Positions 1 to 64,000 of a stretch of DNA of 64,000 nt are shown piece after piece; the stretch's first letter is position 1; the number at the start of each line of letters is the position of its first letter. This DNA comes from Cryomorphaceae bacterium (GTDB lineage: Bacteria > Bacteroidota > Bacteroidia > Flavobacteriales > ECT2AJA-044). The stretch spans positions 1,054,001-1,118,000 of the forward strand of contig CP059070.1 in the NCBI GenBank assembly GCA_017798125.1, in the 5' to 3' direction. The position numbers were made by a program, and so were the translations under genes. The notes under the pieces are model-generated. The model did no database searches, was not told the DNA's origin, and was given only the letters and a program-made list of their open reading frames with translations.

Positions 1-1
1 C

Positions 2-709
2 GAAAGCTTCTATATGCCTGAAGATCTGGCCTTTGGAGGTTTTATCCGCTTCAATTTTAACGACCATTTGGCCCTTAGAACAGGGGTGGGATTTGCCGGT
101 GTTCAAGCCGCGGATTCCCTGAGCGTGGTGCCTTATCGCGTGAACCGAAACTTGAGTTTCCGTTCGAGTATTTTCGAAGCCGATGCGCGTTTGGAGCTCA
201 ATTTTTGGCCCTACATCATCGGAGTTCCCAAAAAACACAGCCTTTACGTCTTCGCCGGACTCGGCTTTTTCACTTTTAAACCTCAGGCACTGTACCAGGA
301 CACCTGGTGGGATCTTCAGCCCTTGAACACCGAGGGTCAAGGAACCAACCTGGCGCCGGACCTCGACACGTACAATCAGTGGAGCTTTAGCGTGCCCTTT
401 GGATTGGGGTATAAAGCCAATATTGGCCGTCGATTCGCGGTGGCGGTTGAATTCGGAGCACGAAGAACCTACACGGATTACCTGGACGATGTGAGTGGCC
501 GATATGTAGATCCCACGCAATTGGCTGCCATCAATGGAGCTGTGGCTGGGGCCTTGAGCGATCGAAGCATCAATCGGGCCGCTGGAGAGGACAATACTTT
601 TTATCTTCGAGGAAACCGAGAGACCAATGATTGGTACTTTATCTCGGCCATCTCGATGAGTTTTAAGATTTTTGATAACCCGGAGCGCTGTCACGACTTT
701 GACGATTAA
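2..709 (+). CDS. DUF6089-like outer-membrane beta-barrel protein, 5' end outside window
   Basis: The reading frame is open to the left edge of the window, so this is the C-terminal part of a gene that starts upstream. An internal ATG at position 14 is unlikely to be the true start. The visible 236 residues alternate aromatic and polar residues in strands typical of small outer-membrane barrels, for example the stretch around GFIRFNFNDHLALRTG, and end in a strand with ISMSFKIF. Position directly before uppS and bamA is the usual place of DUF6089 proteins in Flavobacteriia, which is the main reason for the family call. The function of the family is unknown. It lies 3 bases before uppS and is probably co-transcribed with it. 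Confidence 0.65.
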   Translation, partial: ESFYMPEDLAFGGFIRFNFNDHLALRTGVGFAGVQAADSLSVVPYRVNRNLSFRSSIFEADARLELNFWPYIIGVPKKHSLYVFAGLGFFTFKPQALYQDTWWDLQPLNTEGQGTNLAPDLDTYNQWSFSVPFGLGYKANIGRRFAVAVEFGARRTYTDYLDDVSGRYVDPTQLAAINGAVAGALSDRSINRAAGEDNTFYLRGNRETNDWYFISAISMSFKIFDNPERCHDFDD

Positions 710-712
710 CCT

Positions 713-1462
713 ATGGGCCTGAAAGAACAAATTAACCCTGAACGCATACCGCAGCATGTTGCCGTCATTATGGACGGGAACGGACGCTGGGCACGCAAAA
801 AAGGGATGATGCGTGTCTTTGGCCATCAGAACGGGGTTAAGGCCGTGCGCGATACGGTAGAAGCCTGTGCGGAGTTGAACGTTAAGGCCCTGACGCTTTA
901 CGCCTTCAGCACAGAGAATTGGAACCGACCTAAAAGTGAGGTGGATGCCTTGATGAGCTTGCTGATCTCGACCTTGAGAAAGGAGCTCCACACCCTCACG
1001 GAAAACAATATTCGCCTTCGCGCCATTGGCGACTTGGACGCTTTGCCGCCCGACGGCCGCCGAGAGCTTCAGGAAGTCATGGACAAAACAGCCATGAACG
1101 GGCATATGGACTTGGTTCTGGCCTTGAGCTACAGTGCGCGTTGGGAAATGATAGAGGCAGCCAAGAAGATGGCCGAAGCTGTGGCCAAAGGTGATTTGAT
1201 GCCGGATGAGATTGATGAGTCCTGTATTTCGAACCACTTGAGTACGGCGGGCATTCCCGATCCGGAGCTCCTGATTCGGACCAGTGGGGAAACGCGGATC
1301 AGCAACTTCTTGCTTTGGCAGATTGCCTACACGGAACTGTACTTCACCCCAACCCTGTGGCCGGATTTTCGCCGCGAGGATTTGTACATGGCCATCTTAG
1401 ATTTTCAAAAACGCGAGCGCCGCTTCGGTAAAACGAGCGAGCAAATTCAAGAACGACTGTGA
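713..1462 (+). CDS. uppS: Isoprenyl (di-trans,poly-cis-undecaprenyl) diphosphate synthase
   Basis: This cytosolic cis-prenyltransferase adds isopentenyl units to farnesyl diphosphate to make the C55 lipid carrier for peptidoglycan and glycan synthesis. The 249-residue length fits the family. The diagnostic MDGNGRWA motif is at residues 20-27, with the catalytic Asp at 21, followed by FGHQNG near 36, STENWNRP near 70 and the late RTSGETRISNFL block that binds the homoallylic substrate. The stop codon overlaps the GTG start of bamA by four bases (GTGA), which suggests translational coupling within the DUF6089-uppS-bamA-ompH operon. Confidence 0.96.
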   Translation: MGLKEQINPERIPQHVAVIMDGNGRWARKKGMMRVFGHQNGVKAVRDTVEACAELNVKALTLYAFSTENWNRPKSEVDALMSLLISTLRKELHTLTENNIRLRAIGDLDALPPDGRRELQEVMDKTAMNGHMDLVLALSYSARWEMIEAAKKMAEAVAKGDLMPDEIDESCISNHLSTAGIPDPELLIRTSGETRISNFLLWQIAYTELYFTPTLWPDFRREDLYMAILDFQKRERRFGKTSEQIQERL

Positions 1463-3942
1463 AGGGATTGTGGAGTAAGGTACTGTTGTTGATTGGCTTG
1501 ACGTTGTTCACGCATCGCGCCGTTGAGGCGCAAACGGGCGTGGAATACGCTACCCCAAGAAATTATGAAATCGGCGGTATTGAGCTGGCCGGAAGTGAAA
1601 ACCTCGACAAAAATGTGGTGGTCCTTTTGAGTGGACTGCAGGTTGGGGATCGCATTGATATTCCGGGCACCAAGATCACCAAGGCGATTGAGAAGCTCTG
1701 GGATCAGAAGCTCTTCGACGAGATTGCCATTTCCATCAAAGAACGTATTGGGGATGACGTGGTCATCCTGGAGATTTACCTCAAAGAATTGCCGCGGCTC
1801 TCGAAGTTCTCCTTTACGGGAGTGAAGAAGTCGCGCATTGATGACTTGCGGGACCTCATTCAGCTGAACCGTGGGAAAGTGGTCAATGACAACTTGATTG
1901 TCAGCACCAAGAACCGCTTGGAGAACTACTACATCGAGAAGGGATATTTGAACGCGAATATCCAGATTGATTCGAAGCCCGATCCGAATGAAGCCAATGG
2001 AATGATCTTGGACATTGCCATTGACAAAGGGTCACGGGTAAAGATTGAAGAGATCATATTCCACGGTAACGAGCAGGTCGAGTCCGTCAAACTGCGCCGG
2101 ACCATGAAGGACACGAAGCAGATGGGAATTGCCCGTATTTTCAAGTCTTCGAAGTATCTGGAAGACGAGTACCGCGATGACTTGCAGAAGATTGTGGGTT
2201 ACTACAACACGCTGGGGTATCGCGATGCCTACGTGGTCAAAGATTCGCTCTACAAGTACACAGACGCCACCGTCCGTTTGGAGATCTGGATCGATGAGGG
2301 AAGTCAGTACTACTTCCGAAACATCTCTTGGCTCGGAAACACCAAGTACACGAATGCGGAGCTTTCCAAGGTTCTCGATGTTGAAAAGGGAGACGTCTAC
2401 GACCAAGGTCGTTTGGACGGACGTCTTTACGGTTCGGTTGACGGGAACGACGTGACGTCCATGTACATGGATCAAGGACACCTGTTCTTTGATATCCGCC
2501 CGGTCGAAATCTATGCGGAGAACGATTCCATCGATATTGAAATGCGGATTCGCGAAGGGCAGCCTGCGCGCATCAACCGAGTTTACGTCACCGGAAATAC
2601 GCGGACCAATGACCACGTGATCATGCGGGAGATCCGCACTAAGCCGGGTCAGTTGTTCAGTCGTACGGATGTGATGCGGACTACGCGAGAGCTGGCCAAC
2701 TTAGGATACTTTGATCCGGAGCAGATTGTGCCGACACCGAAGCCTGATCCCGAGACGGGGATGGTGGACATCGAGTACAACGTAGTAGAGCGTTCAACCA
2801 GCCAAATTGAGCTTCAAGGAGGATGGGGTGCCGGACGGGTTGTGGGAACCTTTGGGGTGACCTTCGACAACTTCAGCACCAAGCAGATGTTTGCCGAGAA
2901 CGGATGGAATCCGCTTCCCCAAGGAGACGGCCAGCGCATCAGCCTACGGGCACAGTCCAACGGACGATTCTTCCAGTCCTACAACGCCAGCTTTACTGAG
3001 CCTTGGTTGGGAGGAAAGAAACCGAACTCCCTTACGGTGAGCTTCTACCATTCCGTACAAAACCCAACAGGGCGTCCCAAGGATGACCCCCTTCGTCAAG
3101 AGCTTTCAATCACGGGTGTCGGTATTGGAATTGGCCGTCGTTTGAAGTGGCCAGATGACTACTTCACCCTTTACACAGGGGTGAACCTCCAGCGCTACAA
3201 CCTTTTCAATTACCAGAACTTATTTGCCCTGGGCTATACCGATGGCCAGTCCTACAACTTGAACCTGAAGATCATTTTAGGTCGCAGCTCTGTGGATCAG
3301 CCGATCTACCCACGTCGCGGATCCAACTTCGCCATTACCGCCCAGATTACTCCGCCATTCTCGCTCTTGATCGACGAAGATTGGGGCACGGTGGAGCCAG
3401 AGGTGAAGTACAAATTCATCGAGTACCACAAGTGGAAAATCGATGCGTCTTGGTACACCCGAATCATTGGCGACCTCGTCTTTAAAACCCAGGTCCAATT
3501 TGGATTCTTGGGACAGTACAACCGCGAATGGGGATACTCTCCATTTGAGCGCTTCTACGTCGGAGGAGACGGACTACAGGGATTCGTCTTGGATGGTCGT
3601 GAAGTGATTGGTTTGCGCGGTTATCCGAACAACTCCGTATCGCCGATTGGCGGCGGGGTGATCTACGACAAGTTCACCGCGGAACTTCGCTATCCACTAA
3701 CCCTGAACCCCAACTCCACCATTTATGGCCTGCTGTTTGCAGAAGGAGGTAATGCATGGGGGGACTTCCGCCAGTTCAAACCTTTCGACATCAAACGCGC
3801 GATGGGTTTTGGTGTGCGGATCTTCATGCCGATGTTCGGTATGCTTGGGGTTGACTTCGGATACGGATACGACCCACTCGGCGGACCGTTCGGCATTCCT
3901 TCCGGATGGCAGACACACTTTATTTTAGGACAACAATTCTAA
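1459..3942 (+). CDS. bamA: Outer membrane protein assembly factor BamA (Omp85)
   Basis: BamA inserts beta-barrel proteins into the outer membrane. The 827-residue product starts with a signal peptide ending near VEAQ (residues 1-25). Repeated POTRA-type segments follow, such as GIELAGSENLDKNVV, FTGVKKSRIDDL, IIFHGNEQVESVKLR and VYVTGNTRTNDHVIMRE. The C-terminal 16-strand barrel begins around residue 455 and contains a loop-6 type VIGLRGYPNNS block near 715. The GTG start overlaps the uppS stop, and the upstream frame gives no better start. Two Skp/OmpH-like chaperones follow directly, which is the typical BamA neighbourhood in this phylum. Confidence 0.96.
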   Translation: MKGLWSKVLLLIGLTLFTHRAVEAQTGVEYATPRNYEIGGIELAGSENLDKNVVVLLSGLQVGDRIDIPGTKITKAIEKLWDQKLFDEIAISIKERIGDDVVILEIYLKELPRLSKFSFTGVKKSRIDDLRDLIQLNRGKVVNDNLIVSTKNRLENYYIEKGYLNANIQIDSKPDPNEANGMILDIAIDKGSRVKIEEIIFHGNEQVESVKLRRTMKDTKQMGIARIFKSSKYLEDEYRDDLQKIVGYYNTLGYRDAYVVKDSLYKYTDATVRLEIWIDEGSQYYFRNISWLGNTKYTNAELSKVLDVEKGDVYDQGRLDGRLYGSVDGNDVTSMYMDQGHLFFDIRPVEIYAENDSIDIEMRIREGQPARINRVYVTGNTRTNDHVIMREIRTKPGQLFSRTDVMRTTRELANLGYFDPEQIVPTPKPDPETGMVDIEYNVVERSTSQIELQGGWGAGRVVGTFGVTFDNFSTKQMFAENGWNPLPQGDGQRISLRAQSNGRFFQSYNASFTEPWLGGKKPNSLTVSFYHSVQNPTGRPKDDPLRQELSITGVGIGIGRRLKWPDDYFTLYTGVNLQRYNLFNYQNLFALGYTDGQSYNLNLKIILGRSSVDQPIYPRRGSNFAITAQITPPFSLLIDEDWGTVEPEVKYKFIEYHKWKIDASWYTRIIGDLVFKTQVQFGFLGQYNREWGYSPFERFYVGGDGLQGFVLDGREVIGLRGYPNNSVSPIGGGVIYDKFTAELRYPLTLNPNSTIYGLLFAEGGNAWGDFRQFKPFDIKRAMGFGVRIFMPMFGMLGVDFGYGYDPLGGPFGIPSGWQTHFILGQQF

Positions 3943-3947
3943 AGCAC

Positions 3948-4463
3948 ATGAAAAAGATTTGGGTATTGCTTTTGGCCCTCGGGCTGATGTCAACCAGCGC
4001 CTATGCGCAAAAATTCGGTTACGTAGATACCAAGTACATCTTGCAGAATATTCCTGATTACGATCAGGCACAGACCCAGCTCAATGATTTGAGCGCCAAG
4101 TGGCAAAAAGAGATCGAAGAGAAGTACGGGGAGATCGACCGCCTTTATGAGGCGTATAAAATGGAGAAGATCCTCTTGACCGATCAAATGAAGGAAGCAC
4201 GCGAGCAGGAAATCCTCCGCAAGGAGAAGGAAGCTAAGGAGCTCCAGCAAAAGCGCTTTGGGCCGCAGGGAGACTTGTTCAACAAGCGTCTAGAGCTCAT
4301 CAAGCCTATACAGGATCAGATTTACAACGCCATTCAGGCCTTGGCTGAACGCGGTAACTACGCGGTGATCTTTGACCGCAGCAGTGAACTGCGCATGATC
4401 TTCGCGGACCCCAAGTACGACTTGAGCGACCGAATCCTCGACGATTTGGGCTACGGCTACTAA
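3948..4463 (+). CDS. OmpH/Skp family periplasmic chaperone, first copy
   Basis: Skp-like proteins hold unfolded outer-membrane proteins in the periplasm on the way to BamA. I start the gene at ATG 3948, which gives MKKIWVLLLALGLMSTSAYAQ, a clear signal peptide. The longer frame from 3906 lies inside bamA. The mature part begins with KFGYVDTKYILQNIPDY, the usual OmpH opening strand, and continues with a long charged helical hairpin (QLNDLSAKWQKEIEEKYGE and KEAKELQQKRFG). The protein has 171 residues and lies 5 bases behind bamA, so co-translation in one operon is likely. It is somewhat longer than the second copy. Confidence 0.9.
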   Translation: MKKIWVLLLALGLMSTSAYAQKFGYVDTKYILQNIPDYDQAQTQLNDLSAKWQKEIEEKYGEIDRLYEAYKMEKILLTDQMKEAREQEILRKEKEAKELQQKRFGPQGDLFNKRLELIKPIQDQIYNAIQALAERGNYAVIFDRSSELRMIFADPKYDLSDRILDDLGYGY

Positions 4464-4469
4464 AAACCC

Positions 4470-4500
4470 TTGCGGATGCAGGAAAAAACGGTTTTCTTTG
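4470..4500 (+). promoter_or_regulatory. Possible promoter of the second ompH gene
   Basis: TTG at 4470-4472 and TTTCTTTG at 4493-4500 are separated by 20 bases. This resembles the Bacteroidota primary-sigma pattern (TTTG, about 20 bases, TAnnTTTG), with one mismatch in the -7 part. It sits in the 80-base gap before the second ompH gene. Confidence 0.4.
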
Positions 4501-4543
4501 CACCGCTTCATAATTTAGAATCAATCACTTACAGATAGAACAG

Positions 4544-5065
4544 ATGAAAACGGCAATGAAAACTTTGGCTTTGGGCCTTTTGATGATGGTGGGAACTGTG
4601 GCTGCCCAAGCACAAGACTCTAAGATCGGACACATCAACGTTGATGAGTTGATCTCCTTGATGCCAGAAACCAAAGAAGCAGAAACAGCGCTTCAAGCCT
4701 ACGCACAGTCTTTGGAGACCGACTTGACCGACATGCAGACGGAATTGCAAACCAAGGTCAACAACTTCCGCGCAAACGAAGCGGTGATGACTGAGCTCTC
4801 TAAAGAGACCAAGTACAAAGAAATCCAAGACCTCGATCAGCGTATCCAGGAGTACCAAGTGAAGGCACAACAGGATCTTCAAGCGAAAGAGATTGAGCTT
4901 TTGACTCCGGTTTTGGAGAAAGCACAAAACGCAATCACGGAAGCGGCTACCGAAGGTGGGTTCTCATACATCCTCGACAGCTCTAACAGCAAAGGAAACG
5001 TCATCTACAACGAGGGCGGAAACGACATTATGCCTGCAGTGAAAGCCAAGCTCGGCATTCAGTAA
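4544..5065 (+). CDS. OmpH/Skp family periplasmic chaperone, second copy
   Basis: This is a second Skp-like chaperone of 173 residues, with a signal peptide ending near AAQAQ and a mature start SKIGHINVDELISLMPETKE. The centre is a Gln- and Lys-rich helical arm. An in-frame second ATG at 4556 would also leave a signal peptide. The two copies resemble each other in layout but not closely in residues, so the duplication is old. An 80-base gap with a possible promoter of its own separates it from the first copy. A short palindromic element and a rho-independent terminator follow the stop codon. Confidence 0.9.
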   Translation: MKTAMKTLALGLLMMVGTVAAQAQDSKIGHINVDELISLMPETKEAETALQAYAQSLETDLTDMQTELQTKVNNFRANEAVMTELSKETKYKEIQDLDQRIQEYQVKAQQDLQAKEIELLTPVLEKAQNAITEAATEGGFSYILDSSNSKGNVIYNEGGNDIMPAVKAKLGIQ

Positions 5066-5079
5066 GCATTAAAGATTTT

Positions 5080-5095
5080 GGCCCTACGGGCCGAT
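5080..5095 (+). repeat. Dispersed hairpin element, copy 1 (intergenic)
   Basis: GGCCCTACGGGCCGAT consists of 5-bp complementary arms around TAC, with the invariant GAT flank. It is one of seven exact copies of this 16-mer in the window (both strands counted). It lies 15 bases after the stop of the second ompH gene and just before a terminator. Confidence 0.9.
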
Positions 5096-5102
5096 GCTCG
5101 AG

Positions 5103-5124
5103 ATCCCGCCCCAGGCGGGATTTC
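5103..5124 (+). terminator. Rho-independent terminator after ompH
   Basis: Arms ATCCCGCC (5103-5110) and GGCGGGAT (5114-5121) form a perfect 8-bp stem around CCA, followed by a short T-rich tail. It closes the uppS-bamA-ompH transcription unit before murI. Confidence 0.75.
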
Positions 5125-5139
5125 TTATTTTAGCTCACC

Positions 5140-5937
5140 ATGAACGCGGATTTACCCATTGGCATCTTTGACTCCGGTATCGGTGGACTCACCGTAGCTA
5201 GCGCATTGCGTGCGGAGCTTCCAAACGAATCCCTGATCTACTTCGGCGATACCGTTCATTTGCCCTACGGAGAAAAACCCCCGCACGATGTCCGCGACTA
5301 TTCCCTGGCTATCGCCCGCTTTTTGGCCGAATACCCCTGCAAGGCCATCGTCATTGCCTGCAACACGGCCTCAGCGGTTGCCTACGAAGCGGTCAAAGCC
5401 CAGCACCCACAGCTGCCCGTCTTCAACGTTATTGATCCCGTGGTCGATGCCGTTCAGGACATCCCTGGACAGGTTGTCGGCGTAATTGGCACCCGCACCA
5501 CGATCCGAAGCGGCGTGTACACCGATAAGCTCCGCGAGCGTCATCCGGCCCTCGAGGTCCACTCCGTGGCAACTCCCTTATTGGCCCACATGATTGAAGA
5601 AGGCTTCTACCACAACCAGATTTCGCGAACTGTCCTGGACAAGTACCTGGACGACCCTTCCTTGAAGACCGTCAATCAGCTCATCTTGGGCTGCACCCAT
5701 TATCCGTTGATCGAAGCGGAAATCGATGAATTTTATGCTGGACGTGTGAGCATCCTGAATTCCGCCCGCATCGTGGCCCTCGAGGTCAAAAGAGTGCTGG
5801 GAGGGGTGGACGGCTTATCACCGGAACACCTCGGTGCGGACCACTTTTTGGTCAGTGAATACACCGCCAGTTTTGAGCAAAGTGCTCGGGCCTTTTTTGG
5901 AGAGCGGATAAGGCTTGAGGAGAAGAAGCTCGGCTGA
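5140..5937 (+). CDS. murI: Glutamate racemase
   Basis: MurI interconverts L- and D-glutamate and supplies D-glutamate for peptidoglycan. The 265-residue product has the opening FDSGIGGLTV (residues 10-19), YFGDTVHLPYG (34-44), the first catalytic Cys in ACNTASA (Cys74) and the second in GCTHYPL near residue 186. All key residues are present. Its stop codon (TGA ending at 5937) directly abuts the stop codon of the converging carbonic anhydrase gene, so no space is left for a terminator between them. Confidence 0.96.
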   Translation: MNADLPIGIFDSGIGGLTVASALRAELPNESLIYFGDTVHLPYGEKPPHDVRDYSLAIARFLAEYPCKAIVIACNTASAVAYEAVKAQHPQLPVFNVIDPVVDAVQDIPGQVVGVIGTRTTIRSGVYTDKLRERHPALEVHSVATPLLAHMIEEGFYHNQISRTVLDKYLDDPSLKTVNQLILGCTHYPLIEAEIDEFYAGRVSILNSARIVALEVKRVLGGVDGLSPEHLGADHFLVSEYTASFEQSARAFFGERIRLEEKKLG

Positions 5938-6453
5938 TCACTTCTTATACCACCCCGAATACATCACATAGCTTTCAGCAATTCGGTCGATTTGTCCGCG
6001 GACGAGTTCTTCGCTGACGTCCTTGACTTTTTTGGCGGGTACTCCGGCGTAAATGGAGCCGGCTTTGACGTGTGTGCCTTCCAGGACGACGGCTCCGGCG
6101 GCGATGATGCTGCCGCTTTCTACAACGCAATCGTCCATCACAATGGCGCCCATTCCAATGAGCACATTGTCGTGGATGGTGCAGCCGTGCACCAAGGCGT
6201 TGTGCCCGATGCTCACGTTGTTGCCGATGTTGGTGGGGGATTTCTGGTAGGTGGCGTGAATGACTGCCCCGTCTTGAACGTTGACCCGATGGCCCATTTT
6301 GATGTAGTGGACATCTCCGCGGATGACCGCGTTGAACCAGACCGAGCATTCATTACCCATAGTCACTTCACCGGTGATGGTGGAATTCTCGGCGAACCAG
6401 CAATCTTCGCCGTATTGGGGATGAATGTCGCGTACAGGAATAATTAGTGCCAT
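5938..6453 (-). CDS. Gamma-class carbonic anhydrase-like protein (left-handed beta-helix)
   Basis: The 171-residue protein has the hexapeptide-repeat pattern of the gamma carbonic anhydrase / YrdA / PaaY family. Three candidate metal ligands are His66 (VIHATYQ), His84 (IGHNALV) and His89 (VHGC), spaced as in the short-loop members of the family. RGD at 45-47 and the N-terminal PQYGEDCWFAENS stretch also fit. Family members bind zinc or iron, but many lack proven carbonic anhydrase activity, so the substrate is uncertain. The gene is divergent from nfu and converges on murI without a gap. Confidence 0.9.
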   Translation of the reverse strand: MALIIPVRDIHPQYGEDCWFAENSTITGEVTMGNECSVWFNAVIRGDVHYIKMGHRVNVQDGAVIHATYQKSPTNIGNNVSIGHNALVHGCTIHDNVLIGMGAIVMDDCVVESGSIIAAGAVVLEGTHVKAGSIYAGVPAKKVKDVSEELVRGQIDRIAESYVMYSGWYKK

Positions 6454-6472
6454 GGGCCGATGATTTAGAACC

Positions 6473-6480
6473 TAAAGGTA
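6473..6480 (-). promoter_or_regulatory. Possible -7 element for the carbonic anhydrase-like gene
   Basis: Read on the minus strand this is TACCTTTA, one mismatch from TAnnTTTG, 20 bases upstream of the start codon. I see no clear -33 element. Confidence 0.3.
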
Positions 6481-6492
6481 AGAAGGCTGTTT

Positions 6493-6522
6493 TTGCTGTG
6501 CGGCCCTTTAGCCGTACTTTTG
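6493..6522 (+). promoter_or_regulatory. Bacteroidota-type promoter of nfu
   Basis: TTG at 6493-6495 (inside TTTTTG), 19 bases, then TACTTTTG at 6515-6522, a perfect TAnnTTTG. The nfu start codon follows 22 bases later, giving a short leader. Confidence 0.7.
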
Positions 6523-6544
6523 CAATTCCTCAAGTAACGAAGTA

Positions 6545-7153
6545 ATGTCAGAGCAAAAACTACCCTATACCGTTTATGCGGAAATGACTCCGAATCCGGC
6601 CGTCCTCAAGTTCGTGGCGAATAAGCCATTGGTCGAAGGAGATCAGATCCTCGAATTCAAGAATATTGAAGAAGCGAAGCCCTCGCCTTTGGCCTCTCGC
6701 TTGTTCCACTTTCCTTTTGTGAAGGAAGTGTTCATCACCGAGAACTACGTCAGTGTCACCAAGTTTGACATTGTCGATTGGGAAGAAGTGACCTTGGAGA
6801 TTCGCGAGTTCATTCGCGACTACCTCCAAAGCGGGGAGCCCGTGTTGAGCGCTCCGGTGAACACGGCCACCAGCTCCGCAACAGCAGCCGAATTGGCCCA
6901 ACCGATTGAGCCGCTGGAAGGCATTGACAAGAAGATCGTTGAGATCTTGGACGAGTATGTTAAGCCCGCCGTGGCACAAGACGGCGGAAACATAAAGTTT
7001 AAGAAATACGATGCTGGTCAAGTTCATGTAATCTTGCAAGGTGCGTGCAGCGGATGTCCGTCGAGCACCATTACCTTGAAGAACGGAATCGAGACCATGC
7101 TCAAGCAAATGCTGCCCGGTCAGATCAACGAAGTCGTGGCAGAGAACGCCTAA
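6545..7153 (+). CDS. nfu: Nfu/NifU-like iron-sulfur cluster scaffold protein
   Basis: This protein carries assembled Fe-S clusters to client enzymes. The 202-residue product has an Nfu N-terminal domain (YAEMTPNPAVLKFVANK, residues about 10-90), a low-complexity Ala/Ser/Thr linker near 110-120, and a C-terminal NifU-like domain with DGGNIKF and the cluster-binding CSGC motif (Cys168 and Cys171). This two-domain form is the common Nfu of Bacteroidota. A strong promoter lies just upstream, and pgi follows after 33 bases in the same orientation. Confidence 0.93.
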   Translation: MSEQKLPYTVYAEMTPNPAVLKFVANKPLVEGDQILEFKNIEEAKPSPLASRLFHFPFVKEVFITENYVSVTKFDIVDWEEVTLEIREFIRDYLQSGEPVLSAPVNTATSSATAAELAQPIEPLEGIDKKIVEILDEYVKPAVAQDGGNIKFKKYDAGQVHVILQGACSGCPSSTITLKNGIETMLKQMLPGQINEVVAENA

Positions 7154-7186
7154 CTCACCGCGACCCCTAACCGAACCTCGAAAACC

Positions 7187-8836
7187 ATGAAACCTACTGA
7201 AGCCCACGCCTGGGAGAAGCTTGCTGAACACCAACATCGCCTCGTGGATGTCCACATGCGCGAGCATTTTGCACAAGATCCCGACCGTTTCCAACGCTTC
7301 AGTGTGGATTGGAACGGGGACATTCTCTTTGACTACAGCAAGCACCGCATCGACGCTGAGGCCTTCAAAAGCCTCATGGACCTGGCCCATGAAATGGGCT
7401 TGGAAGAGCGCCGTGCCGCGCTTTTTGCCGGAGCCAAGATCAACGCCACCGAGCACAGAGCGGTCATGCACATGGCCCTGCGCAGCACCCGAACGGCCTA
7501 CCAGGTCGACGGCGCCGAGGTGATGGATGAGGTGGCCCAGGTGCGCGATGCCTTCTTGGACTTCGCCGATCGCATTCGCGAAGGGGAGTGGAAGGGGTAT
7601 ACTGGTAAGCGCATCACCGATGTGGTGAACATCGGCATTGGCGGAAGTGATTTGGGGCCCCGAATGGTGACCCGCGCCCTTCAAGACCTGCAGCCCGAGC
7701 ACCTGAACGTGCACTACGTGGCCAACGTCGACGGAGCGGACATTACCGAAGTCCTTCAGGGCCTACGGCCCGATACCACCCTCTTCCTCATTGCCAGCAA
7801 GACCTTCACCACCCAAGAGACCATGACCAACGCCCATACGGCACGTCGATGGTTCCTCTCCGAGGCCCAAGAGGCCGATATTCCCAAGCACTTTGCCGCC
7901 TTGAGCACCAATGCTGCTGGAGTGGGTGAATTCGGTATTGCCGCCGAGAACATGTTCCCCTTTTGGGAGTGGGTCGGGGGCCGATACAGCCTTTGGAGTT
8001 CCATCGGACTCAGTGCCGCCATCAGCATCGGAAGCAAGAACTTCCGCGAGCTTTTGGCCGGAGCCGAGGCGGCCGATGAGCATTTCCGGGACACGCCGTT
8101 TGAAAAGAATATTCCCGTCCTCATGGCCATGCTCGGGGTGTGGTACCAGAATTTCTGGGGCGCCCGAACACAGGCCATCATCGCTTACGATCAGCGTTTG
8201 GAAAAACTAGCTCCCTATCTCCAGCAGGCCGATATGGAAAGCAACGGTAAGCGCGTCGACAAGCAGGGCAATGAAGTGAACTACCGCACAGGAGCGGTGG
8301 TCTGGGGAGAACCGGGAACCAATGGGCAACACGCCTTTTTCCAGCTCATTCATCAAGGAACCCAGCTCATCTTCTGCGACTTTATTGCAGCCGTCAAGCC
8401 CGGACACGGAGAGAAGGACCACCACCGCAAGTTGTGGGCGAATTTCTTGGCCCAAACCGAGGCCATGATGAAGGGCAAAACCGAGTCTGAAGTACGGGCC
8501 GAATTGACTGCCGCAGGACTGGAAGGAGACGCTTTGGAAAAATTGGTGCCCTTCAAGGAATTTCCCGGGAACATTCCGACTTCCAGCATCGTTTTGAAGG
8601 AACTAACGCCTTTCCACCTAGGCGCGCTGGTGGCTTTTTACGAGCACAAGATCTTTACCCAAGGGGTGATCTGGAACATCCACAGCTACGATCAGTGGGG
8701 TGTGGAGCTCGGAAAGCAACTGGCGAAAAACATACTGCCGGAATTGGAAGACCCTCAGGTCCAAAAAGAACACGACGCCAGCACCCGCGGTCTCATTGAA
8801 TATGCCCACCGCAGCTGGCCCAATTTGAGTGAATGA
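7187..8836 (+). CDS. pgi: Glucose-6-phosphate isomerase
   Basis: The enzyme interconverts glucose 6-phosphate and fructose 6-phosphate in glycolysis and gluconeogenesis. The 549-residue length is that of the classical long PGI. Visible signatures are GIGGSDLGPRMV, the first PGI signature VGGRYSLWSSIGLSAAI, GQHAFFQLIHQGT with a catalytic His, and the second signature NIHSYDQWGVELGK near the C-terminus. A dispersed hairpin element (7759-7774) lies inside the gene and is read as QGLRPD. The stop overlaps the next small gene by four bases (ATGA). Confidence 0.97.
   Translation: MKPTEAHAWEKLAEHQHRLVDVHMREHFAQDPDRFQRFSVDWNGDILFDYSKHRIDAEAFKSLMDLAHEMGLEERRAALFAGAKINATEHRAVMHMALRSTRTAYQVDGAEVMDEVAQVRDAFLDFADRIREGEWKGYTGKRITDVVNIGIGGSDLGPRMVTRALQDLQPEHLNVHYVANVDGADITEVLQGLRPDTTLFLIASKTFTTQETMTNAHTARRWFLSEAQEADIPKHFAALSTNAAGVGEFGIAAENMFPFWEWVGGRYSLWSSIGLSAAISIGSKNFRELLAGAEAADEHFRDTPFEKNIPVLMAMLGVWYQNFWGARTQAIIAYDQRLEKLAPYLQQADMESNGKRVDKQGNEVNYRTGAVVWGEPGTNGQHAFFQLIHQGTQLIFCDFIAAVKPGHGEKDHHRKLWANFLAQTEAMMKGKTESEVRAELTAAGLEGDALEKLVPFKEFPGNIPTSSIVLKELTPFHLGALVAFYEHKIFTQGVIWNIHSYDQWGVELGKQLAKNILPELEDPQVQKEHDASTRGLIEYAHRSWPNLSE
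7759..7774 (+). repeat. Dispersed hairpin element, copy 2 (inside pgi)
   Basis: GGGCCTACGGCCCGAT differs from the main form at two stem pairs, each changed on both arms, so pairing is kept. The loop is TAC and the GAT flank is present. Confidence 0.8.
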
Positions 8837-9033
8837 GTAGTTGGCGAGATAAATTAACACCACCGTTTCTAAGACCCTACACCAAGATCTATCGGGAAGA
8901 AGGCTGGCGCGCCGTGGTCAAGAAGGGCGGCTGGAAGCTCATAGCCATCGTCGTTCTCTATTATCTGATCCGCGACAGCATCTTATACCTCCTAATACCC
9001 TACTTGGTGGCCCGCGGCCTGATGTCGGCCTAA
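8833..9033 (+). CDS. Small single-pass membrane protein of unknown function
   Basis: A 66-residue product starts at an ATGA overlap with pgi, which supports it being a real translated gene. The first half is basic and amphipathic (LRPYTKIYREEGWRAVVKKG). It is followed by a hydrophobic segment near residues 34-58 (LIAIVVLYYLIRDSILYLLI) that could span the membrane. I do not recognise a family. The coupling to pgi may reflect co-expression only. Confidence 0.65.
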   Translation: MSSWRDKLTPPFLRPYTKIYREEGWRAVVKKGGWKLIAIVVLYYLIRDSILYLLIPYLVARGLMSA

Positions 9034-9047
9034 GTCCTTACTTTTAC

Positions 9048-9063
9048 ATCGCGCCGTAGGCGC
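9048..9063 (-). repeat. Dispersed hairpin element, copy 3 (intergenic)
   Basis: ATCGCGCCGTAGGCGC, the CG-stem form, lies 15 bases after the stop of the small membrane protein gene. Copy 4 follows 13 bases later in opposite orientation. Confidence 0.85.
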
Positions 9064-9076
9064 ATAAAAAGAATAT

Positions 9077-9092
9077 GGCCCTACGGGCCGAT
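9077..9092 (+). repeat. Dispersed hairpin element, copy 4 (intergenic)
   Basis: GGCCCTACGGGCCGAT, identical to copy 1. It faces copy 3 as a divergently oriented pair in the 73-base gap. Confidence 0.9.
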
Positions 9093-9106
9093 AAAAACCT
9101 TCAGCT

Positions 9107-9541
9107 ATGCATACTGGAATGCTTCATTTGCACTCAACGATCGCACTATTGGTCCTCTTGTTCCTCGTCTTCGGTATTGTCCGCGGCGCGATGGGCGGAA
9201 ACCGCGAGGCCTTTGGGGCCATCGACAAGCGCATCACGCTTTTGACGCTCATTTTTGCCCACCTTCAATTGTTGATCGGTCTCTATTTGTGGTATACCCG
9301 CATGAGCGGCTGGGGCTGGGACATGGGCATGATCATGCGCGAACCGGGCATGCGCCTCTTGGGCGTGGAGCACTTCACTACGATGTTGATCGCTATTGTG
9401 CTGATCACCGTGGTGCGTAGCCGGACGAAGAAGATGACGGAAGCGAAGAAACAGTATCGTTCGATGCTGATCGGTTATGGTATTGCCTTGTTGCTCGTAC
9501 TGATCCGCATTCCGTGGAATCAGTGGAGCTTGATACAATGA
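9107..9541 (+). CDS. Four-helix integral membrane protein, cytochrome-b-like in annotation
   Basis: The 144-residue product has four predicted membrane helices, around residues 8-27, 45-62, 86-105 and 120-136. Histidines lie near helix ends (HLHS at 6-9, AHLQ near 51, EHFT near 93). Small Bacteroidota proteins of this layout are often labelled cytochrome b, but no heme-binding pair is proven here. The stop codon overlaps the most likely hflX start as ATGA, so the two are probably translated together. Function unknown. Confidence 0.7.
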   Translation: MHTGMLHLHSTIALLVLLFLVFGIVRGAMGGNREAFGAIDKRITLLTLIFAHLQLLIGLYLWYTRMSGWGWDMGMIMREPGMRLLGVEHFTTMLIAIVLITVVRSRTKKMTEAKKQYRSMLIGYGIALLLVLIRIPWNQWSLIQ

Positions 9542-10731
9542 TCGAAACCGGAAGGAAGACCCAAGGAGCGAGTACGGCCGTACTCATTGGAATCATCAAC
9601 TTTGAACAGGATGAGGTTCAGGTCAAGGAATACTTGGATGAACTCGAATTTCTGACCCTGACAGCGGGCGCTGAGACCTTGAAGCGCTTCACGCAGAAGA
9701 TTGATATCCCCAATCCCAAGACCTTTATTGGCTCGGGAAAACTCAGTGAGGTCAAGGAGTACATGCTAAAGAACAAGGTGGACCTCGCCATCTTTGACGA
9801 CGAATTGAGCCCCTCCCAACTTCGAAACATCGAGAAGTTCTTGGAGAAAGGAGTTTTGGACCGAACCAACCTGATCTTGGACATCTTTGCTGGACGTGCT
9901 CAGACGAGCTATGCGCGCACCCAAGTGGAGCTGGCCCAGTACGAGTACTTGCTGCCGCGATTGACCCGGATGTGGACGCACTTGGAACGTCAGCGCGGGG
10001 GTATCGGTCTTCGGGGTCCAGGGGAAACGGAGATCGAAACCGACCGCCGGATTGTGCGGGACAAAATTGCCCTGCTCAAGAAAAAATTGCAGAAGGTGGA
10101 CAAACAAATGGCCACCCAGCGAAAGAATCGTGGAGCCCTAGTTCGCGTCGCCCTAGTAGGATACACCAACGTCGGCAAGTCCACGCTGATGAACCTGCTT
10201 TCCAAATCGGACGTGTTTGCCGAGAACAAGCTCTTTGCCACCTTGGACACCACAGTCCGAAAGGTCGTGATTGGCAACCTCCCCTTCCTTTTGAGCGATA
10301 CGGTCGGATTCATCCGCAAGCTGCCCACCCAACTCGTAGAGTCCTTTAAAAGTACGCTCGATGAGGTGCGCGAAGCCGATCTCTTGATGCACGTGGTCGA
10401 CATCAGTCATCCGAACTTCGAAGAGCACATCGCTTCGGTGAACCAGATCATCGCGGAGATCAAGGCGGCCGATAAGCCCACCCTGATGATCTTCAATAAG
10501 ATCGATGCTTATTCATATGTGGAGAAGGAGGAAGATGACTTGACGCCCAAAACCAAGGAGAACTGGTCCTTGGAAGACTGGCGCAAGACCTGGATGGCGC
10601 GTCAAGACGTGGAGTCCATGTTCATCTCCGCCACGGAGAAAGAGAATATCGATGACTTGCGCGAGCGCATGTATGAGCGCGTGAAGGAGATTCACGCCAA
10701 GCGCTATCCCTACAATTCCTATTTATATTGA
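9538..10731 (+). CDS. hflX: Ribosome-associated GTPase HflX
   Basis: HflX binds the large ribosomal subunit and rescues stalled or stressed ribosomes. I choose ATG 9538, overlapping the upstream stop as ATGA, over an earlier start at 9514 inside the neighbour. The 397-residue product has the N-terminal HflX domain, the linker signature GIGLRGPGETEIETDRR, and the G domain with G1 GYTNVGKS at 208-215, G3 DTVGFIRKLP and G4 NKID. The C-terminal extension is short, as is usual in Bacteroidota. The converging regulator gene ends 2 bases after it. Confidence 0.95.
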   Translation: MIETGRKTQGASTAVLIGIINFEQDEVQVKEYLDELEFLTLTAGAETLKRFTQKIDIPNPKTFIGSGKLSEVKEYMLKNKVDLAIFDDELSPSQLRNIEKFLEKGVLDRTNLILDIFAGRAQTSYARTQVELAQYEYLLPRLTRMWTHLERQRGGIGLRGPGETEIETDRRIVRDKIALLKKKLQKVDKQMATQRKNRGALVRVALVGYTNVGKSTLMNLLSKSDVFAENKLFATLDTTVRKVVIGNLPFLLSDTVGFIRKLPTQLVESFKSTLDEVREADLLMHVVDISHPNFEEHIASVNQIIAEIKAADKPTLMIFNKIDAYSYVEKEEDDLTPKTKENWSLEDWRKTWMARQDVESMFISATEKENIDDLRERMYERVKEIHAKRYPYNSYLY

Positions 10732-10732
10732 T

Positions 10733-11422
10733 TTAAACGGTGATGCCGGATCGCTTCAACAAGCCTTCCTCTGCGATGAGCTTGATGCCGTGATCGTCCA
10801 CTCCGATGAGGCCTTCGTCTTCAAACTGCTTGAGCAGGCGATAAATCGTGGTGCGTGTGGTGCAGATGAGGTTGGCCAAATCCCGCGGCGTAAAGCGCAC
10901 GCTAAGGTGTCCATCAGGTTCGGTGCCGAACTTCTTGCCCAAGGTCAACAAGGATCCCGCGAGCCGCTGTGCGCTTGGCTGCTGGATCAAGTTGGTGGCT
11001 CGCATTTCAAGTTCGCTGAGCGCTTCGTCCATCTGACGCATTAAGGCATAGCTGATGTTGGGGTTTTGAGCCAGTGAAGCCAGGAATTCCCCTTTGTAGA
11101 TCAAGATGGCTTTAACCTCGCTCAGTGCCTGGGCCTGTTTGGTATGAACCCCTGTGCCCAACAGATCAGATAGACCGAGAACACCCCCGGCAATGTGGAT
11201 GCCTGAAATGGTGTCGCTTTGTGGGCCGGGAACCACGGTTTTCAGATGGCCGTGCCAAATCAAGTAGATCCCGCGGACGTCGTCGTCTAGGTGAAAAAGC
11301 ATATCACCGGGCTGCAGATCCAGCTCCTGTCCTTGCTCGGAGCAGAAACGAAAGACCTCCTCGTCAGCCCAGTCAAAGACCTCTAAAAAGGGGGATGCAT
11401 TTTGCCAGTGGTTCCGCGACAT
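10733..11422 (-). CDS. Crp/Fnr-family transcription regulator without Fe-S cysteines
   Basis: The 229-residue protein has a cyclic-nucleotide-binding-type beta-roll (residues about 20-130), a dimer helix and a winged helix-turn-helix (TPRDLANLICTTRTTIYRLL). It lacks an N-terminal cysteine cluster. In the recognition helix the Glu that reads TGA/TCA half-sites in CRP and FNR is replaced by Thr191, while Arg195 is kept, so its DNA target probably differs from that of its neighbour. Upstream is an FNR-type box (11476-11487) at 29.5 bases from a perfect -7 element, so it is itself likely controlled by the FNR-like protein. Confidence 0.85.
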   Translation of the reverse strand: MSRNHWQNASPFLEVFDWADEEVFRFCSEQGQELDLQPGDMLFHLDDDVRGIYLIWHGHLKTVVPGPQSDTISGIHIAGGVLGLSDLLGTGVHTKQAQALSEVKAILIYKGEFLASLAQNPNISYALMRQMDEALSELEMRATNLIQQPSAQRLAGSLLTLGKKFGTEPDGHLSVRFTPRDLANLICTTRTTIYRLLKQFEDEGLIGVDDHGIKLIAEEGLLKRSGITV

Positions 11423-11444
11423 GATAATACCTCAGGTTCGAAAC

Positions 11445-11452
11445 CAAATGTA
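11445..11452 (-). promoter_or_regulatory. -7 promoter element of the Crp-like gene
   Basis: On the minus strand the sequence reads TACATTTG, a perfect TAnnTTTG. No clear -33 element is present; instead an FNR-type box is centred 29.5 bases from its first base, as expected for an activator-dependent promoter. Confidence 0.65.
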
Positions 11453-11475
11453 GAACTACCCCAAAGGGAGTTAAA

Positions 11476-11487
11476 TGACATACGTCA
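11476..11487 (-). promoter_or_regulatory. FNR/CRP-type operator upstream of the Crp-like gene
   Basis: TGACATACGTCA is a perfect TGAC-N4-GTCA dyad, which fits the FNR pattern TTGAY-N4-RTCAA at the inner positions. The centre is 11481.5. A second, longer inverted repeat, GTGAAA (11490-11495) with TTTCAC (11508-11513), lies next to it and may be part of the same control region. Confidence 0.65.
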
Positions 11488-11520
11488 GGTGAAAAGATGA
11501 TAATAGTTTCACTCAGGTGC

Positions 11521-12216
11521 TCAGTCGTACACCTTTCCTATGCGCGTGAGTTCCGGGGCATTGAGGATGCGCAGCTTGCGCCCTTTGAGCTCGATAAGCT
11601 CGTCTTCCTTGAACTCGCTCAAGAGGCGAATCACGCTCTCCGTGGCCGTTCCCACCATATTGGCGAGCTCTTCACGGGTTAGAGAAATGTCCACCAATCC
11701 TTCTTCGGTCTCCCCAAAAGTTGATTGAAGTACGAGTAGGACTTCCGCGAGTCGTTCCCGAACGGATTTCTGGGCCAAGTTGGTGATCAGCTTTCCAGCC
11801 TCTCCGAGCTCTCGTGACATTTCCTTCATGATGCGCAGGGAGAATTTGGCATTTCCTTCGATGCTCTCAAACAAGATTTTCTTGGGCACAAAGCAGGCCG
11901 AAGTATCTTCAAGAGTGGTTACCGTTGCCGAGAGGTTTTCGCCGCTCAAAATGCTGCGGTAGCCAATGATTTCACCGTCCTTGGCGAATCGGATAATTTG
12001 TTCTTTTCCATCGGACCCTAAGCGGCTTAATTTTGCCTTTCCCTTTCGGATGCAATAGATTCCTCCAGGTCGATTTCCCTCGTGGAAAATGATCTGACCT
12101 TTCTTGAAAAAAGTACACGATTTGATGTTCTCGAGCTTGCTCAGTTCTTCGGCTGAAAGCTCGTGAAATGGCGAGTCAACGCGGCTTGGGCAGTTTTGGC
12201 AATCGAAATGTTCCAT
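11521..12216 (-). CDS. fnr: FNR-like Crp/Fnr regulator with N-terminal cysteines
   Basis: This is probably the oxygen- or redox-responsive regulator of the cco genes. I start at ATG 12216 (MEHFDCQNCPSR); the frame extends upstream to 12324, but that would cross the promoter. The 231-residue product has Cys6, Cys9 and Cys34 near the N-terminus plus Cys55 and Cys109, enough for an Fe-S cluster as in FNR, although the spacing differs from E. coli. The recognition helix TESVIRLL keeps Glu193 and Arg197, the pair that reads TGA/TCA. It is divergent from ccoI with a shared control region. Confidence 0.88.
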   Translation of the reverse strand: MEHFDCQNCPSRVDSPFHELSAEELSKLENIKSCTFFKKGQIIFHEGNRPGGIYCIRKGKAKLSRLGSDGKEQIIRFAKDGEIIGYRSILSGENLSATVTTLEDTSACFVPKKILFESIEGNAKFSLRIMKEMSRELGEAGKLITNLAQKSVRERLAEVLLVLQSTFGETEEGLVDISLTREELANMVGTATESVIRLLSEFKEDELIELKGRKLRILNAPELTRIGKVYD

Positions 12217-12230
12217 AGTTCTAGGGCTAT

Positions 12231-12262
12231 CAAATATACGACCGGGCCGGCGAACCCCCAAA
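12231..12262 (-). promoter_or_regulatory. Promoter of the fnr-like gene
   Basis: On the minus strand TTTG (12262-12259), 20 bases, then TATATTTG (12238-12231), a full match to the Bacteroidota pattern with optimal spacing. The start codon follows 15 bases later. Unlike the activated promoters nearby it has its own -33 element. Confidence 0.75.
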
Positions 12263-12269
12263 GAAAACC

Positions 12270-12281
12270 TGACCAATATCA
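12270..12281 (+). promoter_or_regulatory. FNR-type operator between fnr and ccoI
   Basis: TGACCAATATCA fits TGAY-N4-RTCA. The centre is 12275.5. The -7-like GAGGTTTG at 12305-12312 lies exactly 29.5 bases downstream toward ccoI. On the other side the box is about 50 bases upstream of the predicted fnr transcript start and could also serve autoregulation. Confidence 0.6.
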
Positions 12282-12317
12282 TATGCCTACTTGACTTTTG
12301 TTCAGAGGTTTGTACCG

Positions 12318-14732
12318 ATGTCAAAAACCGTTTCGGAAGCTGTGGAATGCGCCCATTGCGGGGCCGAGTGCCGAGAAGATGAGGTCGTTCTTCAAGACCT
12401 TCATTTTTGCTGTACCGGTTGCCGTACGGTGTATGAACTGCTCAGCGAAAATGACCTCTGCGATTACTATGAGCTGGAGGAGCTGAGTGGTATCGCGCCG
12501 AAAGGCGCATTCAAAGGGTCTTATGACTATCTGAACGACGAGGGTATTCAGGACCGACTCCTTGAATTTACGGATGGGCAGACGGCCGTTGTTCGCCTTT
12601 ATTTGCCGGCCATTCATTGCAGCAGCTGTATTTGGCTGTTGGAGCACATGGACCGATTGACTCCGGGGATTTTGCACAGCGAAGTGAATTTCCCGAAGAA
12701 AGAGATCCGGGTCACCTATCAATTGGAGAAGCAATCGCTCAGCCAAGTCGCGGAGTTTTTGGCGATGTTGGGCTATCCGCCCAATATAAATTTGAGTGAT
12801 TTGGATGGAGGTGAGCGAAAGCAGAATAGAACGCTGATATACCAATTGGGCATCGCGGCGTTCGCCTTTGGGAATGTTATGCTCTTGGCTCTGCCCGAGT
12901 ATTTCGGAACGGATGTCTGGCTGGCTCGTTACGCTCCATTCTTCCGCTACATTATGATGATCCTGTCGATTCCAGTGATCCTCTATAGCGCTCGCGATTA
13001 CTTTCGCAGTGCTTGGTCGGGATTGCGGCAGCGCTACATCAATATTGACGTTCCGATCGCCTTGGGAATCTCAGTGCTCTTTATTCGCTCCTCTTATGAA
13101 GTACTTTCGGGGATTGCGCCGGGGTATTTTGACTCCTTGACCGGGCTGGTCTTTTTTCTACTGCTTGGACGCGTCTTCCAGGCGAAGACTTATGAACACT
13201 TGAGCTTTGAGCGCGATTACCGTTCCTATTTCCCCGTAGCGGTGACACGCTTAAGAGGTGGAACGGAAGCCTCGGTGGCCATCAACGAATTGGAGGTCGG
13301 AGACCGCATTGTGATTCGCCATGGCGAGATGGTCCCGGCAGACAGTCGCTTGATCGTGGGAACGGCCCTGATCGACAACAGTTTTGTCACCGGTGAGTCG
13401 GATCCGGTGACCTATGAAACAGGACAGCGCATCTATGCCGGTGGAACCCAGAAAGGGGGCGTTATTGAGCTAACGATTGAGAAGCCTGTTTCCCAGAGCT
13501 ATTTGACGGAGCTCTGGAACAACGATATTTTCCGGAAAGAGAAGGAGGGGCGATTCCAGAATTTGACCAACCGAATCAGTGCTTGGTTCACGGCGGTGGT
13601 CTTGGTGATTGCCGGCGTTTCTACTTTTTATTGGTGGGGCATTGACCAGCGGACGGCTTTGCATGTGTTTACCGCCGTATTGATTGTGGCCTGCCCCTGT
13701 GCCTTGGCTTTGTCGGCTCCTTTTGCTCTGGGGAATATGCTTCGTTTGTTCGGGCGTCGAGGCTTTTACTTGAAGAGTGCAGAAGTCATTGAACGGTTGG
13801 CCAGCCTTACGTCCTTGGTCTTTGATAAGACGGGGACCCTGACGGAAAGTGCGCACAGCCAACTGGAGTTCATTGGCGATACGCTGGCGGAAGTTCAAGA
13901 GGCCTCTATGGCTGCTCTTTTTCGACAGAGCAATCATCCGCTCAGCCGTTTGATCAGTGATCACTTGGACCGCAGAAGCGGTGAACGTGTGATCGAGTTT
14001 GAAGAGCACACGGGAAAAGGTATTCGGGGGAACATTGGTGGGCATTCCTATCTGTTGGGCAGTGCTTCATTCGTGGGGGCGGAAACTTCGGGCTCTTCGA
14101 ATCAAACCCGTGTTTATGTGCGGGAAGACGATCGCCTTCTCGGGTATTTCTTGATCAAGAATCAATACCGCCCTGGAGTCAGTGGACTCATTCAAAGGCT
14201 TAAGGAGCGTTTTAAGCTTCAGGTGTTGTCCGGGGACCGATCGGGCGAAGCTTCAACATTGAAGGCTATATTCGGAGCGGATGTTCCACTCTTGTTTGAG
14301 CAAAGTCCTACGGATAAACTGGAGTATGTTCGAAGCCAGCAAGAGGAGGGAGCGCGCGTTTTGATGATCGGAGACGGATTGAATGACGCCGGCGCACTTC
14401 AGCAAAGTGATGTGGGCGTAAGCCTTAGCGAGAACATCAATACGTTTTCGCCCTCGTGCGACGGTATTTTGGCAGCAGAGTCTTTGGAAGAGTTCCCTGA
14501 ATTCTTGCACTGGGCGCGCAAGACGGTGCGCATCATCTATGCGAGTTTTGCGCTCAGCTTTGCCTACAACTTGGTCGGTATGTACTTCGCGGTGACGGGT
14601 CAGTTGAGTCCGATCGTTGCTGCTATATTAATGCCGCTCAGCAGCATCACTGTGGTGTTCTTTGCCACAGCGGGAACGAATCTGGCCGTAGGCCAAAAAC
14701 CCGCGCCCCGCGGGGCTTCAGACAAAAGCTGA
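12318..14732 (+). CDS. ccoI: Copper-transporting P1B-type ATPase for cbb3 oxidase assembly
   Basis: CcoI/CopA2-type ATPases export copper to the periplasm for the CuB site of cbb3 oxidase. ATG 12318 is chosen over TTG 12291, which lies in the promoter region. The 804-residue product has an N-terminal Cys-rich metal-binding segment (CAHCGAEC at 11-18, CCTGC at 31-35), an HMA domain with CSSC at 101-104, membrane helices, the TGES actuator, the transport motif CPC at 459-461, the phosphorylation site DKTGT from Asp503, and GDGLNDA. Two hairpin elements lie in the gene (12492 and 14680). Its neighbours ccoS-ccoNO fix the role. Confidence 0.93.
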   Translation: MSKTVSEAVECAHCGAECREDEVVLQDLHFCCTGCRTVYELLSENDLCDYYELEELSGIAPKGAFKGSYDYLNDEGIQDRLLEFTDGQTAVVRLYLPAIHCSSCIWLLEHMDRLTPGILHSEVNFPKKEIRVTYQLEKQSLSQVAEFLAMLGYPPNINLSDLDGGERKQNRTLIYQLGIAAFAFGNVMLLALPEYFGTDVWLARYAPFFRYIMMILSIPVILYSARDYFRSAWSGLRQRYINIDVPIALGISVLFIRSSYEVLSGIAPGYFDSLTGLVFFLLLGRVFQAKTYEHLSFERDYRSYFPVAVTRLRGGTEASVAINELEVGDRIVIRHGEMVPADSRLIVGTALIDNSFVTGESDPVTYETGQRIYAGGTQKGGVIELTIEKPVSQSYLTELWNNDIFRKEKEGRFQNLTNRISAWFTAVVLVIAGVSTFYWWGIDQRTALHVFTAVLIVACPCALALSAPFALGNMLRLFGRRGFYLKSAEVIERLASLTSLVFDKTGTLTESAHSQLEFIGDTLAEVQEASMAALFRQSNHPLSRLISDHLDRRSGERVIEFEEHTGKGIRGNIGGHSYLLGSASFVGAETSGSSNQTRVYVREDDRLLGYFLIKNQYRPGVSGLIQRLKERFKLQVLSGDRSGEASTLKAIFGADVPLLFEQSPTDKLEYVRSQQEEGARVLMIGDGLNDAGALQQSDVGVSLSENINTFSPSCDGILAAESLEEFPEFLHWARKTVRIIYASFALSFAYNLVGMYFAVTGQLSPIVAAILMPLSSITVVFFATAGTNLAVGQKPAPRGASDKS
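12492..12508 (-). repeat. Dispersed hairpin element, copy 5 (inside ccoI)
   Basis: ATCGCGCCGAAAGGCGC has the CG-stem arms with a 4-base GAAA loop, a GNRA-type tetraloop. It is read as GIAPKGA in the gene. Confidence 0.75.
14680..14695 (-). repeat. Dispersed hairpin element, compensated variant (copy 19)
   Basis: ATCTGGCCGTAGGCCA differs from copy 2 by G to T and C to A at the outer stem pair, so the 5-bp stem is preserved as T-A. The loop is GTA. It lies at the 3' end of ccoI and is read as LAVGQ. It is the weakest member and could be chance. Confidence 0.5.
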
Positions 14733-14751
14733 TAAAAGTCATCTTTTTCTC

Positions 14752-14763
14752 TGACGCTTGTCA
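14752..14763 (+). promoter_or_regulatory. FNR-type operator of the ccoS-ccoNOQP operon
   Basis: TGACGCTTGTCA is a perfect TGAC-N4-GTCA dyad centred at 14757.5. The -7-like TAAATTCG at 14787-14794 starts 29.5 bases downstream. The predicted start of transcription near 14800 places the box near -42, the class II activator position. Confidence 0.65.
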
Positions 14764-14786
14764 TAAAGCTCCCTATGGGCTCGTCC

Positions 14787-14794
14787 TAAATTCG
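14787..14794 (+). promoter_or_regulatory. -7-like element of the cco operon promoter
   Basis: TAAATTCG has one mismatch to TAnnTTTG. There is no -33 TTTG at the usual spacing; the FNR-type box takes its place. Confidence 0.5.
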
Positions 14795-14814
14795 CATCTG
14801 TAAACCTAAAGTCT

Positions 14815-14976
14815 ATGTCTGTACTGTTTATCCTGATCATTGTGAGCCTCTTGGTCGCCTTGGTATTCTTGGGTGCCTTCATTTGGTCGGTGAAGAGTGG
14901 ACAGTATGATGACGACTATACACCATCCGTTCGGATGCTGTTTGACAAACCGAAGAAATCACAATCCAAACCGTAA
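14815..14976 (+). CDS. ccoS: cbb3-type oxidase assembly protein CcoS
   Basis: The 53-residue product has one membrane helix (LFILIIVSLLVALVFLGAFIW, residues 4-24) followed by SGQYDDDYTPSVRMLFD, the conserved CcoS tail. CcoS is needed for cofactor insertion into cbb3 oxidase. The gene is shorter than a 60-residue cut-off and easy to miss. It lies 3 bases before ccoNO and 82 bases after ccoI, behind the FNR-type promoter. Confidence 0.92.
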   Translation: MSVLFILIIVSLLVALVFLGAFIWSVKSGQYDDDYTPSVRMLFDKPKKSQSKP

Positions 14977-14979
14977 CCT

Positions 14980-17157
14980 ATGGAACTCGAGAAGTTTTAT
15001 TACGACAATAAGTCGGTTCGCAACTTCGCCTACGCCACCTTGCTTTGGGGGGTCGTGGGTATGTTGGTCGGGGTGCTGATCGCCCTCCAACTCTTTGTCC
15101 CATCTCTGTCCTTTGATCTTCCCTGGCTGACCTTTGGTCGCCTTCGCCCGTTGCACACCAATGCGGTGATTTTTGCCTTTGTGGGGAATGCCATCTTTGC
15201 CGGAGTTTATTATTCTTTGCAGCGCTTGCTGAAGGCCCGCATGTGGTCCGATAAACTCAGCGCCATCCACTTCTGGGGTTGGCAGTTGATCATTGTTGCT
15301 GCAGCAATCACCTTGCCTTTGGGAATCAGCTCGAGTAAAGAATATGCGGAATTGGAATGGCCCATTGATATCGCGATTGCGGTGGTCTGGGTCATTTTTG
15401 GTTGGAACATGTTTGCGACCATCTTAAAGCGTCGCGAGCGCCACTTGTACGTGGCCATCTGGTTCTACATTGCCACCTTTGTGACTGTAGCCGTACTCCA
15501 CATCTTCAACAACTTGGAGTTGCCCTTGACCTTCTTAAAGTCCTACTCGGTCTATGCCGGGGTCCAGGATGCCTTGGTTCAATGGTGGTATGGGCACAAC
15601 GCGGTAGCCTTCTTCCTGACCACACCGGTCTTGGGGCTGATGTACTACTTCGTGCCAAAGGCGGCGAACCGTCCCGTGTACAGCTACCGACTTTCCATCA
15701 TTCACTTCTGGGCACTGATCTTCATATACATCTGGGCTGGTCCTCACCACTTGCTCTATACTGCGCTTCCGGATTGGGCGCAAAGTCTGGGTACCGTCTT
15801 TAGTATTATGTTGATTGCGCCATCCTGGGGAGGGATGATCAATGGACTCCTGACGCTCCGCGGAGCTTGGGATCGCGTACGGGAAGATGTTATCCTCAAG
15901 TTCTTCGTGGTGGCGATTACCGCCTATGGTATGAGCACCTTTGAAGGTCCAATGCTCTCCTTGAAGAACGTGAATGCCTTAGCGCACTATACGGATTGGA
16001 TTCCCGCCCACGTACACATCGGTACCTTGGGATGGAACGGTATGTTGGTCTTCGGTATGCTTTATTGGATGATGCCACGTATGTTCAACACCAAGTTGTA
16101 CAGTGAGAAGGCCGCCAACATCCACTTCTGGATTGCGACCATGGGAATCATCTTCTGGGCACTTCCTATGTATTGGGCAGGATTTACCCAAAGCTTGATG
16201 TGGAAAGACTTCAACCCAGATGGAACCTTGGTGTACGGTAACTTCTTGGAAACGGTACTTCAACTCGTTCCGATGTACATCACTCGTGCTCTTGGTGGTA
16301 CCCTGTACTTAGTCGGTATGGTGATGATTGCTTGGAACATCATCAAGACGGTTAAGACCGGTAGCTTAATCGCCAATGAGGAGGCTGAGGCCGCTCCACT
16401 GGCTCCAACTTATAAGAAGAAGAAAGGCGAGTACTGGCACCACGCTATTGAGCGTCGTCCTGTACAGCTCATGATCCTCAGTATCATCTTGATCTTGATT
16501 GGTGGGGTCGTGGAAATTGTACCGACCATCATGGTCAAAGAAAACATTCCGACCATTGAATCCGTGCGCCCGTATACGGCCCTGGAGCTAGAAGGTCGCG
16601 ATTTGTATATCCGCGAAGGATGTAATGCGTGTCACTCACAAATGGTGCGTCCGTTCCGGTCCGAAACTGAGCGCTACGGCGAATACAGCAAGGCTGGGGA
16701 ATTTGTCTACGATCACCCATTCTTGTGGGGTTCCAAGCGGACTGGTCCGGATTTGCACCGAGAAGGGGGTAAGTACCCGCACAGCTGGCACTACAACCAC
16801 ATGTTGAATCCGCGGAGTATGTCTCCAGGATCACTGATGCCTCCGTATCCTTGGTTGTTTGAGAACTCGCTCAGCACCAAGAACACCGCCGGCAAGATCA
16901 AGGCCATGCAGAAACTCGGTGTACCCTACAGCGATGAGTACCGCGGAAATGCCGTGGGATACCTCGAAATGCAGGCTCAAGAGATTGCCGATGAGCTGAA
17001 CAAGGATCCGAATATTGAGATTACGGCTGATCGCGAGATCATCGCCCTCATTGCCTACTTGCAGCGCTTGGGTACGGACATCAAGGGCAGCGATGATGTT
17101 TGGTTGGGACCAGAGGACCCAACAATGCCAAAATCTGTTTCACAACTCCAAAACTAA
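14980..17157 (+). CDS. ccoNO: cbb3-type cytochrome c oxidase, fused subunits I and II (CcoN-CcoO)
   Basis: This is the catalytic core of the high-affinity terminal oxidase in the inner membrane. Residues 1 to about 480 are CcoN with twelve or more helices. Heme and CuB ligands stand out as His59 (RPLHTNAV), His206 (YGHNAV), His256-His257 (GPHHLL), His344 and His346 (AHVHIG), a spacing like that of proteobacterial CcoN. From about residue 500 a membrane anchor leads into CcoO, with the c-heme motif CNACH at 548-552. The N-O fusion is usual in Bacteroidota. ccoQ starts 6 bases later. Confidence 0.97.
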   Translation: MELEKFYYDNKSVRNFAYATLLWGVVGMLVGVLIALQLFVPSLSFDLPWLTFGRLRPLHTNAVIFAFVGNAIFAGVYYSLQRLLKARMWSDKLSAIHFWGWQLIIVAAAITLPLGISSSKEYAELEWPIDIAIAVVWVIFGWNMFATILKRRERHLYVAIWFYIATFVTVAVLHIFNNLELPLTFLKSYSVYAGVQDALVQWWYGHNAVAFFLTTPVLGLMYYFVPKAANRPVYSYRLSIIHFWALIFIYIWAGPHHLLYTALPDWAQSLGTVFSIMLIAPSWGGMINGLLTLRGAWDRVREDVILKFFVVAITAYGMSTFEGPMLSLKNVNALAHYTDWIPAHVHIGTLGWNGMLVFGMLYWMMPRMFNTKLYSEKAANIHFWIATMGIIFWALPMYWAGFTQSLMWKDFNPDGTLVYGNFLETVLQLVPMYITRALGGTLYLVGMVMIAWNIIKTVKTGSLIANEEAEAAPLAPTYKKKKGEYWHHAIERRPVQLMILSIILILIGGVVEIVPTIMVKENIPTIESVRPYTALELEGRDLYIREGCNACHSQMVRPFRSETERYGEYSKAGEFVYDHPFLWGSKRTGPDLHREGGKYPHSWHYNHMLNPRSMSPGSLMPPYPWLFENSLSTKNTAGKIKAMQKLGVPYSDEYRGNAVGYLEMQAQEIADELNKDPNIEITADREIIALIAYLQRLGTDIKGSDDVWLGPEDPTMPKSVSQLQN

Positions 17158-17163
17158 GACGCC

Positions 17164-17361
17164 ATGCTGAAATTCATAAAAGGACATATGGCTTCGATGG
17201 ACAGCATAGAGATCTTCCCACTGATCTCGCTTGCACTGTTCTTCCTGTTCTTCTTGGGCTGGACCATCTACGCACTTGGAGAGAAGAAGGAGCACGTGAA
17301 GCATATGAGCAGTTTACCCCTAGACCTAAACGAAGAACCCAAACCTACTAGCCATGAATAA
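17164..17361 (+). CDS. ccoQ: CcoQ-like small subunit of cbb3 oxidase
   Basis: The 65-residue single-pass membrane protein has a helix near residues 17-37 (IFPLISLALFFLFFLGW) and a charged tail. Position between ccoNO and ccoP, with an 8-base overlap with ccoP, supports the CcoQ call more than sequence does, since CcoQ proteins are poorly conserved. CcoQ stabilises the oxidase complex. Confidence 0.8.
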   Translation: MLKFIKGHMASMDSIEIFPLISLALFFLFFLGWTIYALGEKKEHVKHMSSLPLDLNEEPKPTSHE

Positions 17362-18199
17362 TTACGCGGAATTACTGAACGATCCAGTGACCATGATCTT
17401 GGTCTTTGCGGTGTTTGTATTGTTGGTCACCATCTTGGTGTTGCTCAATGCCATTTCGACCATCGTTCGTCTTCAGCACCCTGAAGTAGCTGAGCAGAAA
17501 CGAGAGTCTGCATGGGCGAAGTTGATGAAGCGGATGACGGATTCAACGCCGGTAGAAAAGGAACACACCGTTATGTTGAACCACAACTATGACGGAATCC
17601 GAGAGCTCGACAACAACTTGCCACCTTGGTGGGTCTGGGGCTTTTACGCATCCATTGTATTTGCGGTCATTTACCTTTTGAACTTCCACGTATTCAAGAC
17701 CTCTCCACTTCCTCAACAGGAATACGAAACAGAGTTGGCGGATGCAGCCGCTGCCATTGAAGAATGGAAGAAGACGGCTCCGAGCTTGATTGACGAGTCC
17801 AATGTGGTTTACTTGGCAGATGCTTCTGCGCTTTCTGCCGGAGCGGAAATCTACAACGTGAACTGTACCCCTTGCCACTTGGCGAGCGGAGGAGGTAGCG
17901 TTGGACCTAACTTGACCGATGACTACTATATTCACGGTGGAACCATTCAAGAAATCTTCAGTACTATTAAGTACGGGGTGATTGAGAAAGGAATGATTCC
18001 ATGGCAGACGCAACTCAGTGCAGATGAAATGCAGCAAGTGGCTTCGTATGTGATGAGCCTGCGTGGAACCAACGTAGAAGGAGGGAAGGACCCGGAAGGA
18101 GAACTCTTTGTACCTGCAGTGGAAGAAGAACCCGCTGCGGATTCTACAGCAACGCCAGAAGTTGAGGAAGTTCCAGCGGACGAAGTAGCTCTGCGCTAA
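17354..18199 (+). CDS. ccoP: cbb3-type oxidase subunit III (CcoP), mono-heme form
   Basis: CcoP passes electrons from soluble donors to the oxidase core. The 281-residue protein has two membrane helices (about residues 8-30 and 95-115) and a periplasmic cytochrome c domain with a single heme motif CTPCH at 171-175, and a likely Met ligand in EKGMIPW. Proteobacterial CcoP usually has two c-hemes; one is common in Bacteroidota. The C-terminus is an acidic Ala/Glu/Pro-rich tail. It overlaps ccoQ by 8 bases. Confidence 0.93.
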   Translation: MNNYAELLNDPVTMILVFAVFVLLVTILVLLNAISTIVRLQHPEVAEQKRESAWAKLMKRMTDSTPVEKEHTVMLNHNYDGIRELDNNLPPWWVWGFYASIVFAVIYLLNFHVFKTSPLPQQEYETELADAAAAIEEWKKTAPSLIDESNVVYLADASALSAGAEIYNVNCTPCHLASGGGSVGPNLTDDYYIHGGTIQEIFSTIKYGVIEKGMIPWQTQLSADEMQQVASYVMSLRGTNVEGGKDPEGELFVPAVEEEPAADSTATPEVEEVPADEVALR

Positions 18200-18204
18200 G
18201 CAAT

Positions 18205-18212
18205 AAAGGAGG
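18205..18212 (+). promoter_or_regulatory. Strong Shine-Dalgarno sequence before ccoG
   Basis: AAAGGAGG lies 5 bases before the ATG of ccoG. Bacteroidota genes rarely use strong Shine-Dalgarno sequences, and few other starts in this window have one. Confidence 0.7.
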
Positions 18213-18217
18213 ACATC

Positions 18218-19642
18218 ATGTCGGAAGAAATCTATGATACCGAAGAATTTCGCGACCACGTTGGCACCATAAACGAGGAAGGGAAACGGAACTGGATTTA
18301 TCCGAAGAAACCGAGCGGTTCTTTTTATACCGCTCGTACCTGGGTCAGCATTGGGTTGCTGGCCTTCCTTTTTGGAGCCCCTTGGATTCGTTTGAACGAC
18401 GAGCCCTTTATGCTCTTCAATGTCTTGGAGCGGAAGTTCATCATCTTCGGAATCGTCTTTTGGCCCCAGGACTTTCACCTCTTCTTTTTGGCCATGATCA
18501 CCGCCGTGGTGTTCGTTGTCCTGTTTACGGTGGTCTACGGACGGATATTTTGCGGGTGGATATGTCCGCAAACCATCTTCATGGAGATGGTATTCCGCAA
18601 GATTGAATACTGGATTGACGGGGACCGAGGACAGCAAAAGCGCCTCGCCAAAAAACCCTGGAACGACGGAGAAAAGCTTCGCAAGCGCGCCCTAAAGCAC
18701 ACCATATTTTGGGCCATCAGCTTCTTGATAGCAAACACCTTCCTGGCCTATTTGATTTCGACCGACGAACTCTTGCTCTTGGTAAAAGAAGGGCCGGTGG
18801 CCAACATGGGCACCTTCGCTGCCTTGGTGATCTTCACTACGGTATTCTACTTTGTCTTCAGCTGGTTCCGGGAGCAAGTCTGCATTGTGGTATGCCCCTA
18901 TGGTCGACTTCAAGGAGTTATGCTGGATCGCAATTCCATTGTTGTGGCTTATGATCACAAACGGGGAGAAGGAGAGCAGGGAAGAGCGAAGTGGCGTAAA
19001 ACGGAAAATCGGGCCGAGACCGGAAAAGGAGACTGTATCGACTGTGGGGCCTGTGTCGATGTCTGTCCAACGGGAATCGATATCCGTAATGGTACGCAGC
19101 TGGAGTGCATCAACTGCACCGCCTGTATTGATGCCTGCGACCACATCATGGAGCGAGTGGAACTGCCCACGGGTCTGATCCGATACGCCTCGGAAGAAAA
19201 CATTGTCACCGGAACTAAGCCCGTGATGAACGTACGACGGATTGCCTATTCTGTAGTTCTCGTTCTCATGGTGACCATCACCACGGCATTTTTGGTCTCT
19301 CGTTCCGATTTGGAAGCGACCTTCTTACGGGTGCCTGGGATGCTGTATCGGGCCGAAGATGATGGGCGCATCAGCAACCTGTATAACTTTAAGTTGATCA
19401 ATAAATCCCACGAGGAGATTCCTGTGGAAGTCCGAATGATTGAACCAGCGGACGGAGAGGTCATGCTCATTGGGAATCAAGATCGCGTATTGCCGGTCGG
19501 GGAGTTCATCGAAGGAACCATGTTCATCTACATTGATCGTGAAGACCTGGAAAGCCGAACGACCCACATCAAGATCGGGGTCTACAGCGGTGATGAACTG
19601 GTTGAGACTTTTAAAACGAATTTTAACGGACCCATTAAGTAA
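18218..19642 (+). CDS. ccoG: cbb3 oxidase accessory protein CcoG (FixG-like, 4Fe-4S)
   Basis: CcoG/FixG is a membrane-bound ferredoxin-like cupric reductase that helps copper delivery to cbb3 oxidase. The 474-residue protein has several membrane helices, a CGWICPQTIF motif (Cys112, Cys116), and two 4Fe-4S clusters with CIDCGACVDVCP starting at Cys273 and CINCTACIDACDH after it. The C-terminal periplasmic Ig-like domain (from about residue 380) fits the FixG_C domain. The gene has an unusually strong ribosome binding site. Confidence 0.94.
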   Translation: MSEEIYDTEEFRDHVGTINEEGKRNWIYPKKPSGSFYTARTWVSIGLLAFLFGAPWIRLNDEPFMLFNVLERKFIIFGIVFWPQDFHLFFLAMITAVVFVVLFTVVYGRIFCGWICPQTIFMEMVFRKIEYWIDGDRGQQKRLAKKPWNDGEKLRKRALKHTIFWAISFLIANTFLAYLISTDELLLLVKEGPVANMGTFAALVIFTTVFYFVFSWFREQVCIVVCPYGRLQGVMLDRNSIVVAYDHKRGEGEQGRAKWRKTENRAETGKGDCIDCGACVDVCPTGIDIRNGTQLECINCTACIDACDHIMERVELPTGLIRYASEENIVTGTKPVMNVRRIAYSVVLVLMVTITTAFLVSRSDLEATFLRVPGMLYRAEDDGRISNLYNFKLINKSHEEIPVEVRMIEPADGEVMLIGNQDRVLPVGEFIEGTMFIYIDREDLESRTTHIKIGVYSGDELVETFKTNFNGPIK

Positions 19643-19648
19643 GCAGCT

Positions 19649-20089
19649 ATGAAGTGGAATTGGGGATGGAATATTGTCGCGGCCTTGGTCCTGTTCATGA
19701 CCATGATTGTGGTGATGGTGGTCAAGAGCGTCAACACCAAGGTAGACCTTGTGGCTCAGGATTACTACGCCGATGAAATCGCGTACCAAGACCGAATCGA
19801 TAAAGAAGCAAACGCCAAGGCCTTGAGCGGCCATTTCACTTGGCAACGCACCGAGAAGGGAATTGCCTTGGTCTTCCCGGAGGATTTCAACGCTGGTGAT
19901 TTCGTCGGCAAAATTCAATTGTACCGCCCGTCGGACAAGAAGCTGGACCGCACGTTTGAGGTTGAAGGAATACAAGATCAACAGTACACCATTTCCAAGG
20001 AGAACCTGATTCCCGGAAAATGGGAGGTTCAAGTAGAGGGTGAATCCGAAGGTAAGGCCTATTACTTCGAGCAAATCGTCAACCTATGA
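19649..20089 (+). CDS. ccoH: CcoH/FixH-like cbb3 oxidase accessory protein
   Basis: The 146-residue protein has an N-terminal membrane anchor (residues about 8-26) and a periplasmic domain with LVAQDYYADEIAYQDRIDK, which resembles the FixH signature. FixH/CcoH acts late in cbb3 oxidase assembly. It lies 6 bases behind ccoG and overlaps the next gene by four bases (ATGA), so it is within the same operon. Confidence 0.88.
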   Translation: MKWNWGWNIVAALVLFMTMIVVMVVKSVNTKVDLVAQDYYADEIAYQDRIDKEANAKALSGHFTWQRTEKGIALVFPEDFNAGDFVGKIQLYRPSDKKLDRTFEVEGIQDQQYTISKENLIPGKWEVQVEGESEGKAYYFEQIVNL

Positions 20090-20820
20090 ACGAATTGGTC
20101 TACACCGGCTTCGCCTTAGGCATCATGGGCTCCGTCCATTGCCTCGGCATGTGCGGCCCCATCGCACTCTCGCTGCCTGTAGACCGCAGTCGTCCACTAT
20201 ACGCGGTACTCTCTAACTTATTCTATCAACTCGGCCGCGTCACGACCTACGCGGCCCTCGGCCTTCTTTTTGGCTGGCTGGGGCGCGGACTACAGCTCGC
20301 CGGCATACAGCAATACCTATCCATCGGCGTCGGTATTGCCATGATCGTTTTGGTCGTATTCCCTCGCGCGAGCAGCTTTTTTTCTAGGCCCTTAACGGGC
20401 CGATGGTTGACCTGGACCACACCACTCAAGTCCGCGTTGGCACGAACCATGCGCGCCGATCAACCTCAGAATCGGTATTTATTTGGCCTCTTAAACGGCC
20501 TTCTGCCTTGTGGCTTGGTCTACATTGCGCTCGTCGGCTCTGTTGGCGTGGGATCGGCATTGGGAGGAGCCACCTACATGGCCCTCTTTGGCCTAGGCAC
20601 CATTCCCATGATGTTCTTGGCCATGTTTGCGGGGAACGTTCTTCACGTGTCCTTGAGACAGCGATTGCAAAAGATGATCCCAGTAGTGGTGGTGATCATT
20701 GGAGCACTCTTCATCCTTCGAGGAATGGGCCTCGGAATCCCCTATGTAAGCCCGCCCGATACGGCCCTGGAATTGCGCACCGAACAGGGGCTTGTAGGAA
20801 GCGACGAGGGCTGTCATTAA
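20086..20820 (+). CDS. TauE/SafE-UreH-like membrane protein associated with cbb3 oxidase
   Basis: The 244-residue polytopic protein has about six helices and the conserved start GIMGSVHCLGMCGPIALSLP, typical of the UreH/CcoI-linked branch of the sulfite exporter TauE/SafE family. Members next to cco genes are thought to take part in copper supply. The His-Cys and Met-Cys pair in the motif could bind metal, which is inference. A hairpin element at 20387 lies in a cytosolic loop and is read as SRPLTGRW. The C-terminus is rich in acidic residues and ends EGCH. Confidence 0.82.
   Translation: MNELVYTGFALGIMGSVHCLGMCGPIALSLPVDRSRPLYAVLSNLFYQLGRVTTYAALGLLFGWLGRGLQLAGIQQYLSIGVGIAMIVLVVFPRASSFFSRPLTGRWLTWTTPLKSALARTMRADQPQNRYLFGLLNGLLPCGLVYIALVGSVGVGSALGGATYMALFGLGTIPMMFLAMFAGNVLHVSLRQRLQKMIPVVVVIIGALFILRGMGLGIPYVSPPDTALELRTEQGLVGSDEGCH
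20387..20404 (+). repeat. Dispersed hairpin element, copy 6 (inside TauE-like gene)
   Basis: GGCCCTTAACGGGCCGAT has the GC-stem arms, a 5-base loop TTAAC and the GAT flank. Confidence 0.75.
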
Positions 20821-20832
20821 ATTTCCACGAAA

Positions 20833-20844
20833 TGACAAGCCTCA
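20833..20844 (+). promoter_or_regulatory. Weak FNR-type operator upstream of the universal stress gene
   Basis: TGACAAGCCTCA matches TGAC-N4-RTCA with one mismatch. Its centre (20838.5) is again 29.5 bases from a -7-like TACCTTTA at 20868-20875, which is why I keep it. Confidence 0.45.
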
Positions 20845-20867
20845 TGTGGAAAGTTCACATTTGTGTT

Positions 20868-20875
20868 TACCTTTA
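20868..20875 (+). promoter_or_regulatory. -7-like element of the universal stress gene
   Basis: TACCTTTA has one mismatch to TAnnTTTG and lies 25 bases before the ATG, with no obvious -33 element. Confidence 0.45.
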
Positions 20876-20900
20876 ACCATGCACAAATAAGCAGCTTATC

Positions 20901-21713
20901 ATGTCTCTAAAGACCATTCTTTTTCCGACCGACTTTTCTGACTATTCGCGCACTGCGATGCACTTTGCTATGGATCTCGCCACGCGTGCGGGAGCCCAAG
21001 TTGTCTTGTTGAACTCTTATGAGTTGCCGTATTCAGATACGGTAATGACGACTTCATTGATCGACATCATGCGCAAGAACTCTGAGGAGCAATTGGAATT
21101 ACTTCAAAAGGAATTGAACGAGCAGTATCCGGATGTTGATGTGAATACGCGGAGTTCATTGAACAACACGATTCGCGCGATCAAGAACAATGCAAAGAAG
21201 TACAAGGCGGATTTGATTGTCATGGGAACCAAGGGAGCCAGTGGGCTTCAAGAGGTGCTCATCGGCTCCAACACCACGGCGGTGTTGAACAGCAGCGATG
21301 TGCCTGTTTTGGCGATTCCGGAGAAGTCCACGGTGAAAGCCATCGAAAAGATTGTGTACGCAGCGGATTTCCAAAAGGAAGGCGATAAGGACCGCTTGCG
21401 CACACTGTGTGACATTGCTCAATTAATTAAGGCAGAAGTCATGATCCTCCACTTTCAAAAAAGAGACGCCGTTGGTGGGGTTAACCGCGACATCATTGAA
21501 GATGTGCTGTGCGATATTCCACACAGCTACCACATTGAGCCCGAGCAGGATATTGAGCAGGGCATTCATGACTTTGTCGCCGCTAAGAATGCGGACATGG
21601 TGGTCATGATGAAGCGTAAGTACGGATTTATCGAGAGACTCTTCCACGAGAGCCAGACCAGTAAGTTCGCGTACCACACTACGGTACCATTCTTGGCCTT
21701 GCACGAGGCATAA
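20901..21713 (+). CDS. Tandem universal stress protein
   Basis: The 270-residue cytosolic protein contains two UspA folds. The N-terminal one (residues 1 to about 145) has the nucleotide-binding GTKGASG...GSNT pattern near 110-127. The C-terminal half has lost this pattern, so only one ATP site is likely. Universal stress proteins are often under FNR-type control and next to respiratory genes, and a weak FNR-type box precedes this gene. It is followed after 3 bases by a hairpin element and then a terminator. Confidence 0.9.
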   Translation: MSLKTILFPTDFSDYSRTAMHFAMDLATRAGAQVVLLNSYELPYSDTVMTTSLIDIMRKNSEEQLELLQKELNEQYPDVDVNTRSSLNNTIRAIKNNAKKYKADLIVMGTKGASGLQEVLIGSNTTAVLNSSDVPVLAIPEKSTVKAIEKIVYAADFQKEGDKDRLRTLCDIAQLIKAEVMILHFQKRDAVGGVNRDIIEDVLCDIPHSYHIEPEQDIEQGIHDFVAAKNADMVVMMKRKYGFIERLFHESQTSKFAYHTTVPFLALHEA

Positions 21714-21715
21714 GC

Positions 21716-21731
21716 ATCGGCCCGTAGGGCC
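21716..21731 (-). repeat. Dispersed hairpin element, copy 7 (intergenic)
   Basis: ATCGGCCCGTAGGGCC, the exact reverse complement of copy 1. It begins 3 bases after the stop codon of the universal stress gene. Confidence 0.9.
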
Positions 21732-21754
21732 TTAACAAGCTATTCACAAAACAT

Positions 21755-21791
21755 TGCCGGGACTACGCTGTTAGTCTCGGCAAAGTTTTTT
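21755..21791 (+). terminator. Rho-independent terminator abutting the TonB-dependent receptor start
   Basis: TGCCGGGACTA (21755-21765) pairs with TAGTCTCGGCA (21772-21782) in an 11-bp stem with one G-T pair, followed by AAGTTTTTT. It ends only about 5 bases before the receptor ATG at 21796, so it may also act as an attenuator. Confidence 0.8.
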
Positions 21792-21795
21792 CTGG

Positions 21796-24171
21796 ATGAA
21801 ATATACACTGAGCTTCATCTTCGCGCTGGTCGCCTTTGCGGTTGGCGCGCAAAACGCTGTGATTCGCGGACAGGTTGTCGATGCGAAGAACAACGAGCCC
21901 CTTCCCTTCGCCAATGTCATTGCCCAGGGGACCCAATTTGGGACCACAACGGATATTGATGGGAACTTTGAGCTACGGGTCGATGCCGGCTTGTACAACC
22001 TAGAAATCAGCTTTATCGGTTACCGGACCAAGATCGAGCCCGAAATTCAGGCCTCGCCTGCTTCACCAGCCCAGATCACGGTTAAACTCGATGAGGATGC
22101 AACGCAGCTCGCCGAGGTGGAAGTGGTCGCCAATCCTTTTGAAAAGGACGCCGAGAGCCCCGTGAGTGTCCAGAACCTCGGGGTGAACGAGATTCGTCGC
22201 AGTCCAGGGGGGAACCAAGATATTTCGAGAGTAATTCAGAACCTTCCGGGAGTCGCTTCGACGGTGAGTTTTCGAAACGATTTGATTGTCCGTGGTGGAG
22301 CGCCTAATGAAAACCGCTTCTACCTGGACGGTATTGAAATTCCATCCATCAATCACTTCTCCACGCAAGGTGGAGGGGGAGGTCCTGTGGGGATCATCAA
22401 CGTAAATTTCTTGGAAGGTGTAGATTTCTACACGGGTGCTTTTCCCGTGAACCGGGGATACGCGCTCAGCTCGGTCATGGACCTCCGCTTCAAGGATCCG
22501 CGTATGGACGGATGGGGCTTCAAAGGACAAATTGGTGCCAGTGATATTGGCCTTACAGCTGAAGGGCCACTGGGTGATCGCACGGGCATGATTTTATCGG
22601 TCCGCCGTTCTTATCTCCAGTTCCTCTTTAGTTTGCTGGAACTGCCCTTTTTGCCCACCTACAACGACTTCACCCTTAAGGTCAAGCACAAGATCAATGA
22701 CCGAAGTGAAATCACGGTACTCGGGATTGGAGCCATCGACAACTTCGACCTGAACTTGGACGCGAATGAGACCGAGTCTCAGCAGTACATTTTGAACAAC
22801 CTGCCGGTCAACGAGCAGTGGAACTACTCCACGGGAATCAAGTACACCTTGTACGGTGAAAACGGGTACCAGAATTTCGTTTTGAGCCGGTACCACTTGA
22901 ACAATACCGCGGTCAAGTATGAGGGCAATGACGAAAGCAGCGACGACAATCTTATTCTCGACTACGAATCGCAGGAAATCGAAAATAAATTCCGGTACGA
23001 GAATATCTCGCGCTACGGAAACCAGCGTATTGTCTACGGAGTAAACCTCGAGCATGCGCGCTACAAGAACAGTACCTTCAACCGGACGGTGGCCAATGGC
23101 GAGCCCATTACCGTCGATTTCAATTCGCAGCTCGATTTGTGGAAATACGGTCTATTCGGGAACTACAGTTTTGACCCACTCCCGCGTTTAACCGTATCCG
23201 CCGGGTTCCGAATTGACGGTTCTGATTACAATGATGAGACCAGCAATCCCTTCAGCCAGTTCTCTCCGCGTTTGAGTTTGAGTTATGGCATTACGGATAA
23301 GTTGAGTTTCAACTTCAATACGGGAATATTTTACCAATTGCCGCCCTACACGGTGCTTGGATATCGCGACAATGATGAGGTCCTCGTCAATCAGGAAAAC
23401 GGGATCGGTTACGTACAGAGTAACCACCTGGTCGCTGGAGTCAGCTACTTGCTTCCGTTCAACTCCAAGGTCAGCGTAGAAGGATTTTACAAGACCTACG
23501 ACAATTACCCACTCCTTACGCGCGACAGCATTTCTCTGGCCAACCTAGGGTCTGATTTCGGTATTATCGGTAACGAGCCCGCGATTCCAACATCGGACGG
23601 ACGTTCCTACGGAATCGAAATCCTATACCAGCAAAAGCTCTTCAAAGGGTTCTACGGAATCGTGAGCTACACCTTCGTCTTGAGTGAATTCACCAACGGT
23701 GGATCCGAGTTTGTGCCATCGAGCTGGGATAACCGGAATTTGGTTTCCCTTACGGGAGGAAAAAAGTGGGGCAACAATTGGGAAGCTGGATTCCGCTGGC
23801 GTTTCTTGGGCGGCGCACCGTACACGCCCTTCGACCTCGAAACCACTGCGCTCAAAGACGTGTGGGATGTAACCGGCCAAGGCGTTCCAGACTACGATCA
23901 AATCAACACCCTGCGCAATGGCAACTTCAATCAGTTAGATGTTCGGATTGATAAGAAGTGGTTCTTCGAAACTTGGAATCTGAATCTCTATTTCGACGTC
24001 GAGAATGTCCTCGGATTCACTTTAGAGCAGCAACCGTTTGTGGATGTGGTTCGCGATGGAAATGGCAACCCCGTGACGGATCCCAACGATCCATCTCGCT
24101 ACTTGCTCAAGGAATTGGAGAATACGACGGGAACAACCCTACCCACCATAGGGGTAATCATCGATTTCTAA
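21796..24171 (+). CDS. TonB-dependent outer-membrane receptor with carboxypeptidase-like domain
   Basis: The 791-residue protein has a signal peptide (residues 1-19), a CarboxypepD-regulatory-like domain (VIRGQVVDAKNNEPLPFANV to about residue 95), a plug domain (NQDISRVIQNLPGVAS and DLIVRGGAPNENRFYLDGIE, about 115-240) and a barrel ending in IGVIIDF. It lacks the SusC signature set and no SusD gene follows, so it may import a siderophore, metal complex or other small ligand; the substrate cannot be told. There is no visible promoter between the upstream terminator and its start codon. It converges on the next gene with no gap. Confidence 0.9.
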   Translation: MKYTLSFIFALVAFAVGAQNAVIRGQVVDAKNNEPLPFANVIAQGTQFGTTTDIDGNFELRVDAGLYNLEISFIGYRTKIEPEIQASPASPAQITVKLDEDATQLAEVEVVANPFEKDAESPVSVQNLGVNEIRRSPGGNQDISRVIQNLPGVASTVSFRNDLIVRGGAPNENRFYLDGIEIPSINHFSTQGGGGGPVGIINVNFLEGVDFYTGAFPVNRGYALSSVMDLRFKDPRMDGWGFKGQIGASDIGLTAEGPLGDRTGMILSVRRSYLQFLFSLLELPFLPTYNDFTLKVKHKINDRSEITVLGIGAIDNFDLNLDANETESQQYILNNLPVNEQWNYSTGIKYTLYGENGYQNFVLSRYHLNNTAVKYEGNDESSDDNLILDYESQEIENKFRYENISRYGNQRIVYGVNLEHARYKNSTFNRTVANGEPITVDFNSQLDLWKYGLFGNYSFDPLPRLTVSAGFRIDGSDYNDETSNPFSQFSPRLSLSYGITDKLSFNFNTGIFYQLPPYTVLGYRDNDEVLVNQENGIGYVQSNHLVAGVSYLLPFNSKVSVEGFYKTYDNYPLLTRDSISLANLGSDFGIIGNEPAIPTSDGRSYGIEILYQQKLFKGFYGIVSYTFVLSEFTNGGSEFVPSSWDNRNLVSLTGGKKWGNNWEAGFRWRFLGGAPYTPFDLETTALKDVWDVTGQGVPDYDQINTLRNGNFNQLDVRIDKKWFFETWNLNLYFDVENVLGFTLEQQPFVDVVRDGNGNPVTDPNDPSRYLLKELENTTGTTLPTIGVIIDF

Positions 24172-24666
24172 CTACAGAACAAAGGTTAGGCCTACTCGTC
24201 CGGTATAGATGTATCCGGAAAATTCGGCCTGAATGGCCAGTTTCGGATTGATGTAATATCTCGCGCCCACTTGCCCTGCGAACAAGGTCTCGGAATAGCT
24301 GCCGCCATCAACAAAGTACAAGACATAGGTGGTCAAGTTTGCTCCAGCGTAGACGTCCCAATTGGAGTTAATGCCCCACCAGTTGTTGAAGTGATAGTTA
24401 CCGTTAACTTGATAGCCCCACAAATTTCCGCCAATGGTTAGATCGCGAAAGATCTCGGCTTTATAATCGCGGTAATTCACATTGAATCCAATGGTAATGT
24501 CGGGGTGGACCGCGTAATCCACACTACCATAAAACACGGTAGCATCTACTTCATCAAAGCCCAAGCCTAGATTGATTTGAGCCTTTCCTTTGGACAAGGC
24601 GTTTTGGGCTTGGGTCAATGTAGGAAGAGCCAACAGGAACGTCAATACATACAAGAGCCTTTTCAT
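24172..24666 (-). CDS. Small outer-membrane beta-barrel protein
   Basis: The 164-residue product has a signal peptide (MKRLLYVLTFLLALPTLTQAQ) and alternating-residue strands (INLGLGFDEVDATVFYGSVDYAV and IQAEFSGYIYTGRVGLTFVL), as in eight-stranded OmpA/OmpW-like barrels. No specific family is recognised. It lies downstream of the phosphoesterase gene in the same orientation with a 31-base gap, and its stop codon abuts that of the converging receptor gene. Confidence 0.75.
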   Translation of the reverse strand: MKRLLYVLTFLLALPTLTQAQNALSKGKAQINLGLGFDEVDATVFYGSVDYAVHPDITIGFNVNYRDYKAEIFRDLTIGGNLWGYQVNGNYHFNNWWGINSNWDVYAGANLTTYVLYFVDGGSYSETLFAGQVGARYYINPKLAIQAEFSGYIYTGRVGLTFVL

Positions 24667-24697
24667 GAGCCGGAGGATTTGGTTCTCCTCAAAGTAC

Positions 24698-26659
24698 TCA
24701 AATCAAGTCGAAGCGATCCACCTCTTCTAGGGTGTCCGGATTCAAAACGCGTACTGAGATGCGATCGCCTTCCACGTCAATCAAGACCAAGGCGTTCTGG
24801 GTGGTGAAGCCTGTGGTCTGCTCCGTCCATGGGGTTTCCTCTTGAGCGTAATAGGGGGCACCGGCGGCACCGTTGTTGATTTGCCAGATGGTCCGACTAA
24901 TTTCTACGCGCTCCTTGTCCCAGTCTTCTGGATAGATCTCGGTTCCTGGGCTAATCTCCGTTTTGCAGTAATTGTGTTCGTCCCCGGTCAAGATTGCACG
25001 GACCTTGGAGCTCTCATTGATCATCAATTCCAAGAGCTCATCGCGACGCTCTAAGATGCCTTGCTCAAGCGGCTTCCCAGCCACCCAGGTGCGCACCTCG
25101 TTGTTTCCGTGGTACCACATATCATCCTTCACGTGCCCTCCATTGGGGAAACAGGGCGTGTGCTGGGTGACGAACACGTGATCGATTTGCTCGTCCTCCT
25201 CCAAGGCCAATATGGTCTCTCGGAACCACTCCAATTGGCGATCCATAATGTAGGCGTGTTGACCTCCGCTCGTTGCATCAATGGCGCTCTTATTGGTTGC
25301 GTACCAGTAGTTCGAATTCAAGACAACCACGGCTACGTTTCCATAGGTATAGTGGAAGACGGTTTCGTCGTACTTGGGAAAGTCGACAGTTTCCGGATTC
25401 GGATCGTAAGACATTCCATCTTCAGATCCTGTCAGCCCCGTTGGATTGATAAAGTTTCGCGTAAAGGCCACTTCACCGCTTTCGGTGTCGTAGGGCATGC
25501 GGTCAATACCAATGTATCCTCCATCCTCAGAAATCAAGGGGTGATTCAAGGACTCGTGGTTCCCAAAGGAAACATAGACGGGCATGTAGTGCAAGAACGA
25601 TTCAATCGATCGCTTCCAGTTGGCATATTGCAAATCCATTTCATCCCCATCCGATAGGTACCCGTCGATGAGGTCCCCGCTAAACTGCATGAAAGCGGCT
25701 TCCTGCTGCGTCGCCAGAGCCATCATTTTCTTCATGATGTAGGCATTGGCCCCGTAGAGATTACGCTCGCCACCTCCCTGTCCGTTGCGCGAATCACTGC
25801 AGTAGGCAAAGGTGAAAGCTTCTTGAGACCCAGCTGCCGGCGCCGTCTTGAACCCGTGTTCTTGACGGTAACCGTCAAACAGCAGTGAGTAACGATAATC
25901 CGATTCTGCGTCCAGCCCAGAAATGGTGGCCACATAAAGATGCTCTTGACCCTCGTGACGCACTTCCTGATCGATGGAAATGCTCATACTCGTGCTGTTG
26001 CTTCCCTCTTTTTGAAGAGAGAATTGCGCCTCCACGGCGCGATCCATGAGCCAGCTCACCTGAACCGAGTCTGGCCCTACGTTGTGCACAAAGGGGCCTT
26101 CAACAATAGTGGCGGCCGTCTCAAAAGGTCCTGTTCCCGAGAAGGCGATACGGCCTTCATACAGCAATGCTCCATCTGCGTCTGCGACGCGATACCCAAT
26201 GACACCATGACCAGACTCTTCCCAGCCAATCATATCGTACTTCCCGCGCAATTGGTCGATGTCGATTTCGCCCTTTCCGGATTCGATCTTGGCTGGACGC
26301 TTGAAGAAGACAGGCTGCGGGTGCTTGTAATCGTCAAAGGGAATGAATCCGAAATACAGTGTTCCGTTGAATTCGGAACCGAAGTTGAAACTCAGTCCAT
26401 TCTCGCTCCCGCGGAAGGCTCCCCTAAACTCGGACAATACATGAAAGGTAGGAGGCTCAACTTCCGTGAAAACTTCGCCATCCACGGTGGCAATGAGTCG
26501 ATTTTGATCATCCCAGCTAAGGTTGTGGTGCGATGCGGGAATGCGGAAAGTATCTTCCCGAAAAAGTTCGGTAGAAGTGTCTTCGTTTGGTTCGGTTGAA
26601 GTAGGAGTGCAGGCCGCGAATAGGGCCAAGGCGGAGGTCGCCAACAAGAATTTTCTCAT
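24698..26659 (-). CDS. Lipoprotein calcineurin-like metallophosphoesterase (purple acid phosphatase type)
   Basis: The 653-residue protein begins with a lipoprotein signal (LFAAC, lipid Cys17). The first part is a long N-terminal region with a fibronectin-III-like purple acid phosphatase domain (VQVSWLMDRAVEAQF and SDYRYSLLFDGY). Then follow the metallophosphoesterase motifs FAYCSDSRNG, FSGDLIDG, FGNHES, VTQHTPC and LTGDEHNYC, which carry the Asp, Asn and His metal ligands. It probably acts on phosphate esters outside the inner membrane. A hairpin element at 26026 is read as DRAVEAQ in the fibronectin-like part. Confidence 0.88.
   Translation of the reverse strand: MRKFLLATSALALFAACTPTSTEPNEDTSTELFREDTFRIPASHHNLSWDDQNRLIATVDGEVFTEVEPPTFHVLSEFRGAFRGSENGLSFNFGSEFNGTLYFGFIPFDDYKHPQPVFFKRPAKIESGKGEIDIDQLRGKYDMIGWEESGHGVIGYRVADADGALLYEGRIAFSGTGPFETAATIVEGPFVHNVGPDSVQVSWLMDRAVEAQFSLQKEGSNSTSMSISIDQEVRHEGQEHLYVATISGLDAESDYRYSLLFDGYRQEHGFKTAPAAGSQEAFTFAYCSDSRNGQGGGERNLYGANAYIMKKMMALATQQEAAFMQFSGDLIDGYLSDGDEMDLQYANWKRSIESFLHYMPVYVSFGNHESLNHPLISEDGGYIGIDRMPYDTESGEVAFTRNFINPTGLTGSEDGMSYDPNPETVDFPKYDETVFHYTYGNVAVVVLNSNYWYATNKSAIDATSGGQHAYIMDRQLEWFRETILALEEDEQIDHVFVTQHTPCFPNGGHVKDDMWYHGNNEVRTWVAGKPLEQGILERRDELLELMINESSKVRAILTGDEHNYCKTEISPGTEIYPEDWDKERVEISRTIWQINNGAAGAPYYAQEETPWTEQTTGFTTQNALVLIDVEGDRISVRVLNPDTLEEVDRFDLI
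26026..26043 (+). repeat. Dispersed hairpin element, copy 8 (inside phosphoesterase)
   Basis: GCGCCTCCACGGCGCGAT has CG-stem arms, a 5-base loop TCCAC and the GAT flank. Confidence 0.7.
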
Positions 26660-26713
26660 GATGCCATCGTTGATGGCTACAATTTACTCCGTCCAGATTA
26701 AATAACCGTGAAA

Positions 26714-27286
26714 TCAGTCTTCTTCTGACCAGCGATAGGTGTCTAAATCAAATCCCGCTAAGTCGAGTGCCCGATCGACAACCGTCAATGCCAATTCTTC
26801 AAAGTTCTGTGGACGCGAGTAGAAGCTCGGTGCTGCTGGAGCAATGATGCCACCAGCCTCCGTGACCGTCTTCATGTTGTTGATCTGAATCAAGTTCAGC
26901 GGTGTGTCTCGGGTCAAGAGGATCAATTTGCGGCGCTCCTTAAGGATCACATCGGCGGCCCGTGTAATCAGGTCGTCACTGAGACCATGTGCAATACGTG
27001 CAAGGGTACCCATGGAACAAGGCGCTACAATCATGGTTCCGTAGCGGGCTGATCCACTAGCGAAGGGCGCCATGAAGTCTTTTTTACCGTAGATCTTAAA
27101 GGGCAGTTTTTCGAAATCGCGGTTCCCGAGCTCGTATTCCCAAACATCCCGGGCGTTGTCGCTCATCACTACGCCCACTTCGTCCCATTGATCTTTGTGC
27201 TCGAGTAGGCGGTCGAACAGAACTTTGGCGTACACAGAGCCTGATGCTCCCGTTACCGCCACCACTATTTTACGGTGTTGTGACAC
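26714..27286 (-). CDS. ubiX: UbiX-family flavin prenyltransferase
   Basis: UbiX joins a dimethylallyl group to FMN to make the prenylated flavin used by UbiD decarboxylases. The 190-residue protein shows VTGASGSVYAKVL near the N-terminus, the VAPCSMGTLARIAHGLSDDLITRAADV block and RDTPLNLIQINNM, all typical of UbiX/Pad1. No ubiD is in the window. Menaquinone synthesis is the likely purpose in this phylum. It starts directly behind the Omp28-like gene with no gap and ends the tlpA-DUF6029-omp28-ubiX operon. Confidence 0.93.
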   Translation of the reverse strand: MSQHRKIVVAVTGASGSVYAKVLFDRLLEHKDQWDEVGVVMSDNARDVWEYELGNRDFEKLPFKIYGKKDFMAPFASGSARYGTMIVAPCSMGTLARIAHGLSDDLITRAADVILKERRKLILLTRDTPLNLIQINNMKTVTEAGGIIAPAAPSFYSRPQNFEELALTVVDRALDLAGFDLDTYRWSEED

Positions 27287-28096
27287 TTACAAACTTATTT
27301 CCTCGACTTGGAGCACCTCGAAGGTCGCCATGTCGTAGAGGAAAGCCACCACGTGACAGTTTTGTTCATTCCATTCCGCGTTCCAGGAGGTGGAATAAGT
27401 CTCAGTGTATGGAGTGAGCACTTCTACGGGCCCAGAGCTGATGGTATCTCCCCAGGTGCTGTTCAATGAAGTGCGCAAAACATGGTTGTGCTCGTAGTCG
27501 GGAATGGTTTGCCCCACGTATACCTGTGGAGCAATGATTCCGTCCTCGGTGATCCACACCACGGCGGCATAGTCACCATCTAAGTCTGTTTGGTAGATAA
27601 CCTCTACATCGGCCGTTACCGTATTCCCATCCAGTGATGCGGTCAAGTTCAAATCCGCGCGAGGTTCGTCGAGTAGAGCATCAGCTACCGCTGGTGGCCA
27701 AGCCTGGAAGTTCAAGACATGTTGACCTGGATAGCCTTTTCGATTGACCATACCGGTGGGGTACGCTGCAAAACCAAAGAATCCGTTCATCGCATCTCCC
27801 TCAGGAGTCGTGAAATCGGTTTCAAAGCCCGTACTCGGAGAGGCGAAAAATCCGGCGTGCACCGCTACAATGACCACTTGATCACCGTAGATGGCCTTGA
27901 GGTCTTCAGCCTCTGTTGCCGCATCCGGACAGTTGGGGCACTTGTGGCCCGTGTAGTCTTCAACCAGTACTTTTTGAACTAGAGAATCGGTCGGATTTCC
28001 ACCGCCGCTGTCCCCTCCTTGGATGGGGTCGTCGATGTAATCGCATCCGGCCGTGAGGCCGAAAACCAAGACAAATAGAAATGCAATCTTCTTCAT
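27287..28096 (-). CDS. Omp28-related lipoprotein with thioredoxin-like CxxC motif
   Basis: The 269-residue lipoprotein (LTAGC, lipid Cys18) has a Gly/Asp-rich linker, then VLVEDYTGHKCPNCP with Cys53 and Cys56 in a CxxC placed as in thioredoxin folds, and YGDQVVIVAVHAGFFASP. This is the pattern of the Omp28 family first seen in Porphyromonas gingivalis. The redox role is inferred from the motif only. It sits between DUF6029 and ubiX with gaps of 5 and 0 bases, so they are one operon. Confidence 0.85.
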   Translation of the reverse strand: MKKIAFLFVLVFGLTAGCDYIDDPIQGGDSGGGNPTDSLVQKVLVEDYTGHKCPNCPDAATEAEDLKAIYGDQVVIVAVHAGFFASPSTGFETDFTTPEGDAMNGFFGFAAYPTGMVNRKGYPGQHVLNFQAWPPAVADALLDEPRADLNLTASLDGNTVTADVEVIYQTDLDGDYAAVVWITEDGIIAPQVYVGQTIPDYEHNHVLRTSLNSTWGDTISSGPVEVLTPYTETYSTSWNAEWNEQNCHVVAFLYDMATFEVLQVEEISL

Positions 28097-28101
28097 AGTG
28101 C

Positions 28102-29751
28102 TTAGAATGTTGATGTGATGGTGACGCTCAAACCATTACTGGCTGGAACGTTTCGGCACACACCGCCCACACAGAAAATACCTTCTTGCTGTTTCCCGTA
28201 ATTGGCCAGGAAACGTGTTCCTCCTCGGGTATAGCCCATGGAGAATATATAATAGTGAATTTGACGGATTTCTTCTGGGTTGCCGTAGTTGTAGGCATCC
28301 TGTACGGCAAAGAACCAGTTGGGTGAAATGCTGTACTCCACCAAAAGCATGGCCCAATCTCCGCGATCTTGATCGGTCCACATTCCCTGTGCTTCAAAAC
28401 GCAAGGTGTGGTTTCTGGAGATCTTGTACTGCGCCTCCAAAATGGCGGCTTGCATATAGATGAACCCGGGCTTTCCTTCGATGACAGCGCGGTTGTATTC
28501 CTCGTAAATGTAAGTTCCGATAAACTTCCATTTACTGTTTACTTTCTTGGTGATCTCAATATTCAAGTCTTGGAAATAGCGCTCGTCTCCCCATGAAAAG
28601 AAGTCACTATCGTAACCATCCGTTCCCGGTTCGTAGATGCCGGTGGTGTCGTTCAACGGATTGAGGTCTAGAGACTGAGCTACAGAGTAATTCAGAGCGA
28701 CCTGAGTTCCGTATTTTCCACCCAATGGGCTGTTGCGCTTGAAAGTATAGGTAAGCTCCCCTTGAAGGCCCATTTCTCCATTCGGTTGTGTAGCATAGGG
28801 ATACAGAGCGGGTAGTCTATAGGTATGCTGCTTGGTCATTGCCGGCAGGTAGTTGATCAACAAGTCATTGACGGTCGCGGTCCGATCACTCCGGTAGTTC
28901 ATGTTGTCTATGCGCTTTGCAGCCAGCAAGAGTCCAAGACCTTTACGCGAATAAGTCAAGTTCACCAGTAGGGCGTGTCCATCCTTGTAGATGTAGTTGT
29001 TGACCGTACTCGGGTCATTGATTTTGTAGGCGGCTTCGGTAAACAGCGTCCAGCGACCACGGCTGATGGTAGCACGTCCGGCCCAAGACCCTACGTTCAG
29101 AGGAAGGTTGTATCGCGGATCGCGATCCTCTTGGTATTTGGAGACGAAGCTACCTCCCAAGATGACGCGCCAGCGATTGTTGGCCAGTGAATCAATACTC
29201 TCGTTCAGGTTCCAATCGACGTCAATTCCCCGAACGATACCTTCCCCTTTATCGAAGTAGAACCGCTGCTGTCCAATAACTCCAGTTAGACGAACCCCTT
29301 TGGTCGGCTGAAATTTGACCCGGATACCGTCCATGGCATTGTCAAACCCAAGTCCTCGTTCTTCATAGGCTCTGAAGATGAGGCCAGATCCGAACTGCTC
29401 ATAAAAGTTACCGGCTGTGATTTCCCAATCGTCTTGCGTATACGTTGCGTACCGATAGGGGATGCCTGTGCCCTTGTAGCGTGGATCGAACCCGAGCAAG
29501 GCATTCTCATAGCTCTCGAAACGAATACCTGCTTTGAAGTTTCCCCGCGTGTAGTTCAAATTCATGAACCCGTTCAACAAGAAATCCTCAGGAACATCAG
29601 GGGCACCAATCAAGGTGTCTTCCCGATAGTACTGAAAGTCTGTTTGAAAGTTACCGTGGATTTGCCCCAGGTCTGTATTTCCGATTTGTCCGAATACCGT
29701 TGTGGTACAAAACAAAAGGAAAAGAAGTCCGACTACTCTATTCCCTCGCAT
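28102..29751 (-). CDS. DUF6029-like outer-membrane protein
   Basis: The 549-residue protein has a signal peptide ending near VFGQ and a mature start IGNTDLGQIHGNFQTDFQYYREDT, followed by many amphipathic strands (for example YATYTQDDWEITAGNFYEQFGSGL with an FGSG turn). It ends in LSVTITSTF, a terminal strand typical of outer-membrane barrels. This fits DUF6029, a Bacteroidota family without known function. Its constant partners here are a TlpA-like thioredoxin and an Omp28-like protein. The gap to tlpA is 10 bases. Confidence 0.75.
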   Translation of the reverse strand: MRGNRVVGLLFLLFCTTTVFGQIGNTDLGQIHGNFQTDFQYYREDTLIGAPDVPEDFLLNGFMNLNYTRGNFKAGIRFESYENALLGFDPRYKGTGIPYRYATYTQDDWEITAGNFYEQFGSGLIFRAYEERGLGFDNAMDGIRVKFQPTKGVRLTGVIGQQRFYFDKGEGIVRGIDVDWNLNESIDSLANNRWRVILGGSFVSKYQEDRDPRYNLPLNVGSWAGRATISRGRWTLFTEAAYKINDPSTVNNYIYKDGHALLVNLTYSRKGLGLLLAAKRIDNMNYRSDRTATVNDLLINYLPAMTKQHTYRLPALYPYATQPNGEMGLQGELTYTFKRNSPLGGKYGTQVALNYSVAQSLDLNPLNDTTGIYEPGTDGYDSDFFSWGDERYFQDLNIEITKKVNSKWKFIGTYIYEEYNRAVIEGKPGFIYMQAAILEAQYKISRNHTLRFEAQGMWTDQDRGDWAMLLVEYSISPNWFFAVQDAYNYGNPEEIRQIHYYIFSMGYTRGGTRFLANYGKQQEGIFCVGGVCRNVPASNGLSVTITSTF

Positions 29752-29761
29752 GGTTTAGGCT

Positions 29762-30268
29762 TTAGTGCGATAGGTCTTCGCCGTTGACCAAGCGAATGAC
29801 ATTATCGTATAGGTCCCCTTCATCCCCAGGGGCATATCCGCTGTGTTGCCAGACAATCTGACCATCTCCATCAACCAAGAAGGTGTGAGGAGGGTTTCCG
29901 ACGTTCATAGCGCGTTTGAAGTCTGAATTTGGATCTAGGTAGATCTCGTATTCCCATCCGCGTCCGTTGACAAAAGGAGCAACGCGCATGGAATTTCTGG
30001 TATCGTCAATGGATACGGCAATCAACTTGACGCCGGTTTCATCTACCCAGTCGATGTATTCATCGTGAATAGCACTCAATTCGGTCACGCATGGCTTGCA
30101 CCAAGTTGCCCAGAAGTTGATGATCATGGGTTTTCCATCGTTGTTCCATTCTGTTGTATTCACAATGCTACCTTCTAAATCTTGAAGGTCAACGGATGGA
30201 ATGGTGGCTTGCGCCATCGAGGCGGTGGCCATACCAAGAAAAAGAAAGGCGAGTAGAATTTTCTTCAT
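29762..30268 (-). CDS. TlpA-like periplasmic thioredoxin
   Basis: The 168-residue protein has a signal peptide (residues 1-20) and a thioredoxin fold with FWATWCKPC, the catalytic Cys57 and Cys60, and the cis-Pro in GNPPHTFLVD. This is the AhpC/TSA-TlpA type that reduces disulfides of periplasmic or outer-membrane clients. It is the first gene of the operon tlpA-DUF6029-omp28-ubiX and may serve the two CxxC proteins encoded nearby, which is inference from context. Confidence 0.9.
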   Translation of the reverse strand: MKKILLAFLFLGMATASMAQATIPSVDLQDLEGSIVNTTEWNNDGKPMIINFWATWCKPCVTELSAIHDEYIDWVDETGVKLIAVSIDDTRNSMRVAPFVNGRGWEYEIYLDPNSDFKRAMNVGNPPHTFLVDGDGQIVWQHSGYAPGDEGDLYDNVIRLVNGEDLSH

Positions 30269-30290
30269 CGGTTTAGATTTTGTGTAATGT

Positions 30291-30325
30291 CAAAAGCAGT
30301 CCCGGCACCAGAGTACCAGGACTGC
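30291..30325 (-). terminator. Terminator of the Omp28-related T9SS gene
   Basis: On the minus strand GCAGTCC and GGACTGC form the outer stem, with an inner GGTAC/GTGCC helix and loop TCTG, followed by TTTT. It separates the T9SS cargo gene from the tlpA operon. Confidence 0.8.
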
Positions 30326-30349
30326 CCTGAAATTCATTGGTCGATGTTC

Positions 30350-32125
30350 TTAGTGGAGAACGCTCAACTTCTCAACGGATTGCGTTCCGTTGTACTCCAA
30401 GTTGATGTAGTACAATCCAGCTTCCCAGTTGGTTGTTCCGAATTCAATGCTGTTCGCGCCTTCGGTTCCGTTTACTGTTCCGCGAGCAACTTCTTGTCCG
30501 ATGGTATTGACCACGGTGAAGTTAATGTCTCCGTTGGCTGGCAATTGCAAGCTCAAGGTCGCAGATTCATTCGCTGGATTCGGGAACACTTCAACACTGT
30601 TGAGTGCTGTTTCTTCCATGCTCACGGTAGCTGTGTAGTCGAATGGGTGCTCAATGTCTGTTGTGTAAACTCCATCCCCTTCAACAAAACGCACTAAATC
30701 CAATTGCTCGATCCAGTATTTACCTGCACCGTAACCTGCGTTGATTCCGTCACCGTAGCTATCCAATACTTCTAGGGTATGGCACTCTACATCGGTCAAA
30801 CTCAAGTTGTGTGTGTGGTCCATTGTGGTGTTTGAACTCAAATCAGAGTAAGGACCGCCGCTCTCAACGATCAAACCTTGCTCGTTGCGAATTCTCCAAG
30901 TGATTTCGCTTCCGTAGCGGTCTTGACGCATGATGAGCTTCAATGTACCCAAACCAGAGTTTTGAGAAATTCCGCTTTGTGATCCGCTGTTGTCCGTAGC
31001 ATCTTGATCGGCAGAACCGTTCACATTCACGATGTCCACGTTCAAGGTGTTGCTTCCATTATCGGTAAAGGCGATTGCTGGAAGAGCAATGGTCTGATTC
31101 GCCAATGGCAACAAGGTTCCAGTCCAGTTGTGTGTTTGTGTGCCTGAACCGTTTACATCGTAGCTGAAGTCGATGCTGGTGATGGTATCGCTTCCGAAGT
31201 TTTGGAATTGAACCGTAGGATTTACCTCCAAAGCACAAACTTCAGTTTCTGAGCTTACCCCGCGCATTTTCGCGTTAGCAGTGAACGGGAAGTTCACGTA
31301 GTCGATGGTTCCACCCGTACCAGAAACGATGTCTTGTTGCGTTTCTGAAACGAACACAACCACTTCCAAGTCAGCAATCTCTACTGGAATGCTGTTGATG
31401 TTGGCTGGAATAGTCCAGGTATACGAACGACTGATGAGTGTACCTGCAGTAGTCGTGTCGATATCGGCACCCCACTGGCCGGTCATCAAGTGACGCAGCA
31501 TGTGCTGGTGATTGTAGGTTCCGTCTGGGTTCAACATCTCTGGGTACAAGGTAGCGGCTCCCACCTGAGGTCCAGCAACACCGTTTTGCAAAACAGCAAT
31601 GTTCAATTTGTTTTGTGCAGCACCGTCAGCGGTGTAGTACACTTCAACATCAACAGTCAAGGTGTTGGCTGTTACGTCAATGGTTGCATCAAAGGCAACG
31701 TTCAAGTAGCTCGAATCAGCAAGAACTAAGTTTCCAGCGTCATCCCAATCTCCACGGCTCATAGCAGTACCTGAAGAGTTTTGAGAATACGTAGGGCTGA
31801 AGTCCTGACGATTGATGGTTCCTGCAGGATATCCTGCCAAGTTGGTTTGGTTCGCGATGGACGATCCGAAAGAAGTGGTGAAGTTCGGTTGTCCTGGTCC
31901 AGGATTGGCAAATCCGCCAGTATGGATGTTGATCAAGAATACATCTCCTGGGTTAGCAGCAGCGTATTGATTGGCCAATTTGTGTCCGTCAGGGCACCAT
32001 GTACAGTTGATTCCGGTGAACTCCTCTAACACTACATTTCGGTTTTCTGGTGTAGTGCTCACTGGGAGCTGTGCGAAAGCGGCAAACGAAGTCATTGCCG
32101 CTACACTTAGTAGTAGTCTCTTCAT
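30350..32125 (-). CDS. Omp28-related protein with T9SS type A sorting domain
   Basis: The 591-residue protein has a signal peptide (residues 1-18), an Omp28-like N-terminal domain with VVLEEFTGINCTWC (Cys41 and Cys44 as CxxC), a central region of beta domains, and a C-terminal sorting domain of about 80 residues beginning VEVFPNPANESATL and ending GLYYINLEYNGTQSVEKLSVLH. It is therefore exported by the T9SS, whose SprA pore is encoded about 4 kb away. The protein is the surface-exposed relative of the Omp28-like lipoprotein at 27287. It has its own terminator. Confidence 0.88.
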   Translation of the reverse strand: MKRLLLSVAAMTSFAAFAQLPVSTTPENRNVVLEEFTGINCTWCPDGHKLANQYAAANPGDVFLINIHTGGFANPGPGQPNFTTSFGSSIANQTNLAGYPAGTINRQDFSPTYSQNSSGTAMSRGDWDDAGNLVLADSSYLNVAFDATIDVTANTLTVDVEVYYTADGAAQNKLNIAVLQNGVAGPQVGAATLYPEMLNPDGTYNHQHMLRHLMTGQWGADIDTTTAGTLISRSYTWTIPANINSIPVEIADLEVVVFVSETQQDIVSGTGGTIDYVNFPFTANAKMRGVSSETEVCALEVNPTVQFQNFGSDTITSIDFSYDVNGSGTQTHNWTGTLLPLANQTIALPAIAFTDNGSNTLNVDIVNVNGSADQDATDNSGSQSGISQNSGLGTLKLIMRQDRYGSEITWRIRNEQGLIVESGGPYSDLSSNTTMDHTHNLSLTDVECHTLEVLDSYGDGINAGYGAGKYWIEQLDLVRFVEGDGVYTTDIEHPFDYTATVSMEETALNSVEVFPNPANESATLSLQLPANGDINFTVVNTIGQEVARGTVNGTEGANSIEFGTTNWEAGLYYINLEYNGTQSVEKLSVLH

Positions 32126-32239
32126 AATCCTATTTAAGTTTTAGACAAAGTAGATTCGGTCAAGGCCGGTAAATTTAATAAAGTTCCAGCGAAATTAATT
32201 AACTTTACATCCCTTTTGTCGTAACATAAATGGCTTAAA

Positions 32240-32929
32240 ATGAAGAAAATTCTACTCCTTCTCATTGCATTTTCAGCGGTCACTTCCTTGACGGCCCAAA
32301 CTCTTTGGCTAGAAAAGTCGAACGATGTGGAAATCGGTTCCGCCGGCGATTTTGAATTGGTGTCCTACAATCCGGTTGTGAATACGGGAACAACTCCTAT
32401 GTCCATCAAGGTGACGCGCCGCATAGTTTCAGATAACCCTTCTTTTGACAATGCGATTTGCTGGCAGTTGTGCTACTTGCCAACGACCGACACTACTCCA
32501 GATCCCTTGATGTTGAATCCAGGAGATACAATCTTGAATTTCAGCGGACACTTGTATCCGAATGGAACCACGGGCTCAACGACTATTGAGTACATCTTTT
32601 ACGATGAGAATAACCCGAGCAACCAGTGGACGTATGAAGTGGAGTACAACGTCTTCGGGGTGAGCTTGGAAGAGAACGAATTGGCTTTGAGCGCACCGTA
32701 TCCAAACCCTGCAAGCGATGTCGTTAAATTCGACGTGCAAAACAGTTCAGCGGCGACCTTGGAGATCTTCGATATGTTGGGTAAGAAAGTTGGCGAGCGC
32801 CACTTATCGGCCCGTGAGGGCCAGGTGACACTTCAAGTGTCTCACCTGCAGCCAGGCTTGTATTTTGCGACTGTACGCAGCGATCGTGGAGATGCCGTAG
32901 AGACCAAGCGATTGGTGATTCAGCGATAA
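32240..32929 (+). CDS. Small T9SS cargo protein of unknown function
   Basis: The 229-residue protein has a signal peptide ending at TAQ (residues 1-19), a beta-rich domain of about 120 residues with two Cys (CWQLC), and a type A sorting domain starting LSAPYPNPASDVVKF and ending FATVRSDRGDAVETKRLVIQR. The function of the mature domain is unknown. A hairpin element (32806) lies inside the sorting domain and is read as LSAREGQ, so the domain tolerates it. It is followed by a strong terminator. Confidence 0.85.
   Translation: MKKILLLLIAFSAVTSLTAQTLWLEKSNDVEIGSAGDFELVSYNPVVNTGTTPMSIKVTRRIVSDNPSFDNAICWQLCYLPTTDTTPDPLMLNPGDTILNFSGHLYPNGTTGSTTIEYIFYDENNPSNQWTYEVEYNVFGVSLEENELALSAPYPNPASDVVKFDVQNSSAATLEIFDMLGKKVGERHLSAREGQVTLQVSHLQPGLYFATVRSDRGDAVETKRLVIQR
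32806..32822 (-). repeat. Dispersed hairpin element, copy 9 (inside T9SS cargo gene)
   Basis: ATCGGCCCGTGAGGGCC has the GC-stem arms with a 4-base GTGA loop, which is a GNRA-type tetraloop. Confidence 0.8.
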
Positions 32930-32960
32930 GCTTTACAACCAAACAACCAGAACAAACTAA

Positions 32961-32987
32961 AGCTCCGCCCGCGCGGGGCTTTTTTTT
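32961..32987 (+). terminator. Terminator after the small T9SS cargo gene
   Basis: AGCTCCGC pairs with GCGGGGCT around CCGC, with one G-T pair, followed by eight T. Its T-tract runs directly into the -7 element of the next promoter. Confidence 0.85.
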
Positions 32988-32994
32988 ACCTTTG
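32987..32994 (+). promoter_or_regulatory. -7 element of the malic enzyme gene
   Basis: TACCTTTG is a perfect TAnnTTTG, 19 bases before the GTG start of maeB. The usual -33 position lies inside the upstream terminator stem and shows no TTTG. Confidence 0.55.
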
Positions 32995-33013
32995 TGGCCC
33001 AAACCGACCACTT

Positions 33014-35281
33014 GTGAAATCGAGGAAAAAGGAGGCTCTGGACTACCACGCAAAAGGTAGGCCGGGCAAGATCGAGGTTACCCCCACAAAAGAATACAGT
33101 TCTCAACGCGACTTGAGCCTGGCGTACTCGCCTGGGGTGGCCGATCCGTGCTTGGAGATTGAGAAGAATCCATCGGATGCGTACAAGTACACCGCTAAGG
33201 GAAACTTGGTGGCGGTTATTTCGAATGGAACAGCCGTTCTGGGCTTAGGAGATATCGGGCCGTTGGCCGGGAAACCGGTGATGGAAGGAAAGGGTCTGCT
33301 CTTTAAGATCTTTGCGGACATCGACGTTTTTGACATCGAGGTAGATGCCACGGATGTCGACAAATTCGTGGAGACGGTAAAAGCCATTTCGCCCACGTTC
33401 GGCGGAATCAACCTCGAAGATATCAAGGCGCCCGAAGCTTTTGAAATTGAAGAGCGCCTAAAGGAGGAGCTCGACATTCCGGTCATGCACGACGATCAAC
33501 ACGGTACGGCCATAATCTCGGCTGCCGCTTTGTTGAACGCTCTAGAACTCGCAGAGAAAAATATTGAAGACATACAGGTTGTGGTCAGTGGAGCAGGAGC
33601 TGCGGCCATTAGCTGCGCCAAGTTGTACTGCGCCCTCGGAGTGAAGCACGAGAACGTGGTCATGCTCGACAGTAAGGGCGCTTTGCGCACAGATCGCGAA
33701 GGCCTGGACAAATACAAGAGTCAGTTTGTGACCGAGAAACCGGTACATACCTTGGAAGACGCAATGAAAGGAGCGGACGTCTTTCTGGGACTGTCTAAAG
33801 GAGGACTGGTGACCAAGGAAATGGTGCAGTCCATGGCGGATCGTCCAATTGTCTTTGCCTTGGCGAATCCCGATCCGGAGATCAGCTATGCCGATGCGAT
33901 GGACGCTCGTCCCGATGCCATCATGGCGACCGGTCGATCGGACAATCCGAACCAGGTGAATAACGTATTGGGTTTCCCCTACATATTCAGGGGAGCTATT
34001 GATGTTCGAGCCAAGTCCATTAACGAAGAAATGAAGGTCGCTGCCGTTCGCGCTATTGCGGAATTGGCCAAGCAGCCCGTGCCTGAGGAAGTGGTTTTGG
34101 CCTACGACGATCGCAACTTGAACTTTGGTCCGGACTACATCATCCCTAAGCCCTTCGATCCACGATTGATCAGCACCGTAGCACCTGCCGTGGCGCAAGC
34201 CGCCATGGAAAGCGGAGTGGCCCTTAAGGACATCGAGAACTGGGAGCTCTACAAGCTCGGTTTGAACAAGCGTCTGGGGATGGACAACAAGCTCCTTCGA
34301 CACATCACGATTCGCGCCAAGCGCAATCCAAAGCGCGTAGTGTTTGCAGAAGCCGAGAACTACAACGTATTGAAGGCCGCGCAAATCACTATGGACGAAG
34401 GGATTTGTAAACCGATCCTCCTCGGAAATACGGAGCGCATCAAGGAGCTGATTCACGAGCACCAGATGGACTTTAACGGGACCCCTATTTTGGATCCCAA
34501 AGCGGAGAATACCCGCGAAACCCGCCACAAATTTGCCGAGGAGCTCTGGCAAAAACGCCAGCGCATGGGGATCACCCTTTACGAGGCTCAGCGCTTGATG
34601 CGGGAACGAAATTACTTTGGCAGCATGTTGGTGGAAATGGGTGAGGCCGATGCCCTCATCAGCGGAGTATCGCGCAGCTACCCCAACACCATCAAACCAG
34701 CGCTTCAATGTATTGGACGTGCTCCTGGAGTGAAGAAAGTCGCCGGGATGTACATTTTGATGACCAAGAAAGGACCTCTTTTCTTGGCCGACACCACCAT
34801 CAACGTCAATCCGACGGGAAGTGAGATTGCGGACATCGCTTTAATGGCGGCCCGTACCGTTCGTGAATTTGGTATTGTACCGCGTATTGCATTGCTGAGC
34901 TACAGCAACTTCGGAAGTTCGCGCGACGCGAATACGGAGAAAATGGCCTACGCCCGGGATTTGCTCAAGCGCCGTTTCCCAGAGATGATTATCGACGGAG
35001 AGATCCAGTCGAACTTCGCCCTCAACGTAGAGCTCTTGCAGGAGACCTTCTCATTCTCTGACTTGGCTAAGTACGGGGCAAACGTCTTGATCTTCCCAAG
35101 CCTAGAATCGGGCAATATCTCGTACAAACTCATTCAAGAATTGACGGGCGCTGAGGCCATTGGTCCGATCCTCATGGGGATGAATAAGCCCATGCACGTG
35201 CTGCAACTGGGAGCGGGTGTACATGAAATTGTCAACATGGTCACCATTGCTGCGGCCGAAGCTCAAATCAAAAACCGATGA
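33014..35281 (+). CDS. maeB: NADP-dependent malic enzyme, phosphotransacetylase-fused (MaeB type)
   Basis: The enzyme decarboxylates malate to pyruvate with NADP reduction. The 755-residue hybrid has a malic domain (YSPGVADPCLEIEK near residue 37, LGLGDIGPLAGKPVMEGK, FGGINLEDI, MHDDQHGTA), an NAD(P)-binding domain with VVSGAGAAAISCAKL near 190, and from about residue 430 a phosphotransacetylase-like domain, usually regulatory and sensing acetyl-CoA. The GTG start gives KSRKKEALDYHAKGRPGKIEV, the usual N-terminus. Its last bases overlap ruvA as ATGA. Confidence 0.95.
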   Translation: MKSRKKEALDYHAKGRPGKIEVTPTKEYSSQRDLSLAYSPGVADPCLEIEKNPSDAYKYTAKGNLVAVISNGTAVLGLGDIGPLAGKPVMEGKGLLFKIFADIDVFDIEVDATDVDKFVETVKAISPTFGGINLEDIKAPEAFEIEERLKEELDIPVMHDDQHGTAIISAAALLNALELAEKNIEDIQVVVSGAGAAAISCAKLYCALGVKHENVVMLDSKGALRTDREGLDKYKSQFVTEKPVHTLEDAMKGADVFLGLSKGGLVTKEMVQSMADRPIVFALANPDPEISYADAMDARPDAIMATGRSDNPNQVNNVLGFPYIFRGAIDVRAKSINEEMKVAAVRAIAELAKQPVPEEVVLAYDDRNLNFGPDYIIPKPFDPRLISTVAPAVAQAAMESGVALKDIENWELYKLGLNKRLGMDNKLLRHITIRAKRNPKRVVFAEAENYNVLKAAQITMDEGICKPILLGNTERIKELIHEHQMDFNGTPILDPKAENTRETRHKFAEELWQKRQRMGITLYEAQRLMRERNYFGSMLVEMGEADALISGVSRSYPNTIKPALQCIGRAPGVKKVAGMYILMTKKGPLFLADTTINVNPTGSEIADIALMAARTVREFGIVPRIALLSYSNFGSSRDANTEKMAYARDLLKRRFPEMIIDGEIQSNFALNVELLQETFSFSDLAKYGANVLIFPSLESGNISYKLIQELTGAEAIGPILMGMNKPMHVLQLGAGVHEIVNMVTIAAAEAQIKNR

Positions 35282-35859
35282 TTACACATTTGCGCGGAAG
35301 ACTCGTCGAAAAGAGTCCAACTCATGCCGTCATCGAATGTAATGGAGTAGGGTATCAAGTTCAGATTACCCTGAGCACCTATGAGAAGCTGCCATCAGAC
35401 GAGGCGGTCTTCTTGTATACGCATTTGCAGGTGCGCGAGGATGCGCATACCCTTTACGGTTTTGCCGATGCAACGGAACGAGCGTTTTTCAGACTGTTGA
35501 TCAGTGTGAGCGGAGTCGGAGCCAGCACTGCTCAAGTTGTCTTAAGTAGTATGAGCCCTGCGGAACTGCAGCAGGCACTGGTCACGGAGAACGTAGCGGC
35601 CATGCAGGCCATCAAGGGTATTGGCGCCAAAACGGCCCAACGCATCATCATCGACCTCAAAGGAAAGGCCGCTACACTCGAAGTTGATGGTGAAATTTCT
35701 TTACCGACAAGCAATACGGCCCGAGACGAGGCGTTAACTGCATTGGATGTGCTAGGCTTCCCGAAGGCGAAGTCGCAAAAAGTAGTGGATGCCCTGCTGA
35801 AAAAAGATCCCGATTTGAGCGTGGAGGTCTTGATCAAGCAGGCGTTGAATAATATTTGA
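35278..35859 (+). CDS. ruvA: Holliday junction DNA helicase subunit RuvA
   Basis: RuvA binds four-way DNA junctions and loads the RuvB motor. The 193-residue protein has the N-terminal OB fold (ITHLRGRLVEKSPTHAVIECNGVGYQV), two helix-hairpin-helix motifs (LLISVSGVGASTAQVVL and AMQAIKGIGAKTAQRIIIDL) and the C-terminal domain III (TARDEALTALDVLGFPKAK) that contacts RuvB. It overlaps maeB by four bases and lies 13 bases before sprA. Confidence 0.95.
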   Translation: MITHLRGRLVEKSPTHAVIECNGVGYQVQITLSTYEKLPSDEAVFLYTHLQVREDAHTLYGFADATERAFFRLLISVSGVGASTAQVVLSSMSPAELQQALVTENVAAMQAIKGIGAKTAQRIIIDLKGKAATLEVDGEISLPTSNTARDEALTALDVLGFPKAKSQKVVDALLKKDPDLSVEVLIKQALNNI

Positions 35860-35872
35860 GGGGAAATTAGAG

Positions 35873-38800
35873 GTGGCATTGCGTCATAGTACACAGAGCC
35901 TGCGATGGCTATTTTTGTTGTTAACGGTTGCGGTTTTTCTGCCTACGGCAGGATGGGCCCAGACCGACACGTCGGATACCGGCGGTTCTGAGCAGGGCGA
36001 TCTGATACTGGATGAGCCTGGGAACGTCACGGAATCCGTTCAATACGACCCCGTATCCAATCAGTACGTCATCCAGCGGATGATGGGTGATTTCCCACTC
36101 GGCCCTCCACAGTTCCTGTCTCCCACAGAATACCAAGACTACGTTTTCAGTCAACAGAACGATGACTACTGGGACAACAAATCCGGTCAAGGCGGCAATA
36201 GCGGTCTGGGGAGCGGTCTTGAAGAAGCCGGGGGACTTCTTCCCCAATTCCAGGTCGGTGGTGAAGATTTCGATCGACTCTTTGGCGGTAACACCGTAGA
36301 TATCCGACCCCGTGGGTCGGCTTCTTTGATTTTCGGGGCCATGATTAACCGCACGGATAACCCCGCCCTTCCTGAACGAAATCGCCGTACGGCTAGCTTC
36401 AACTTTGACGAGCGCATTCAGATGAACGTCACCGGTTCCATCGGAGATAAACTGCGCATCACAACGAACTACGATACCGAAGCTACCTTCAGCTTCGAAA
36501 ATCAAATGAAACTCGAGTACACGGGGGATGAAGATGAAATCATCCAGCGACTCGAAGTGGGAAATGTTGGTTTGCCCTTGAACTCCACGCTCATTACTGG
36601 GGCCCAAAGCCTCTTCGGGGTTAAGGCGCAAGCTCGATTCGGAAAAGCCACCGTAACTACTGTATTTTCCGAACAGAAGAGTGAAACCAGCACTATTGAT
36701 GTGGAGGGCGGTGCTCGTACCCAGGAATTCGAGATTCGGGTCGATGAGTACGAGGCCAACCGACACTTCTTCTTGAGCCAGTACTTCTATGAGAACTACG
36801 ATCAGTGGCTCGAGCAGCTTCCCGTCATCACGTCGGGAATTGAAATCACCAAGATTGAGGTCTGGGTCACGAACAGAACCAACATTACCGATGATACCCG
36901 AAACATTGTCGGTTTCATGGACCTCGGTGAGCGGAACATCAACAACCCGGTCATCGCGTACAATGGCGGAACCTTCCCGGATAACGCCATCAACACCCTG
37001 AATCCAGAGGACTTCGCCAACCCGCAAACACGGGACATCAACCAGGTCAACGATTACTTGAATGCCTTCGGATTCCGCGAGCAAATCGACTACGCTGAAC
37101 TGGAAACGGCCCGCCGACTCCGTTCAAACGAATACACCTTCCATCCGAACCTCGGTTACATCTCTTTGAATCAGAGTCTGAACGCCGATGAGGTCCTTGG
37201 GGTAGCCTTCCAATACACCCTGAACGGTCAAACCTATCAGGTAGGGGAATTCTCCAACGACGGTATCGATGCTCCTCAGACTTTGATGGTGAAGTTGCTG
37301 AAGAGTGTCATCGTTGCGGTGAATCAGCCGATGTGGGATTTGATGATGAAGAACGTCTATAACATCGGTGCGTTCCAAGTCAACCCACAAGATTTCCGAT
37401 TGGATGTATTGTACGCCAATGATGAGACGGGACAACCGATGAACTTCATTCCAGAAGGCGAACTTTCCAACGAGATTCTTCTTCGCGTTTTGAACGTCGA
37501 TAAACTCAACAACAACAACGACCCTTTCCCCGATGGGGTGTATGACTTTGTGCCAGGACTCACCATTATTCCCAGCAACGGGCGAATCATGTTCCCCGTG
37601 GCCGAGCCGTTTGGAGACCACCTCAGGAGTCAATTTGAAGCTGTAGGAGACGGGGCACTGGCGGATGATTACGTTTACGATCAGCTTTACGACAGTACCA
37701 AGTTCGTGGCCCAGCAGGACGCTGTGCACAACAAATTCCTATTCCGAGGTAGTTATCGATCGAGCAGTAGTAGTGAGATACCGCTGAACGCCATGAACGT
37801 CCCTCAGGGTTCCGTGACTGTAACCGCCGGTGGACAGCAACTTGTGGAGAACGTTCACTACACCGTAGATTACAACCTCGGTCGAGTAAAAATCATCGAC
37901 GAAGGATTGTTGAATTCAGGAACGCCTATTCAAATCTCGCTCGAAAACAACTCGCTCTTTAACTTCCAGGCGAAGCGATTCATGGGGGCCCATGTCGACT
38001 ACGAGTTTAGCGACGACCTCATGCTCGGGGGTACCATTCTCAACCTTGGGGAACGTCCCTTGACCCAAAAGGTCAATATGGGAGATGAGCCCATCAACAA
38101 TACGATTTGGGGTTTAAATGGAAACTACTCTACGGAGTCTCGCTTCCTGACACGTATGGTGGACGCCCTTCCCGGTATCAGCACCAAGGCTAAATCGACC
38201 ATTAACGTAACGGGTGAATTTGCCCAGCTGATCCCCGGTTCTCCTCGAGGGATTAAGATCGATGGGGACGGTACCAGCTACATTGATGACTTCGAGAACA
38301 GCCAAACGACTATTGATATTCGGACCGTTACCCAATGGCAGATTGCCTCAACCCCACAGGGGCAACCCGAACTTTGGCCTGAAGCTGAACTCAGCGACGA
38401 TGTCGCCTATGGTCTAAACCGAGCCAAGCTTGCTTGGTACGTGGTTGACCCACTTTTCCACCGAAACAATACGCTTACTCCAGATCACATCCGCAACGAC
38501 CCCGACCAGCAGAGTAACCACTTTGTCCGTGAAGTCCTGATTACGGAGCTCTTTCCAGCGAAGGATATCCCGAACGGTCAACCAACCAACATGGCCGTGA
38601 TGAACATGGCCTTCTATCCGGATGAGCGCGGACCGTACAACTTCGATGTGGAGCCGACAGCTTTTTCAGCTGGTTTGAATGCAGATGGATCGCTGGCTCA
38701 GCCTCAAACGCGATGGGGAGGTATTATGCGCGCCATTACCCAGTCGAACTTCGAAACGGCCAATGTCGAATTCATCCAGATGTGGATTTTGGATCCCTTT

Positions 38801-41800
38801 GTTTACGATCCGGACGGAGAAGGGGGAGACCTGTACATTCACTTAGGAAATATCTCTGAAGACATTCTTCGCGATAACCGAAAGTCCTTTGAGAATGGTT
38901 TGCCAGAAGGGACGGATTTAATCGATGTCGATTCTACGGCTTGGGGACATGTGCCGACCAATCAATCTATTGTCAATGCCTTTGCCAATGATCCCGATGC
39001 TCGTGCTCGTCAGGATATCGGATTGGATGGATTGAACAACACCTTGGAAGCCAGCTGGCCGTACAACAATGTAGACGGCGCACCGACCTATTTGGACTTG
39101 ATCGCAGCCGCTTACGGAACTAACTCTGGCGCTTACCAACAAGCCTTGCAAGATCCGGGTAATGATGACTACCATTACTACCGTGGATCGGATTACGATG
39201 ACGCGGAAGTCAGCATCTTGGACCGCTACAAGCTGTACAACAATACACAAGGGAACTCTCCTGTTGGAACCAGTATTGAGCCCTATCCAACCGCCGCCAC
39301 AACACTGCCTGATGTCGAAGACATCAACCAAGACCAGACCCTAAGTAAAACTGAGGCGTATTACCAGTACCGAATCAGTATCCGTCCGGAAGACATGGTG
39401 GTCGGAGAGAACTACATTACCGATGCAGTAACGGCTTCGGTTAAGCTTCAGAACGGACAGGTTGATGAGGTGACTTGGTATCAGCTTAAAGTGCCCATTT
39501 TTGAGCCAGATCGCGTTGTTGGAAACATCTTTGATTTCCGAAGCATTCGATTCATGCGAATGGTGTATACAGGGTTCCAAGATTCCTTGATCATGCGTTT
39601 TGCTCGTCTTGAGTTTGTGCGAAGTGATTGGAGACGTTATCAAGACAACTTGGCTGTACCCGGAGAAAATCTAGATGACGATTCGGACGACGACACCAAC
39701 TTCGATTTGACGGCGGTTAACCTCGAAGAAAATGGTCAGCGTACGCCGATTCCCTATGTGATTCCTCCTGGAATTGATCGTCAGGTCCTTTTCGGTACCA
39801 CCAACCTACAGGCACAGAACGAGCAGTCGATTAGTCTCCGGGCATGTGAGTTGGAAGACGGGGATGCCCGAGCAGCCTTCAAGAACATCAACATGGATAT
39901 GCGGAACTACAACCGCATCAAGATGTTTGTCCACGCGGAAGACGCGCGTGACGGTGATGATCTCCAGGACGGCGATATGACGGCCTTCATGCGAATCGGA
40001 TCCGATTTTACTCAGAACTACTATGAATATGAGATTCCGGTAACCGTTACACCTTGGGGAACTTCAGATCCGGATTTGATTTGGCCAGAAGAGAACGAAT
40101 TCGACTTCAGTTTTGATGAAATCACACAGGCTAAATTGGCCCGGAACAACGCCATGCAGGGCAATCCGGATGTGAATTTGACGACTCCATTTACGGTCAT
40201 CAATGCCAAGGGTCACCGAATTACTGTTGTGGGTAACCCGAGTTTGGGGAATGCCCGTACCATCATGCTCGGTATGCGGAATCCGAAAAAACTGGGGCCA
40301 AGTGATCCGGATGACGGCATGAGCAAATGTGCCGAATTCTGGTTCAATGAGTTGCGTCTAACGGACTTTGACCAACGTGGAGGATACGCAGCAACCCTTC
40401 GTGCCGTTGCCAAGCTGGCGGATTTCGGTACGGTGAGCCTTTCGGGTAACTACAGCACCATTGGATTTGGAGGCATCGACAAGGCCGTCCAAGACCGAAA
40501 CAAGGAAGAAATTCTGGAGTACAACTTCCAGTCGAATTTGAACTTGGGTCAATTCTTTGGAAACTCGGGTATTCGCATTCCGATGTACTTCGGGTATGGA
40601 GAGCGAATTGCCAATCCAATGTTTAACGAATTGGATACAGACATCGAAACGTCAGAAGCATATGACGCATTAGATACCCGTCAGGAAAGAGATTCCCTCA
40701 AGAACATCATTCAGGATTACACGCGACGGACAAGCGTTAACTTCACCAATGTCCGCAAGGAACGAACCGGTGGAGGTGGTCGACCACAGCCGCAGGCTGG
40801 GCCGGGTGTTCCAAGAGGTCCCGGAGCGCCAACGCAGCAGGCTCCGAAAAAGGAAATGCCTTGGGATATCGAGAACTTCTCAGTGACCTATTCCTATAAC
40901 GAGACGTACCACCGAGATGTAAACACGGAGTACTCGGTCATGAAGAATACCCAAGGGCAGCTGGCGTATAACTTCAATACCCGACCGGAGAACGTTCGAC
41001 CTTTCCGAAACGTCAACTTCCTTCGAAGCTCTAAATGGTTGCGCCTGTTCAGCGAAGCGAACTTCTACTATCTACCTAGCCGATTTGCCTTCCAGACCAA
41101 CATTCGACGTGATTACGCGGAGACGAAGCTGAGAAACAACAGCGATGCGATTCTACTGATTGAGCCAAACTACAACAAGGCCTTTACAATGGATCGGATC
41201 TACGACTTGAAGTACGATCTGACCAAGAACATCAAGATTGACTATACGGCCACCTCGAATAACCGGATTGACGAACCAGAAGGGGCCATAGACGACAGTG
41301 CGCGTGATACCATTTGGTCGAATTTCTGGAGCGGGGGACGTTCAACGCGCTTCCACCAGACCTTGAACTTCAATTGGAATCTACCTGTGAACTTGATTCC
41401 GATTCTTGACTGGACTAATGCGACCTACCGCTACACCAGTAACTACGACTGGACTACGGCCTCACAGACGCGTTTGAGTTTTGGGAATACCATTCAGAAC
41501 AGCAACACCCAACAGTACAACCTACAGTTCAACTTCACACAGCTCTACAACAAGGTCGGATTCTTGCGCAATGCCAATCAGCGCCAGAACAACACGCGAA
41601 GAATGCCTACGCGTCGACAACAAGAGCCGGGCGCAGGTGATGAAGAAGAGGAAGAAAAAGAGAAGAGCGGCGAGTTTGGCAAAGGCGTTCTGCGATTCTT
41701 GATGATGGTGAAGAACGGTAACATCAGCTACACGGAAAACAATGGAACGCTTTTGCCGGGTTACTTGCCGGGCGTATCGTTCTTCGGACTCACCTCATAC

Positions 41801-43048
41801 AATGGCAGTATGGCACCTTCTCTTGGGTTTGTCTTTGGATCTCAAGCGGATATTCGCCCTGAGGCCGCACTCAATGGCTGGATCACAACAGATACCCTGC
41901 AGAATCAGCGTTATGCCCAAACGGTGGCTCAAAACTTGAACCTGCGTTTGAATTTAGAGCCTATACGCGACTTCCGAATTGAATTGACTGGTAACCGCAC
42001 CTATGCGGAGAACTTCGAGTCTTTCTTCCGCTATGATCCAGATACTGATGACTTCGTGGATTTGAACCCGATGTATCGCGGAAACCTGAGCATTAGTTTC
42101 TTGAGTTGGTCTACAGCCTTTGAGAAGGTCAGCTTTAGTGACGGAACGTTCCAGTCTGACGCGTACGATCAGTTTCTAGAAAACCGATTTGTCATCGCCG
42201 AGCGACTAGCCCTGGACCGAGACGGGATAGTAGTCATTGACGATTCTACTGGATTCCCCGTCGGTTATGGTCCAACCCAACAGGATGTATTGATTCCCGC
42301 GTTCTTGGCAGCTTACCAAGGCCGTGATGCTTCATCCTACAACACAGCCACTATCCGAAATACGCCGCTCCCGAACTGGCGAATTACGTACGACGGATTG
42401 ATGAAGATTCCGTGGGTTCGCGAGACCTTCCGAACGGTGACCTTGAGCCATGCTTATCGCTCCAGCTATACGGTGGGGAGCTTCCAAACAGACTTACGGG
42501 TTCAGGACGATCCAGATGGAATTGACCCTGGTGGAAACTATTATGCCGAGTACCAGATTCAGACGGTGGCCATTCGCGAATCATTCTCCCCATTGGCTAA
42601 GATTGACGTTACCCTGAACAACAGTTTGACCTCACGGGTCGAAATGCGCCGCGACCGAAGCATGACCATGAGCTTTGCAAACAACCAGATTACTGAAGTC
42701 GCGGGAAGGGAGTACATTTTTGGACTTGGATATCGCTTCCGAGATGTTCCGTTCCGTGTAAAAAGCGGTGGACGGACACGTCGAATTGTATCGGACTTGA
42801 ATGTTCAGGCGGACGTTTCGATTCGACAGAACAGAACCATCATTCGACGAATTGTTGAAGGAACCACCTTGCCTACCGGTGGTCAGAGTTTGGTGAAGAT
42901 TCAAGTCTCCGCCGATTACGTAATTTCTCGACGCTTTAACGTTCGACTCTTCTTCGATCGTGTGATGACCAATTACGTGGTATCCACAGCCTTCCCAACG
43001 GCGAATACCAACTTCGGAATCGAGATGCGATTCACTCTAGGTCAGTGA
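35873..43048 (+). CDS. sprA: T9SS outer-membrane translocon SprA (Sov)
   Basis: SprA is the giant 36-strand barrel through which T9SS cargo crosses the outer membrane. The 2391-residue product is in the usual size range. It starts at GTG 35873 with a signal peptide ending GWAQ (residue 30). Typical features are VDIRPRGSASLIFGA, long strand-rich regions, a Pro/Gly/Gln-rich insertion near residues 1635-1660 (PQPQAGPGVPRGPGAP), a charged insertion near 1917-1935 and a terminal strand FGIEMRFTLGQ. The order ruvA-sprA-gcvH-vanZ-like is common in Bacteroidota. The gene is intact. Confidence 0.97.
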   Translation: MALRHSTQSLRWLFLLLTVAVFLPTAGWAQTDTSDTGGSEQGDLILDEPGNVTESVQYDPVSNQYVIQRMMGDFPLGPPQFLSPTEYQDYVFSQQNDDYWDNKSGQGGNSGLGSGLEEAGGLLPQFQVGGEDFDRLFGGNTVDIRPRGSASLIFGAMINRTDNPALPERNRRTASFNFDERIQMNVTGSIGDKLRITTNYDTEATFSFENQMKLEYTGDEDEIIQRLEVGNVGLPLNSTLITGAQSLFGVKAQARFGKATVTTVFSEQKSETSTIDVEGGARTQEFEIRVDEYEANRHFFLSQYFYENYDQWLEQLPVITSGIEITKIEVWVTNRTNITDDTRNIVGFMDLGERNINNPVIAYNGGTFPDNAINTLNPEDFANPQTRDINQVNDYLNAFGFREQIDYAELETARRLRSNEYTFHPNLGYISLNQSLNADEVLGVAFQYTLNGQTYQVGEFSNDGIDAPQTLMVKLLKSVIVAVNQPMWDLMMKNVYNIGAFQVNPQDFRLDVLYANDETGQPMNFIPEGELSNEILLRVLNVDKLNNNNDPFPDGVYDFVPGLTIIPSNGRIMFPVAEPFGDHLRSQFEAVGDGALADDYVYDQLYDSTKFVAQQDAVHNKFLFRGSYRSSSSSEIPLNAMNVPQGSVTVTAGGQQLVENVHYTVDYNLGRVKIIDEGLLNSGTPIQISLENNSLFNFQAKRFMGAHVDYEFSDDLMLGGTILNLGERPLTQKVNMGDEPINNTIWGLNGNYSTESRFLTRMVDALPGISTKAKSTINVTGEFAQLIPGSPRGIKIDGDGTSYIDDFENSQTTIDIRTVTQWQIASTPQGQPELWPEAELSDDVAYGLNRAKLAWYVVDPLFHRNNTLTPDHIRNDPDQQSNHFVREVLITELFPAKDIPNGQPTNMAVMNMAFYPDERGPYNFDVEPTAFSAGLNADGSLAQPQTRWGGIMRAITQSNFETANVEFIQMWILDPFVYDPDGEGGDLYIHLGNISEDILRDNRKSFENGLPEGTDLIDVDSTAWGHVPTNQSIVNAFANDPDARARQDIGLDGLNNTLEASWPYNNVDGAPTYLDLIAAAYGTNSGAYQQALQDPGNDDYHYYRGSDYDDAEVSILDRYKLYNNTQGNSPVGTSIEPYPTAATTLPDVEDINQDQTLSKTEAYYQYRISIRPEDMVVGENYITDAVTASVKLQNGQVDEVTWYQLKVPIFEPDRVVGNIFDFRSIRFMRMVYTGFQDSLIMRFARLEFVRSDWRRYQDNLAVPGENLDDDSDDDTNFDLTAVNLEENGQRTPIPYVIPPGIDRQVLFGTTNLQAQNEQSISLRACELEDGDARAAFKNINMDMRNYNRIKMFVHAEDARDGDDLQDGDMTAFMRIGSDFTQNYYEYEIPVTVTPWGTSDPDLIWPEENEFDFSFDEITQAKLARNNAMQGNPDVNLTTPFTVINAKGHRITVVGNPSLGNARTIMLGMRNPKKLGPSDPDDGMSKCAEFWFNELRLTDFDQRGGYAATLRAVAKLADFGTVSLSGNYSTIGFGGIDKAVQDRNKEEILEYNFQSNLNLGQFFGNSGIRIPMYFGYGERIANPMFNELDTDIETSEAYDALDTRQERDSLKNIIQDYTRRTSVNFTNVRKERTGGGGRPQPQAGPGVPRGPGAPTQQAPKKEMPWDIENFSVTYSYNETYHRDVNTEYSVMKNTQGQLAYNFNTRPENVRPFRNVNFLRSSKWLRLFSEANFYYLPSRFAFQTNIRRDYAETKLRNNSDAILLIEPNYNKAFTMDRIYDLKYDLTKNIKIDYTATSNNRIDEPEGAIDDSARDTIWSNFWSGGRSTRFHQTLNFNWNLPVNLIPILDWTNATYRYTSNYDWTTASQTRLSFGNTIQNSNTQQYNLQFNFTQLYNKVGFLRNANQRQNNTRRMPTRRQQEPGAGDEEEEEKEKSGEFGKGVLRFLMMVKNGNISYTENNGTLLPGYLPGVSFFGLTSYNGSMAPSLGFVFGSQADIRPEAALNGWITTDTLQNQRYAQTVAQNLNLRLNLEPIRDFRIELTGNRTYAENFESFFRYDPDTDDFVDLNPMYRGNLSISFLSWSTAFEKVSFSDGTFQSDAYDQFLENRFVIAERLALDRDGIVVIDDSTGFPVGYGPTQQDVLIPAFLAAYQGRDASSYNTATIRNTPLPNWRITYDGLMKIPWVRETFRTVTLSHAYRSSYTVGSFQTDLRVQDDPDGIDPGGNYYAEYQIQTVAIRESFSPLAKIDVTLNNSLTSRVEMRRDRSMTMSFANNQITEVAGREYIFGLGYRFRDVPFRVKSGGRTRRIVSDLNVQADVSIRQNRTIIRRIVEGTTLPTGGQSLVKIQVSADYVISRRFNVRLFFDRVMTNYVVSTAFPTANTNFGIEMRFTLGQ

Positions 43049-43090
43049 TAGAACTTTCTCTATTTTAGGGCCTCAATAAAGCACTACCAA

Positions 43091-43471
43091 ATGAATATCC
43101 CAGAGGATTTAAAGTACACCAAAGACCACGAGTGGATCCGCAAAGAAGGAGATCTCTACGTCGTGGGTATTACTGATTTTGCCCAAGGCGAATTGGGGGA
43201 CATCGTTTACGTTGAAGTGGAAACGGAAGGCGATGAATTGGACGGAGAAGAAGTCTTTGGATCTGTCGAAGCCGTGAAAACCGTATCTGATCTATTCATG
43301 CCCATGGCGGGAGAAGTGGTTGAATTCAACGCTGCACTTGAGGATGATCCAGAAAAAGTCAATGACGACCCCTATGGAGAGGGTTGGATGATCAAGATCA
43401 AGGCGAGCAATGACGGCGATTACGACAGCCTGTTGGATGCAGCCGGATACAAAGAAGTCATCGGTGCTTAA
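43091..43471 (+). CDS. gcvH: Glycine cleavage system H protein
   Basis: The H protein shuttles the methylamine group on a lipoyl arm between the P and T proteins. The 126-residue product has the expected KYTKDHEWI opening, [13 protein letters not shown], and the lipoylation site Lys63 in ESVEAVK-type context ([12 protein letters not shown]). It follows sprA by 42 bases and overlaps the VanZ-like gene at its 3' end. P and T protein genes are not in the window. Confidence 0.95.
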
Positions 43472-43844
43472 TACGGCCCTGCTCCGGCGATTCGTACCCT
43501 CCATACTTTGGATGTGCGTGATCTTGCTCACTAGTTTGACGCCCGGAGGAGATATGCCAAGGGTCCAGTTCTCCGATAAGTTTGCCCACGCATTTGTCTA
43601 TTTTGTCTTGACCATTCTGCTGGCCCGCGCTTGGCTCAAACAAGATCACAAGGTAGTTTGGCGCAATAGAGCGTTCCTTCTCGCGTTTATTGTGAGCATG
43701 GTTTTTGGGATAATGTTGGAGCTCTTTCAGCATTATTTCATCGAAGGCCGGAAAGGAGAAGTCCTAGATGTGGTGGCCAATATGGCGGGCTCGCTCTTCG
43801 CTTTTCCCATGCACCGCTTACTCAAAGGAGGAAGCTTTACTTAA
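43464..43844 (+). CDS. VanZ-like membrane protein
   Basis: The 126-residue protein has four membrane helices and the VanZ-type pattern [19 protein letters not shown] followed by [34 protein letters not shown] choose GTG 43464, which overlaps the gcvH stop; an earlier ATG at 43410 lies deep inside gcvH. VanZ-like proteins of this small type have no proven role, although the family is named after a teicoplanin resistance factor. Position behind gcvH is conserved in many Bacteroidota. Confidence 0.82.
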
Positions 43845-43858
43845 AATTAATGGCACTT

Positions 43859-43890
43859 TTTGGTGTCCCGTGGGCGAATGCCTATTTTTA
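43859..43890 (+). promoter_or_regulatory. Promoter of the first tonB gene
   Basis: TTTG at 43859-43862, exactly 20 bases, then TATTTTTA at 43883-43890, one mismatch to TAnnTTTG. The ATG follows 20 bases later. Confidence 0.65.
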
Positions 43891-43910
43891 ACGCTCAATT
43901 CTGAAAGGCA

Positions 43911-44615
43911 ATGCAACAGAAGAAAAATCCACAAGCTGATCTAGAACGCTCACGTTCGATCTTTACGCTCGTAGGGTTGATCATCGCCCTTGGGGTCGTG
44001 ATCTTCGCTTTCGAGTGGAAAACGTACGAGCGCGAGTTGATGGATCTCGGATCTCTCGATATGGAGATCGATGAAGAAATGGTTCCTGTGACCATCCGTC
44101 AAAAGAAACCACCACCCCCTCCACCTCCTCCCCCCGAAGTGATTCAAGTCGTTGAAGACGATATTGAAATTGAGGATGAAATCGAGATTCAAGATCAAGA
44201 CTTCGATGAGGAAGAGATCATTGAAATTATTGAAGAGCCGGAAGAGGAAGTACTGGAGCCCATGAACTTCATGGTTGTAGAAAACAAGCCGGTCTTCCCG
44301 GGCTGTGAGCACCTCAAGGATTCACAAGAGCAGTATATGTGCTTTAATCAAAAGATTGCCGAGCACATCCGCACCGTCTTCAAATACCCTCCTATTGCCA
44401 AGGATATGGGTATTCAAGGAAAGGTGTACGTCACCTTCGTTATCGATCAACAAGGAGCCATTACAGATGCAACTGTTGCTCGTAGTGTGGATAAGCACCT
44501 CGATGCGGAAGCGGTACGAATTGTGGAGACTTTACCAAAAATGACTCCAGCCAAGCAGCGTGGAAAGTCCGTACCGGTTGCCTTTACGGTACCGATTAAC
44601 TTTAAGCTGCAGTAA
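43911..44615 (+). CDS. TonB energy transducer, first of three tandem paralogs
   Basis: TonB links proton motive force to outer-membrane receptors. The 234-residue protein has a short basic N-terminus, one membrane helix (residues about 19-40), a Pro-rich run (PPPPPPPPEVIQVVED near 65-80), an acidic Glu/Asp/Ile spacer (about 80-115) and a TonB C-terminal domain (VYVTFVIDQQGAITDATVARS to the end). A conserved pair of Cys sits in FPGCEHLKDSQEQYMCF. The next two genes share this domain and Cys pair, so the cluster arose by duplication. Confidence 0.9.
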   Translation: MQQKKNPQADLERSRSIFTLVGLIIALGVVIFAFEWKTYERELMDLGSLDMEIDEEMVPVTIRQKKPPPPPPPPPEVIQVVEDDIEIEDEIEIQDQDFDEEEIIEIIEEPEEEVLEPMNFMVVENKPVFPGCEHLKDSQEQYMCFNQKIAEHIRTVFKYPPIAKDMGIQGKVYVTFVIDQQGAITDATVARSVDKHLDAEAVRIVETLPKMTPAKQRGKSVPVAFTVPINFKLQ

Positions 44616-44641
44616 AAGACTTGCTTCATAAAGAATAGAAG

Positions 44642-44672
44642 AGCCCTCGGAATTTTCCGGGGGCTTTTTTTT
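44642..44672 (+). terminator. Terminator after the first tonB gene
   Basis: AGCCCTCGG (44642-44650) pairs with CCGGGGGCT (44657-44665) with one G-T pair, followed by eight T. Confidence 0.9.
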
Positions 44673-44689
44673 GGGCATCATATTTGGAG

Positions 44690-44728
44690 CAGTTTAGATA
44701 ACCACCCGGTTTAATCTCTCTTAAACTG
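44690..44728 (+). repeat. Inverted repeat before the second tonB gene
   Basis: CAGTTTA (44690-44696) and TAAACTG (44722-44728) are perfect 7-bp arms 25 bases apart, flanked by GAG and GCTC. The second arm ends 7 bases before the ATG at 44736. It could be an operator or an mRNA structure; no T-tract follows. Confidence 0.4.
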
Positions 44729-44735
44729 TTGCTCT

Positions 44736-45464
44736 ATGGAAGTCAAAAAGTCGCCCAAGGCGGATCTCGAACGCCACAAATTTGTGTTCCGGCTCATTGG
44801 ATTGAGCATTGCCTTAGTCCTGATGATTACCGTTTTTCAGCTCAAGTCCTTTTCCGATTTACCCACCCAGGATATTGTCGAACGGGTGAACCCGGATACG
44901 GAGGTTCTGCCGCCCGTGGTTTATCGAAGTGAAAAAGCGGTCCCCGAGAAAAAGAAAACGGTAGAACCCAAGAAGTTGGAGCCTAACAAGCCCGCGAAAA
45001 GACCCAAGAAGCTGGTCGCGGTCAACAAGACGATTCAAATACCTGATAAACCTTGGGAAGAGGTGCCTGAAATCATACCTGGTCAGAGCAAACACGAAGT
45101 GCTCGAGGCCATTCCCTTTATTTCGGTGGAAGAACTCCCCGTCTTTCCGGGATGCGAAGGACTGCGCGGAGAAGATCGCGAAAGATGCTTTGTAGAAATG
45201 ATGTGGAATCACATCCAGGACAATTTTCACTATCCTGAGATTTCAAGAGAAATGAGAACGGAAGGCAAGGTCTTTGTCTCCTTTGTCATAGACGCTGAAG
45301 GAAAAGTTACACAAGTAGAGGCGGTTCGAGGACCGGATAAACACCTGAAAGCGGAAGGTGAAAGACTTCTAAATTCCATGCCTGTCATGGTTTCTCCTGC
45401 CAAGCAGAGGGGGAAGCCGGTGCCGGTTTCTTATGCGGTCCCCATAAATTTTCAGCTACAATAA
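44736..45464 (+). CDS. TonB energy transducer, second tandem paralog
   Basis: The 242-residue protein keeps the basic N-terminus (KKSPKADLERHKFVFRLIG), a membrane helix near residues 24-42, a Lys/Pro-rich spacer (PEKKKTVEPKKLEPNKPAK, about 70-90) and the TonB C-terminal domain (FVSFVIDAEGKVTQVEAVRG to the end). The pair FPGCEGLRGEDRERCF matches the first paralog. Its spacer is basic while that of the first copy is acidic, so the two probably serve different partners. It has its own terminator. Confidence 0.9.
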   Translation: MEVKKSPKADLERHKFVFRLIGLSIALVLMITVFQLKSFSDLPTQDIVERVNPDTEVLPPVVYRSEKAVPEKKKTVEPKKLEPNKPAKRPKKLVAVNKTIQIPDKPWEEVPEIIPGQSKHEVLEAIPFISVEELPVFPGCEGLRGEDRERCFVEMMWNHIQDNFHYPEISREMRTEGKVFVSFVIDAEGKVTQVEAVRGPDKHLKAEGERLLNSMPVMVSPAKQRGKPVPVSYAVPINFQLQ

Positions 45465-45488
45465 AGAATTTCCGCAATTAGGCGCTAG

Positions 45489-45518
45489 AGCCCTCGGTCT
45501 ACTCCGAGGGCTTTTTTT
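45489..45518 (+). terminator. Terminator after the second tonB gene
   Basis: AGCCCTCGG (45489-45497) pairs perfectly with CCGAGGGCT (45504-45512) around TCTACT, followed by seven T. The left arm is identical to that of the previous terminator, which suggests it was duplicated with the gene. Confidence 0.9.
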
Positions 45519-45547
45519 ATCTTGCTTTGAACTAAAACCCAAACGAT

Positions 45548-46222
45548 ATGAAGAAGATAACCATGATCGCAGCGGCATGCTTGGCATTCGGCATGTACAG
45601 CTGTATGAGTGACCCAGCATCCAGTTCAGACGCTGAAGGAACGGACAGCACACAAACGATGGAGGATAGCACGGCTGAAGGTTCAGATGAGGGCGCTATG
45701 GAAATGGACTCTGCCTCGGCTCATGAGACCGAAGAAGCGGCGGATGTAGATCAGCGCTCCGCGGAGATTCACCATGAAGTATCTGCTGAAGTAAAAGACG
45801 CCCATATGATGGAGGGCCAGGAAATCGAAGATGAAGACGAAATCGTCATCACCATGGCCATGGCCGATCAAAAACCTGCTATGCCAGGTTGCGAAGAAAT
45901 CGTAGAGCCTGCGGATCAGCGCGCTTGTTTTGACGAGCAATTGGCCGCGCACATCCAAGATGAGTTCACCTACCCGGAGCGCGATCTACAGCAACGCACC
46001 ATGCTCGAGAATAACCGCGAGCGCGGAGTGGTTGAAGTTTATTTTGAAATCAACGAATTGGGCTTAATCGAGCGCGCCAAGGTCGTTCGCAGTGTGAACG
46101 ATGAGTTGGATGCAGAAGCTCTTCGCGTGATTGAGAGCTTGCCTCCGATGGAGCCAGCTCGTGCAAATGGTCGGGCTGTTCAGGTACGCTACGTCGTGCC
46201 GATCAGCGTGAACTTGAATTAA
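45548..46222 (+). CDS. Lipoprotein with TonB C-terminal domain, third tandem paralog
   Basis: The 224-residue protein shares the TonB C-terminal domain (VVEVYFEINELGLIERAKVVRS to the end) and the Cys pair (MPGCEEIVEPADQRACF) of its two neighbours. The N-terminus is a lipoprotein-type signal (GMYSC, probable lipid Cys19) followed by an Asp/Glu/Ser/Thr-rich linker of about 80 residues, with no membrane helix and no Pro-rich spacer. It therefore cannot be driven by ExbBD in the usual way. Its role may be that of a competitor or adaptor, which is speculation. deoC starts 7 bases later. Confidence 0.8.
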   Translation: MKKITMIAAACLAFGMYSCMSDPASSSDAEGTDSTQTMEDSTAEGSDEGAMEMDSASAHETEEAADVDQRSAEIHHEVSAEVKDAHMMEGQEIEDEDEIVITMAMADQKPAMPGCEEIVEPADQRACFDEQLAAHIQDEFTYPERDLQQRTMLENNRERGVVEVYFEINELGLIERAKVVRSVNDELDAEALRVIESLPPMEPARANGRAVQVRYVVPISVNLN

Positions 46223-46229
46223 GCACCCT

Positions 46230-47126
46230 ATGAAATACACCGCGGACGGCGGCATAAGCATTGATCGCATCGGGCTGGAAGAACGCGCTAAGCGCTTCCA
46301 GACCCGGAGCATCAAAAAAGCAGCGAAGGTCGATGGGCTCAAGACAGTCCTTTCGATGGTCGATTTAACCACGCTTGAAGGAAAGGATACCCCAGCGAAG
46401 GTCAAGCAACTGTGCTATAAGGCGCAGCACCTGCATGATTCGTACGAGGACTTGCCCAACGTGGCGGCCGTCTGTGTTTATCCGACGCTCGTCCGCGTGG
46501 CGCGCGAAGCCTTGGGCGATAGCGGAATTAATGTGGCCGCAGTAGCGACCTATTTTCCGAGCGGTCAAAGCAGCCTCCAGGTGAAGCTCGACGATACCCG
46601 ATATGCGGTAGATGAGGGCGCCAACGAAATCGACATGGTCATCAGCCGAGGGAAGTTTCTCTCGGGGGAGTACAGCTATATTTTCGATGAGATCGCGGCG
46701 GTCAAAGAAGCCTGCGGCGAAGCTCATTTGAAGGTCATCCTCGAAGTAGGGGAATTGGACACCTACGACGACGTACGCTTGGCTTCGGATATTGCCATCG
46801 ACGCTGGTGCCGATTTCATCAAGACCAGTACGGGAAAGATTCCCAAGGCGGCTTCCATTCCGGTAACCCTGGTCATGTTGTACGCCATTCGCGACCACTA
46901 TTTGAAGACAGGTAAGCGCATCGGGATGAAGCCCGCGGGCGGTATCAGTAACAGCAAATTGGCCTTGCATTACCTGGTGATGGTCAAGGAGACCTTGGGC
47001 GCCGATTGGCTGACCCCTGACCTGTTCCGCTTTGGAGCCAGCTCCTTGGCAAACGACGTGCTCATGCAGCTGGAAAAACAGCGCACGGGCAACTATCAGA
47101 GTATGAATTACTTCAGCATCGACTGA
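46230..47126 (+). CDS. deoC: Deoxyribose-phosphate aldolase
   Basis: DeoC splits 2-deoxyribose 5-phosphate into acetaldehyde and glyceraldehyde 3-phosphate. The 298-residue product is of the longer class, with DLTTLEGKDT, VCVYPTLV, EIDMVISRGKFLSGEY, VILEVGELD, the Schiff-base region DFIKTSTGK and GMKPAGGIS. Two aldehyde dehydrogenase genes follow after 1 base each, which fits oxidation of the acetaldehyde or a related aldehyde released by the aldolase. Confidence 0.95.
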   Translation: MKYTADGGISIDRIGLEERAKRFQTRSIKKAAKVDGLKTVLSMVDLTTLEGKDTPAKVKQLCYKAQHLHDSYEDLPNVAAVCVYPTLVRVAREALGDSGINVAAVATYFPSGQSSLQVKLDDTRYAVDEGANEIDMVISRGKFLSGEYSYIFDEIAAVKEACGEAHLKVILEVGELDTYDDVRLASDIAIDAGADFIKTSTGKIPKAASIPVTLVMLYAIRDHYLKTGKRIGMKPAGGISNSKLALHYLVMVKETLGADWLTPDLFRFGASSLANDVLMQLEKQRTGNYQSMNYFSID

Positions 47127-47127
47127 T

Positions 47128-48582
47128 ATGGTGGACGAAAACGCATTTGATTTTCACAGTGGCTGGGCCTACGAGCCCGCGCCGGAAAGCAGTGATCACG
47201 TACACGTTGCGGATCGCTATGAACTCTTTATAGACGGTGAGTTTTCTGCGCCTACGGCGCGATCCTATTTTCCCACAATCAATCCAGCTACAGAGGAAGC
47301 CTTGAGCGAAATTGCCTCGGCGGACGCTTCGGACGTGGATCGCGCTGTGGCATCGGCCCGTAGGGCCTTTCCTTCATGGAGCGGTATGCCCGGAAAGGAA
47401 CGAGCCAAGTACCTGTTCCGTTTGGCGCGTATGATACAGGAGCGCTCGCGGGAATTTGCGGTCATCGAAAGCTTGGATGGTGGAAAGTCGATTCGGGAGA
47501 GTCGCGACATCGATATTCCGCTCGTGGCGCAGCATTTTTTCTACTACGCCGGGTGGGCCGATAAGCTCGATTATGCTTTTCCGCGCGGTGCGGAGGCGAT
47601 TGGCGTTTGCGGACAAATTATCCCGTGGAACTTCCCGCTGCTCATGGCGGCGTGGAAACTCGCTCCAGCACTAGCGGCTGGAAATACGGTGGTCTTAAAG
47701 CCGGCGGAAACGACTTCGCTGACCGCCTTGAAGCTCGCCGAACTCGTCGCAGACTGTGATTTCCCGAAAGGGGTGGTCAACATCGTTACGGGCGCAGGAG
47801 AAACAGGTGCGGCATTGGTCAATCATCCGGATGTGGATAAGATTGCCTTCACGGGCTCCACGGAAGTGGGCAAGATCATTCAGCGCGCCGTGGCGGGGAC
47901 CAACAAGAAATTAACCTTGGAGTTGGGCGGGAAAGCCGCTCATATTATTTGTCGGGATGCGGCCATTGATCAGGCCGTGGAGGGCATTGTCAATGGGATC
48001 TTCTTCAACCAAGGACATGTCTGCTGCGCGGGATCACGCTTGTTTGTGCAGGAGGCCGTAGCTGATGAGGTGGTCGCCAAGCTCAAGATGCGCATGGAAA
48101 GCCTCATCGTCGGTGACCCTCTGGACAAGAATACGGACATCGGGGCCATCAACAGCGCCGGACAGCTCAAAACCATTCAAGAGTATTTGGCCATCGGCCG
48201 ATCGGAAGGAGCAGAGGTTTATACGCCTGAAATAGCCCTTCCGAAGAAAGGATATTGGTGCGCGCCAACCCTCTTTTTGGAGACCGCGCAAAGCCACCGC
48301 ATCGTCCAGGAAGAAATTTTTGGACCGGTGCTCGCCATCCAGACTTTCCGCTCTTTGGACGAGGTCGTCACCAAGGCGAACAATACGCCCTATGGCCTGA
48401 GCGCTGGGGTATGGACTCAGAAGGGAGCCAAGATTTTCGAACTGACGAGTAAAATGAAGGCCGGAGTTGTTTGGGCGAACACCTACAACAAGTTCGATGC
48501 GGCCAGTCCGTTTGGGGGTTATAAGGAAAGCGGCTTCGGTCGCGAGGGTGGCCTTCAGGGCCTGCAATCTTATGTGAAGTGA
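47128..48582 (+). CDS. Aldehyde dehydrogenase, catalytic partner of a split pair
   Basis: The 484-residue NAD(P)-dependent enzyme has the ALDH hallmarks PWNFPLLMAAWKLAPALAAGN, FTGSTEVGK, the general base Glu265 in LELGGK, and the catalytic Cys at 299-300 (GHVCCAGSR). An extra N-terminal stretch of about 30 residues (DFHSGWAYEPAPESSDHV) resembles the N-terminus of ALDH16-type enzymes. It lies 1 base after deoC and 1 base before the second ALDH gene. Two hairpin elements (47248 and 47352) lie in the N-terminal part, read as SAPTARS and ASARRAF. Confidence 0.93.
   Translation: MVDENAFDFHSGWAYEPAPESSDHVHVADRYELFIDGEFSAPTARSYFPTINPATEEALSEIASADASDVDRAVASARRAFPSWSGMPGKERAKYLFRLARMIQERSREFAVIESLDGGKSIRESRDIDIPLVAQHFFYYAGWADKLDYAFPRGAEAIGVCGQIIPWNFPLLMAAWKLAPALAAGNTVVLKPAETTSLTALKLAELVADCDFPKGVVNIVTGAGETGAALVNHPDVDKIAFTGSTEVGKIIQRAVAGTNKKLTLELGGKAAHIICRDAAIDQAVEGIVNGIFFNQGHVCCAGSRLFVQEAVADEVVAKLKMRMESLIVGDPLDKNTDIGAINSAGQLKTIQEYLAIGRSEGAEVYTPEIALPKKGYWCAPTLFLETAQSHRIVQEEIFGPVLAIQTFRSLDEVVTKANNTPYGLSAGVWTQKGAKIFELTSKMKAGVVWANTYNKFDAASPFGGYKESGFGREGGLQGLQSYVK
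47248..47263 (+). repeat. Dispersed hairpin element, copy 10 (inside ALDH)
   Basis: GCGCCTACGGCGCGAT, the CG-stem form, exact reverse complement of copies 3 and 14. Confidence 0.85.
47352..47367 (-). repeat. Dispersed hairpin element, copy 11 (inside ALDH)
   Basis: ATCGGCCCGTAGGGCC, exact main form. It is read as ASARRAF, a common ALDH stretch, so part of the match may be native coding sequence. Confidence 0.8.
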
Positions 48583-48583
48583 T

Positions 48584-49408
48584 ATGAGCAGACTCGACGT
48601 ACAAAAGACCTACAAGCTCTACATCGGTGGAGCCTTTCCTCGGACTGAAAGCGGACGATATTTCAAGCTTGAACACAAGGGCCAGCTCGTGGCAAACCTC
48701 TGTCAGGGATCGCGAAAAGATTTTCGAAATGCCGTAGTCGCGGCGCGTAAAGCACAGAATTCTTGGGCGGCTCGAACGGGATACAATCGCGGCCAAATCC
48801 TGTACCGCGTGGCCGAAATGCTCGAAGGACGTGCGGCTCAGTTCATCGCCGAACTCGGCGCCGTTGGGGTTTCAGAAACAGACGCCCGCGATGAAGTCAT
48901 GGCCGCCATCGATGCCTGGGTGTACTACGCCGGCTGGTGCGACAAATATCAACAGCTGGCGAGTTCGGTCAACCCTGTTGCCTCACCGCATTTCAACTTT
49001 ACCGTACCGGAGCCGACCGGCGTAGTAGCCGCTGTAGCTCCGGTGGACAAGGGACTCCTCGGGTTGACCCGTACCCTGGCCCCGATCATGGCCAGCGGTA
49101 ATACCGCAGTCGTTTTGGCGGCAGAAAACTTCGGACACGTGGCCATTTCACTGGCCGAAGTCATCCACAGCAGCGATGTCCCAAGCGGGGTCGTAAACCT
49201 CCTGACCGGGCATGCCGCCGAGCTCTTGCCGCACATGAGCAGTCACATGGACGTCAACGCACTTGCCGTAGAAAATCCCGGTGAGGAAGAGCGCACTGCG
49301 GCAGCGCAAAATGTAAAGCGTGTCTTGGCCCTACGGGCCGATGATGGGCTCGAGAACATCACTGATTTTGTCGAGTACAAAACCACCTGGCATCCTATTG
49401 GGGCTTGA
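48584..49408 (+). CDS. Aldehyde dehydrogenase-like protein without catalytic residues
   Basis: The 274-residue protein matches only the nucleotide-binding part of ALDH (LYIGGAFPRTESGRYF, GYNRGQILYRVAEML, FNFTVPEPTGVVAAVAP, VVLAAENFGHVAISLAEVI). It ends before the catalytic domain, so the active Cys and Glu are absent. In ALDH16 proteins a similar inactive ALDH domain is fused behind the active one; here the same pair appears as two adjacent genes 1 base apart. It probably forms a structural complex with its neighbour. A hairpin element (49327) near the end is read as ALRAD. Confidence 0.82.
   Translation: MSRLDVQKTYKLYIGGAFPRTESGRYFKLEHKGQLVANLCQGSRKDFRNAVVAARKAQNSWAARTGYNRGQILYRVAEMLEGRAAQFIAELGAVGVSETDARDEVMAAIDAWVYYAGWCDKYQQLASSVNPVASPHFNFTVPEPTGVVAAVAPVDKGLLGLTRTLAPIMASGNTAVVLAAENFGHVAISLAEVIHSSDVPSGVVNLLTGHAAELLPHMSSHMDVNALAVENPGEEERTAAAQNVKRVLALRADDGLENITDFVEYKTTWHPIGA
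49327..49342 (+). repeat. Dispersed hairpin element, copy 12 (inside second ALDH-like gene)
   Basis: GGCCCTACGGGCCGAT, exact main form, read as ALRAD. Confidence 0.9.
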
Positions 49409-49427
49409 GGCCCAATTCGTAGTTTTG
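49398..49427 (+). promoter_or_regulatory. Promoter of the sulfate activation operon
   Basis: TTG at 49398-49400, 19 bases, then TAGTTTTG at 49420-49427, a perfect TAnnTTTG. It overlaps the 3' end of the ALDH-like gene and lies 20 bases before the cysQ start. An imperfect palindrome, TTGGGGC with GGCCCAA, sits between the two elements. Confidence 0.7.
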
Positions 49428-49446
49428 CCACCAAACAGCTATTACC

Positions 49447-50241
49447 ATGAACATGGATCATCTTGTATCCCTCAGCATAGAGGCCAGCATCGCGGCCGGA
49501 AAAGAAATTCTCGACGTCTACGGCACCGAGTTCTCGGTTGACATCAAAGACGACAGCAGTCCCCTTACGGAAGCGGATCGCCGAAGCCACCTCAAAATCA
49601 TGGAGTATCTGAAGGATACCGATTATCCGATCCTCAGCGAGGAAGGAGATTTGGCGGACTACAGCAAGCGCGCCGATTGGCACACCTTCTGGCTGGTCGA
49701 TCCATTGGACGGAACCAAGGAATTCATCAAGCGAAACGGAGAGTTCACGGTGAACATCGCCCTCGTTCGTGAAGGCGTTCCCATCCTCGGAGTGATCTAC
49801 GTTCCAGTAACCGACACGTTGTACGTCGGAGCGGAAGGCATTGGCGCTTATAAGGCGGAACAAGGTCATAAAATTCATACGATTCAGGCCCTACGGGCCG
49901 ATGGCCAAGCACTACCCATTCCCAACGATGGTCCCTTCACCGTGGTGGGAAGCCGGAGTCATATGAGCCCAGAAACAGAGGCGTTTATGGCGGAATTGGA
50001 AAAAGAGCACGGGGCCATTGAAATTCTGAGCCGAGGAAGCTCGCTCAAATTGTGCATGGTAGCCGAAGGTTCAGCGCAAGTCTACCCGCGCTTTGCACCC
50101 ACCATGGAATGGGATACGGGAGCTGGACATGGAATTGCCCTGCACGCGGGATGTGAAGTGGTTCGGCACGACACCGGCGCTCCTCTGACCTACAACAAAG
50201 AGAACCTCTTGAATCCTTGGTTTATCGTTCGCCGGAAGTAA
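49447..50241 (+). CDS. cysQ: 3'(2'),5'-bisphosphate nucleotidase CysQ
   Basis: CysQ hydrolyses PAP, the by-product of sulfotransferases, to AMP and phosphate. The 264-residue protein shows the inositol-monophosphatase-type metal motifs EEGD near residue 60, WLVDPLDGTKEF near 80-91 and EWDTGAGHGIA near 220. It opens the operon cysQ-SLC13-cysC-cysD-cysN. PAP removal next to sulfotransferase genes makes sense because PAP inhibits those enzymes. A hairpin element (49887) between conserved blocks is read as ALRADGQ. A start at 49453 is equally possible. Confidence 0.93.
   Translation: MNMDHLVSLSIEASIAAGKEILDVYGTEFSVDIKDDSSPLTEADRRSHLKIMEYLKDTDYPILSEEGDLADYSKRADWHTFWLVDPLDGTKEFIKRNGEFTVNIALVREGVPILGVIYVPVTDTLYVGAEGIGAYKAEQGHKIHTIQALRADGQALPIPNDGPFTVVGSRSHMSPETEAFMAELEKEHGAIEILSRGSSLKLCMVAEGSAQVYPRFAPTMEWDTGAGHGIALHAGCEVVRHDTGAPLTYNKENLLNPWFIVRRK
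49887..49902 (+). repeat. Dispersed hairpin element, copy 13 (inside cysQ)
   Basis: GGCCCTACGGGCCGAT, exact main form, read as ALRADG in the same frame as copy 12. Confidence 0.9.
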
Positions 50242-50242
50242 G

Positions 50243-52024
50243 ATGATTCCGGCCGAGTATCATATCTACATCGTTTCCATCACGCTGGCTGGGCTCATTA
50301 TTGCCCTATTCCGGAGAGGGAATCGAACGGCGTTGACCTTCTTCATCGCGGTCCTGATGCTCATTGTGACCGGGGTATTGACCACGGATCAATTTCTCAA
50401 AGGCTTTGGCAACCGGCAAATCGCCATCATCTTCGTTTTGATCTTCATCACGGGTGCTCTGCGCGATCACTTCAACTTGCTAGGCTTGCTGGACCGGCCT
50501 TTTCGAGGGGCCAAGACCCAAAGTGGGATGCTCCTGCGCATGTCCGCAATTGTGGCCTTGGGCTCGAGCTTCTTAAACAATACCCCAGTAGTAGCACTCA
50601 TGATTCCCTATGTGAGCGACTGGTGTAAAAAAAGAGGTATTGCACCTTCACAGCTGCTCATTCCACTGAGTTACTCGGCCATACTGGGTGGGATGATCAC
50701 CATCATTGGAACCTCCACTAACTTAGTTCTGAATGGTTTCTTGGAGCAGAGTGGAGAGCCTTTGTTTAGCTTCTTTGATTTCTTAATTCCGGGATTTCTG
50801 GTCACTATCGGTGGAATAATATTCATGCTCTTTGCGGGACCACGTCTTTTGCCGCAGCGGGAAGATGTACTGGACCAGCTTTCTGATCCTACGCGGGACT
50901 ATGTGGTTGAAACGAAGGTGCGTTCAGGGTCACGCTTGATTGGAAAAAGTGTTCAAGACGCCGGCTTGCGGAACTTGAGCGGCGTGTTCTTGGTGGAAAT
51001 CGTCCGGGATGAACGAGTTATTACCCCAGTTGAACCAGAAGAAGTGATTGAAGAAGGAGACTCGCTGCTTTTTGTTGGGGAAACGGAGCGCGTCGTTGAC
51101 TTGACGGAGGGCATGCCCGGCTTAGAAATGAGCAAGCATGCGGATTTCGAAGATGCGGAAGGACGAAACATCATTGAAGCCGTTATCCCGGCCAACTCCT
51201 CTTTGATTGGATCTACGGTGAAGCAAGTCAATTTTAGAGAGCGATATCAAGCGGGAATCTTGGCCATTCATCGAAATGGAGAACGCGTCAGCGGGAAGAT
51301 TGGAGAAATGCGATTTCAGGCGGGTGACCTGCTACTGCTTTCCACAGGTAAGAGCTTTGCCCGGAATGAGTTCCGATTCAATAACCTGTACATCGTCAAG
51401 CGCATCAAGAATCCATCCGTGAAAAAGGCACCGCCTAAAAGGGTTTTTGTAGGTGTAGTGGCCTTGGTCGGTATTGCCGGAATCTTCGGATATGTGAACC
51501 TCTTCATGGCCACGCTGATCATGTTGGCGGCGCTCCTGGTCCTCGGTTTTGTTAACGTCGATGGCATGAAAAAAGAAATGGATGTCAAGCTCTTGCTGAT
51601 TCTGGTGAGTGCTTTGGCCTTAGGCCGCGCCATGATTGAAAGTGGAGCGGCAGATGCTCTCGGCGGTTGGATTGGAAGCGCCCTTTCTGGGGGAGGTCCC
51701 ATTGTGATCAGCATCGCCTTGTTTGTTTTGACCTTTGTCTTGACCAGCTTTATCACTAATGCGGCAGCGGTATCGATTGCGTTTCCGATTGCTTATTCTT
51801 TAGGAGCAGTCGCAGGGCCTGATGTGGCCGTTGGATACTACATGACCATTGCCTTTGCGGCCAGCTGCGCCTTTCTCACTCCGATGGGCTATCAAACGAA
51901 TTTAATGGTCATGGGGCCAGGTGGATATCAGTTCAAGGACTTTCTTCGGATCGGAGGTCCGCTATCTTTCCTTTACGCGCTTATTTCACTTACATTTGTT
52001 TGGATTCATTACGGCTGGTTATGA
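50243..52024 (+). CDS. SLC13-family permease with two RCK_C (TrkA-C) domains, probable sulfate importer
   Basis: The 593-residue inner-membrane protein has two halves of helices of the ArsB/NhaD-type fold ([20 protein letters not shown] near residue 108 and [20 protein letters not shown] near 500) separated by a cytosolic region with two TrkA-C domains (about 220-400). This layout is that of SLC13-type sulfate permeases of bacteria and algae. Position between cysQ and cysC supports sulfate as the substrate. Gaps are 1 base upstream and an ATGA overlap downstream. Confidence 0.9.
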
Positions 52025-52629
52025 GCGAAAAACTTCACATCATTCCACATGATCACAAGATCTCCAAGGAGACGCGAAGTCAATCTTTGGGCCAGCGACC
52101 TTGTGTTGTTTGGTTTACAGGCCTTTCCGGCTCAGGTAAGTCAACGGTAGCCAACGCTGTAGAGCAAGAACTCGCTGCGCACGGATTTCATACCTACTTA
52201 TTGGACGGCGACAACGTCCGTTCGGGACTGAATGGAGACCTTGATTTTACCGAGGAGGGTCGCGTAGAGAATATTCGTCGACTTGGCGAACTCAGCAAGC
52301 TCATGGTCGATGCTGGACTCATAGTGCTGACGGCCTTCATTTCACCCTTCCGGGCCGATCGCGCCAGTGTTCGCGAGAAATTGGCGGAGGGAGAAATGGT
52401 TGAGGTACATGTAGATGTGCCGCTGGAGGTGGCTGAATCCCGCGACCCAAAAGGATTGTATAAGAAAGCACGGGCAGGTGAAATTTCCAATTTTACAGGA
52501 ATCAGCAGCCCGTTTGAAGTGCCGGAGAACCCGGAGATAAGAATAGATACGGATAAAGACGATATAGAAGAGAACGTCCGGCAGGTACTGGAAGTCCTTC
52601 TCCCTAAAATCACCCTTAGCGATGCATAG
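52021..52629 (+). CDS. cysC: Adenylylsulfate kinase
   Basis: CysC phosphorylates APS to PAPS, the sulfate donor. I choose ATG 52021, overlapping the permease stop, rather than a longer frame from 52000. The 202-residue protein has the P-loop GLSGSGKS (34-41), [22 protein letters not shown] and the [16 protein letters not shown] segment of APS kinases. Because PAPS can feed either reduction or sulfation, the absence of cysH and cysI and the presence of sulfotransferase genes favour sulfation. Confidence 0.96.
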
Positions 52630-53527
52630 ATATTATCTGAAACACCTCCGCGAACTGGAGGCCGAGTCCATTTACGTGATTCGTGAGGTGTATGCCCAAT
52701 TCAACAACCCTTGTCTGCTGTTTTCTGGCGGAAAGGACAGCATCATTTTGACCCACTTGGCCAAGAAGGCTTTTTGGCCCGCACGTGTACCCTTTCCTTT
52801 GGTGCACATCGATACGGGTCACAACTTCCCCGAAACCATTGAGTTTAGAGATGCTCTCGTTGAAAAACTAGGGGCTCAGCTCGTGGTTGGTTCGGTACAA
52901 AAGGCCATTGATGAAGGAAAGGCTTCTGAAGAAAAAGGGGCGGATGCAAGCCGGAATGCGGCCCAGATTCCTGCGCTTCTAGAGGCCATTGAGGCCAACA
53001 AGTTTGACGGCGCAATGGGAGGTGCCCGTCGAGATGAAGAAAAAGCTCGTGCTAAGGAGCGCTTCTTTAGCCACCGCGATGAGTTTGGTCAGTGGGATCC
53101 CAAGAACCAGCGCCCCGAGCTTTGGAACCTCTTCAATGGAAAGAAAAGCTACGGTGAGCACTTCCGGGTGTTCCCTATTTCGAACTGGACAGAAATGGAT
53201 GTTTGGCAGTATATTCTCTTGGAGAACATCGAAATCCCAAGCCTGTACTTTGCCCATGAGCGCGATGTGATTTTGCGCGATGGCCAGTACCTGAGTGATT
53301 CGGAGTTCTTGAACAAGAAGGACGGTGAAGTGGCCGAGCGCAAACAAGTGCGTTTCCGCACGATGGGCGATTTGACCATTACGGGAGCCGTAGAGTCCGA
53401 TGCGGATACCTTGGAGAAAATCATTGAAGAAGTAGCCTCAACTCGAGTCACGGAACGCGGGGGACGCGCGGATGACAAGCGTAGTGAGTCTGCGATGGAG
53501 GACCGGAAAAAACAAGGGTACTTCTAG
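52622..53527 (+). CDS. cysD: Sulfate adenylyltransferase subunit 2
   Basis: CysD, with the GTPase CysN, makes APS from ATP and sulfate. The 301-residue protein has the PP-loop FSGGKDS (34-40), [11 protein letters not shown], a basic [18 protein letters not shown] block and the end [18 protein letters not shown] typical of CysD. It overlaps cysC by 8 bases. The 45-base gap to cysN carries a hairpin element. Confidence 0.96.
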
Positions 53528-53533
53528 GAATGT

Positions 53534-53549
53534 ATCGCGCCGTAGGCGC
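53534..53549 (-). repeat. Dispersed hairpin element, copy 14 (between cysD and cysN)
   Basis: ATCGCGCCGTAGGCGC, identical to copy 3, begins 7 bases after the cysD stop codon inside the operon. Confidence 0.85.
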
Positions 53550-53572
53550 AGAAACAAAAGAAAAAATTGACC

Positions 53573-54838
53573 ATGGAAACGAACGGTTATTTGGATATGG
53601 AATTGTTGCGCTTCACCACTGCGGGAAGCGTAGATGACGGTAAATCGACTTTGATTGGTCGTTTGCTGTACGATTCAAAAAGTATTTTTCAAGATCAAAT
53701 TGAAGCGGTAGAAGCGAGCTCAAAGACGCGTGGTTTGGACCATGTGGACTTGAGTCTTTTCACCGATGGGTTAAAGGATGAGCGCGAGCAGGGGATTACG
53801 ATTGACGTAGCTTATCGCTACTTCGCAACGCCCAAGCGTAAGTTCATTATTGCCGATACTCCGGGACATATTCAGTATACCCGAAACATGGTGACTGGGG
53901 CCTCTACGGCGAACCTGGCCTTGATTTTGGTCGATGCGCGCAAAGGGGTAATTGAGCAGACCTGCCGTCACAGCTTTATCGCGAGTCTATTGAAGATTCC
54001 TCATGTGATCTTGTGCATCAACAAGATGGACCTCGTGGATTACGACGAGGCGCAGTACAATAAGATTGTGCAGGAATTCAAGGACTTCAGCGCCAAGTTG
54101 GAGATCGGAGATATTCGTTTCATTCCGATTTCAGCATTGCACGGAGATAATGTGGTGAACCGTTCGGAAAAGATGCCTTGGTACAATGGATCAACGCTTT
54201 TGAACACCTTGGAAACCATTCACATTGGATCGGACCACAACCACATTGACGTGCGCTTCCCAGTGCAAACCGTAATTCGTCCACACAGTGATGAGTACCA
54301 TGATTTCCGTGGGTATGCAGGTCGTGTTGCCGGAGGAATCATGAAACCAGGGGATGATGTCATTACCTTGCCCAGCGGATTTACGAGCATCGTAGACAAG
54401 ATTTACGACGGAGATCGCGAGGTCGAAGAGGCCTTTGCGCCGATGAGCGTTACGGTGACCTTGAAAGATGATATCGACATTTCTCGCGGTGATATGATTT
54501 GCCGAGTCAACAACCAGCCCGAGCCCACACAGGACTTGGACGTGATGATTTGCTGGTTCAACAGTAAGCCCATGATCAACGGAGGTAAATATGGCATTCG
54601 CCACACCTCTACCGATGCCCGCGCTATGGTGAAGGACATCGTGTACAAGGTGGACATCAACACCTTGCATCGGGATGAAGAGGACAATACGATCGGTATG
54701 AATGACATTGCCCGAATTCGTTTGCGCACGACCAAGCCATTGTTGGCGGATAGCTATCGAAAGAATCGAAATACTGGGAGCATCATCCTAGTCGATGAAG
54801 GGACTAATGAGACCGTTGCGGCGGGGATGATTATTTGA
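53573..54838 (+). CDS. cysN: Sulfate adenylyltransferase subunit 1 (GTPase)
   Basis: CysN couples GTP hydrolysis to APS formation. ATG 53573 is preferred to TTG 53567. The 421-residue protein has an EF-Tu-like G domain with G1 GSVDDGKS (18-25), DTPGHIQYTRNM, NKMDLV and ISALHGDN, then two beta-barrel domains (from about residue 225). It lacks the APS kinase fusion seen in some CysNC, in line with a separate cysC. Its stop overlaps the next ATG by one base (TGATG). Confidence 0.96.
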   Translation: METNGYLDMELLRFTTAGSVDDGKSTLIGRLLYDSKSIFQDQIEAVEASSKTRGLDHVDLSLFTDGLKDEREQGITIDVAYRYFATPKRKFIIADTPGHIQYTRNMVTGASTANLALILVDARKGVIEQTCRHSFIASLLKIPHVILCINKMDLVDYDEAQYNKIVQEFKDFSAKLEIGDIRFIPISALHGDNVVNRSEKMPWYNGSTLLNTLETIHIGSDHNHIDVRFPVQTVIRPHSDEYHDFRGYAGRVAGGIMKPGDDVITLPSGFTSIVDKIYDGDREVEEAFAPMSVTVTLKDDIDISRGDMICRVNNQPEPTQDLDVMICWFNSKPMINGGKYGIRHTSTDARAMVKDIVYKVDINTLHRDEEDNTIGMNDIARIRLRTTKPLLADSYRKNRNTGSIILVDEGTNETVAAGMII

Positions 54839-56430
54839 TGGAGGCGAATAAGCCATCAATAATTCAGCGCGTTGTACTTTCCCTGGGCATTCTTGCTATG
54901 TTGTATGCGGGGATATCTGCGGTTAACTATCTGGATAAGTACATACACTTAAGTGATGAGGTCAGCACGTATAACGGCTTAGCTCATGCTGTTGAAAGTG
55001 GGGTTCCACTAGCGGCTCCGCATCCAGAAAGCGTCAATTTCAATCCAGATCTGGAGTATAAGACTTATGATTCTCACCGATTCATACTGTACTTCAACGT
55101 ACCGGCCTATTTCATACTCCAAGCATTAAATGTATCCGTTGAGAAGTGGTACGGAGGATGGCCCTTTGTGCTCACCATGCTCATCATGCTCTTAGCTCTT
55201 TGGATTCGACCGACAGATCAAGGTCCAAAGGAATTGGCGATACTTTTTTTACCGACGATACTGTCGAGTTGGACCATGTCCTCCCTTCATTTTATCCGGT
55301 ATTACGGCTACATGTATGTCTTTGGAATTGTCTGTTCCTTTGCAGCCTACAAGATCTATTATTCAAAGAGACCCTATGGAGTCAGAGTCCTTGCAGCTTC
55401 ACTATTACTCCTAATTCCTGGACTGTTCCATCAGACGCTCTTTTCGATTTTAGTCTTTGGCCTTTTGGCCATGATCGTGGACTTTTTCACCTCTGGATTG
55501 CACAAAGAGTATCCGAGAAAATTACTCCTTGCTGGGGGCGGGGCATTGATCGCCCTTCTGGTGGCGGCAGCCACTATTCCTGCGCTAAGGCTTAACGTTG
55601 CCATTGGTCGTTTCTTCCGAGAATGGGACCCTTCAACTTTTGGCCAGGCGCTGGGAAACTATATGGACGTCAATCACCCGGAAGGGGCTGGTTGGTTTCT
55701 GTTCAATTTAATAATGCTCTTTGGAGGTGGATATCTTGCGCTCAAGCGCAACGACTTTTACGGTCGTTTTTTCCGAATCTCTGCGGGCTATTTCGTTTTT
55801 GCTCTAGTACTCTACTCGATGATCATGGGTGGTACCTTCATTCCCCCGTACGGTTTTAACCGGTACTACTTGATTGTCCATGTGGCGTACTTGGTTTCCA
55901 TTGGCCTCTTCGGTGTTATGGCTTTTGAGTTTGTCGCTGAGAAACTAAAGAAGAATTGGTCTCCTATTCCGGTCTACGTAGGGGTCATTGTTCTCGCATT
56001 TTTAGCCGTAGGAAACGTTTTTTCGCCGTTTTCGATGGACGAGCAAAACTTCAGTTTGGTTCCGAGGTACGAACGAGACGTTCTGGATTACTTGGATAGC
56101 CAAATTCAGATCATTGAAAACAAGGAACGCGAGGTCATTTTCGTTACCGGTCAAGTTGGACTGGTTCAGCATTATTATCCGCAGTACCGGGCTATTAAAC
56201 TGGGGCCAAAGACGCGCATGGAGGACTTCTATGAAATAGGGAAGGCAAATCCGAAAGCCGTCTTGTATGTGGTGATGGCCAATAAACCTCCGAGAAATGA
56301 TGTCGCTGAATTCCTACGGGCTATTTATCCCAAGTTTAATGGTGAGATGAAAGTTCGGGGTAAAGAGATGGTTCGGGCATATGAACAAGAGTCACCTCGC
56401 ATTAAAAAGAAGTACGGACTTATAGACTAA
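54838..56430 (+). CDS. Polytopic membrane protein, possible GT-C type glycosyltransferase
   Basis: The 530-residue protein has about ten membrane helices and an early loop with HLSDEVSTYNGLAHAVESG. An acidic residue in the first extracytoplasmic loop is a feature of GT-C glycosyltransferases such as ArnT and PMT. A soluble C-terminal domain (about residues 405-530, DYLDSQIQIIENKEREVIFV) follows. I see no closer family match. It is translationally coupled to cysN and followed by a YfhO-like protein, so a role in making the sulfated glycan is likely but inferred. Confidence 0.65.
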   Translation: MEANKPSIIQRVVLSLGILAMLYAGISAVNYLDKYIHLSDEVSTYNGLAHAVESGVPLAAPHPESVNFNPDLEYKTYDSHRFILYFNVPAYFILQALNVSVEKWYGGWPFVLTMLIMLLALWIRPTDQGPKELAILFLPTILSSWTMSSLHFIRYYGYMYVFGIVCSFAAYKIYYSKRPYGVRVLAASLLLLIPGLFHQTLFSILVFGLLAMIVDFFTSGLHKEYPRKLLLAGGGALIALLVAAATIPALRLNVAIGRFFREWDPSTFGQALGNYMDVNHPEGAGWFLFNLIMLFGGGYLALKRNDFYGRFFRISAGYFVFALVLYSMIMGGTFIPPYGFNRYYLIVHVAYLVSIGLFGVMAFEFVAEKLKKNWSPIPVYVGVIVLAFLAVGNVFSPFSMDEQNFSLVPRYERDVLDYLDSQIQIIENKEREVIFVTGQVGLVQHYYPQYRAIKLGPKTRMEDFYEIGKANPKAVLYVVMANKPPRNDVAEFLRAIYPKFNGEMKVRGKEMVRAYEQESPRIKKKYGLID

Positions 56431-56459
56431 TTTAGGCTTAAACCTAACCACTCAGATTC

Positions 56460-58916
56460 ATGGCCAAGAAGAAAGTGACAAAGAAGACGACCAAGAAGGA
56501 AGCCTTGAGCTTTTCTTTCTTGCCCGAACAACTACCCTACAATTCGTGGCTTTGGATTTTAGGAGTTCCAGCGCTTTTGGGTTTCTTGGTGTTCTCTCCA
56601 TTTCTATTCGGAGGAGACCTCTATATTTTTAAGGACATTGGGAGCGATACTTTGAACCTCAAGTATCCCAACCTTTTGCATTTGGATCGATATCTGAGTG
56701 AAGAAGGATTTCCGATGGCGTGGTCCTTTTACATCGGAATGGGTCAGAACATGTACTCCGGTTGGCACTTCGGAATTGAAGAAATCTATCATTGGTTTTT
56801 TGGATTGCTATCGGGGTCGGTAGCGGAGAGAATTGCATGGTTGGCTTGGGCTAAGGCTGTGACCATATCTGTTTTCACTTTTCAATGGCTGCGCCTTCGC
56901 TTGACCAATGAATGGATTGCCTTATTCGGAGGATTGGCGATGGCGTTTAGCGGTTACGCCATTGTGGGAGGGTCTTGGTATGTTCACGACGCTTTTGTGC
57001 TCAATGCCGTTTTTGTTCTATGGGGTCTTGACCTCGTATGGACCCGTAAGATGTATTTCGTTCTCCCCTTGGCCTTGTACAACTTTGGTGTAGATCCGAA
57101 GCTCTTTTTCTTCTTCCAATTTGCCTTACTCTACTTCATTGTCCGCGGGGTAGAGCTCAAGTGGAAGCCGATGAATTGGGCGGTTCAAGGCGCTTCAGCG
57201 GCCGGATTGGCTATTATTGGGTTTCTGGGTAATGCTACAGGCCTATTGACGCGTGTGACGACCGTAACCAACAGTCCGCGTATGTCAACTGCGGCCACTC
57301 TTTCCGATGACCTGAGTGCCCGCCCGCTCTTGGCGGTTCACGATGGAGGCCACCTGCTGACGACTTGGATGAGGACTTTGAGCAATGACTTGTTGGGAGC
57401 CGGAAGCGATTTCAACGGCTGGAACAACTACCTCGAGGCACCGCTTTTCTACTGCGGAATACTCATGATCTTCCTTATTCCTCAATTGATTCTTCTGGGT
57501 AACAAGAATGAAAAACGACTTTGGGGAGCTGTATTGATCATTGCCCTTTTGCCTTTGCTTTTCCCTTATTTCCGCTACGCCATCTACCTTTTCCAAGGAG
57601 ACTACTATAAGAAGGCCTTAAGCCTGTTCTTGCCATTGATTTTTGTCTTAATGAGTACAAAAGCCTTGGATGTGATACAAAGGGAAAAGAGCGTTCATCT
57701 CATAGGTCTTTTATCGACTGCCGTGGTCCTGCTTATTTCACTTCATTATCCCTACTACGACGGTCGTCTTGAATTGGTATCCGCCATTCAAGGGCTTGAC
57801 ACTATGGTGATTCTCATGCTCACGGGAATCTTCGCGGGTGTACACTTTAAAAAGCTCGGAGCCCTTGTTCCATATGCCCTGTTGCTCGTCATGCTTATTG
57901 ACCTTGGATTCAACGCGGGTTACGGTTTCCGTCAAAGAGATACCATGACCAAGAGAGAACTCCGTCAACGGGTTGGGTACAACGATTTTACCGTTGAAGC
58001 CCTGGACTACATACACGCGCAGGACGATCAATTCTTTCGGATCACCAAAGACTACGCCAGCGCCAACAGCATTCACCGTTCTCTAAATGAAGGTCGTGTA
58101 CTCGGGTTCTACGGGACCACTCAGTATTCCAGCTTTAATCAGGCCAACTACATCCGATTCCTGACCAAGATGGCCCTCGCTGACTCTACTGCTGAAGTTG
58201 AGACTAGATGGGCAGTAGGAGTGGAGCGAAATCCTCTTTTATATCCTTTTGCTGGGGTGGACTATTTGTTGCGCCAGTCCGATGTCGTGAACCCCGTTTT
58301 GGCCAACACCTACAGTCCAATCGGGACCGTTGAAAACATCACCATTTACCAGAATCAGCATCGCCTGCCCTTCGGGACTTTTTACGGTGAAGCCCTTTCG
58401 GAAAAAACCTTCTTGGCCCTTGGAGAAGGCCAGAGGGAGATTCAGTTGTACCAGCGAATGGTGCTGTCTGAAGAGGACATGACGAGCGCTGAAGTACCAA
58501 TAGAGCGTATTCCGGTCAAGAACATGACCGTAGCTCAGTTTCAGGATGTTTTGCGCCAACGGCGCGATGCAGGCACCTTCAAGCTTTCATCCTTTGGCCA
58601 GAATCAAATCGAAGGGAGCTTGAACGCCCCGACCAACGGATGGCTCTTCTTCACGATACCTTTTGACGAAGGTTGGGAAGCTACCGTTAATGGTACTCAA
58701 GTGTCGCCCGTTCGAGGTCAACTCGGTTTCACCGCTGTTCCCGTGAGCGCTGGCGAAAACCAAGAGGTCGTCTTGAATTTTGTTCCGAAAGGATCGGTCA
58801 TGGGAGGATACGCTTCACTGGCAGCCTTGCTCTTGTGGCTAGGGTTGGTCTTCGTTGATTTTCGAAAGACTCGCGCTTCAGTGGAAGCCGCTCAACCTGA
58901 AGAGGAAGAGGCATGA
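56460..58916 (+). CDS. YfhO-like membrane protein (GT-C superfamily)
   Basis: The 818-residue protein has a Lys-rich N-terminus, about twelve membrane helices and a large C-terminal extracytoplasmic part (from about residue 500) ending in one more helix. The first loop, GGDLYIFKDIGSDTLNLKYPNL, and a late GWLFFTIPFDEGWEATVNG stretch are typical of the YfhO family, whose members decorate teichoic acids or membrane glycans with sugars. It sits between a second GT-C-like gene and a sulfotransferase. A hairpin element (58553) is read as RQRRDAG. The stop overlaps the next gene (ATGA). Confidence 0.8.
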   Translation: MAKKKVTKKTTKKEALSFSFLPEQLPYNSWLWILGVPALLGFLVFSPFLFGGDLYIFKDIGSDTLNLKYPNLLHLDRYLSEEGFPMAWSFYIGMGQNMYSGWHFGIEEIYHWFFGLLSGSVAERIAWLAWAKAVTISVFTFQWLRLRLTNEWIALFGGLAMAFSGYAIVGGSWYVHDAFVLNAVFVLWGLDLVWTRKMYFVLPLALYNFGVDPKLFFFFQFALLYFIVRGVELKWKPMNWAVQGASAAGLAIIGFLGNATGLLTRVTTVTNSPRMSTAATLSDDLSARPLLAVHDGGHLLTTWMRTLSNDLLGAGSDFNGWNNYLEAPLFYCGILMIFLIPQLILLGNKNEKRLWGAVLIIALLPLLFPYFRYAIYLFQGDYYKKALSLFLPLIFVLMSTKALDVIQREKSVHLIGLLSTAVVLLISLHYPYYDGRLELVSAIQGLDTMVILMLTGIFAGVHFKKLGALVPYALLLVMLIDLGFNAGYGFRQRDTMTKRELRQRVGYNDFTVEALDYIHAQDDQFFRITKDYASANSIHRSLNEGRVLGFYGTTQYSSFNQANYIRFLTKMALADSTAEVETRWAVGVERNPLLYPFAGVDYLLRQSDVVNPVLANTYSPIGTVENITIYQNQHRLPFGTFYGEALSEKTFLALGEGQREIQLYQRMVLSEEDMTSAEVPIERIPVKNMTVAQFQDVLRQRRDAGTFKLSSFGQNQIEGSLNAPTNGWLFFTIPFDEGWEATVNGTQVSPVRGQLGFTAVPVSAGENQEVVLNFVPKGSVMGGYASLAALLLWLGLVFVDFRKTRASVEAAQPEEEEA
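58553..58568 (+). repeat. Dispersed hairpin element, copy 15 (inside YfhO-like gene)
   Basis: GCGCCAACGGCGCGAT has CG-stem arms, loop AAC and the GAT flank. Confidence 0.75.
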
Positions 58917-59716
58917 GTGCCCGGGAGCGTATTAAAGCCCTGAAAAGGCGTGCTGAGGACGCTCAAAAAACAGTGGGTTTTGCGATAAGACCCCCAGAAA
59001 AAAGAACCGGTCCGTTTCCCGATTTCCTTTGCATAGGTGCACAGAAATCTGGAACGACGTGGCTTCAAGATTGCCTCATTCATCATCCCGATATTTTTCT
59101 TCCTCCCGAGAAAGAAGTTCACTTCTTCGATTGGAAGTACTATCGCTCTTACGATTGGTATCAGAAGAAGTTCTCGACGGCAGGGGAGAGGCTTATTGGA
59201 GAGATCACACCCGGGTATTCGACCATCGCCAAGCACCGCATTCAGCACATTGCTCGCTTTAATCCGTCCGCGAAGATTATTTTCCTCCTGCGCAATCCCA
59301 TTGAACGGGCTTGGTCCCACTCGAAAATGGTTCTCTGTAAAATTCAGGGTCGTCCTTTCGAGTCCATTTCCGATGATCAATGGAAGGCTCATTTTGATGG
59401 ATTTAAGTCAACAAAACGAGGTTCCTATACCGAGGTGTATCAGGATTGGGCGCGCGTTTTCGGGAATGATCGTGTGTTTGTCGGATTCTATGAGCAGATT
59501 GTTTCGGATCCTGAAGGATTGCTTCGAGAAATCATGCAATTCCTTGAAGTCTCTGTTGATATAGATACGCAGAAAATGCCATTCGGTAAACGCTCAAACG
59601 TTGGCCTCCAGGCCGAAATTCCTCCGCAACTGAGGCCTTACCTTCAGGCCAAGTACAAAGACGAAATTGAAGCGTGTTGTGCGCTCTTTGGTAAAGGCGC
59701 TTGCAATTGGTCTTAA
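58913..59716 (+). CDS. PAPS-dependent sulfotransferase, first copy
   Basis: The 267-residue cytosolic enzyme would transfer sulfate from PAPS to a sugar or other hydroxyl. The 5'-phosphosulfate loop is CIGAQKSGTTWLQDCL (near residues 38-53), and the 3'-phosphate site is LLRNPIERAWSHSKM (near 125-140). KEVHFFDWKYY and the late FGKRSNVG also fit the sulfotransferase_1/heparan-type family. It is the last gene of the operon that begins with cysQ. It shares the bases TTAA with the stop of the converging flippase gene. Confidence 0.92.
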   Translation: MSARERIKALKRRAEDAQKTVGFAIRPPEKRTGPFPDFLCIGAQKSGTTWLQDCLIHHPDIFLPPEKEVHFFDWKYYRSYDWYQKKFSTAGERLIGEITPGYSTIAKHRIQHIARFNPSAKIIFLLRNPIERAWSHSKMVLCKIQGRPFESISDDQWKAHFDGFKSTKRGSYTEVYQDWARVFGNDRVFVGFYEQIVSDPEGLLREIMQFLEVSVDIDTQKMPFGKRSNVGLQAEIPPQLRPYLQAKYKDEIEACCALFGKGACNWS

Positions 59717-61041
59717 CCAAGTTTACCGATGAGTTCACGCAGGGTTTTCCAGTCGGACCGCTTGGGAAGGAGTAGAGTGGACCACGGAATATCCATATGG
59801 CGTTTGACCGTAACTCCAATCATAACACAGGACAACCCGTAGGCACAAAGCGTCGCATAAGCCGCACCCAGAATACCCAGTTTTGGGATGAGTAGGAGAT
59901 CGAGGACAACAGTGATGACCAAGGCCGAAATATTGGCCATGAGATTAAACCGGACACGGTCTTTGGCATTGTTGTACGAGGAGAAGTAGTTTCGAACATA
60001 AGCAAAGACTACGGCAATGGCCATGATTTTAAGGGCTGCTGCGGCGGGACCAAAAGCACTTCCGTAGATCAAGTTGACCAAGGGATCTGCCAGCACAAGT
60101 AAGATTATGGCCGGTATCAATAGAATTCCCGTGAAAACTCTCAAGTAAACGGGATAGGTCTTCTCTGTTTCCTCTTCATTCATGGTGGTGAGGTAGGGAA
60201 GAACAACTTGGTTCAGAGGCTGGACAAAGTCCAACAGAAAATTGGTCAGGCTTGTGGCTACTCCATAATGCCCTAAGGCCGTTGATCCGGAAATAAACTG
60301 GACGAAATAGACGTCGAGGCGCTTGTTGAAGAACTTGCTGAACATATTTCCATAGCCCAAGGACGTGTAGCCGAAGTAGGTTTTTAACTCTGACCGAGAC
60401 CAACTCAAATTCCATTGAGGTCTAGCCTTCGTGTAATACCCACAAAAAGTCACGATAAGGAGGGCAAGTTGAAGACCGGTTAGCGCCTGGAAGAGCAGCG
60501 CGATATTGGCATCGAAACCTCCAGCAACGAGTAGGTAAAGTGAACCGCTAACCGCTACGTTCAGGACTCCGCTGAGCATCAATAGGTTGTTCGAACGGAT
60601 GAAGTTCTTCTGCCCTTTGAGATGAGCGTGCATGAAAACCTGGGCAAAGTGATACAAGAATGCCGCGAGAAAATAGATGGCAAAGGGCGTTTTTTGGAAG
60701 CCTTCAGGAAGGATCAAAGGTCCAATGCCTCCGCTCAAGGACCAGCCGAAGAGAAGGGATGTCAATAGGGTAAAAAAGACCAGAAAGATCAGGACCATCA
60801 TGGAGAAGATCTTCGATTGAGCTATCCGTTGAGACGCCGTGAAGTACATGATTCCGTTGGTCATGTTGAAGCCGATGGCCATCACCAAAAACTGGACATT
60901 GGTCGTGATGAACTGAAACACTCCAAAGCCCTCAGGCCCGAGGAGGCGAGTAATCAAAACGGAGTGGGCAAATGCCAAACCGGAGATCGGAATCTTCGAC
61001 AAGAAAGTGGCCCTCATGTTTTTTTGAATGCCCTGACTCAT
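59713..61041 (-). CDS. Polysaccharide flippase, Wzx/MATE-like
   Basis: The 442-residue protein has about twelve to fourteen helices, the N-terminus FLSKIPISGLAFAHSVLITRLLGPEGFGVFQF typical of polysaccharide biosynthesis proteins, and PLNQVVLPYLTTM in the middle. Such proteins flip lipid-linked glycans across the inner membrane. It is coupled to the upstream sulfotransferase gene by an ATGA overlap and both are on the minus strand, convergent to the cys operon. It supports the view that the sulfated product is a surface polysaccharide. Confidence 0.9.
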   Translation of the reverse strand: MSQGIQKNMRATFLSKIPISGLAFAHSVLITRLLGPEGFGVFQFITTNVQFLVMAIGFNMTNGIMYFTASQRIAQSKIFSMMVLIFLVFFTLLTSLLFGWSLSGGIGPLILPEGFQKTPFAIYFLAAFLYHFAQVFMHAHLKGQKNFIRSNNLLMLSGVLNVAVSGSLYLLVAGGFDANIALLFQALTGLQLALLIVTFCGYYTKARPQWNLSWSRSELKTYFGYTSLGYGNMFSKFFNKRLDVYFVQFISGSTALGHYGVATSLTNFLLDFVQPLNQVVLPYLTTMNEEETEKTYPVYLRVFTGILLIPAIILLVLADPLVNLIYGSAFGPAAAALKIMAIAVVFAYVRNYFSSYNNAKDRVRFNLMANISALVITVVLDLLLIPKLGILGAAYATLCAYGLSCVMIGVTVKRHMDIPWSTLLLPKRSDWKTLRELIGKLG

Positions 61042-61838
61042 GAGAAGCGACGATCTAAGTACTGCTGTTGTTTTTCATTGAGCAGCTCTTTCCAGTGCTC
61101 ATCGTAGAAGAAGCCCTTAAAGCCATCGCGGAATTGATCAACAGTCCTCGGGTTTCCCGTTCGAATGTGGTACTCTCGGGAAGCCATTTGACTTTTGTAT
61201 TGGCTGTAGTCCAGATCCAAGAACTGGGAGATCTTACTCATGGCCTCAGCTTCTTTCAAGGCCAGGTCTTCATGGGAGAGTTCGAGTACCTGATCTCCAG
61301 CATTCTTCTTCAGCCACAAACGACTCAAGCGGTGGAAGAGCCCGTATTCCCGAACCGCCTTTCCGAATGAATGCCCGTGCTTTATATAGGAAGCCACGTT
61401 TTCTTTGGCTCCCCTTCGCAGGTAGACGATTTTGACCTCAATGTCGGGGTTGTACCACAAGGCAAAAAGTCTCCAGAGGCTTTTTGAGGTGTCGACGAGC
61501 CATTTGCTTTGGGGTTCAAAAGTCTTGGCGTGCTCCAGACTGGCGCGCAGCATTCGAGCATCTCCTGATTCCTTTGGGGCCCTCACGGGCCGATGCAGCA
61601 AGATCCTCACCGTATCCTCCCATCTTTTCCACGAAGATCCGCGATTGAATACGGTCAGACCTTGTTGGTAGAGCGGCCCCCAGTATTCGCATTCCAAGGT
61701 AGGACGGGTACAGGTACAAATGCGCCCCAAACGATGCTCCCTCGGAAACACCTTGACTTCACCGAGGTTCCATACTTCTGGGACGGCTCCTAAGACAAAG
61801 CCCAAGAGGCTTGAACCTGAATAGCTCATGCCCAGCAC
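61038..61838 (-). CDS. Sulfotransferase family protein, divergent type
   Basis: The protein contains LGMSYSGSSLLGFVLG near the N-terminus as the phosphosulfate loop and VKIVYLRRGAKENVASYIKHG as the 3'-phosphate site. The Tyr-Ser instead of Lys-Ser before Gly is seen in sulfotransferase_3-like and related branches. The first standard start in frame is GTG 61838, which cuts off most of the first strand (KLKVIYV); the open frame reaches to a stop at 61887-61889, with only ATT (61880) and ATA (61874) as earlier candidates. A hairpin element (61578) is read as HRPVRAP. Confidence 0.8.
   Translation of the reverse strand: MLGMSYSGSSLLGFVLGAVPEVWNLGEVKVFPREHRLGRICTCTRPTLECEYWGPLYQQGLTVFNRGSSWKRWEDTVRILLHRPVRAPKESGDARMLRASLEHAKTFEPQSKWLVDTSKSLWRLFALWYNPDIEVKIVYLRRGAKENVASYIKHGHSFGKAVREYGLFHRLSRLWLKKNAGDQVLELSHEDLALKEAEAMSKISQFLDLDYSQYKSQMASREYHIRTGNPRTVDQFRDGFKGFFYDEHWKELLNEKQQQYLDRRFS
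61578..61594 (+). repeat. Dispersed hairpin element, copy 16 (inside minus-strand sulfotransferase)
   Basis: GGCCCTCACGGGCCGAT has GC-stem arms and the loop TCAC, which on the other strand is GTGA, a GNRA-type loop as in copy 9. Confidence 0.8.
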
Positions 61839-61895
61839 GTAAATGACTTTTAACTTGGGAGTGTAAGCTTCTATGCCAATAGACTTTTAGGAACT

Positions 61896-61903
61896 CAAAA
61901 GTA
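61896..61903 (-). promoter_or_regulatory. -7 element of the minus-strand sulfotransferase-flippase operon
   Basis: On the minus strand TACTTTTG, a perfect TAnnTTTG, with TTTTC 18 bases upstream as a weak -33. It predicts a transcript start near 61889. Confidence 0.55.
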
Positions 61904-61907
61904 ACGG

Positions 61908-61915
61908 TATTTTTG
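61908..61915 (+). promoter_or_regulatory. -7 element of the plus-strand sulfotransferase genes
   Basis: TATTTTTG is a perfect TAnnTTTG, 10 bases before the ATG at 61926, with TTTT about 20 bases upstream. It lies only 4 bases from the opposing -7 element, so the two promoters should exclude each other. Confidence 0.6.
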
Positions 61916-61925
61916 CTCTTCGAAA

Positions 61926-62816
61926 ATGGAGACGACGAAGGACAAGCGGGTAGAGGTGATTGGAGTAGGTCCGCCGAAAACGGCCACGACATGGGTGGCC
62001 GATATTTTGCGCGACCATCCTCAAGTGTATGTGCCGATTGAAAAGGAACTTCACTATTTCAATCCTTTCCAGCACTATCATCGCGACGTTCCTAATCGCA
62101 ATGCGGCGCAACCTCCTGCTTGGTATCACGCTTTTTTCAAGGAGGCTTCGCCAGAGCTCGTTTGGGCAGAATTCACTGTGAGTTACTTCGAATTCTCAGG
62201 ATGCGCTCAGGCCATCTTTGATTACAATCCGGAAGCCAAAATAATCATCAGCTTGCGCGAACCTGTAGCTCGGGCCTTTTCTCATTTTCTATTCCTTCAA
62301 AATCGAGGAGTCATAGGTCCGGAAGATTTTGAATTGCACGTTGCTCGTGATCCCTATGTCCTGGAAGTGAGCACATATGCCAATCGATTGGAAGAGTATC
62401 TGAGTGTCTTTCCCCAAGACCAGGTTTTGGTCTTACTGCACGAAGACCTCAAGAAGGACGCCCAGGCCTTCTATCGCAGTATTGCGGACTTCTTGGACCT
62501 CGATAAAGATGTGGAGGTCGATTTAGAGCGCGTCTCCAACGCTGCCACCAAGGTCAAGTCCCATAAAGTGAATCAGGCGTATATGCGGCTTCGTGATTTC
62601 ATGCATCGCTATAAGCTCCACGGAATTTTGGATTTCTCTCAGAAGATTGGGTTAACGCGTTTTCTCGAGTGGATACGTGATGACCTCAATATGTCCCCCA
62701 ACACCAAAGCGCCAAAAATGCCCCAGGAGCTGAAGGCCAAATATTCGAGCCGCTTTGCGGAAGACAAGAAAAGAGTGGAAGCGCTCTTAAATCGTACCTT
62801 GAACGAATGGGACTAA
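61926..62816 (+). CDS. PAPS-dependent sulfotransferase, second plus-strand copy
   Basis: The 296-residue enzyme has the phosphosulfate loop VIGVGPPKTATTWVADIL (near residues 10-27), where Ala replaces the usual Gly of KSGTT, and the 3'-phosphate site LREPVARAFSHFLFL (near 107-121). EKELHYFNPFQHY follows the usual EKE-HYF pattern of heparan-sulfotransferase-like enzymes. It overlaps the next sulfotransferase gene by 10 bases. The transcript leader is very short. Confidence 0.9.
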   Translation: METTKDKRVEVIGVGPPKTATTWVADILRDHPQVYVPIEKELHYFNPFQHYHRDVPNRNAAQPPAWYHAFFKEASPELVWAEFTVSYFEFSGCAQAIFDYNPEAKIIISLREPVARAFSHFLFLQNRGVIGPEDFELHVARDPYVLEVSTYANRLEEYLSVFPQDQVLVLLHEDLKKDAQAFYRSIADFLDLDKDVEVDLERVSNAATKVKSHKVNQAYMRLRDFMHRYKLHGILDFSQKIGLTRFLEWIRDDLNMSPNTKAPKMPQELKAKYSSRFAEDKKRVEALLNRTLNEWD

Positions 62817-63670
62817 GCGACCGCGGAATCCAGTTTATCGGATTAGGGGAGATGAAGTCGGGTACCTCATGGGTGGCCAACGCACTTGCCCAGCACCCCG
62901 ATGTTGGATTGTCCTTCCCTAAGGAGCTCCATTACTTCAACGACCGTTTTGCGTACTACAATCCCCAAAAATCTAAGTACGCCCCTGACCTCAGAGGTTA
63001 TTGGTCACACTTCAAGCACGCCTCAAACCAAAAAGTCCTTGGTGAATTCTCGGTCCATTATTTGTTTGATCCGGTAGCTGCAGAGCGCATACATCGACAT
63101 TTTCCAGACGTAAAGCTCATCGTCTGTCATCGCGACCCCGTCGAACGGGCGTACAGTCAATGGACGTGGTCCCACTTTCACAAAAAACAAGAGTCCAGAT
63201 CTTTTGAAGAGGTGATGGCCACAGAGGGCGAGTTGATCGAACGTGGCCTCTATTTCCAGAATATTCAACCCTACCTGGAGTTGTTTTCGGAAGATCAGTT
63301 TCTCTACCTCTCCCTGAAGGATATACGGCAGAACCCAGAGGACACCCTATCGCGAATTGCCGACTTTCTTGAGCTCTCCCCTTTTCCGAGCGACATCGAT
63401 TTGTCGAGCCGCAATCGCGCTAAATCGACTAAATCGTCAGCGTTATACGGTCTTCAACGGTTTATCGGAGAGAACCTCCATCGATTTGGCCTATCGGGAC
63501 TAGGAGACTCGGTGCGCCGATCGGGATTGGGAAAGGCCTTGTCCAAGGTGAACAGCAAGGCAGAGGATCTTCCCCCCTTCAAGGCCGAATACCACGACCA
63601 ATACGATCAGCTCTTCAGCGAAGATCAGGAACGATGGACGCAATTCGTTTCGCGCGCTCCGTCCAAGTAA
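62807..63670 (+). CDS. PAPS-dependent sulfotransferase, third plus-strand copy
   Basis: The 287-residue enzyme has FIGLGEMKSGTSWVANAL (residues about 10-27) as phosphosulfate loop, PKELHYFND, and VCHRDPVERAYSQW (near 105-118) as 3'-phosphate site. It resembles the preceding gene in order of motifs, so the pair probably arose by duplication, with different acceptor positions likely. It overlaps the preceding gene by 10 bases and the converging glycosyltransferase gene by 56 bases at the 3' end. Confidence 0.9.
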   Translation: MGLSDRGIQFIGLGEMKSGTSWVANALAQHPDVGLSFPKELHYFNDRFAYYNPQKSKYAPDLRGYWSHFKHASNQKVLGEFSVHYLFDPVAAERIHRHFPDVKLIVCHRDPVERAYSQWTWSHFHKKQESRSFEEVMATEGELIERGLYFQNIQPYLELFSEDQFLYLSLKDIRQNPEDTLSRIADFLELSPFPSDIDLSSRNRAKSTKSSALYGLQRFIGENLHRFGLSGLGDSVRRSGLGKALSKVNSKAEDLPPFKAEYHDQYDQLFSEDQERWTQFVSRAPSK

Positions 63671-64000
63671 ACTTCTGCGCGTAGAGGCGATTGCCTTTGG
63701 AAAGCGCCTTACGGCGCGATGCATCTTTCCAGGCAAATTCCACTTGCTTCAAAAAATCCCCTTCATCCTCCGGCTGAAAAAACCATGCATGATCCTCTGA
63801 TAGAACCTCTCGAATGCTGGGTAGGTCAGACGCCAGTATCGGCAGTCCAGACCCCAAGTATTCGAACAACTTCAAAGGACTGGTGTACCGAGCACTGATG
63901 CGTTCGCGATTATTGGGCAATAAGGCGAGGTGTGCACGAGCGACATCGGCCCGTAGGGCCTCTTCATCCAAAAAACCAGCGAATCGCACGCGGTCATTCA
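63615..64000 (-). CDS. Glycosyltransferase family 4-like protein, C-terminal part
   Basis: The frame runs off the right edge, so only the last 127 or so residues are seen. They form the C-terminal Rossmann domain of a GT-B enzyme: VRFAGFLDEEAL, HLALLPNN, SPLKLFEYLGSGLPILASDLPSIREVL with the Glu that binds the donor nucleotide, and FTWTERAKRI at the end. The sugar donor cannot be told. It extends the surface glycan locus beyond the window. Two hairpin elements (63704 and 63945) lie in this short part, read as SRRKAL and ALRADV. Confidence 0.88.
   Translation of the reverse strand, partial: NDRVRFAGFLDEEALRADVARAHLALLPNNRERISARYTSPLKLFEYLGSGLPILASDLPSIREVLSEDHAWFFQPEDEGDFLKQVEFAWKDASRRKALSKGNRLYAQKFTWTERAKRIASIVPDLR
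63704..63720 (+). repeat. Dispersed hairpin element, copy 17 (inside glycosyltransferase)
   Basis: GCGCCTTACGGCGCGAT has CG-stem arms and the loop TTAC, on the other strand GTAA, a GNRA-type loop. Confidence 0.8.
63945..63960 (-). repeat. Dispersed hairpin element, copy 18 (inside glycosyltransferase)
   Basis: ATCGGCCCGTAGGGCC, exact main form, read on the minus strand as ALRAD, the same peptide as copies 12 and 13. Confidence 0.9.

Follow-up and report, generated by a model that had tools for sequence, protein, structure and literature searches.

A lipoprotein-like member of a TonB gene array, P3, carries an intact TonB C-terminal domain (CTD) behind a predicted lipid anchor and an acidic linker, where its two tandem neighbours P1 and P2 have the transmembrane (TM) helix of an ordinary TonB. 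Tentatively, and at a little under an even chance, we read P3 as an outer-membrane-tethered, periplasm-facing and un-energised TonB CTD that tunes transporter access via Ton-boxes (or via TonB).

Three tandem TonB genes in one array

The window analysed here, a stretch of 64,000 nucleotides from a Cryomorphaceae bacterium (GCA_017798125.1, contig CP059070.1), lies in a single contig of 2.84 Mb. An earlier note, made from the DNA letters of the window, had placed three tandem TonB CTD genes at 43911-46222, and this was confirmed: open reading frames lie at exactly these coordinates and Pfam TonB_C is found in each product (E-values of 4.3e-21 for P1, 2.9e-15 for P2 and 4.9e-12 for P3, all above the curated cut-off). 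The features are listed below.

43911..44615, + strand: TonB1 (P1), 234 aa; TM helix at about residues 16-34, poly-Pro/acidic linker, TonB_C
44082..44102, + strand: D-box-like segment VPVTIRQ of P1, residues 58-64 (motif search)
44640..44668, + strand: intrinsic terminator after P1 with AGCCCTCGG arm (genome motif search, folding)
44704..44728, + strand: imperfect inverted repeat GGTTTAA...TTAAACTG, just upstream of P2
44736..45464, + strand: TonB2 (P2), 242 aa; TM helix at about residues 16-34, charge-balanced KP-rich linker, TonB_C
44907..44927, + strand: D-box-like segment LPPVVYR of P2, residues 58-64 (motif search)
45487..45515, + strand: intrinsic terminator after P2 with the same AGCCCTCGG arm (terminator scan, motif search, folding)
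45548..46222, + strand: P3, predicted lipoprotein with a TonB CTD, 224 aa (ORF, Pfam, AlphaFold, lipobox statistics)
45548..45601, + strand: predicted signal peptide of P3, MKKITMIAAACLAFGMYS, residues 1-18 (sequence, hydropathy, lipobox statistics)
45602..45604, + strand: Cys19 of P3, predicted lipidated residue (+1) (lipobox-like statistics)
45605..45874, + strand: acidic low-complexity linker of P3, residues 20-109 (composition; pLDDT about 48-60)
45875..46219, + strand: TonB CTD of P3, residues 110-224, with Cys115/Cys127, YP motif and a 7-residue insertion (Pfam, alignment, AlphaFold)

P1 and P2 are predicted to be ordinary inner-membrane TonBs, each with a TM helix, a long linker and a segment resembling a D-box, and both begin with KK(N/S)PxADLE followed by a strong helix. 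Their spacers had been described as Pro-rich and acidic in P1 and basic in P2, and that of P3 as acidic; the descriptions of P1 (12 Pro, K+R 5, D+E 31) and P3 stand, but the spacer of P2 (14 Pro, K+R 16, D+E 17, net -1) is charge-balanced overall, with only a local stretch that is basic. Upstream of P1 lie a gene that we take from its sequence to be sprA, a gcvH gene (Pfam) and a vanZ-like gene (Pfam, under its cut-off). Downstream of P3 follows a gene that is presumably deoC; it starts 7 bases after the end of P3, which thus lies between TonB2 and the deoC-like gene, and neither terminator scan nor folding found a terminator in that gap.

The near-identical terminators reported after P1 and P2 are present, with a AGCCCTCGG...CCGRGGGCTTT hairpin at both places and exactly these two copies, directly behind P1 and P2, in the 2.84-Mb genome. 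Each hairpin has a folding energy of about -20 kcal/mol (z -3.9 and -5.9); the stock terminator scan detected only the second. In the congener G001, the sole other genome of the family compared, AGCCCTCGAGTATTCGAGGGC stands at the place matching the terminator after P1, and a bare CTD (see below) begins directly behind a AGCCCTCG-armed terminator, as P3 likewise begins behind a terminator. The inverted repeat GGTTTAA...TTAAACTG has one genomic copy at <=3 mismatches and is also kept upstream of the congener's TonB2, and it is a possible candidate operator.

Genome-wide, TonB_C occurs at six places spread over five proteins, namely P1, P2, P3, a 266-aa two-domain protein with a Sec-type signal and a 130-aa protein without an export signal. 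Against 24 Plug-domain places stand two TM TonBs and one ExbB-ExbD-ExbD cluster, in which the ExbB is presumed; with two TM TonBs per 24 receptors, competition for TonB tips is plausible.

A predicted lipid anchor and an intact tip

That P3 has no membrane helix, as the earlier note held, is borne out by hydropathy, which finds no TM helix: the maximum over 19 residues is 1.37 at its N-terminus, against 2.72 in P1 and 2.47 in P2. The open frame comprises only 228 codons, with stops 4 codons upstream of the ATG, so that no TM helix is possible upstream of the start. Where P1 and P2 have their KK(N/S)PxADLE motif and helix, P3 reads MKKITMIAAACLAFGMYSC. The lipoprotein-type signal and acidic linker that had been noted are also present in the sequence: an MKK n-region precedes an h-region of mean hydropathy 2.23, with Ser at -1 and Cys19 at lipobox-like spacing, and the 90 residues of the linker hold 28 D+E, 3 K+R and 1 Pro. 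Among 64 comparable N-termini (fetched loci and the window, P3 counted), S/A/G stands at -1 in 59, and P3 has S, while Met at -3 and Tyr at -2 occur in two each, P3 being counted in both; the predicted lipobox is therefore atypical at -3 and -2. Inspection by eye showed no other cleavage site of AxA or AQ type. Lipoproteins of this group would by default go to the outer membrane. Lipidation of P3 is predicted, and we infer the outer-membrane side for it. Export signals of surface lipoproteins, in the excerpt of PMC5080379 used here, include QKDDE, SDDDD and SDDFE; compared with the consensus in that excerpt, positions +2 to +6 of P3 (MSDPA) contain one acidic residue and no LES-type acidic cluster, and therefore a periplasm-facing lipoprotein is predicted.

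In the AlphaFold model, pLDDT exceeds 90 across most of residues 111-221, with low confidence elsewhere, and the domain ends in an edge strand (E213-221). All columns that are invariant in the CTD alignment A1, including YP, are kept by P3. The closest solved folds are TonB CTDs, among them that of the FoxA:TonB complex (Z 9.1, 2.0 Å, 88 aligned residues), and the structural neighbours also include TolA domain III (Z 8.8, 3.3 Å, 97 aligned), TonB from TbpA:TonB (Z 8.3, 2.9 Å, 85 aligned), TonB from BtuB:TonB (Z 6.7, 2.4 Å, 80 aligned) and the TonB CTD from the FhuA complex. At E<=0.1 P3 has no Pfam domain except TonB_C, and an OmpA-type peptidoglycan domain was not found. The net charge of the CTD is -10 in P3, +3 in P1 and -1 in P2. 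P3 thus resembles TonB (PF03544 / TIGR01352) in CTD sequence, predicted fold, long periplasmic linker and gene neighbours, and differs in having a lipid signal instead of the inner-membrane helix and the ExbD-binding D-box.

The PGCE...CF cysteine pair is common to P1, P2 and P3, as had been seen before. We rejected it as a trait special to the trio, since it is family-wide: with a profile itself built from Cys-pair proteins, both cysteines are found in 238 of 240 distinct readable domains (one has one, one has neither, and 73 more were not readable), and this near-perfect co-occurrence suggests a disulfide in the CTD.

In E. coli, the D-box binds ExbD via strand recruitment (PMC10907165, in part). 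Guided by that source, we defined by eye a D-box-like form for this phylum, with a regular expression picked after viewing the sequences, and it occurs in 48 of 52 distinct TM TonBs of the same loci (shuffled mean 24.2, highest 34 in 200 shuffles), leaving out L157, which has a cut N-terminus, and the two-domain protein L141. With the same post-hoc expression, P3 and 7 further distinct non-TM forms showed no such strand. An earlier, stricter expression had matched 20 of 41 TM proteins and 0 of 25 others, the 25 including wrongly sorted TM proteins. These results support the earlier note's proposal that the normal ExbBD mechanism is closed to P3: because both the helix and the D-box-like strand are missing, ExbBD would have nothing to pull and should be unable to drive P3. 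The note had further proposed that P3 may regulate receptors or act as their scaffold.

Relatives of the array

The congener has the order sprA-gcvH-vanZ-TonB1, a 139-aa Sec-secreted bare CTD, and TonB2. Its TonB1 and TonB2, with CTD identities of 87% to P1 and 57% to P2, are the predicted orthologues of these proteins. The CTD of P3 is 39-42% identical to those of P1, P2, the congener's TonB1 and its bare CTD, and 32% identical to that of the congener's TonB2. The congener's non-TM member has a signal ending in MAQ by the Q-rule (PMC5837995, in part), and it may be one gene with P3, its place and anchor changed. A search for the trio in relatives, suggested by the earlier note, gave a different outcome from conservation: the middle gene of the congener is the secreted bare CTD and no P3 orthologue was found at the same place, and we reject the trio as a conserved unit, with P1 and P2 kept in the congener and P3 absent from that place.

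No full-length relative of P3 was recognised among the matches listed from 395 genomes of the order (E<=1e-6), nor in 395 genomes of the class (E<=1e-12). Nearly all matches listed start within the linker or CTD of P3; among them, a match in G390 (C1 492024, E 1.3e-16, 471-aa frame) spans P3 residues 3-223 and one in G031 starts at residue 21. A search of plasmid records gave matches in 8 of 72,556, all from Bacteroidales genera.

Forty further stretches were sampled by hand across families, mostly around the order-search matches of P3, and with L016 they make 41. A gcvH-like gene lies beside a tonB in 28 of the 41, and the sprA-gcvH-vanZ-tonB setting is widespread. In genus g61, of another family, five of six stretches (L148, L149, L151, L152 and L153, not L150) hold a TonB, a bare secreted CTD and a TonB, and L147 has a 157-aa secreted CTD ahead of a TonB. 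A non-TM CTD inside a TonB array is recurrent; a CTD in third place that is lipidated by prediction occurs, among the arrays compared, only in the window. The Sec-secreted bare TonB_C proteins (L016, L147, L148, L149, L151, L152, L153) share with P3 the CTD with its Cys pair, the lack of a TM helix and a place beside TM TonB genes; they differ in having neither a lipobox nor a long acidic linker, and in the trios they lie between both TonBs. L122 was dropped as a lipoprotein candidate, its lipoprotein look requiring a TTG start. A 707-aa protein at L053 has, by eye, the look of an outer-membrane barrel, and no family match beyond TonB_C was found for it.

A separate lipoprotein family near ruvC

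A scan of named genomes yielded L068, a 161-aa protein with the lipobox LLTSC and a TonB-type CTD. With this query, 53 of 296 genomes of the order matched at E<=1e-8, 49 of them in family f3 (probably Flavobacteriaceae), two in f7 and two in f8. The f7 pair and G282 of f8 (E 4e-10 to 9e-9, 238-246-aa frames) are probably ordinary TonBs, and the match of G207 in f8 is strong (E 1.3e-37). The Cys at the signal end is visible in 27 of 31 members examined (L068 and 30 loci); in L190, L195, L196 and L197 the called start lies too far downstream for it to show. All 21 aligned members share the lipid Cys and both CTD cysteines, and they have lost the YP motif. This alignment left out L168 (an X letter), L180 (a near copy of L177) and L183, L188, L190, L192, L193, L195, L196 and L197 (start uncertain or length outside the limits).

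The family profile matches the TonB alignment with a probability of 99% (E 2.1e-18), and the family model (pLDDT 85.8) has TonB and TolA CTDs as its best solved neighbours, with Z 7.1 (2.7 Å, 89 aligned) and lower. Foldseek with this model gave nothing at E<=0.001, the profile matched no solved structure by sequence, and Pfam saw no domain in the one member tested. A ruvC gene lies downstream in 20 of 21 stretches (L068 and 20 fetched), and an M56-labelled TonB_C gene, the label denoting similarity to L068, lies upstream in 13 of the 21, with stretches of about 5 kb each way and absences unproven; L217 has BlaI and a TonB_C gene without the M56 label. The names BlaI, M56, ruvC and hemW are our assumption from the look of L068's proteins. 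These predicted lipoproteins, whose TonB CTD is degenerate, form a family of their own that is widespread, near ruvC, in one family of the order.

This ruvC/hemW-linked family shares with P3 a predicted lipid Cys, a TonB-type CTD, the Cys pair and a PAxKRGxPV end, whereas it has no YP motif, a short linker, another locus and its own clade in the tree. At E<=1e-8 the L068 query found no match in the P3-bearing genome, and the locus of P3, between TonB2 and the deoC-like gene, is unlike the family loci, which lie near ruvC and often behind BlaI/M56-TonB_C genes. P3 as a member of this family is therefore unsupported by search or locus, although a joint clade is not rejected (p-AU 0.627 when constrained). 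When P3 and the congener's bare CTD were constrained as a clade, the p-AU was 0.896 and the constrained tree had the higher likelihood. The terminal branch of P3 is long (1.32, IQ-TREE 'quick'), FastTree support for its placement is 0.22-0.65 and IQ-TREE 'quick' gives it no firm position. No constraint among the three tested was rejected, so the tree says little for or against any placement of P3. For the IQ-TREE tree, L050, L058 and L059, which the script had called short, were treated as mis-started TM TonBs and renamed.

Discussion

Under our preferred reading, P3 would be exported by Sec, with its lipid in the periplasmic leaflet, most likely that of the outer membrane, and its intact TonB CTD would sit at the end of an acidic, disordered tether about 90 residues long. 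Proton motive force could not drive P3, which has neither an ExbB-facing TM helix nor an ExbD-facing D-box-like strand; because its tip is intact, it would bind Ton-boxes or TonB passively from the lipid tether. Strand addition would join the tip to the Ton-boxes that TonB-dependent receptors carry, and perhaps to TonB1/TonB2 as well, so that P3 parks, spaces or competes for receptors while TonB1 and TonB2 supply the force. Both the Ton-box binding and the regulatory effect are our inference. P3 would then be the lipidated form of a theme that recurs in Flavobacteriales, the export of bare TonB CTDs beside real TonB genes. Ton-box binding need not be a role shared with the ruvC-linked family, because the YP motif is lost there.

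We think it unlikely that P3 is a Pal-like tether between outer membrane and peptidoglycan, made from a TonB/TolA-type domain. P3 does share, by prediction, the outer-membrane lipoprotein layout of Pal and the CTD fold of TolA, whose domain III is among its structural neighbours; peptidoglycan binding has been suggested for dimers of the TonB CTD (excerpt of PMC9022066), and according to the excerpt of PMC12204202 the database cited there yielded no pal gene for Bacteroidetes, alternative tethers being proposed. Pal, however, has an OmpA-type peptidoglycan domain (PMC12204202, same excerpt) where P3 has a TonB/TolA-type one, and the net charge of -10 on the P3 CTD argues against acidic peptidoglycan as a ligand. 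We give similarly little credence to P3 acting on TonB and not on receptors, through a CTD heterodimer or through electrostatics between its acidic tether and the KP-rich linker of TonB2. The two proteins come from the same array, with 16 K/R in the one linker facing 28 D/E in the other, and TonB CTDs dimerise in some settings (excerpt of PMC9022066), but the TonB2 linker is balanced overall (net -1) and the non-TM members of the congener and of the other trios have no acidic tether.

The anchor itself could be misread, P3 being a non-lipidated, Sec-secreted soluble protein like the congener's 139-aa one, or its lipid staying in the inner membrane. The congener's Sec-secreted member with its MAQ end, the clade with that bare CTD that the tree does not reject (p-AU 0.896) and the unusual -3/-2 residues all point this way, yet the Cys at lipobox-like spacing, the Ser at -1, the h-region mean of 2.23 and the lack of another AxA/AQ site seen by eye make it improbable. 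It is also doubtful that P3 is a fast-evolving duplicate without function. The congener has no orthologue at its place, the CTD identities of P3 are 32-42% and its end branch is long (1.32); against this, the frame is intact, the A1-invariant columns are kept, P3 is placed behind a terminator and its codon usage lies within its neighbours' range, a weak test in which it scores 0.036 against 0.051 for the antisense, which does no worse.

The outer-membrane-tethered, un-energised tip that we favour for P3 would have company. Un-energised TonB CTDs, soluble or lipidated by prediction, recur in the order, and both the bare and the lipidated ones are TonB variants and no new fold. The open-access literature that was searched yielded no account of lipid-anchored TonB domains, nor a published name for the Sec-secreted bare TonB_C proteins of Flavobacteriales. 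As a far-reaching and rather unlikely extension, the un-energised tips of Flavobacteriales (secreted, lipidated, or fused to BlaR1-like M56 membrane proteins) could form a non-motor Ton layer, in which tips lipid-anchored at the outer membrane would sense transporter plugs or keep hold of them, and the ruvC-linked lipoprotein would relay the plug state to the adjacent M56-TonB_C/BlaI pair, the outcome being transcriptional feedback on TonB-dependent transport.

TonB is seen as the shaft of a motor, and without its motor end it would be expected to be useless. In P3 the motor end has seemingly been swapped for a lipid anchor with the tip left intact, and a separate family of lipoproteins with TonB-like tips is kept across dozens of related genomes. 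If such tips bind Ton-boxes, they would add a regulatory layer to nutrient uptake, and this in a phylum strongly reliant on TonB-dependent transport; their conservation suggests that the work of lipid-anchored tips is to hold nutrient gates or regulate them, not to power them.

Further TonB-domain proteins and the surroundings of tonB

Stretches of DNA from this genome (L017-L019, on its contig C1) and from relatives encode TonB C-terminal domains (CTDs) in several further forms, and one (L018) encodes an ExbB-like protein:

L019:3730-4122 (C1 about 1937230-1937620): TonB_C protein, 130 aa
L017:2829-3629 (C1 about 630330-631130): exported protein, 266 aa, two TonB_C domains
L018:2871-3728: ExbB-like protein
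L053:8060-10180: exported protein with N-terminal TonB_C
L224, about 926-1860, reverse strand: tandem pair of secreted proteins, each a bare TonB_C-type domain
L068:6413-6895 and L168-L197: family of conserved lipoproteins whose TonB CTD is degenerate

The 130-aa protein starts at a GTG codon, carries no export signal and is seemingly cytoplasmic, and the 266-aa protein consists of its two domains without any further part. Besides its signal peptide, the ExbB-like protein has an acidic extension at the N-terminus; it is clustered with two ExbD genes and one additional membrane protein. ORFs of about 700 aa resembling that of L053 recur in L070, L074, L076, L079, L087, L091, L097, L106, L107 and L112; in these exported proteins the N-terminal TonB_C is followed by a long C-terminal part, and this part by eye looks like an outer-membrane barrel and, in the one protein tested, gave no family match. 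The tandem proteins of L224 (148 and 152 aa) come from a different family within the same class. The degenerate-CTD lipoprotein genes adjoin ruvC, frequently preceded by BlaI/M56-TonB_C-like genes; one member tested had no Pfam match.

Two features of the window concern the surroundings of tonB:

44704-44728: inverted repeat 5' of TonB2
35873-43844 (also at other loci compared): gcvH-like gene next to tonB, sprA setting

The inverted repeat, present once in the genome and kept in the congener, is a possible operator. The gcvH-like gene adjoins tonB in 28 of 41 stretches, frequently accompanied by sprA, and tonB is thereby linked to a T9SS translocon gene in several families of the order.
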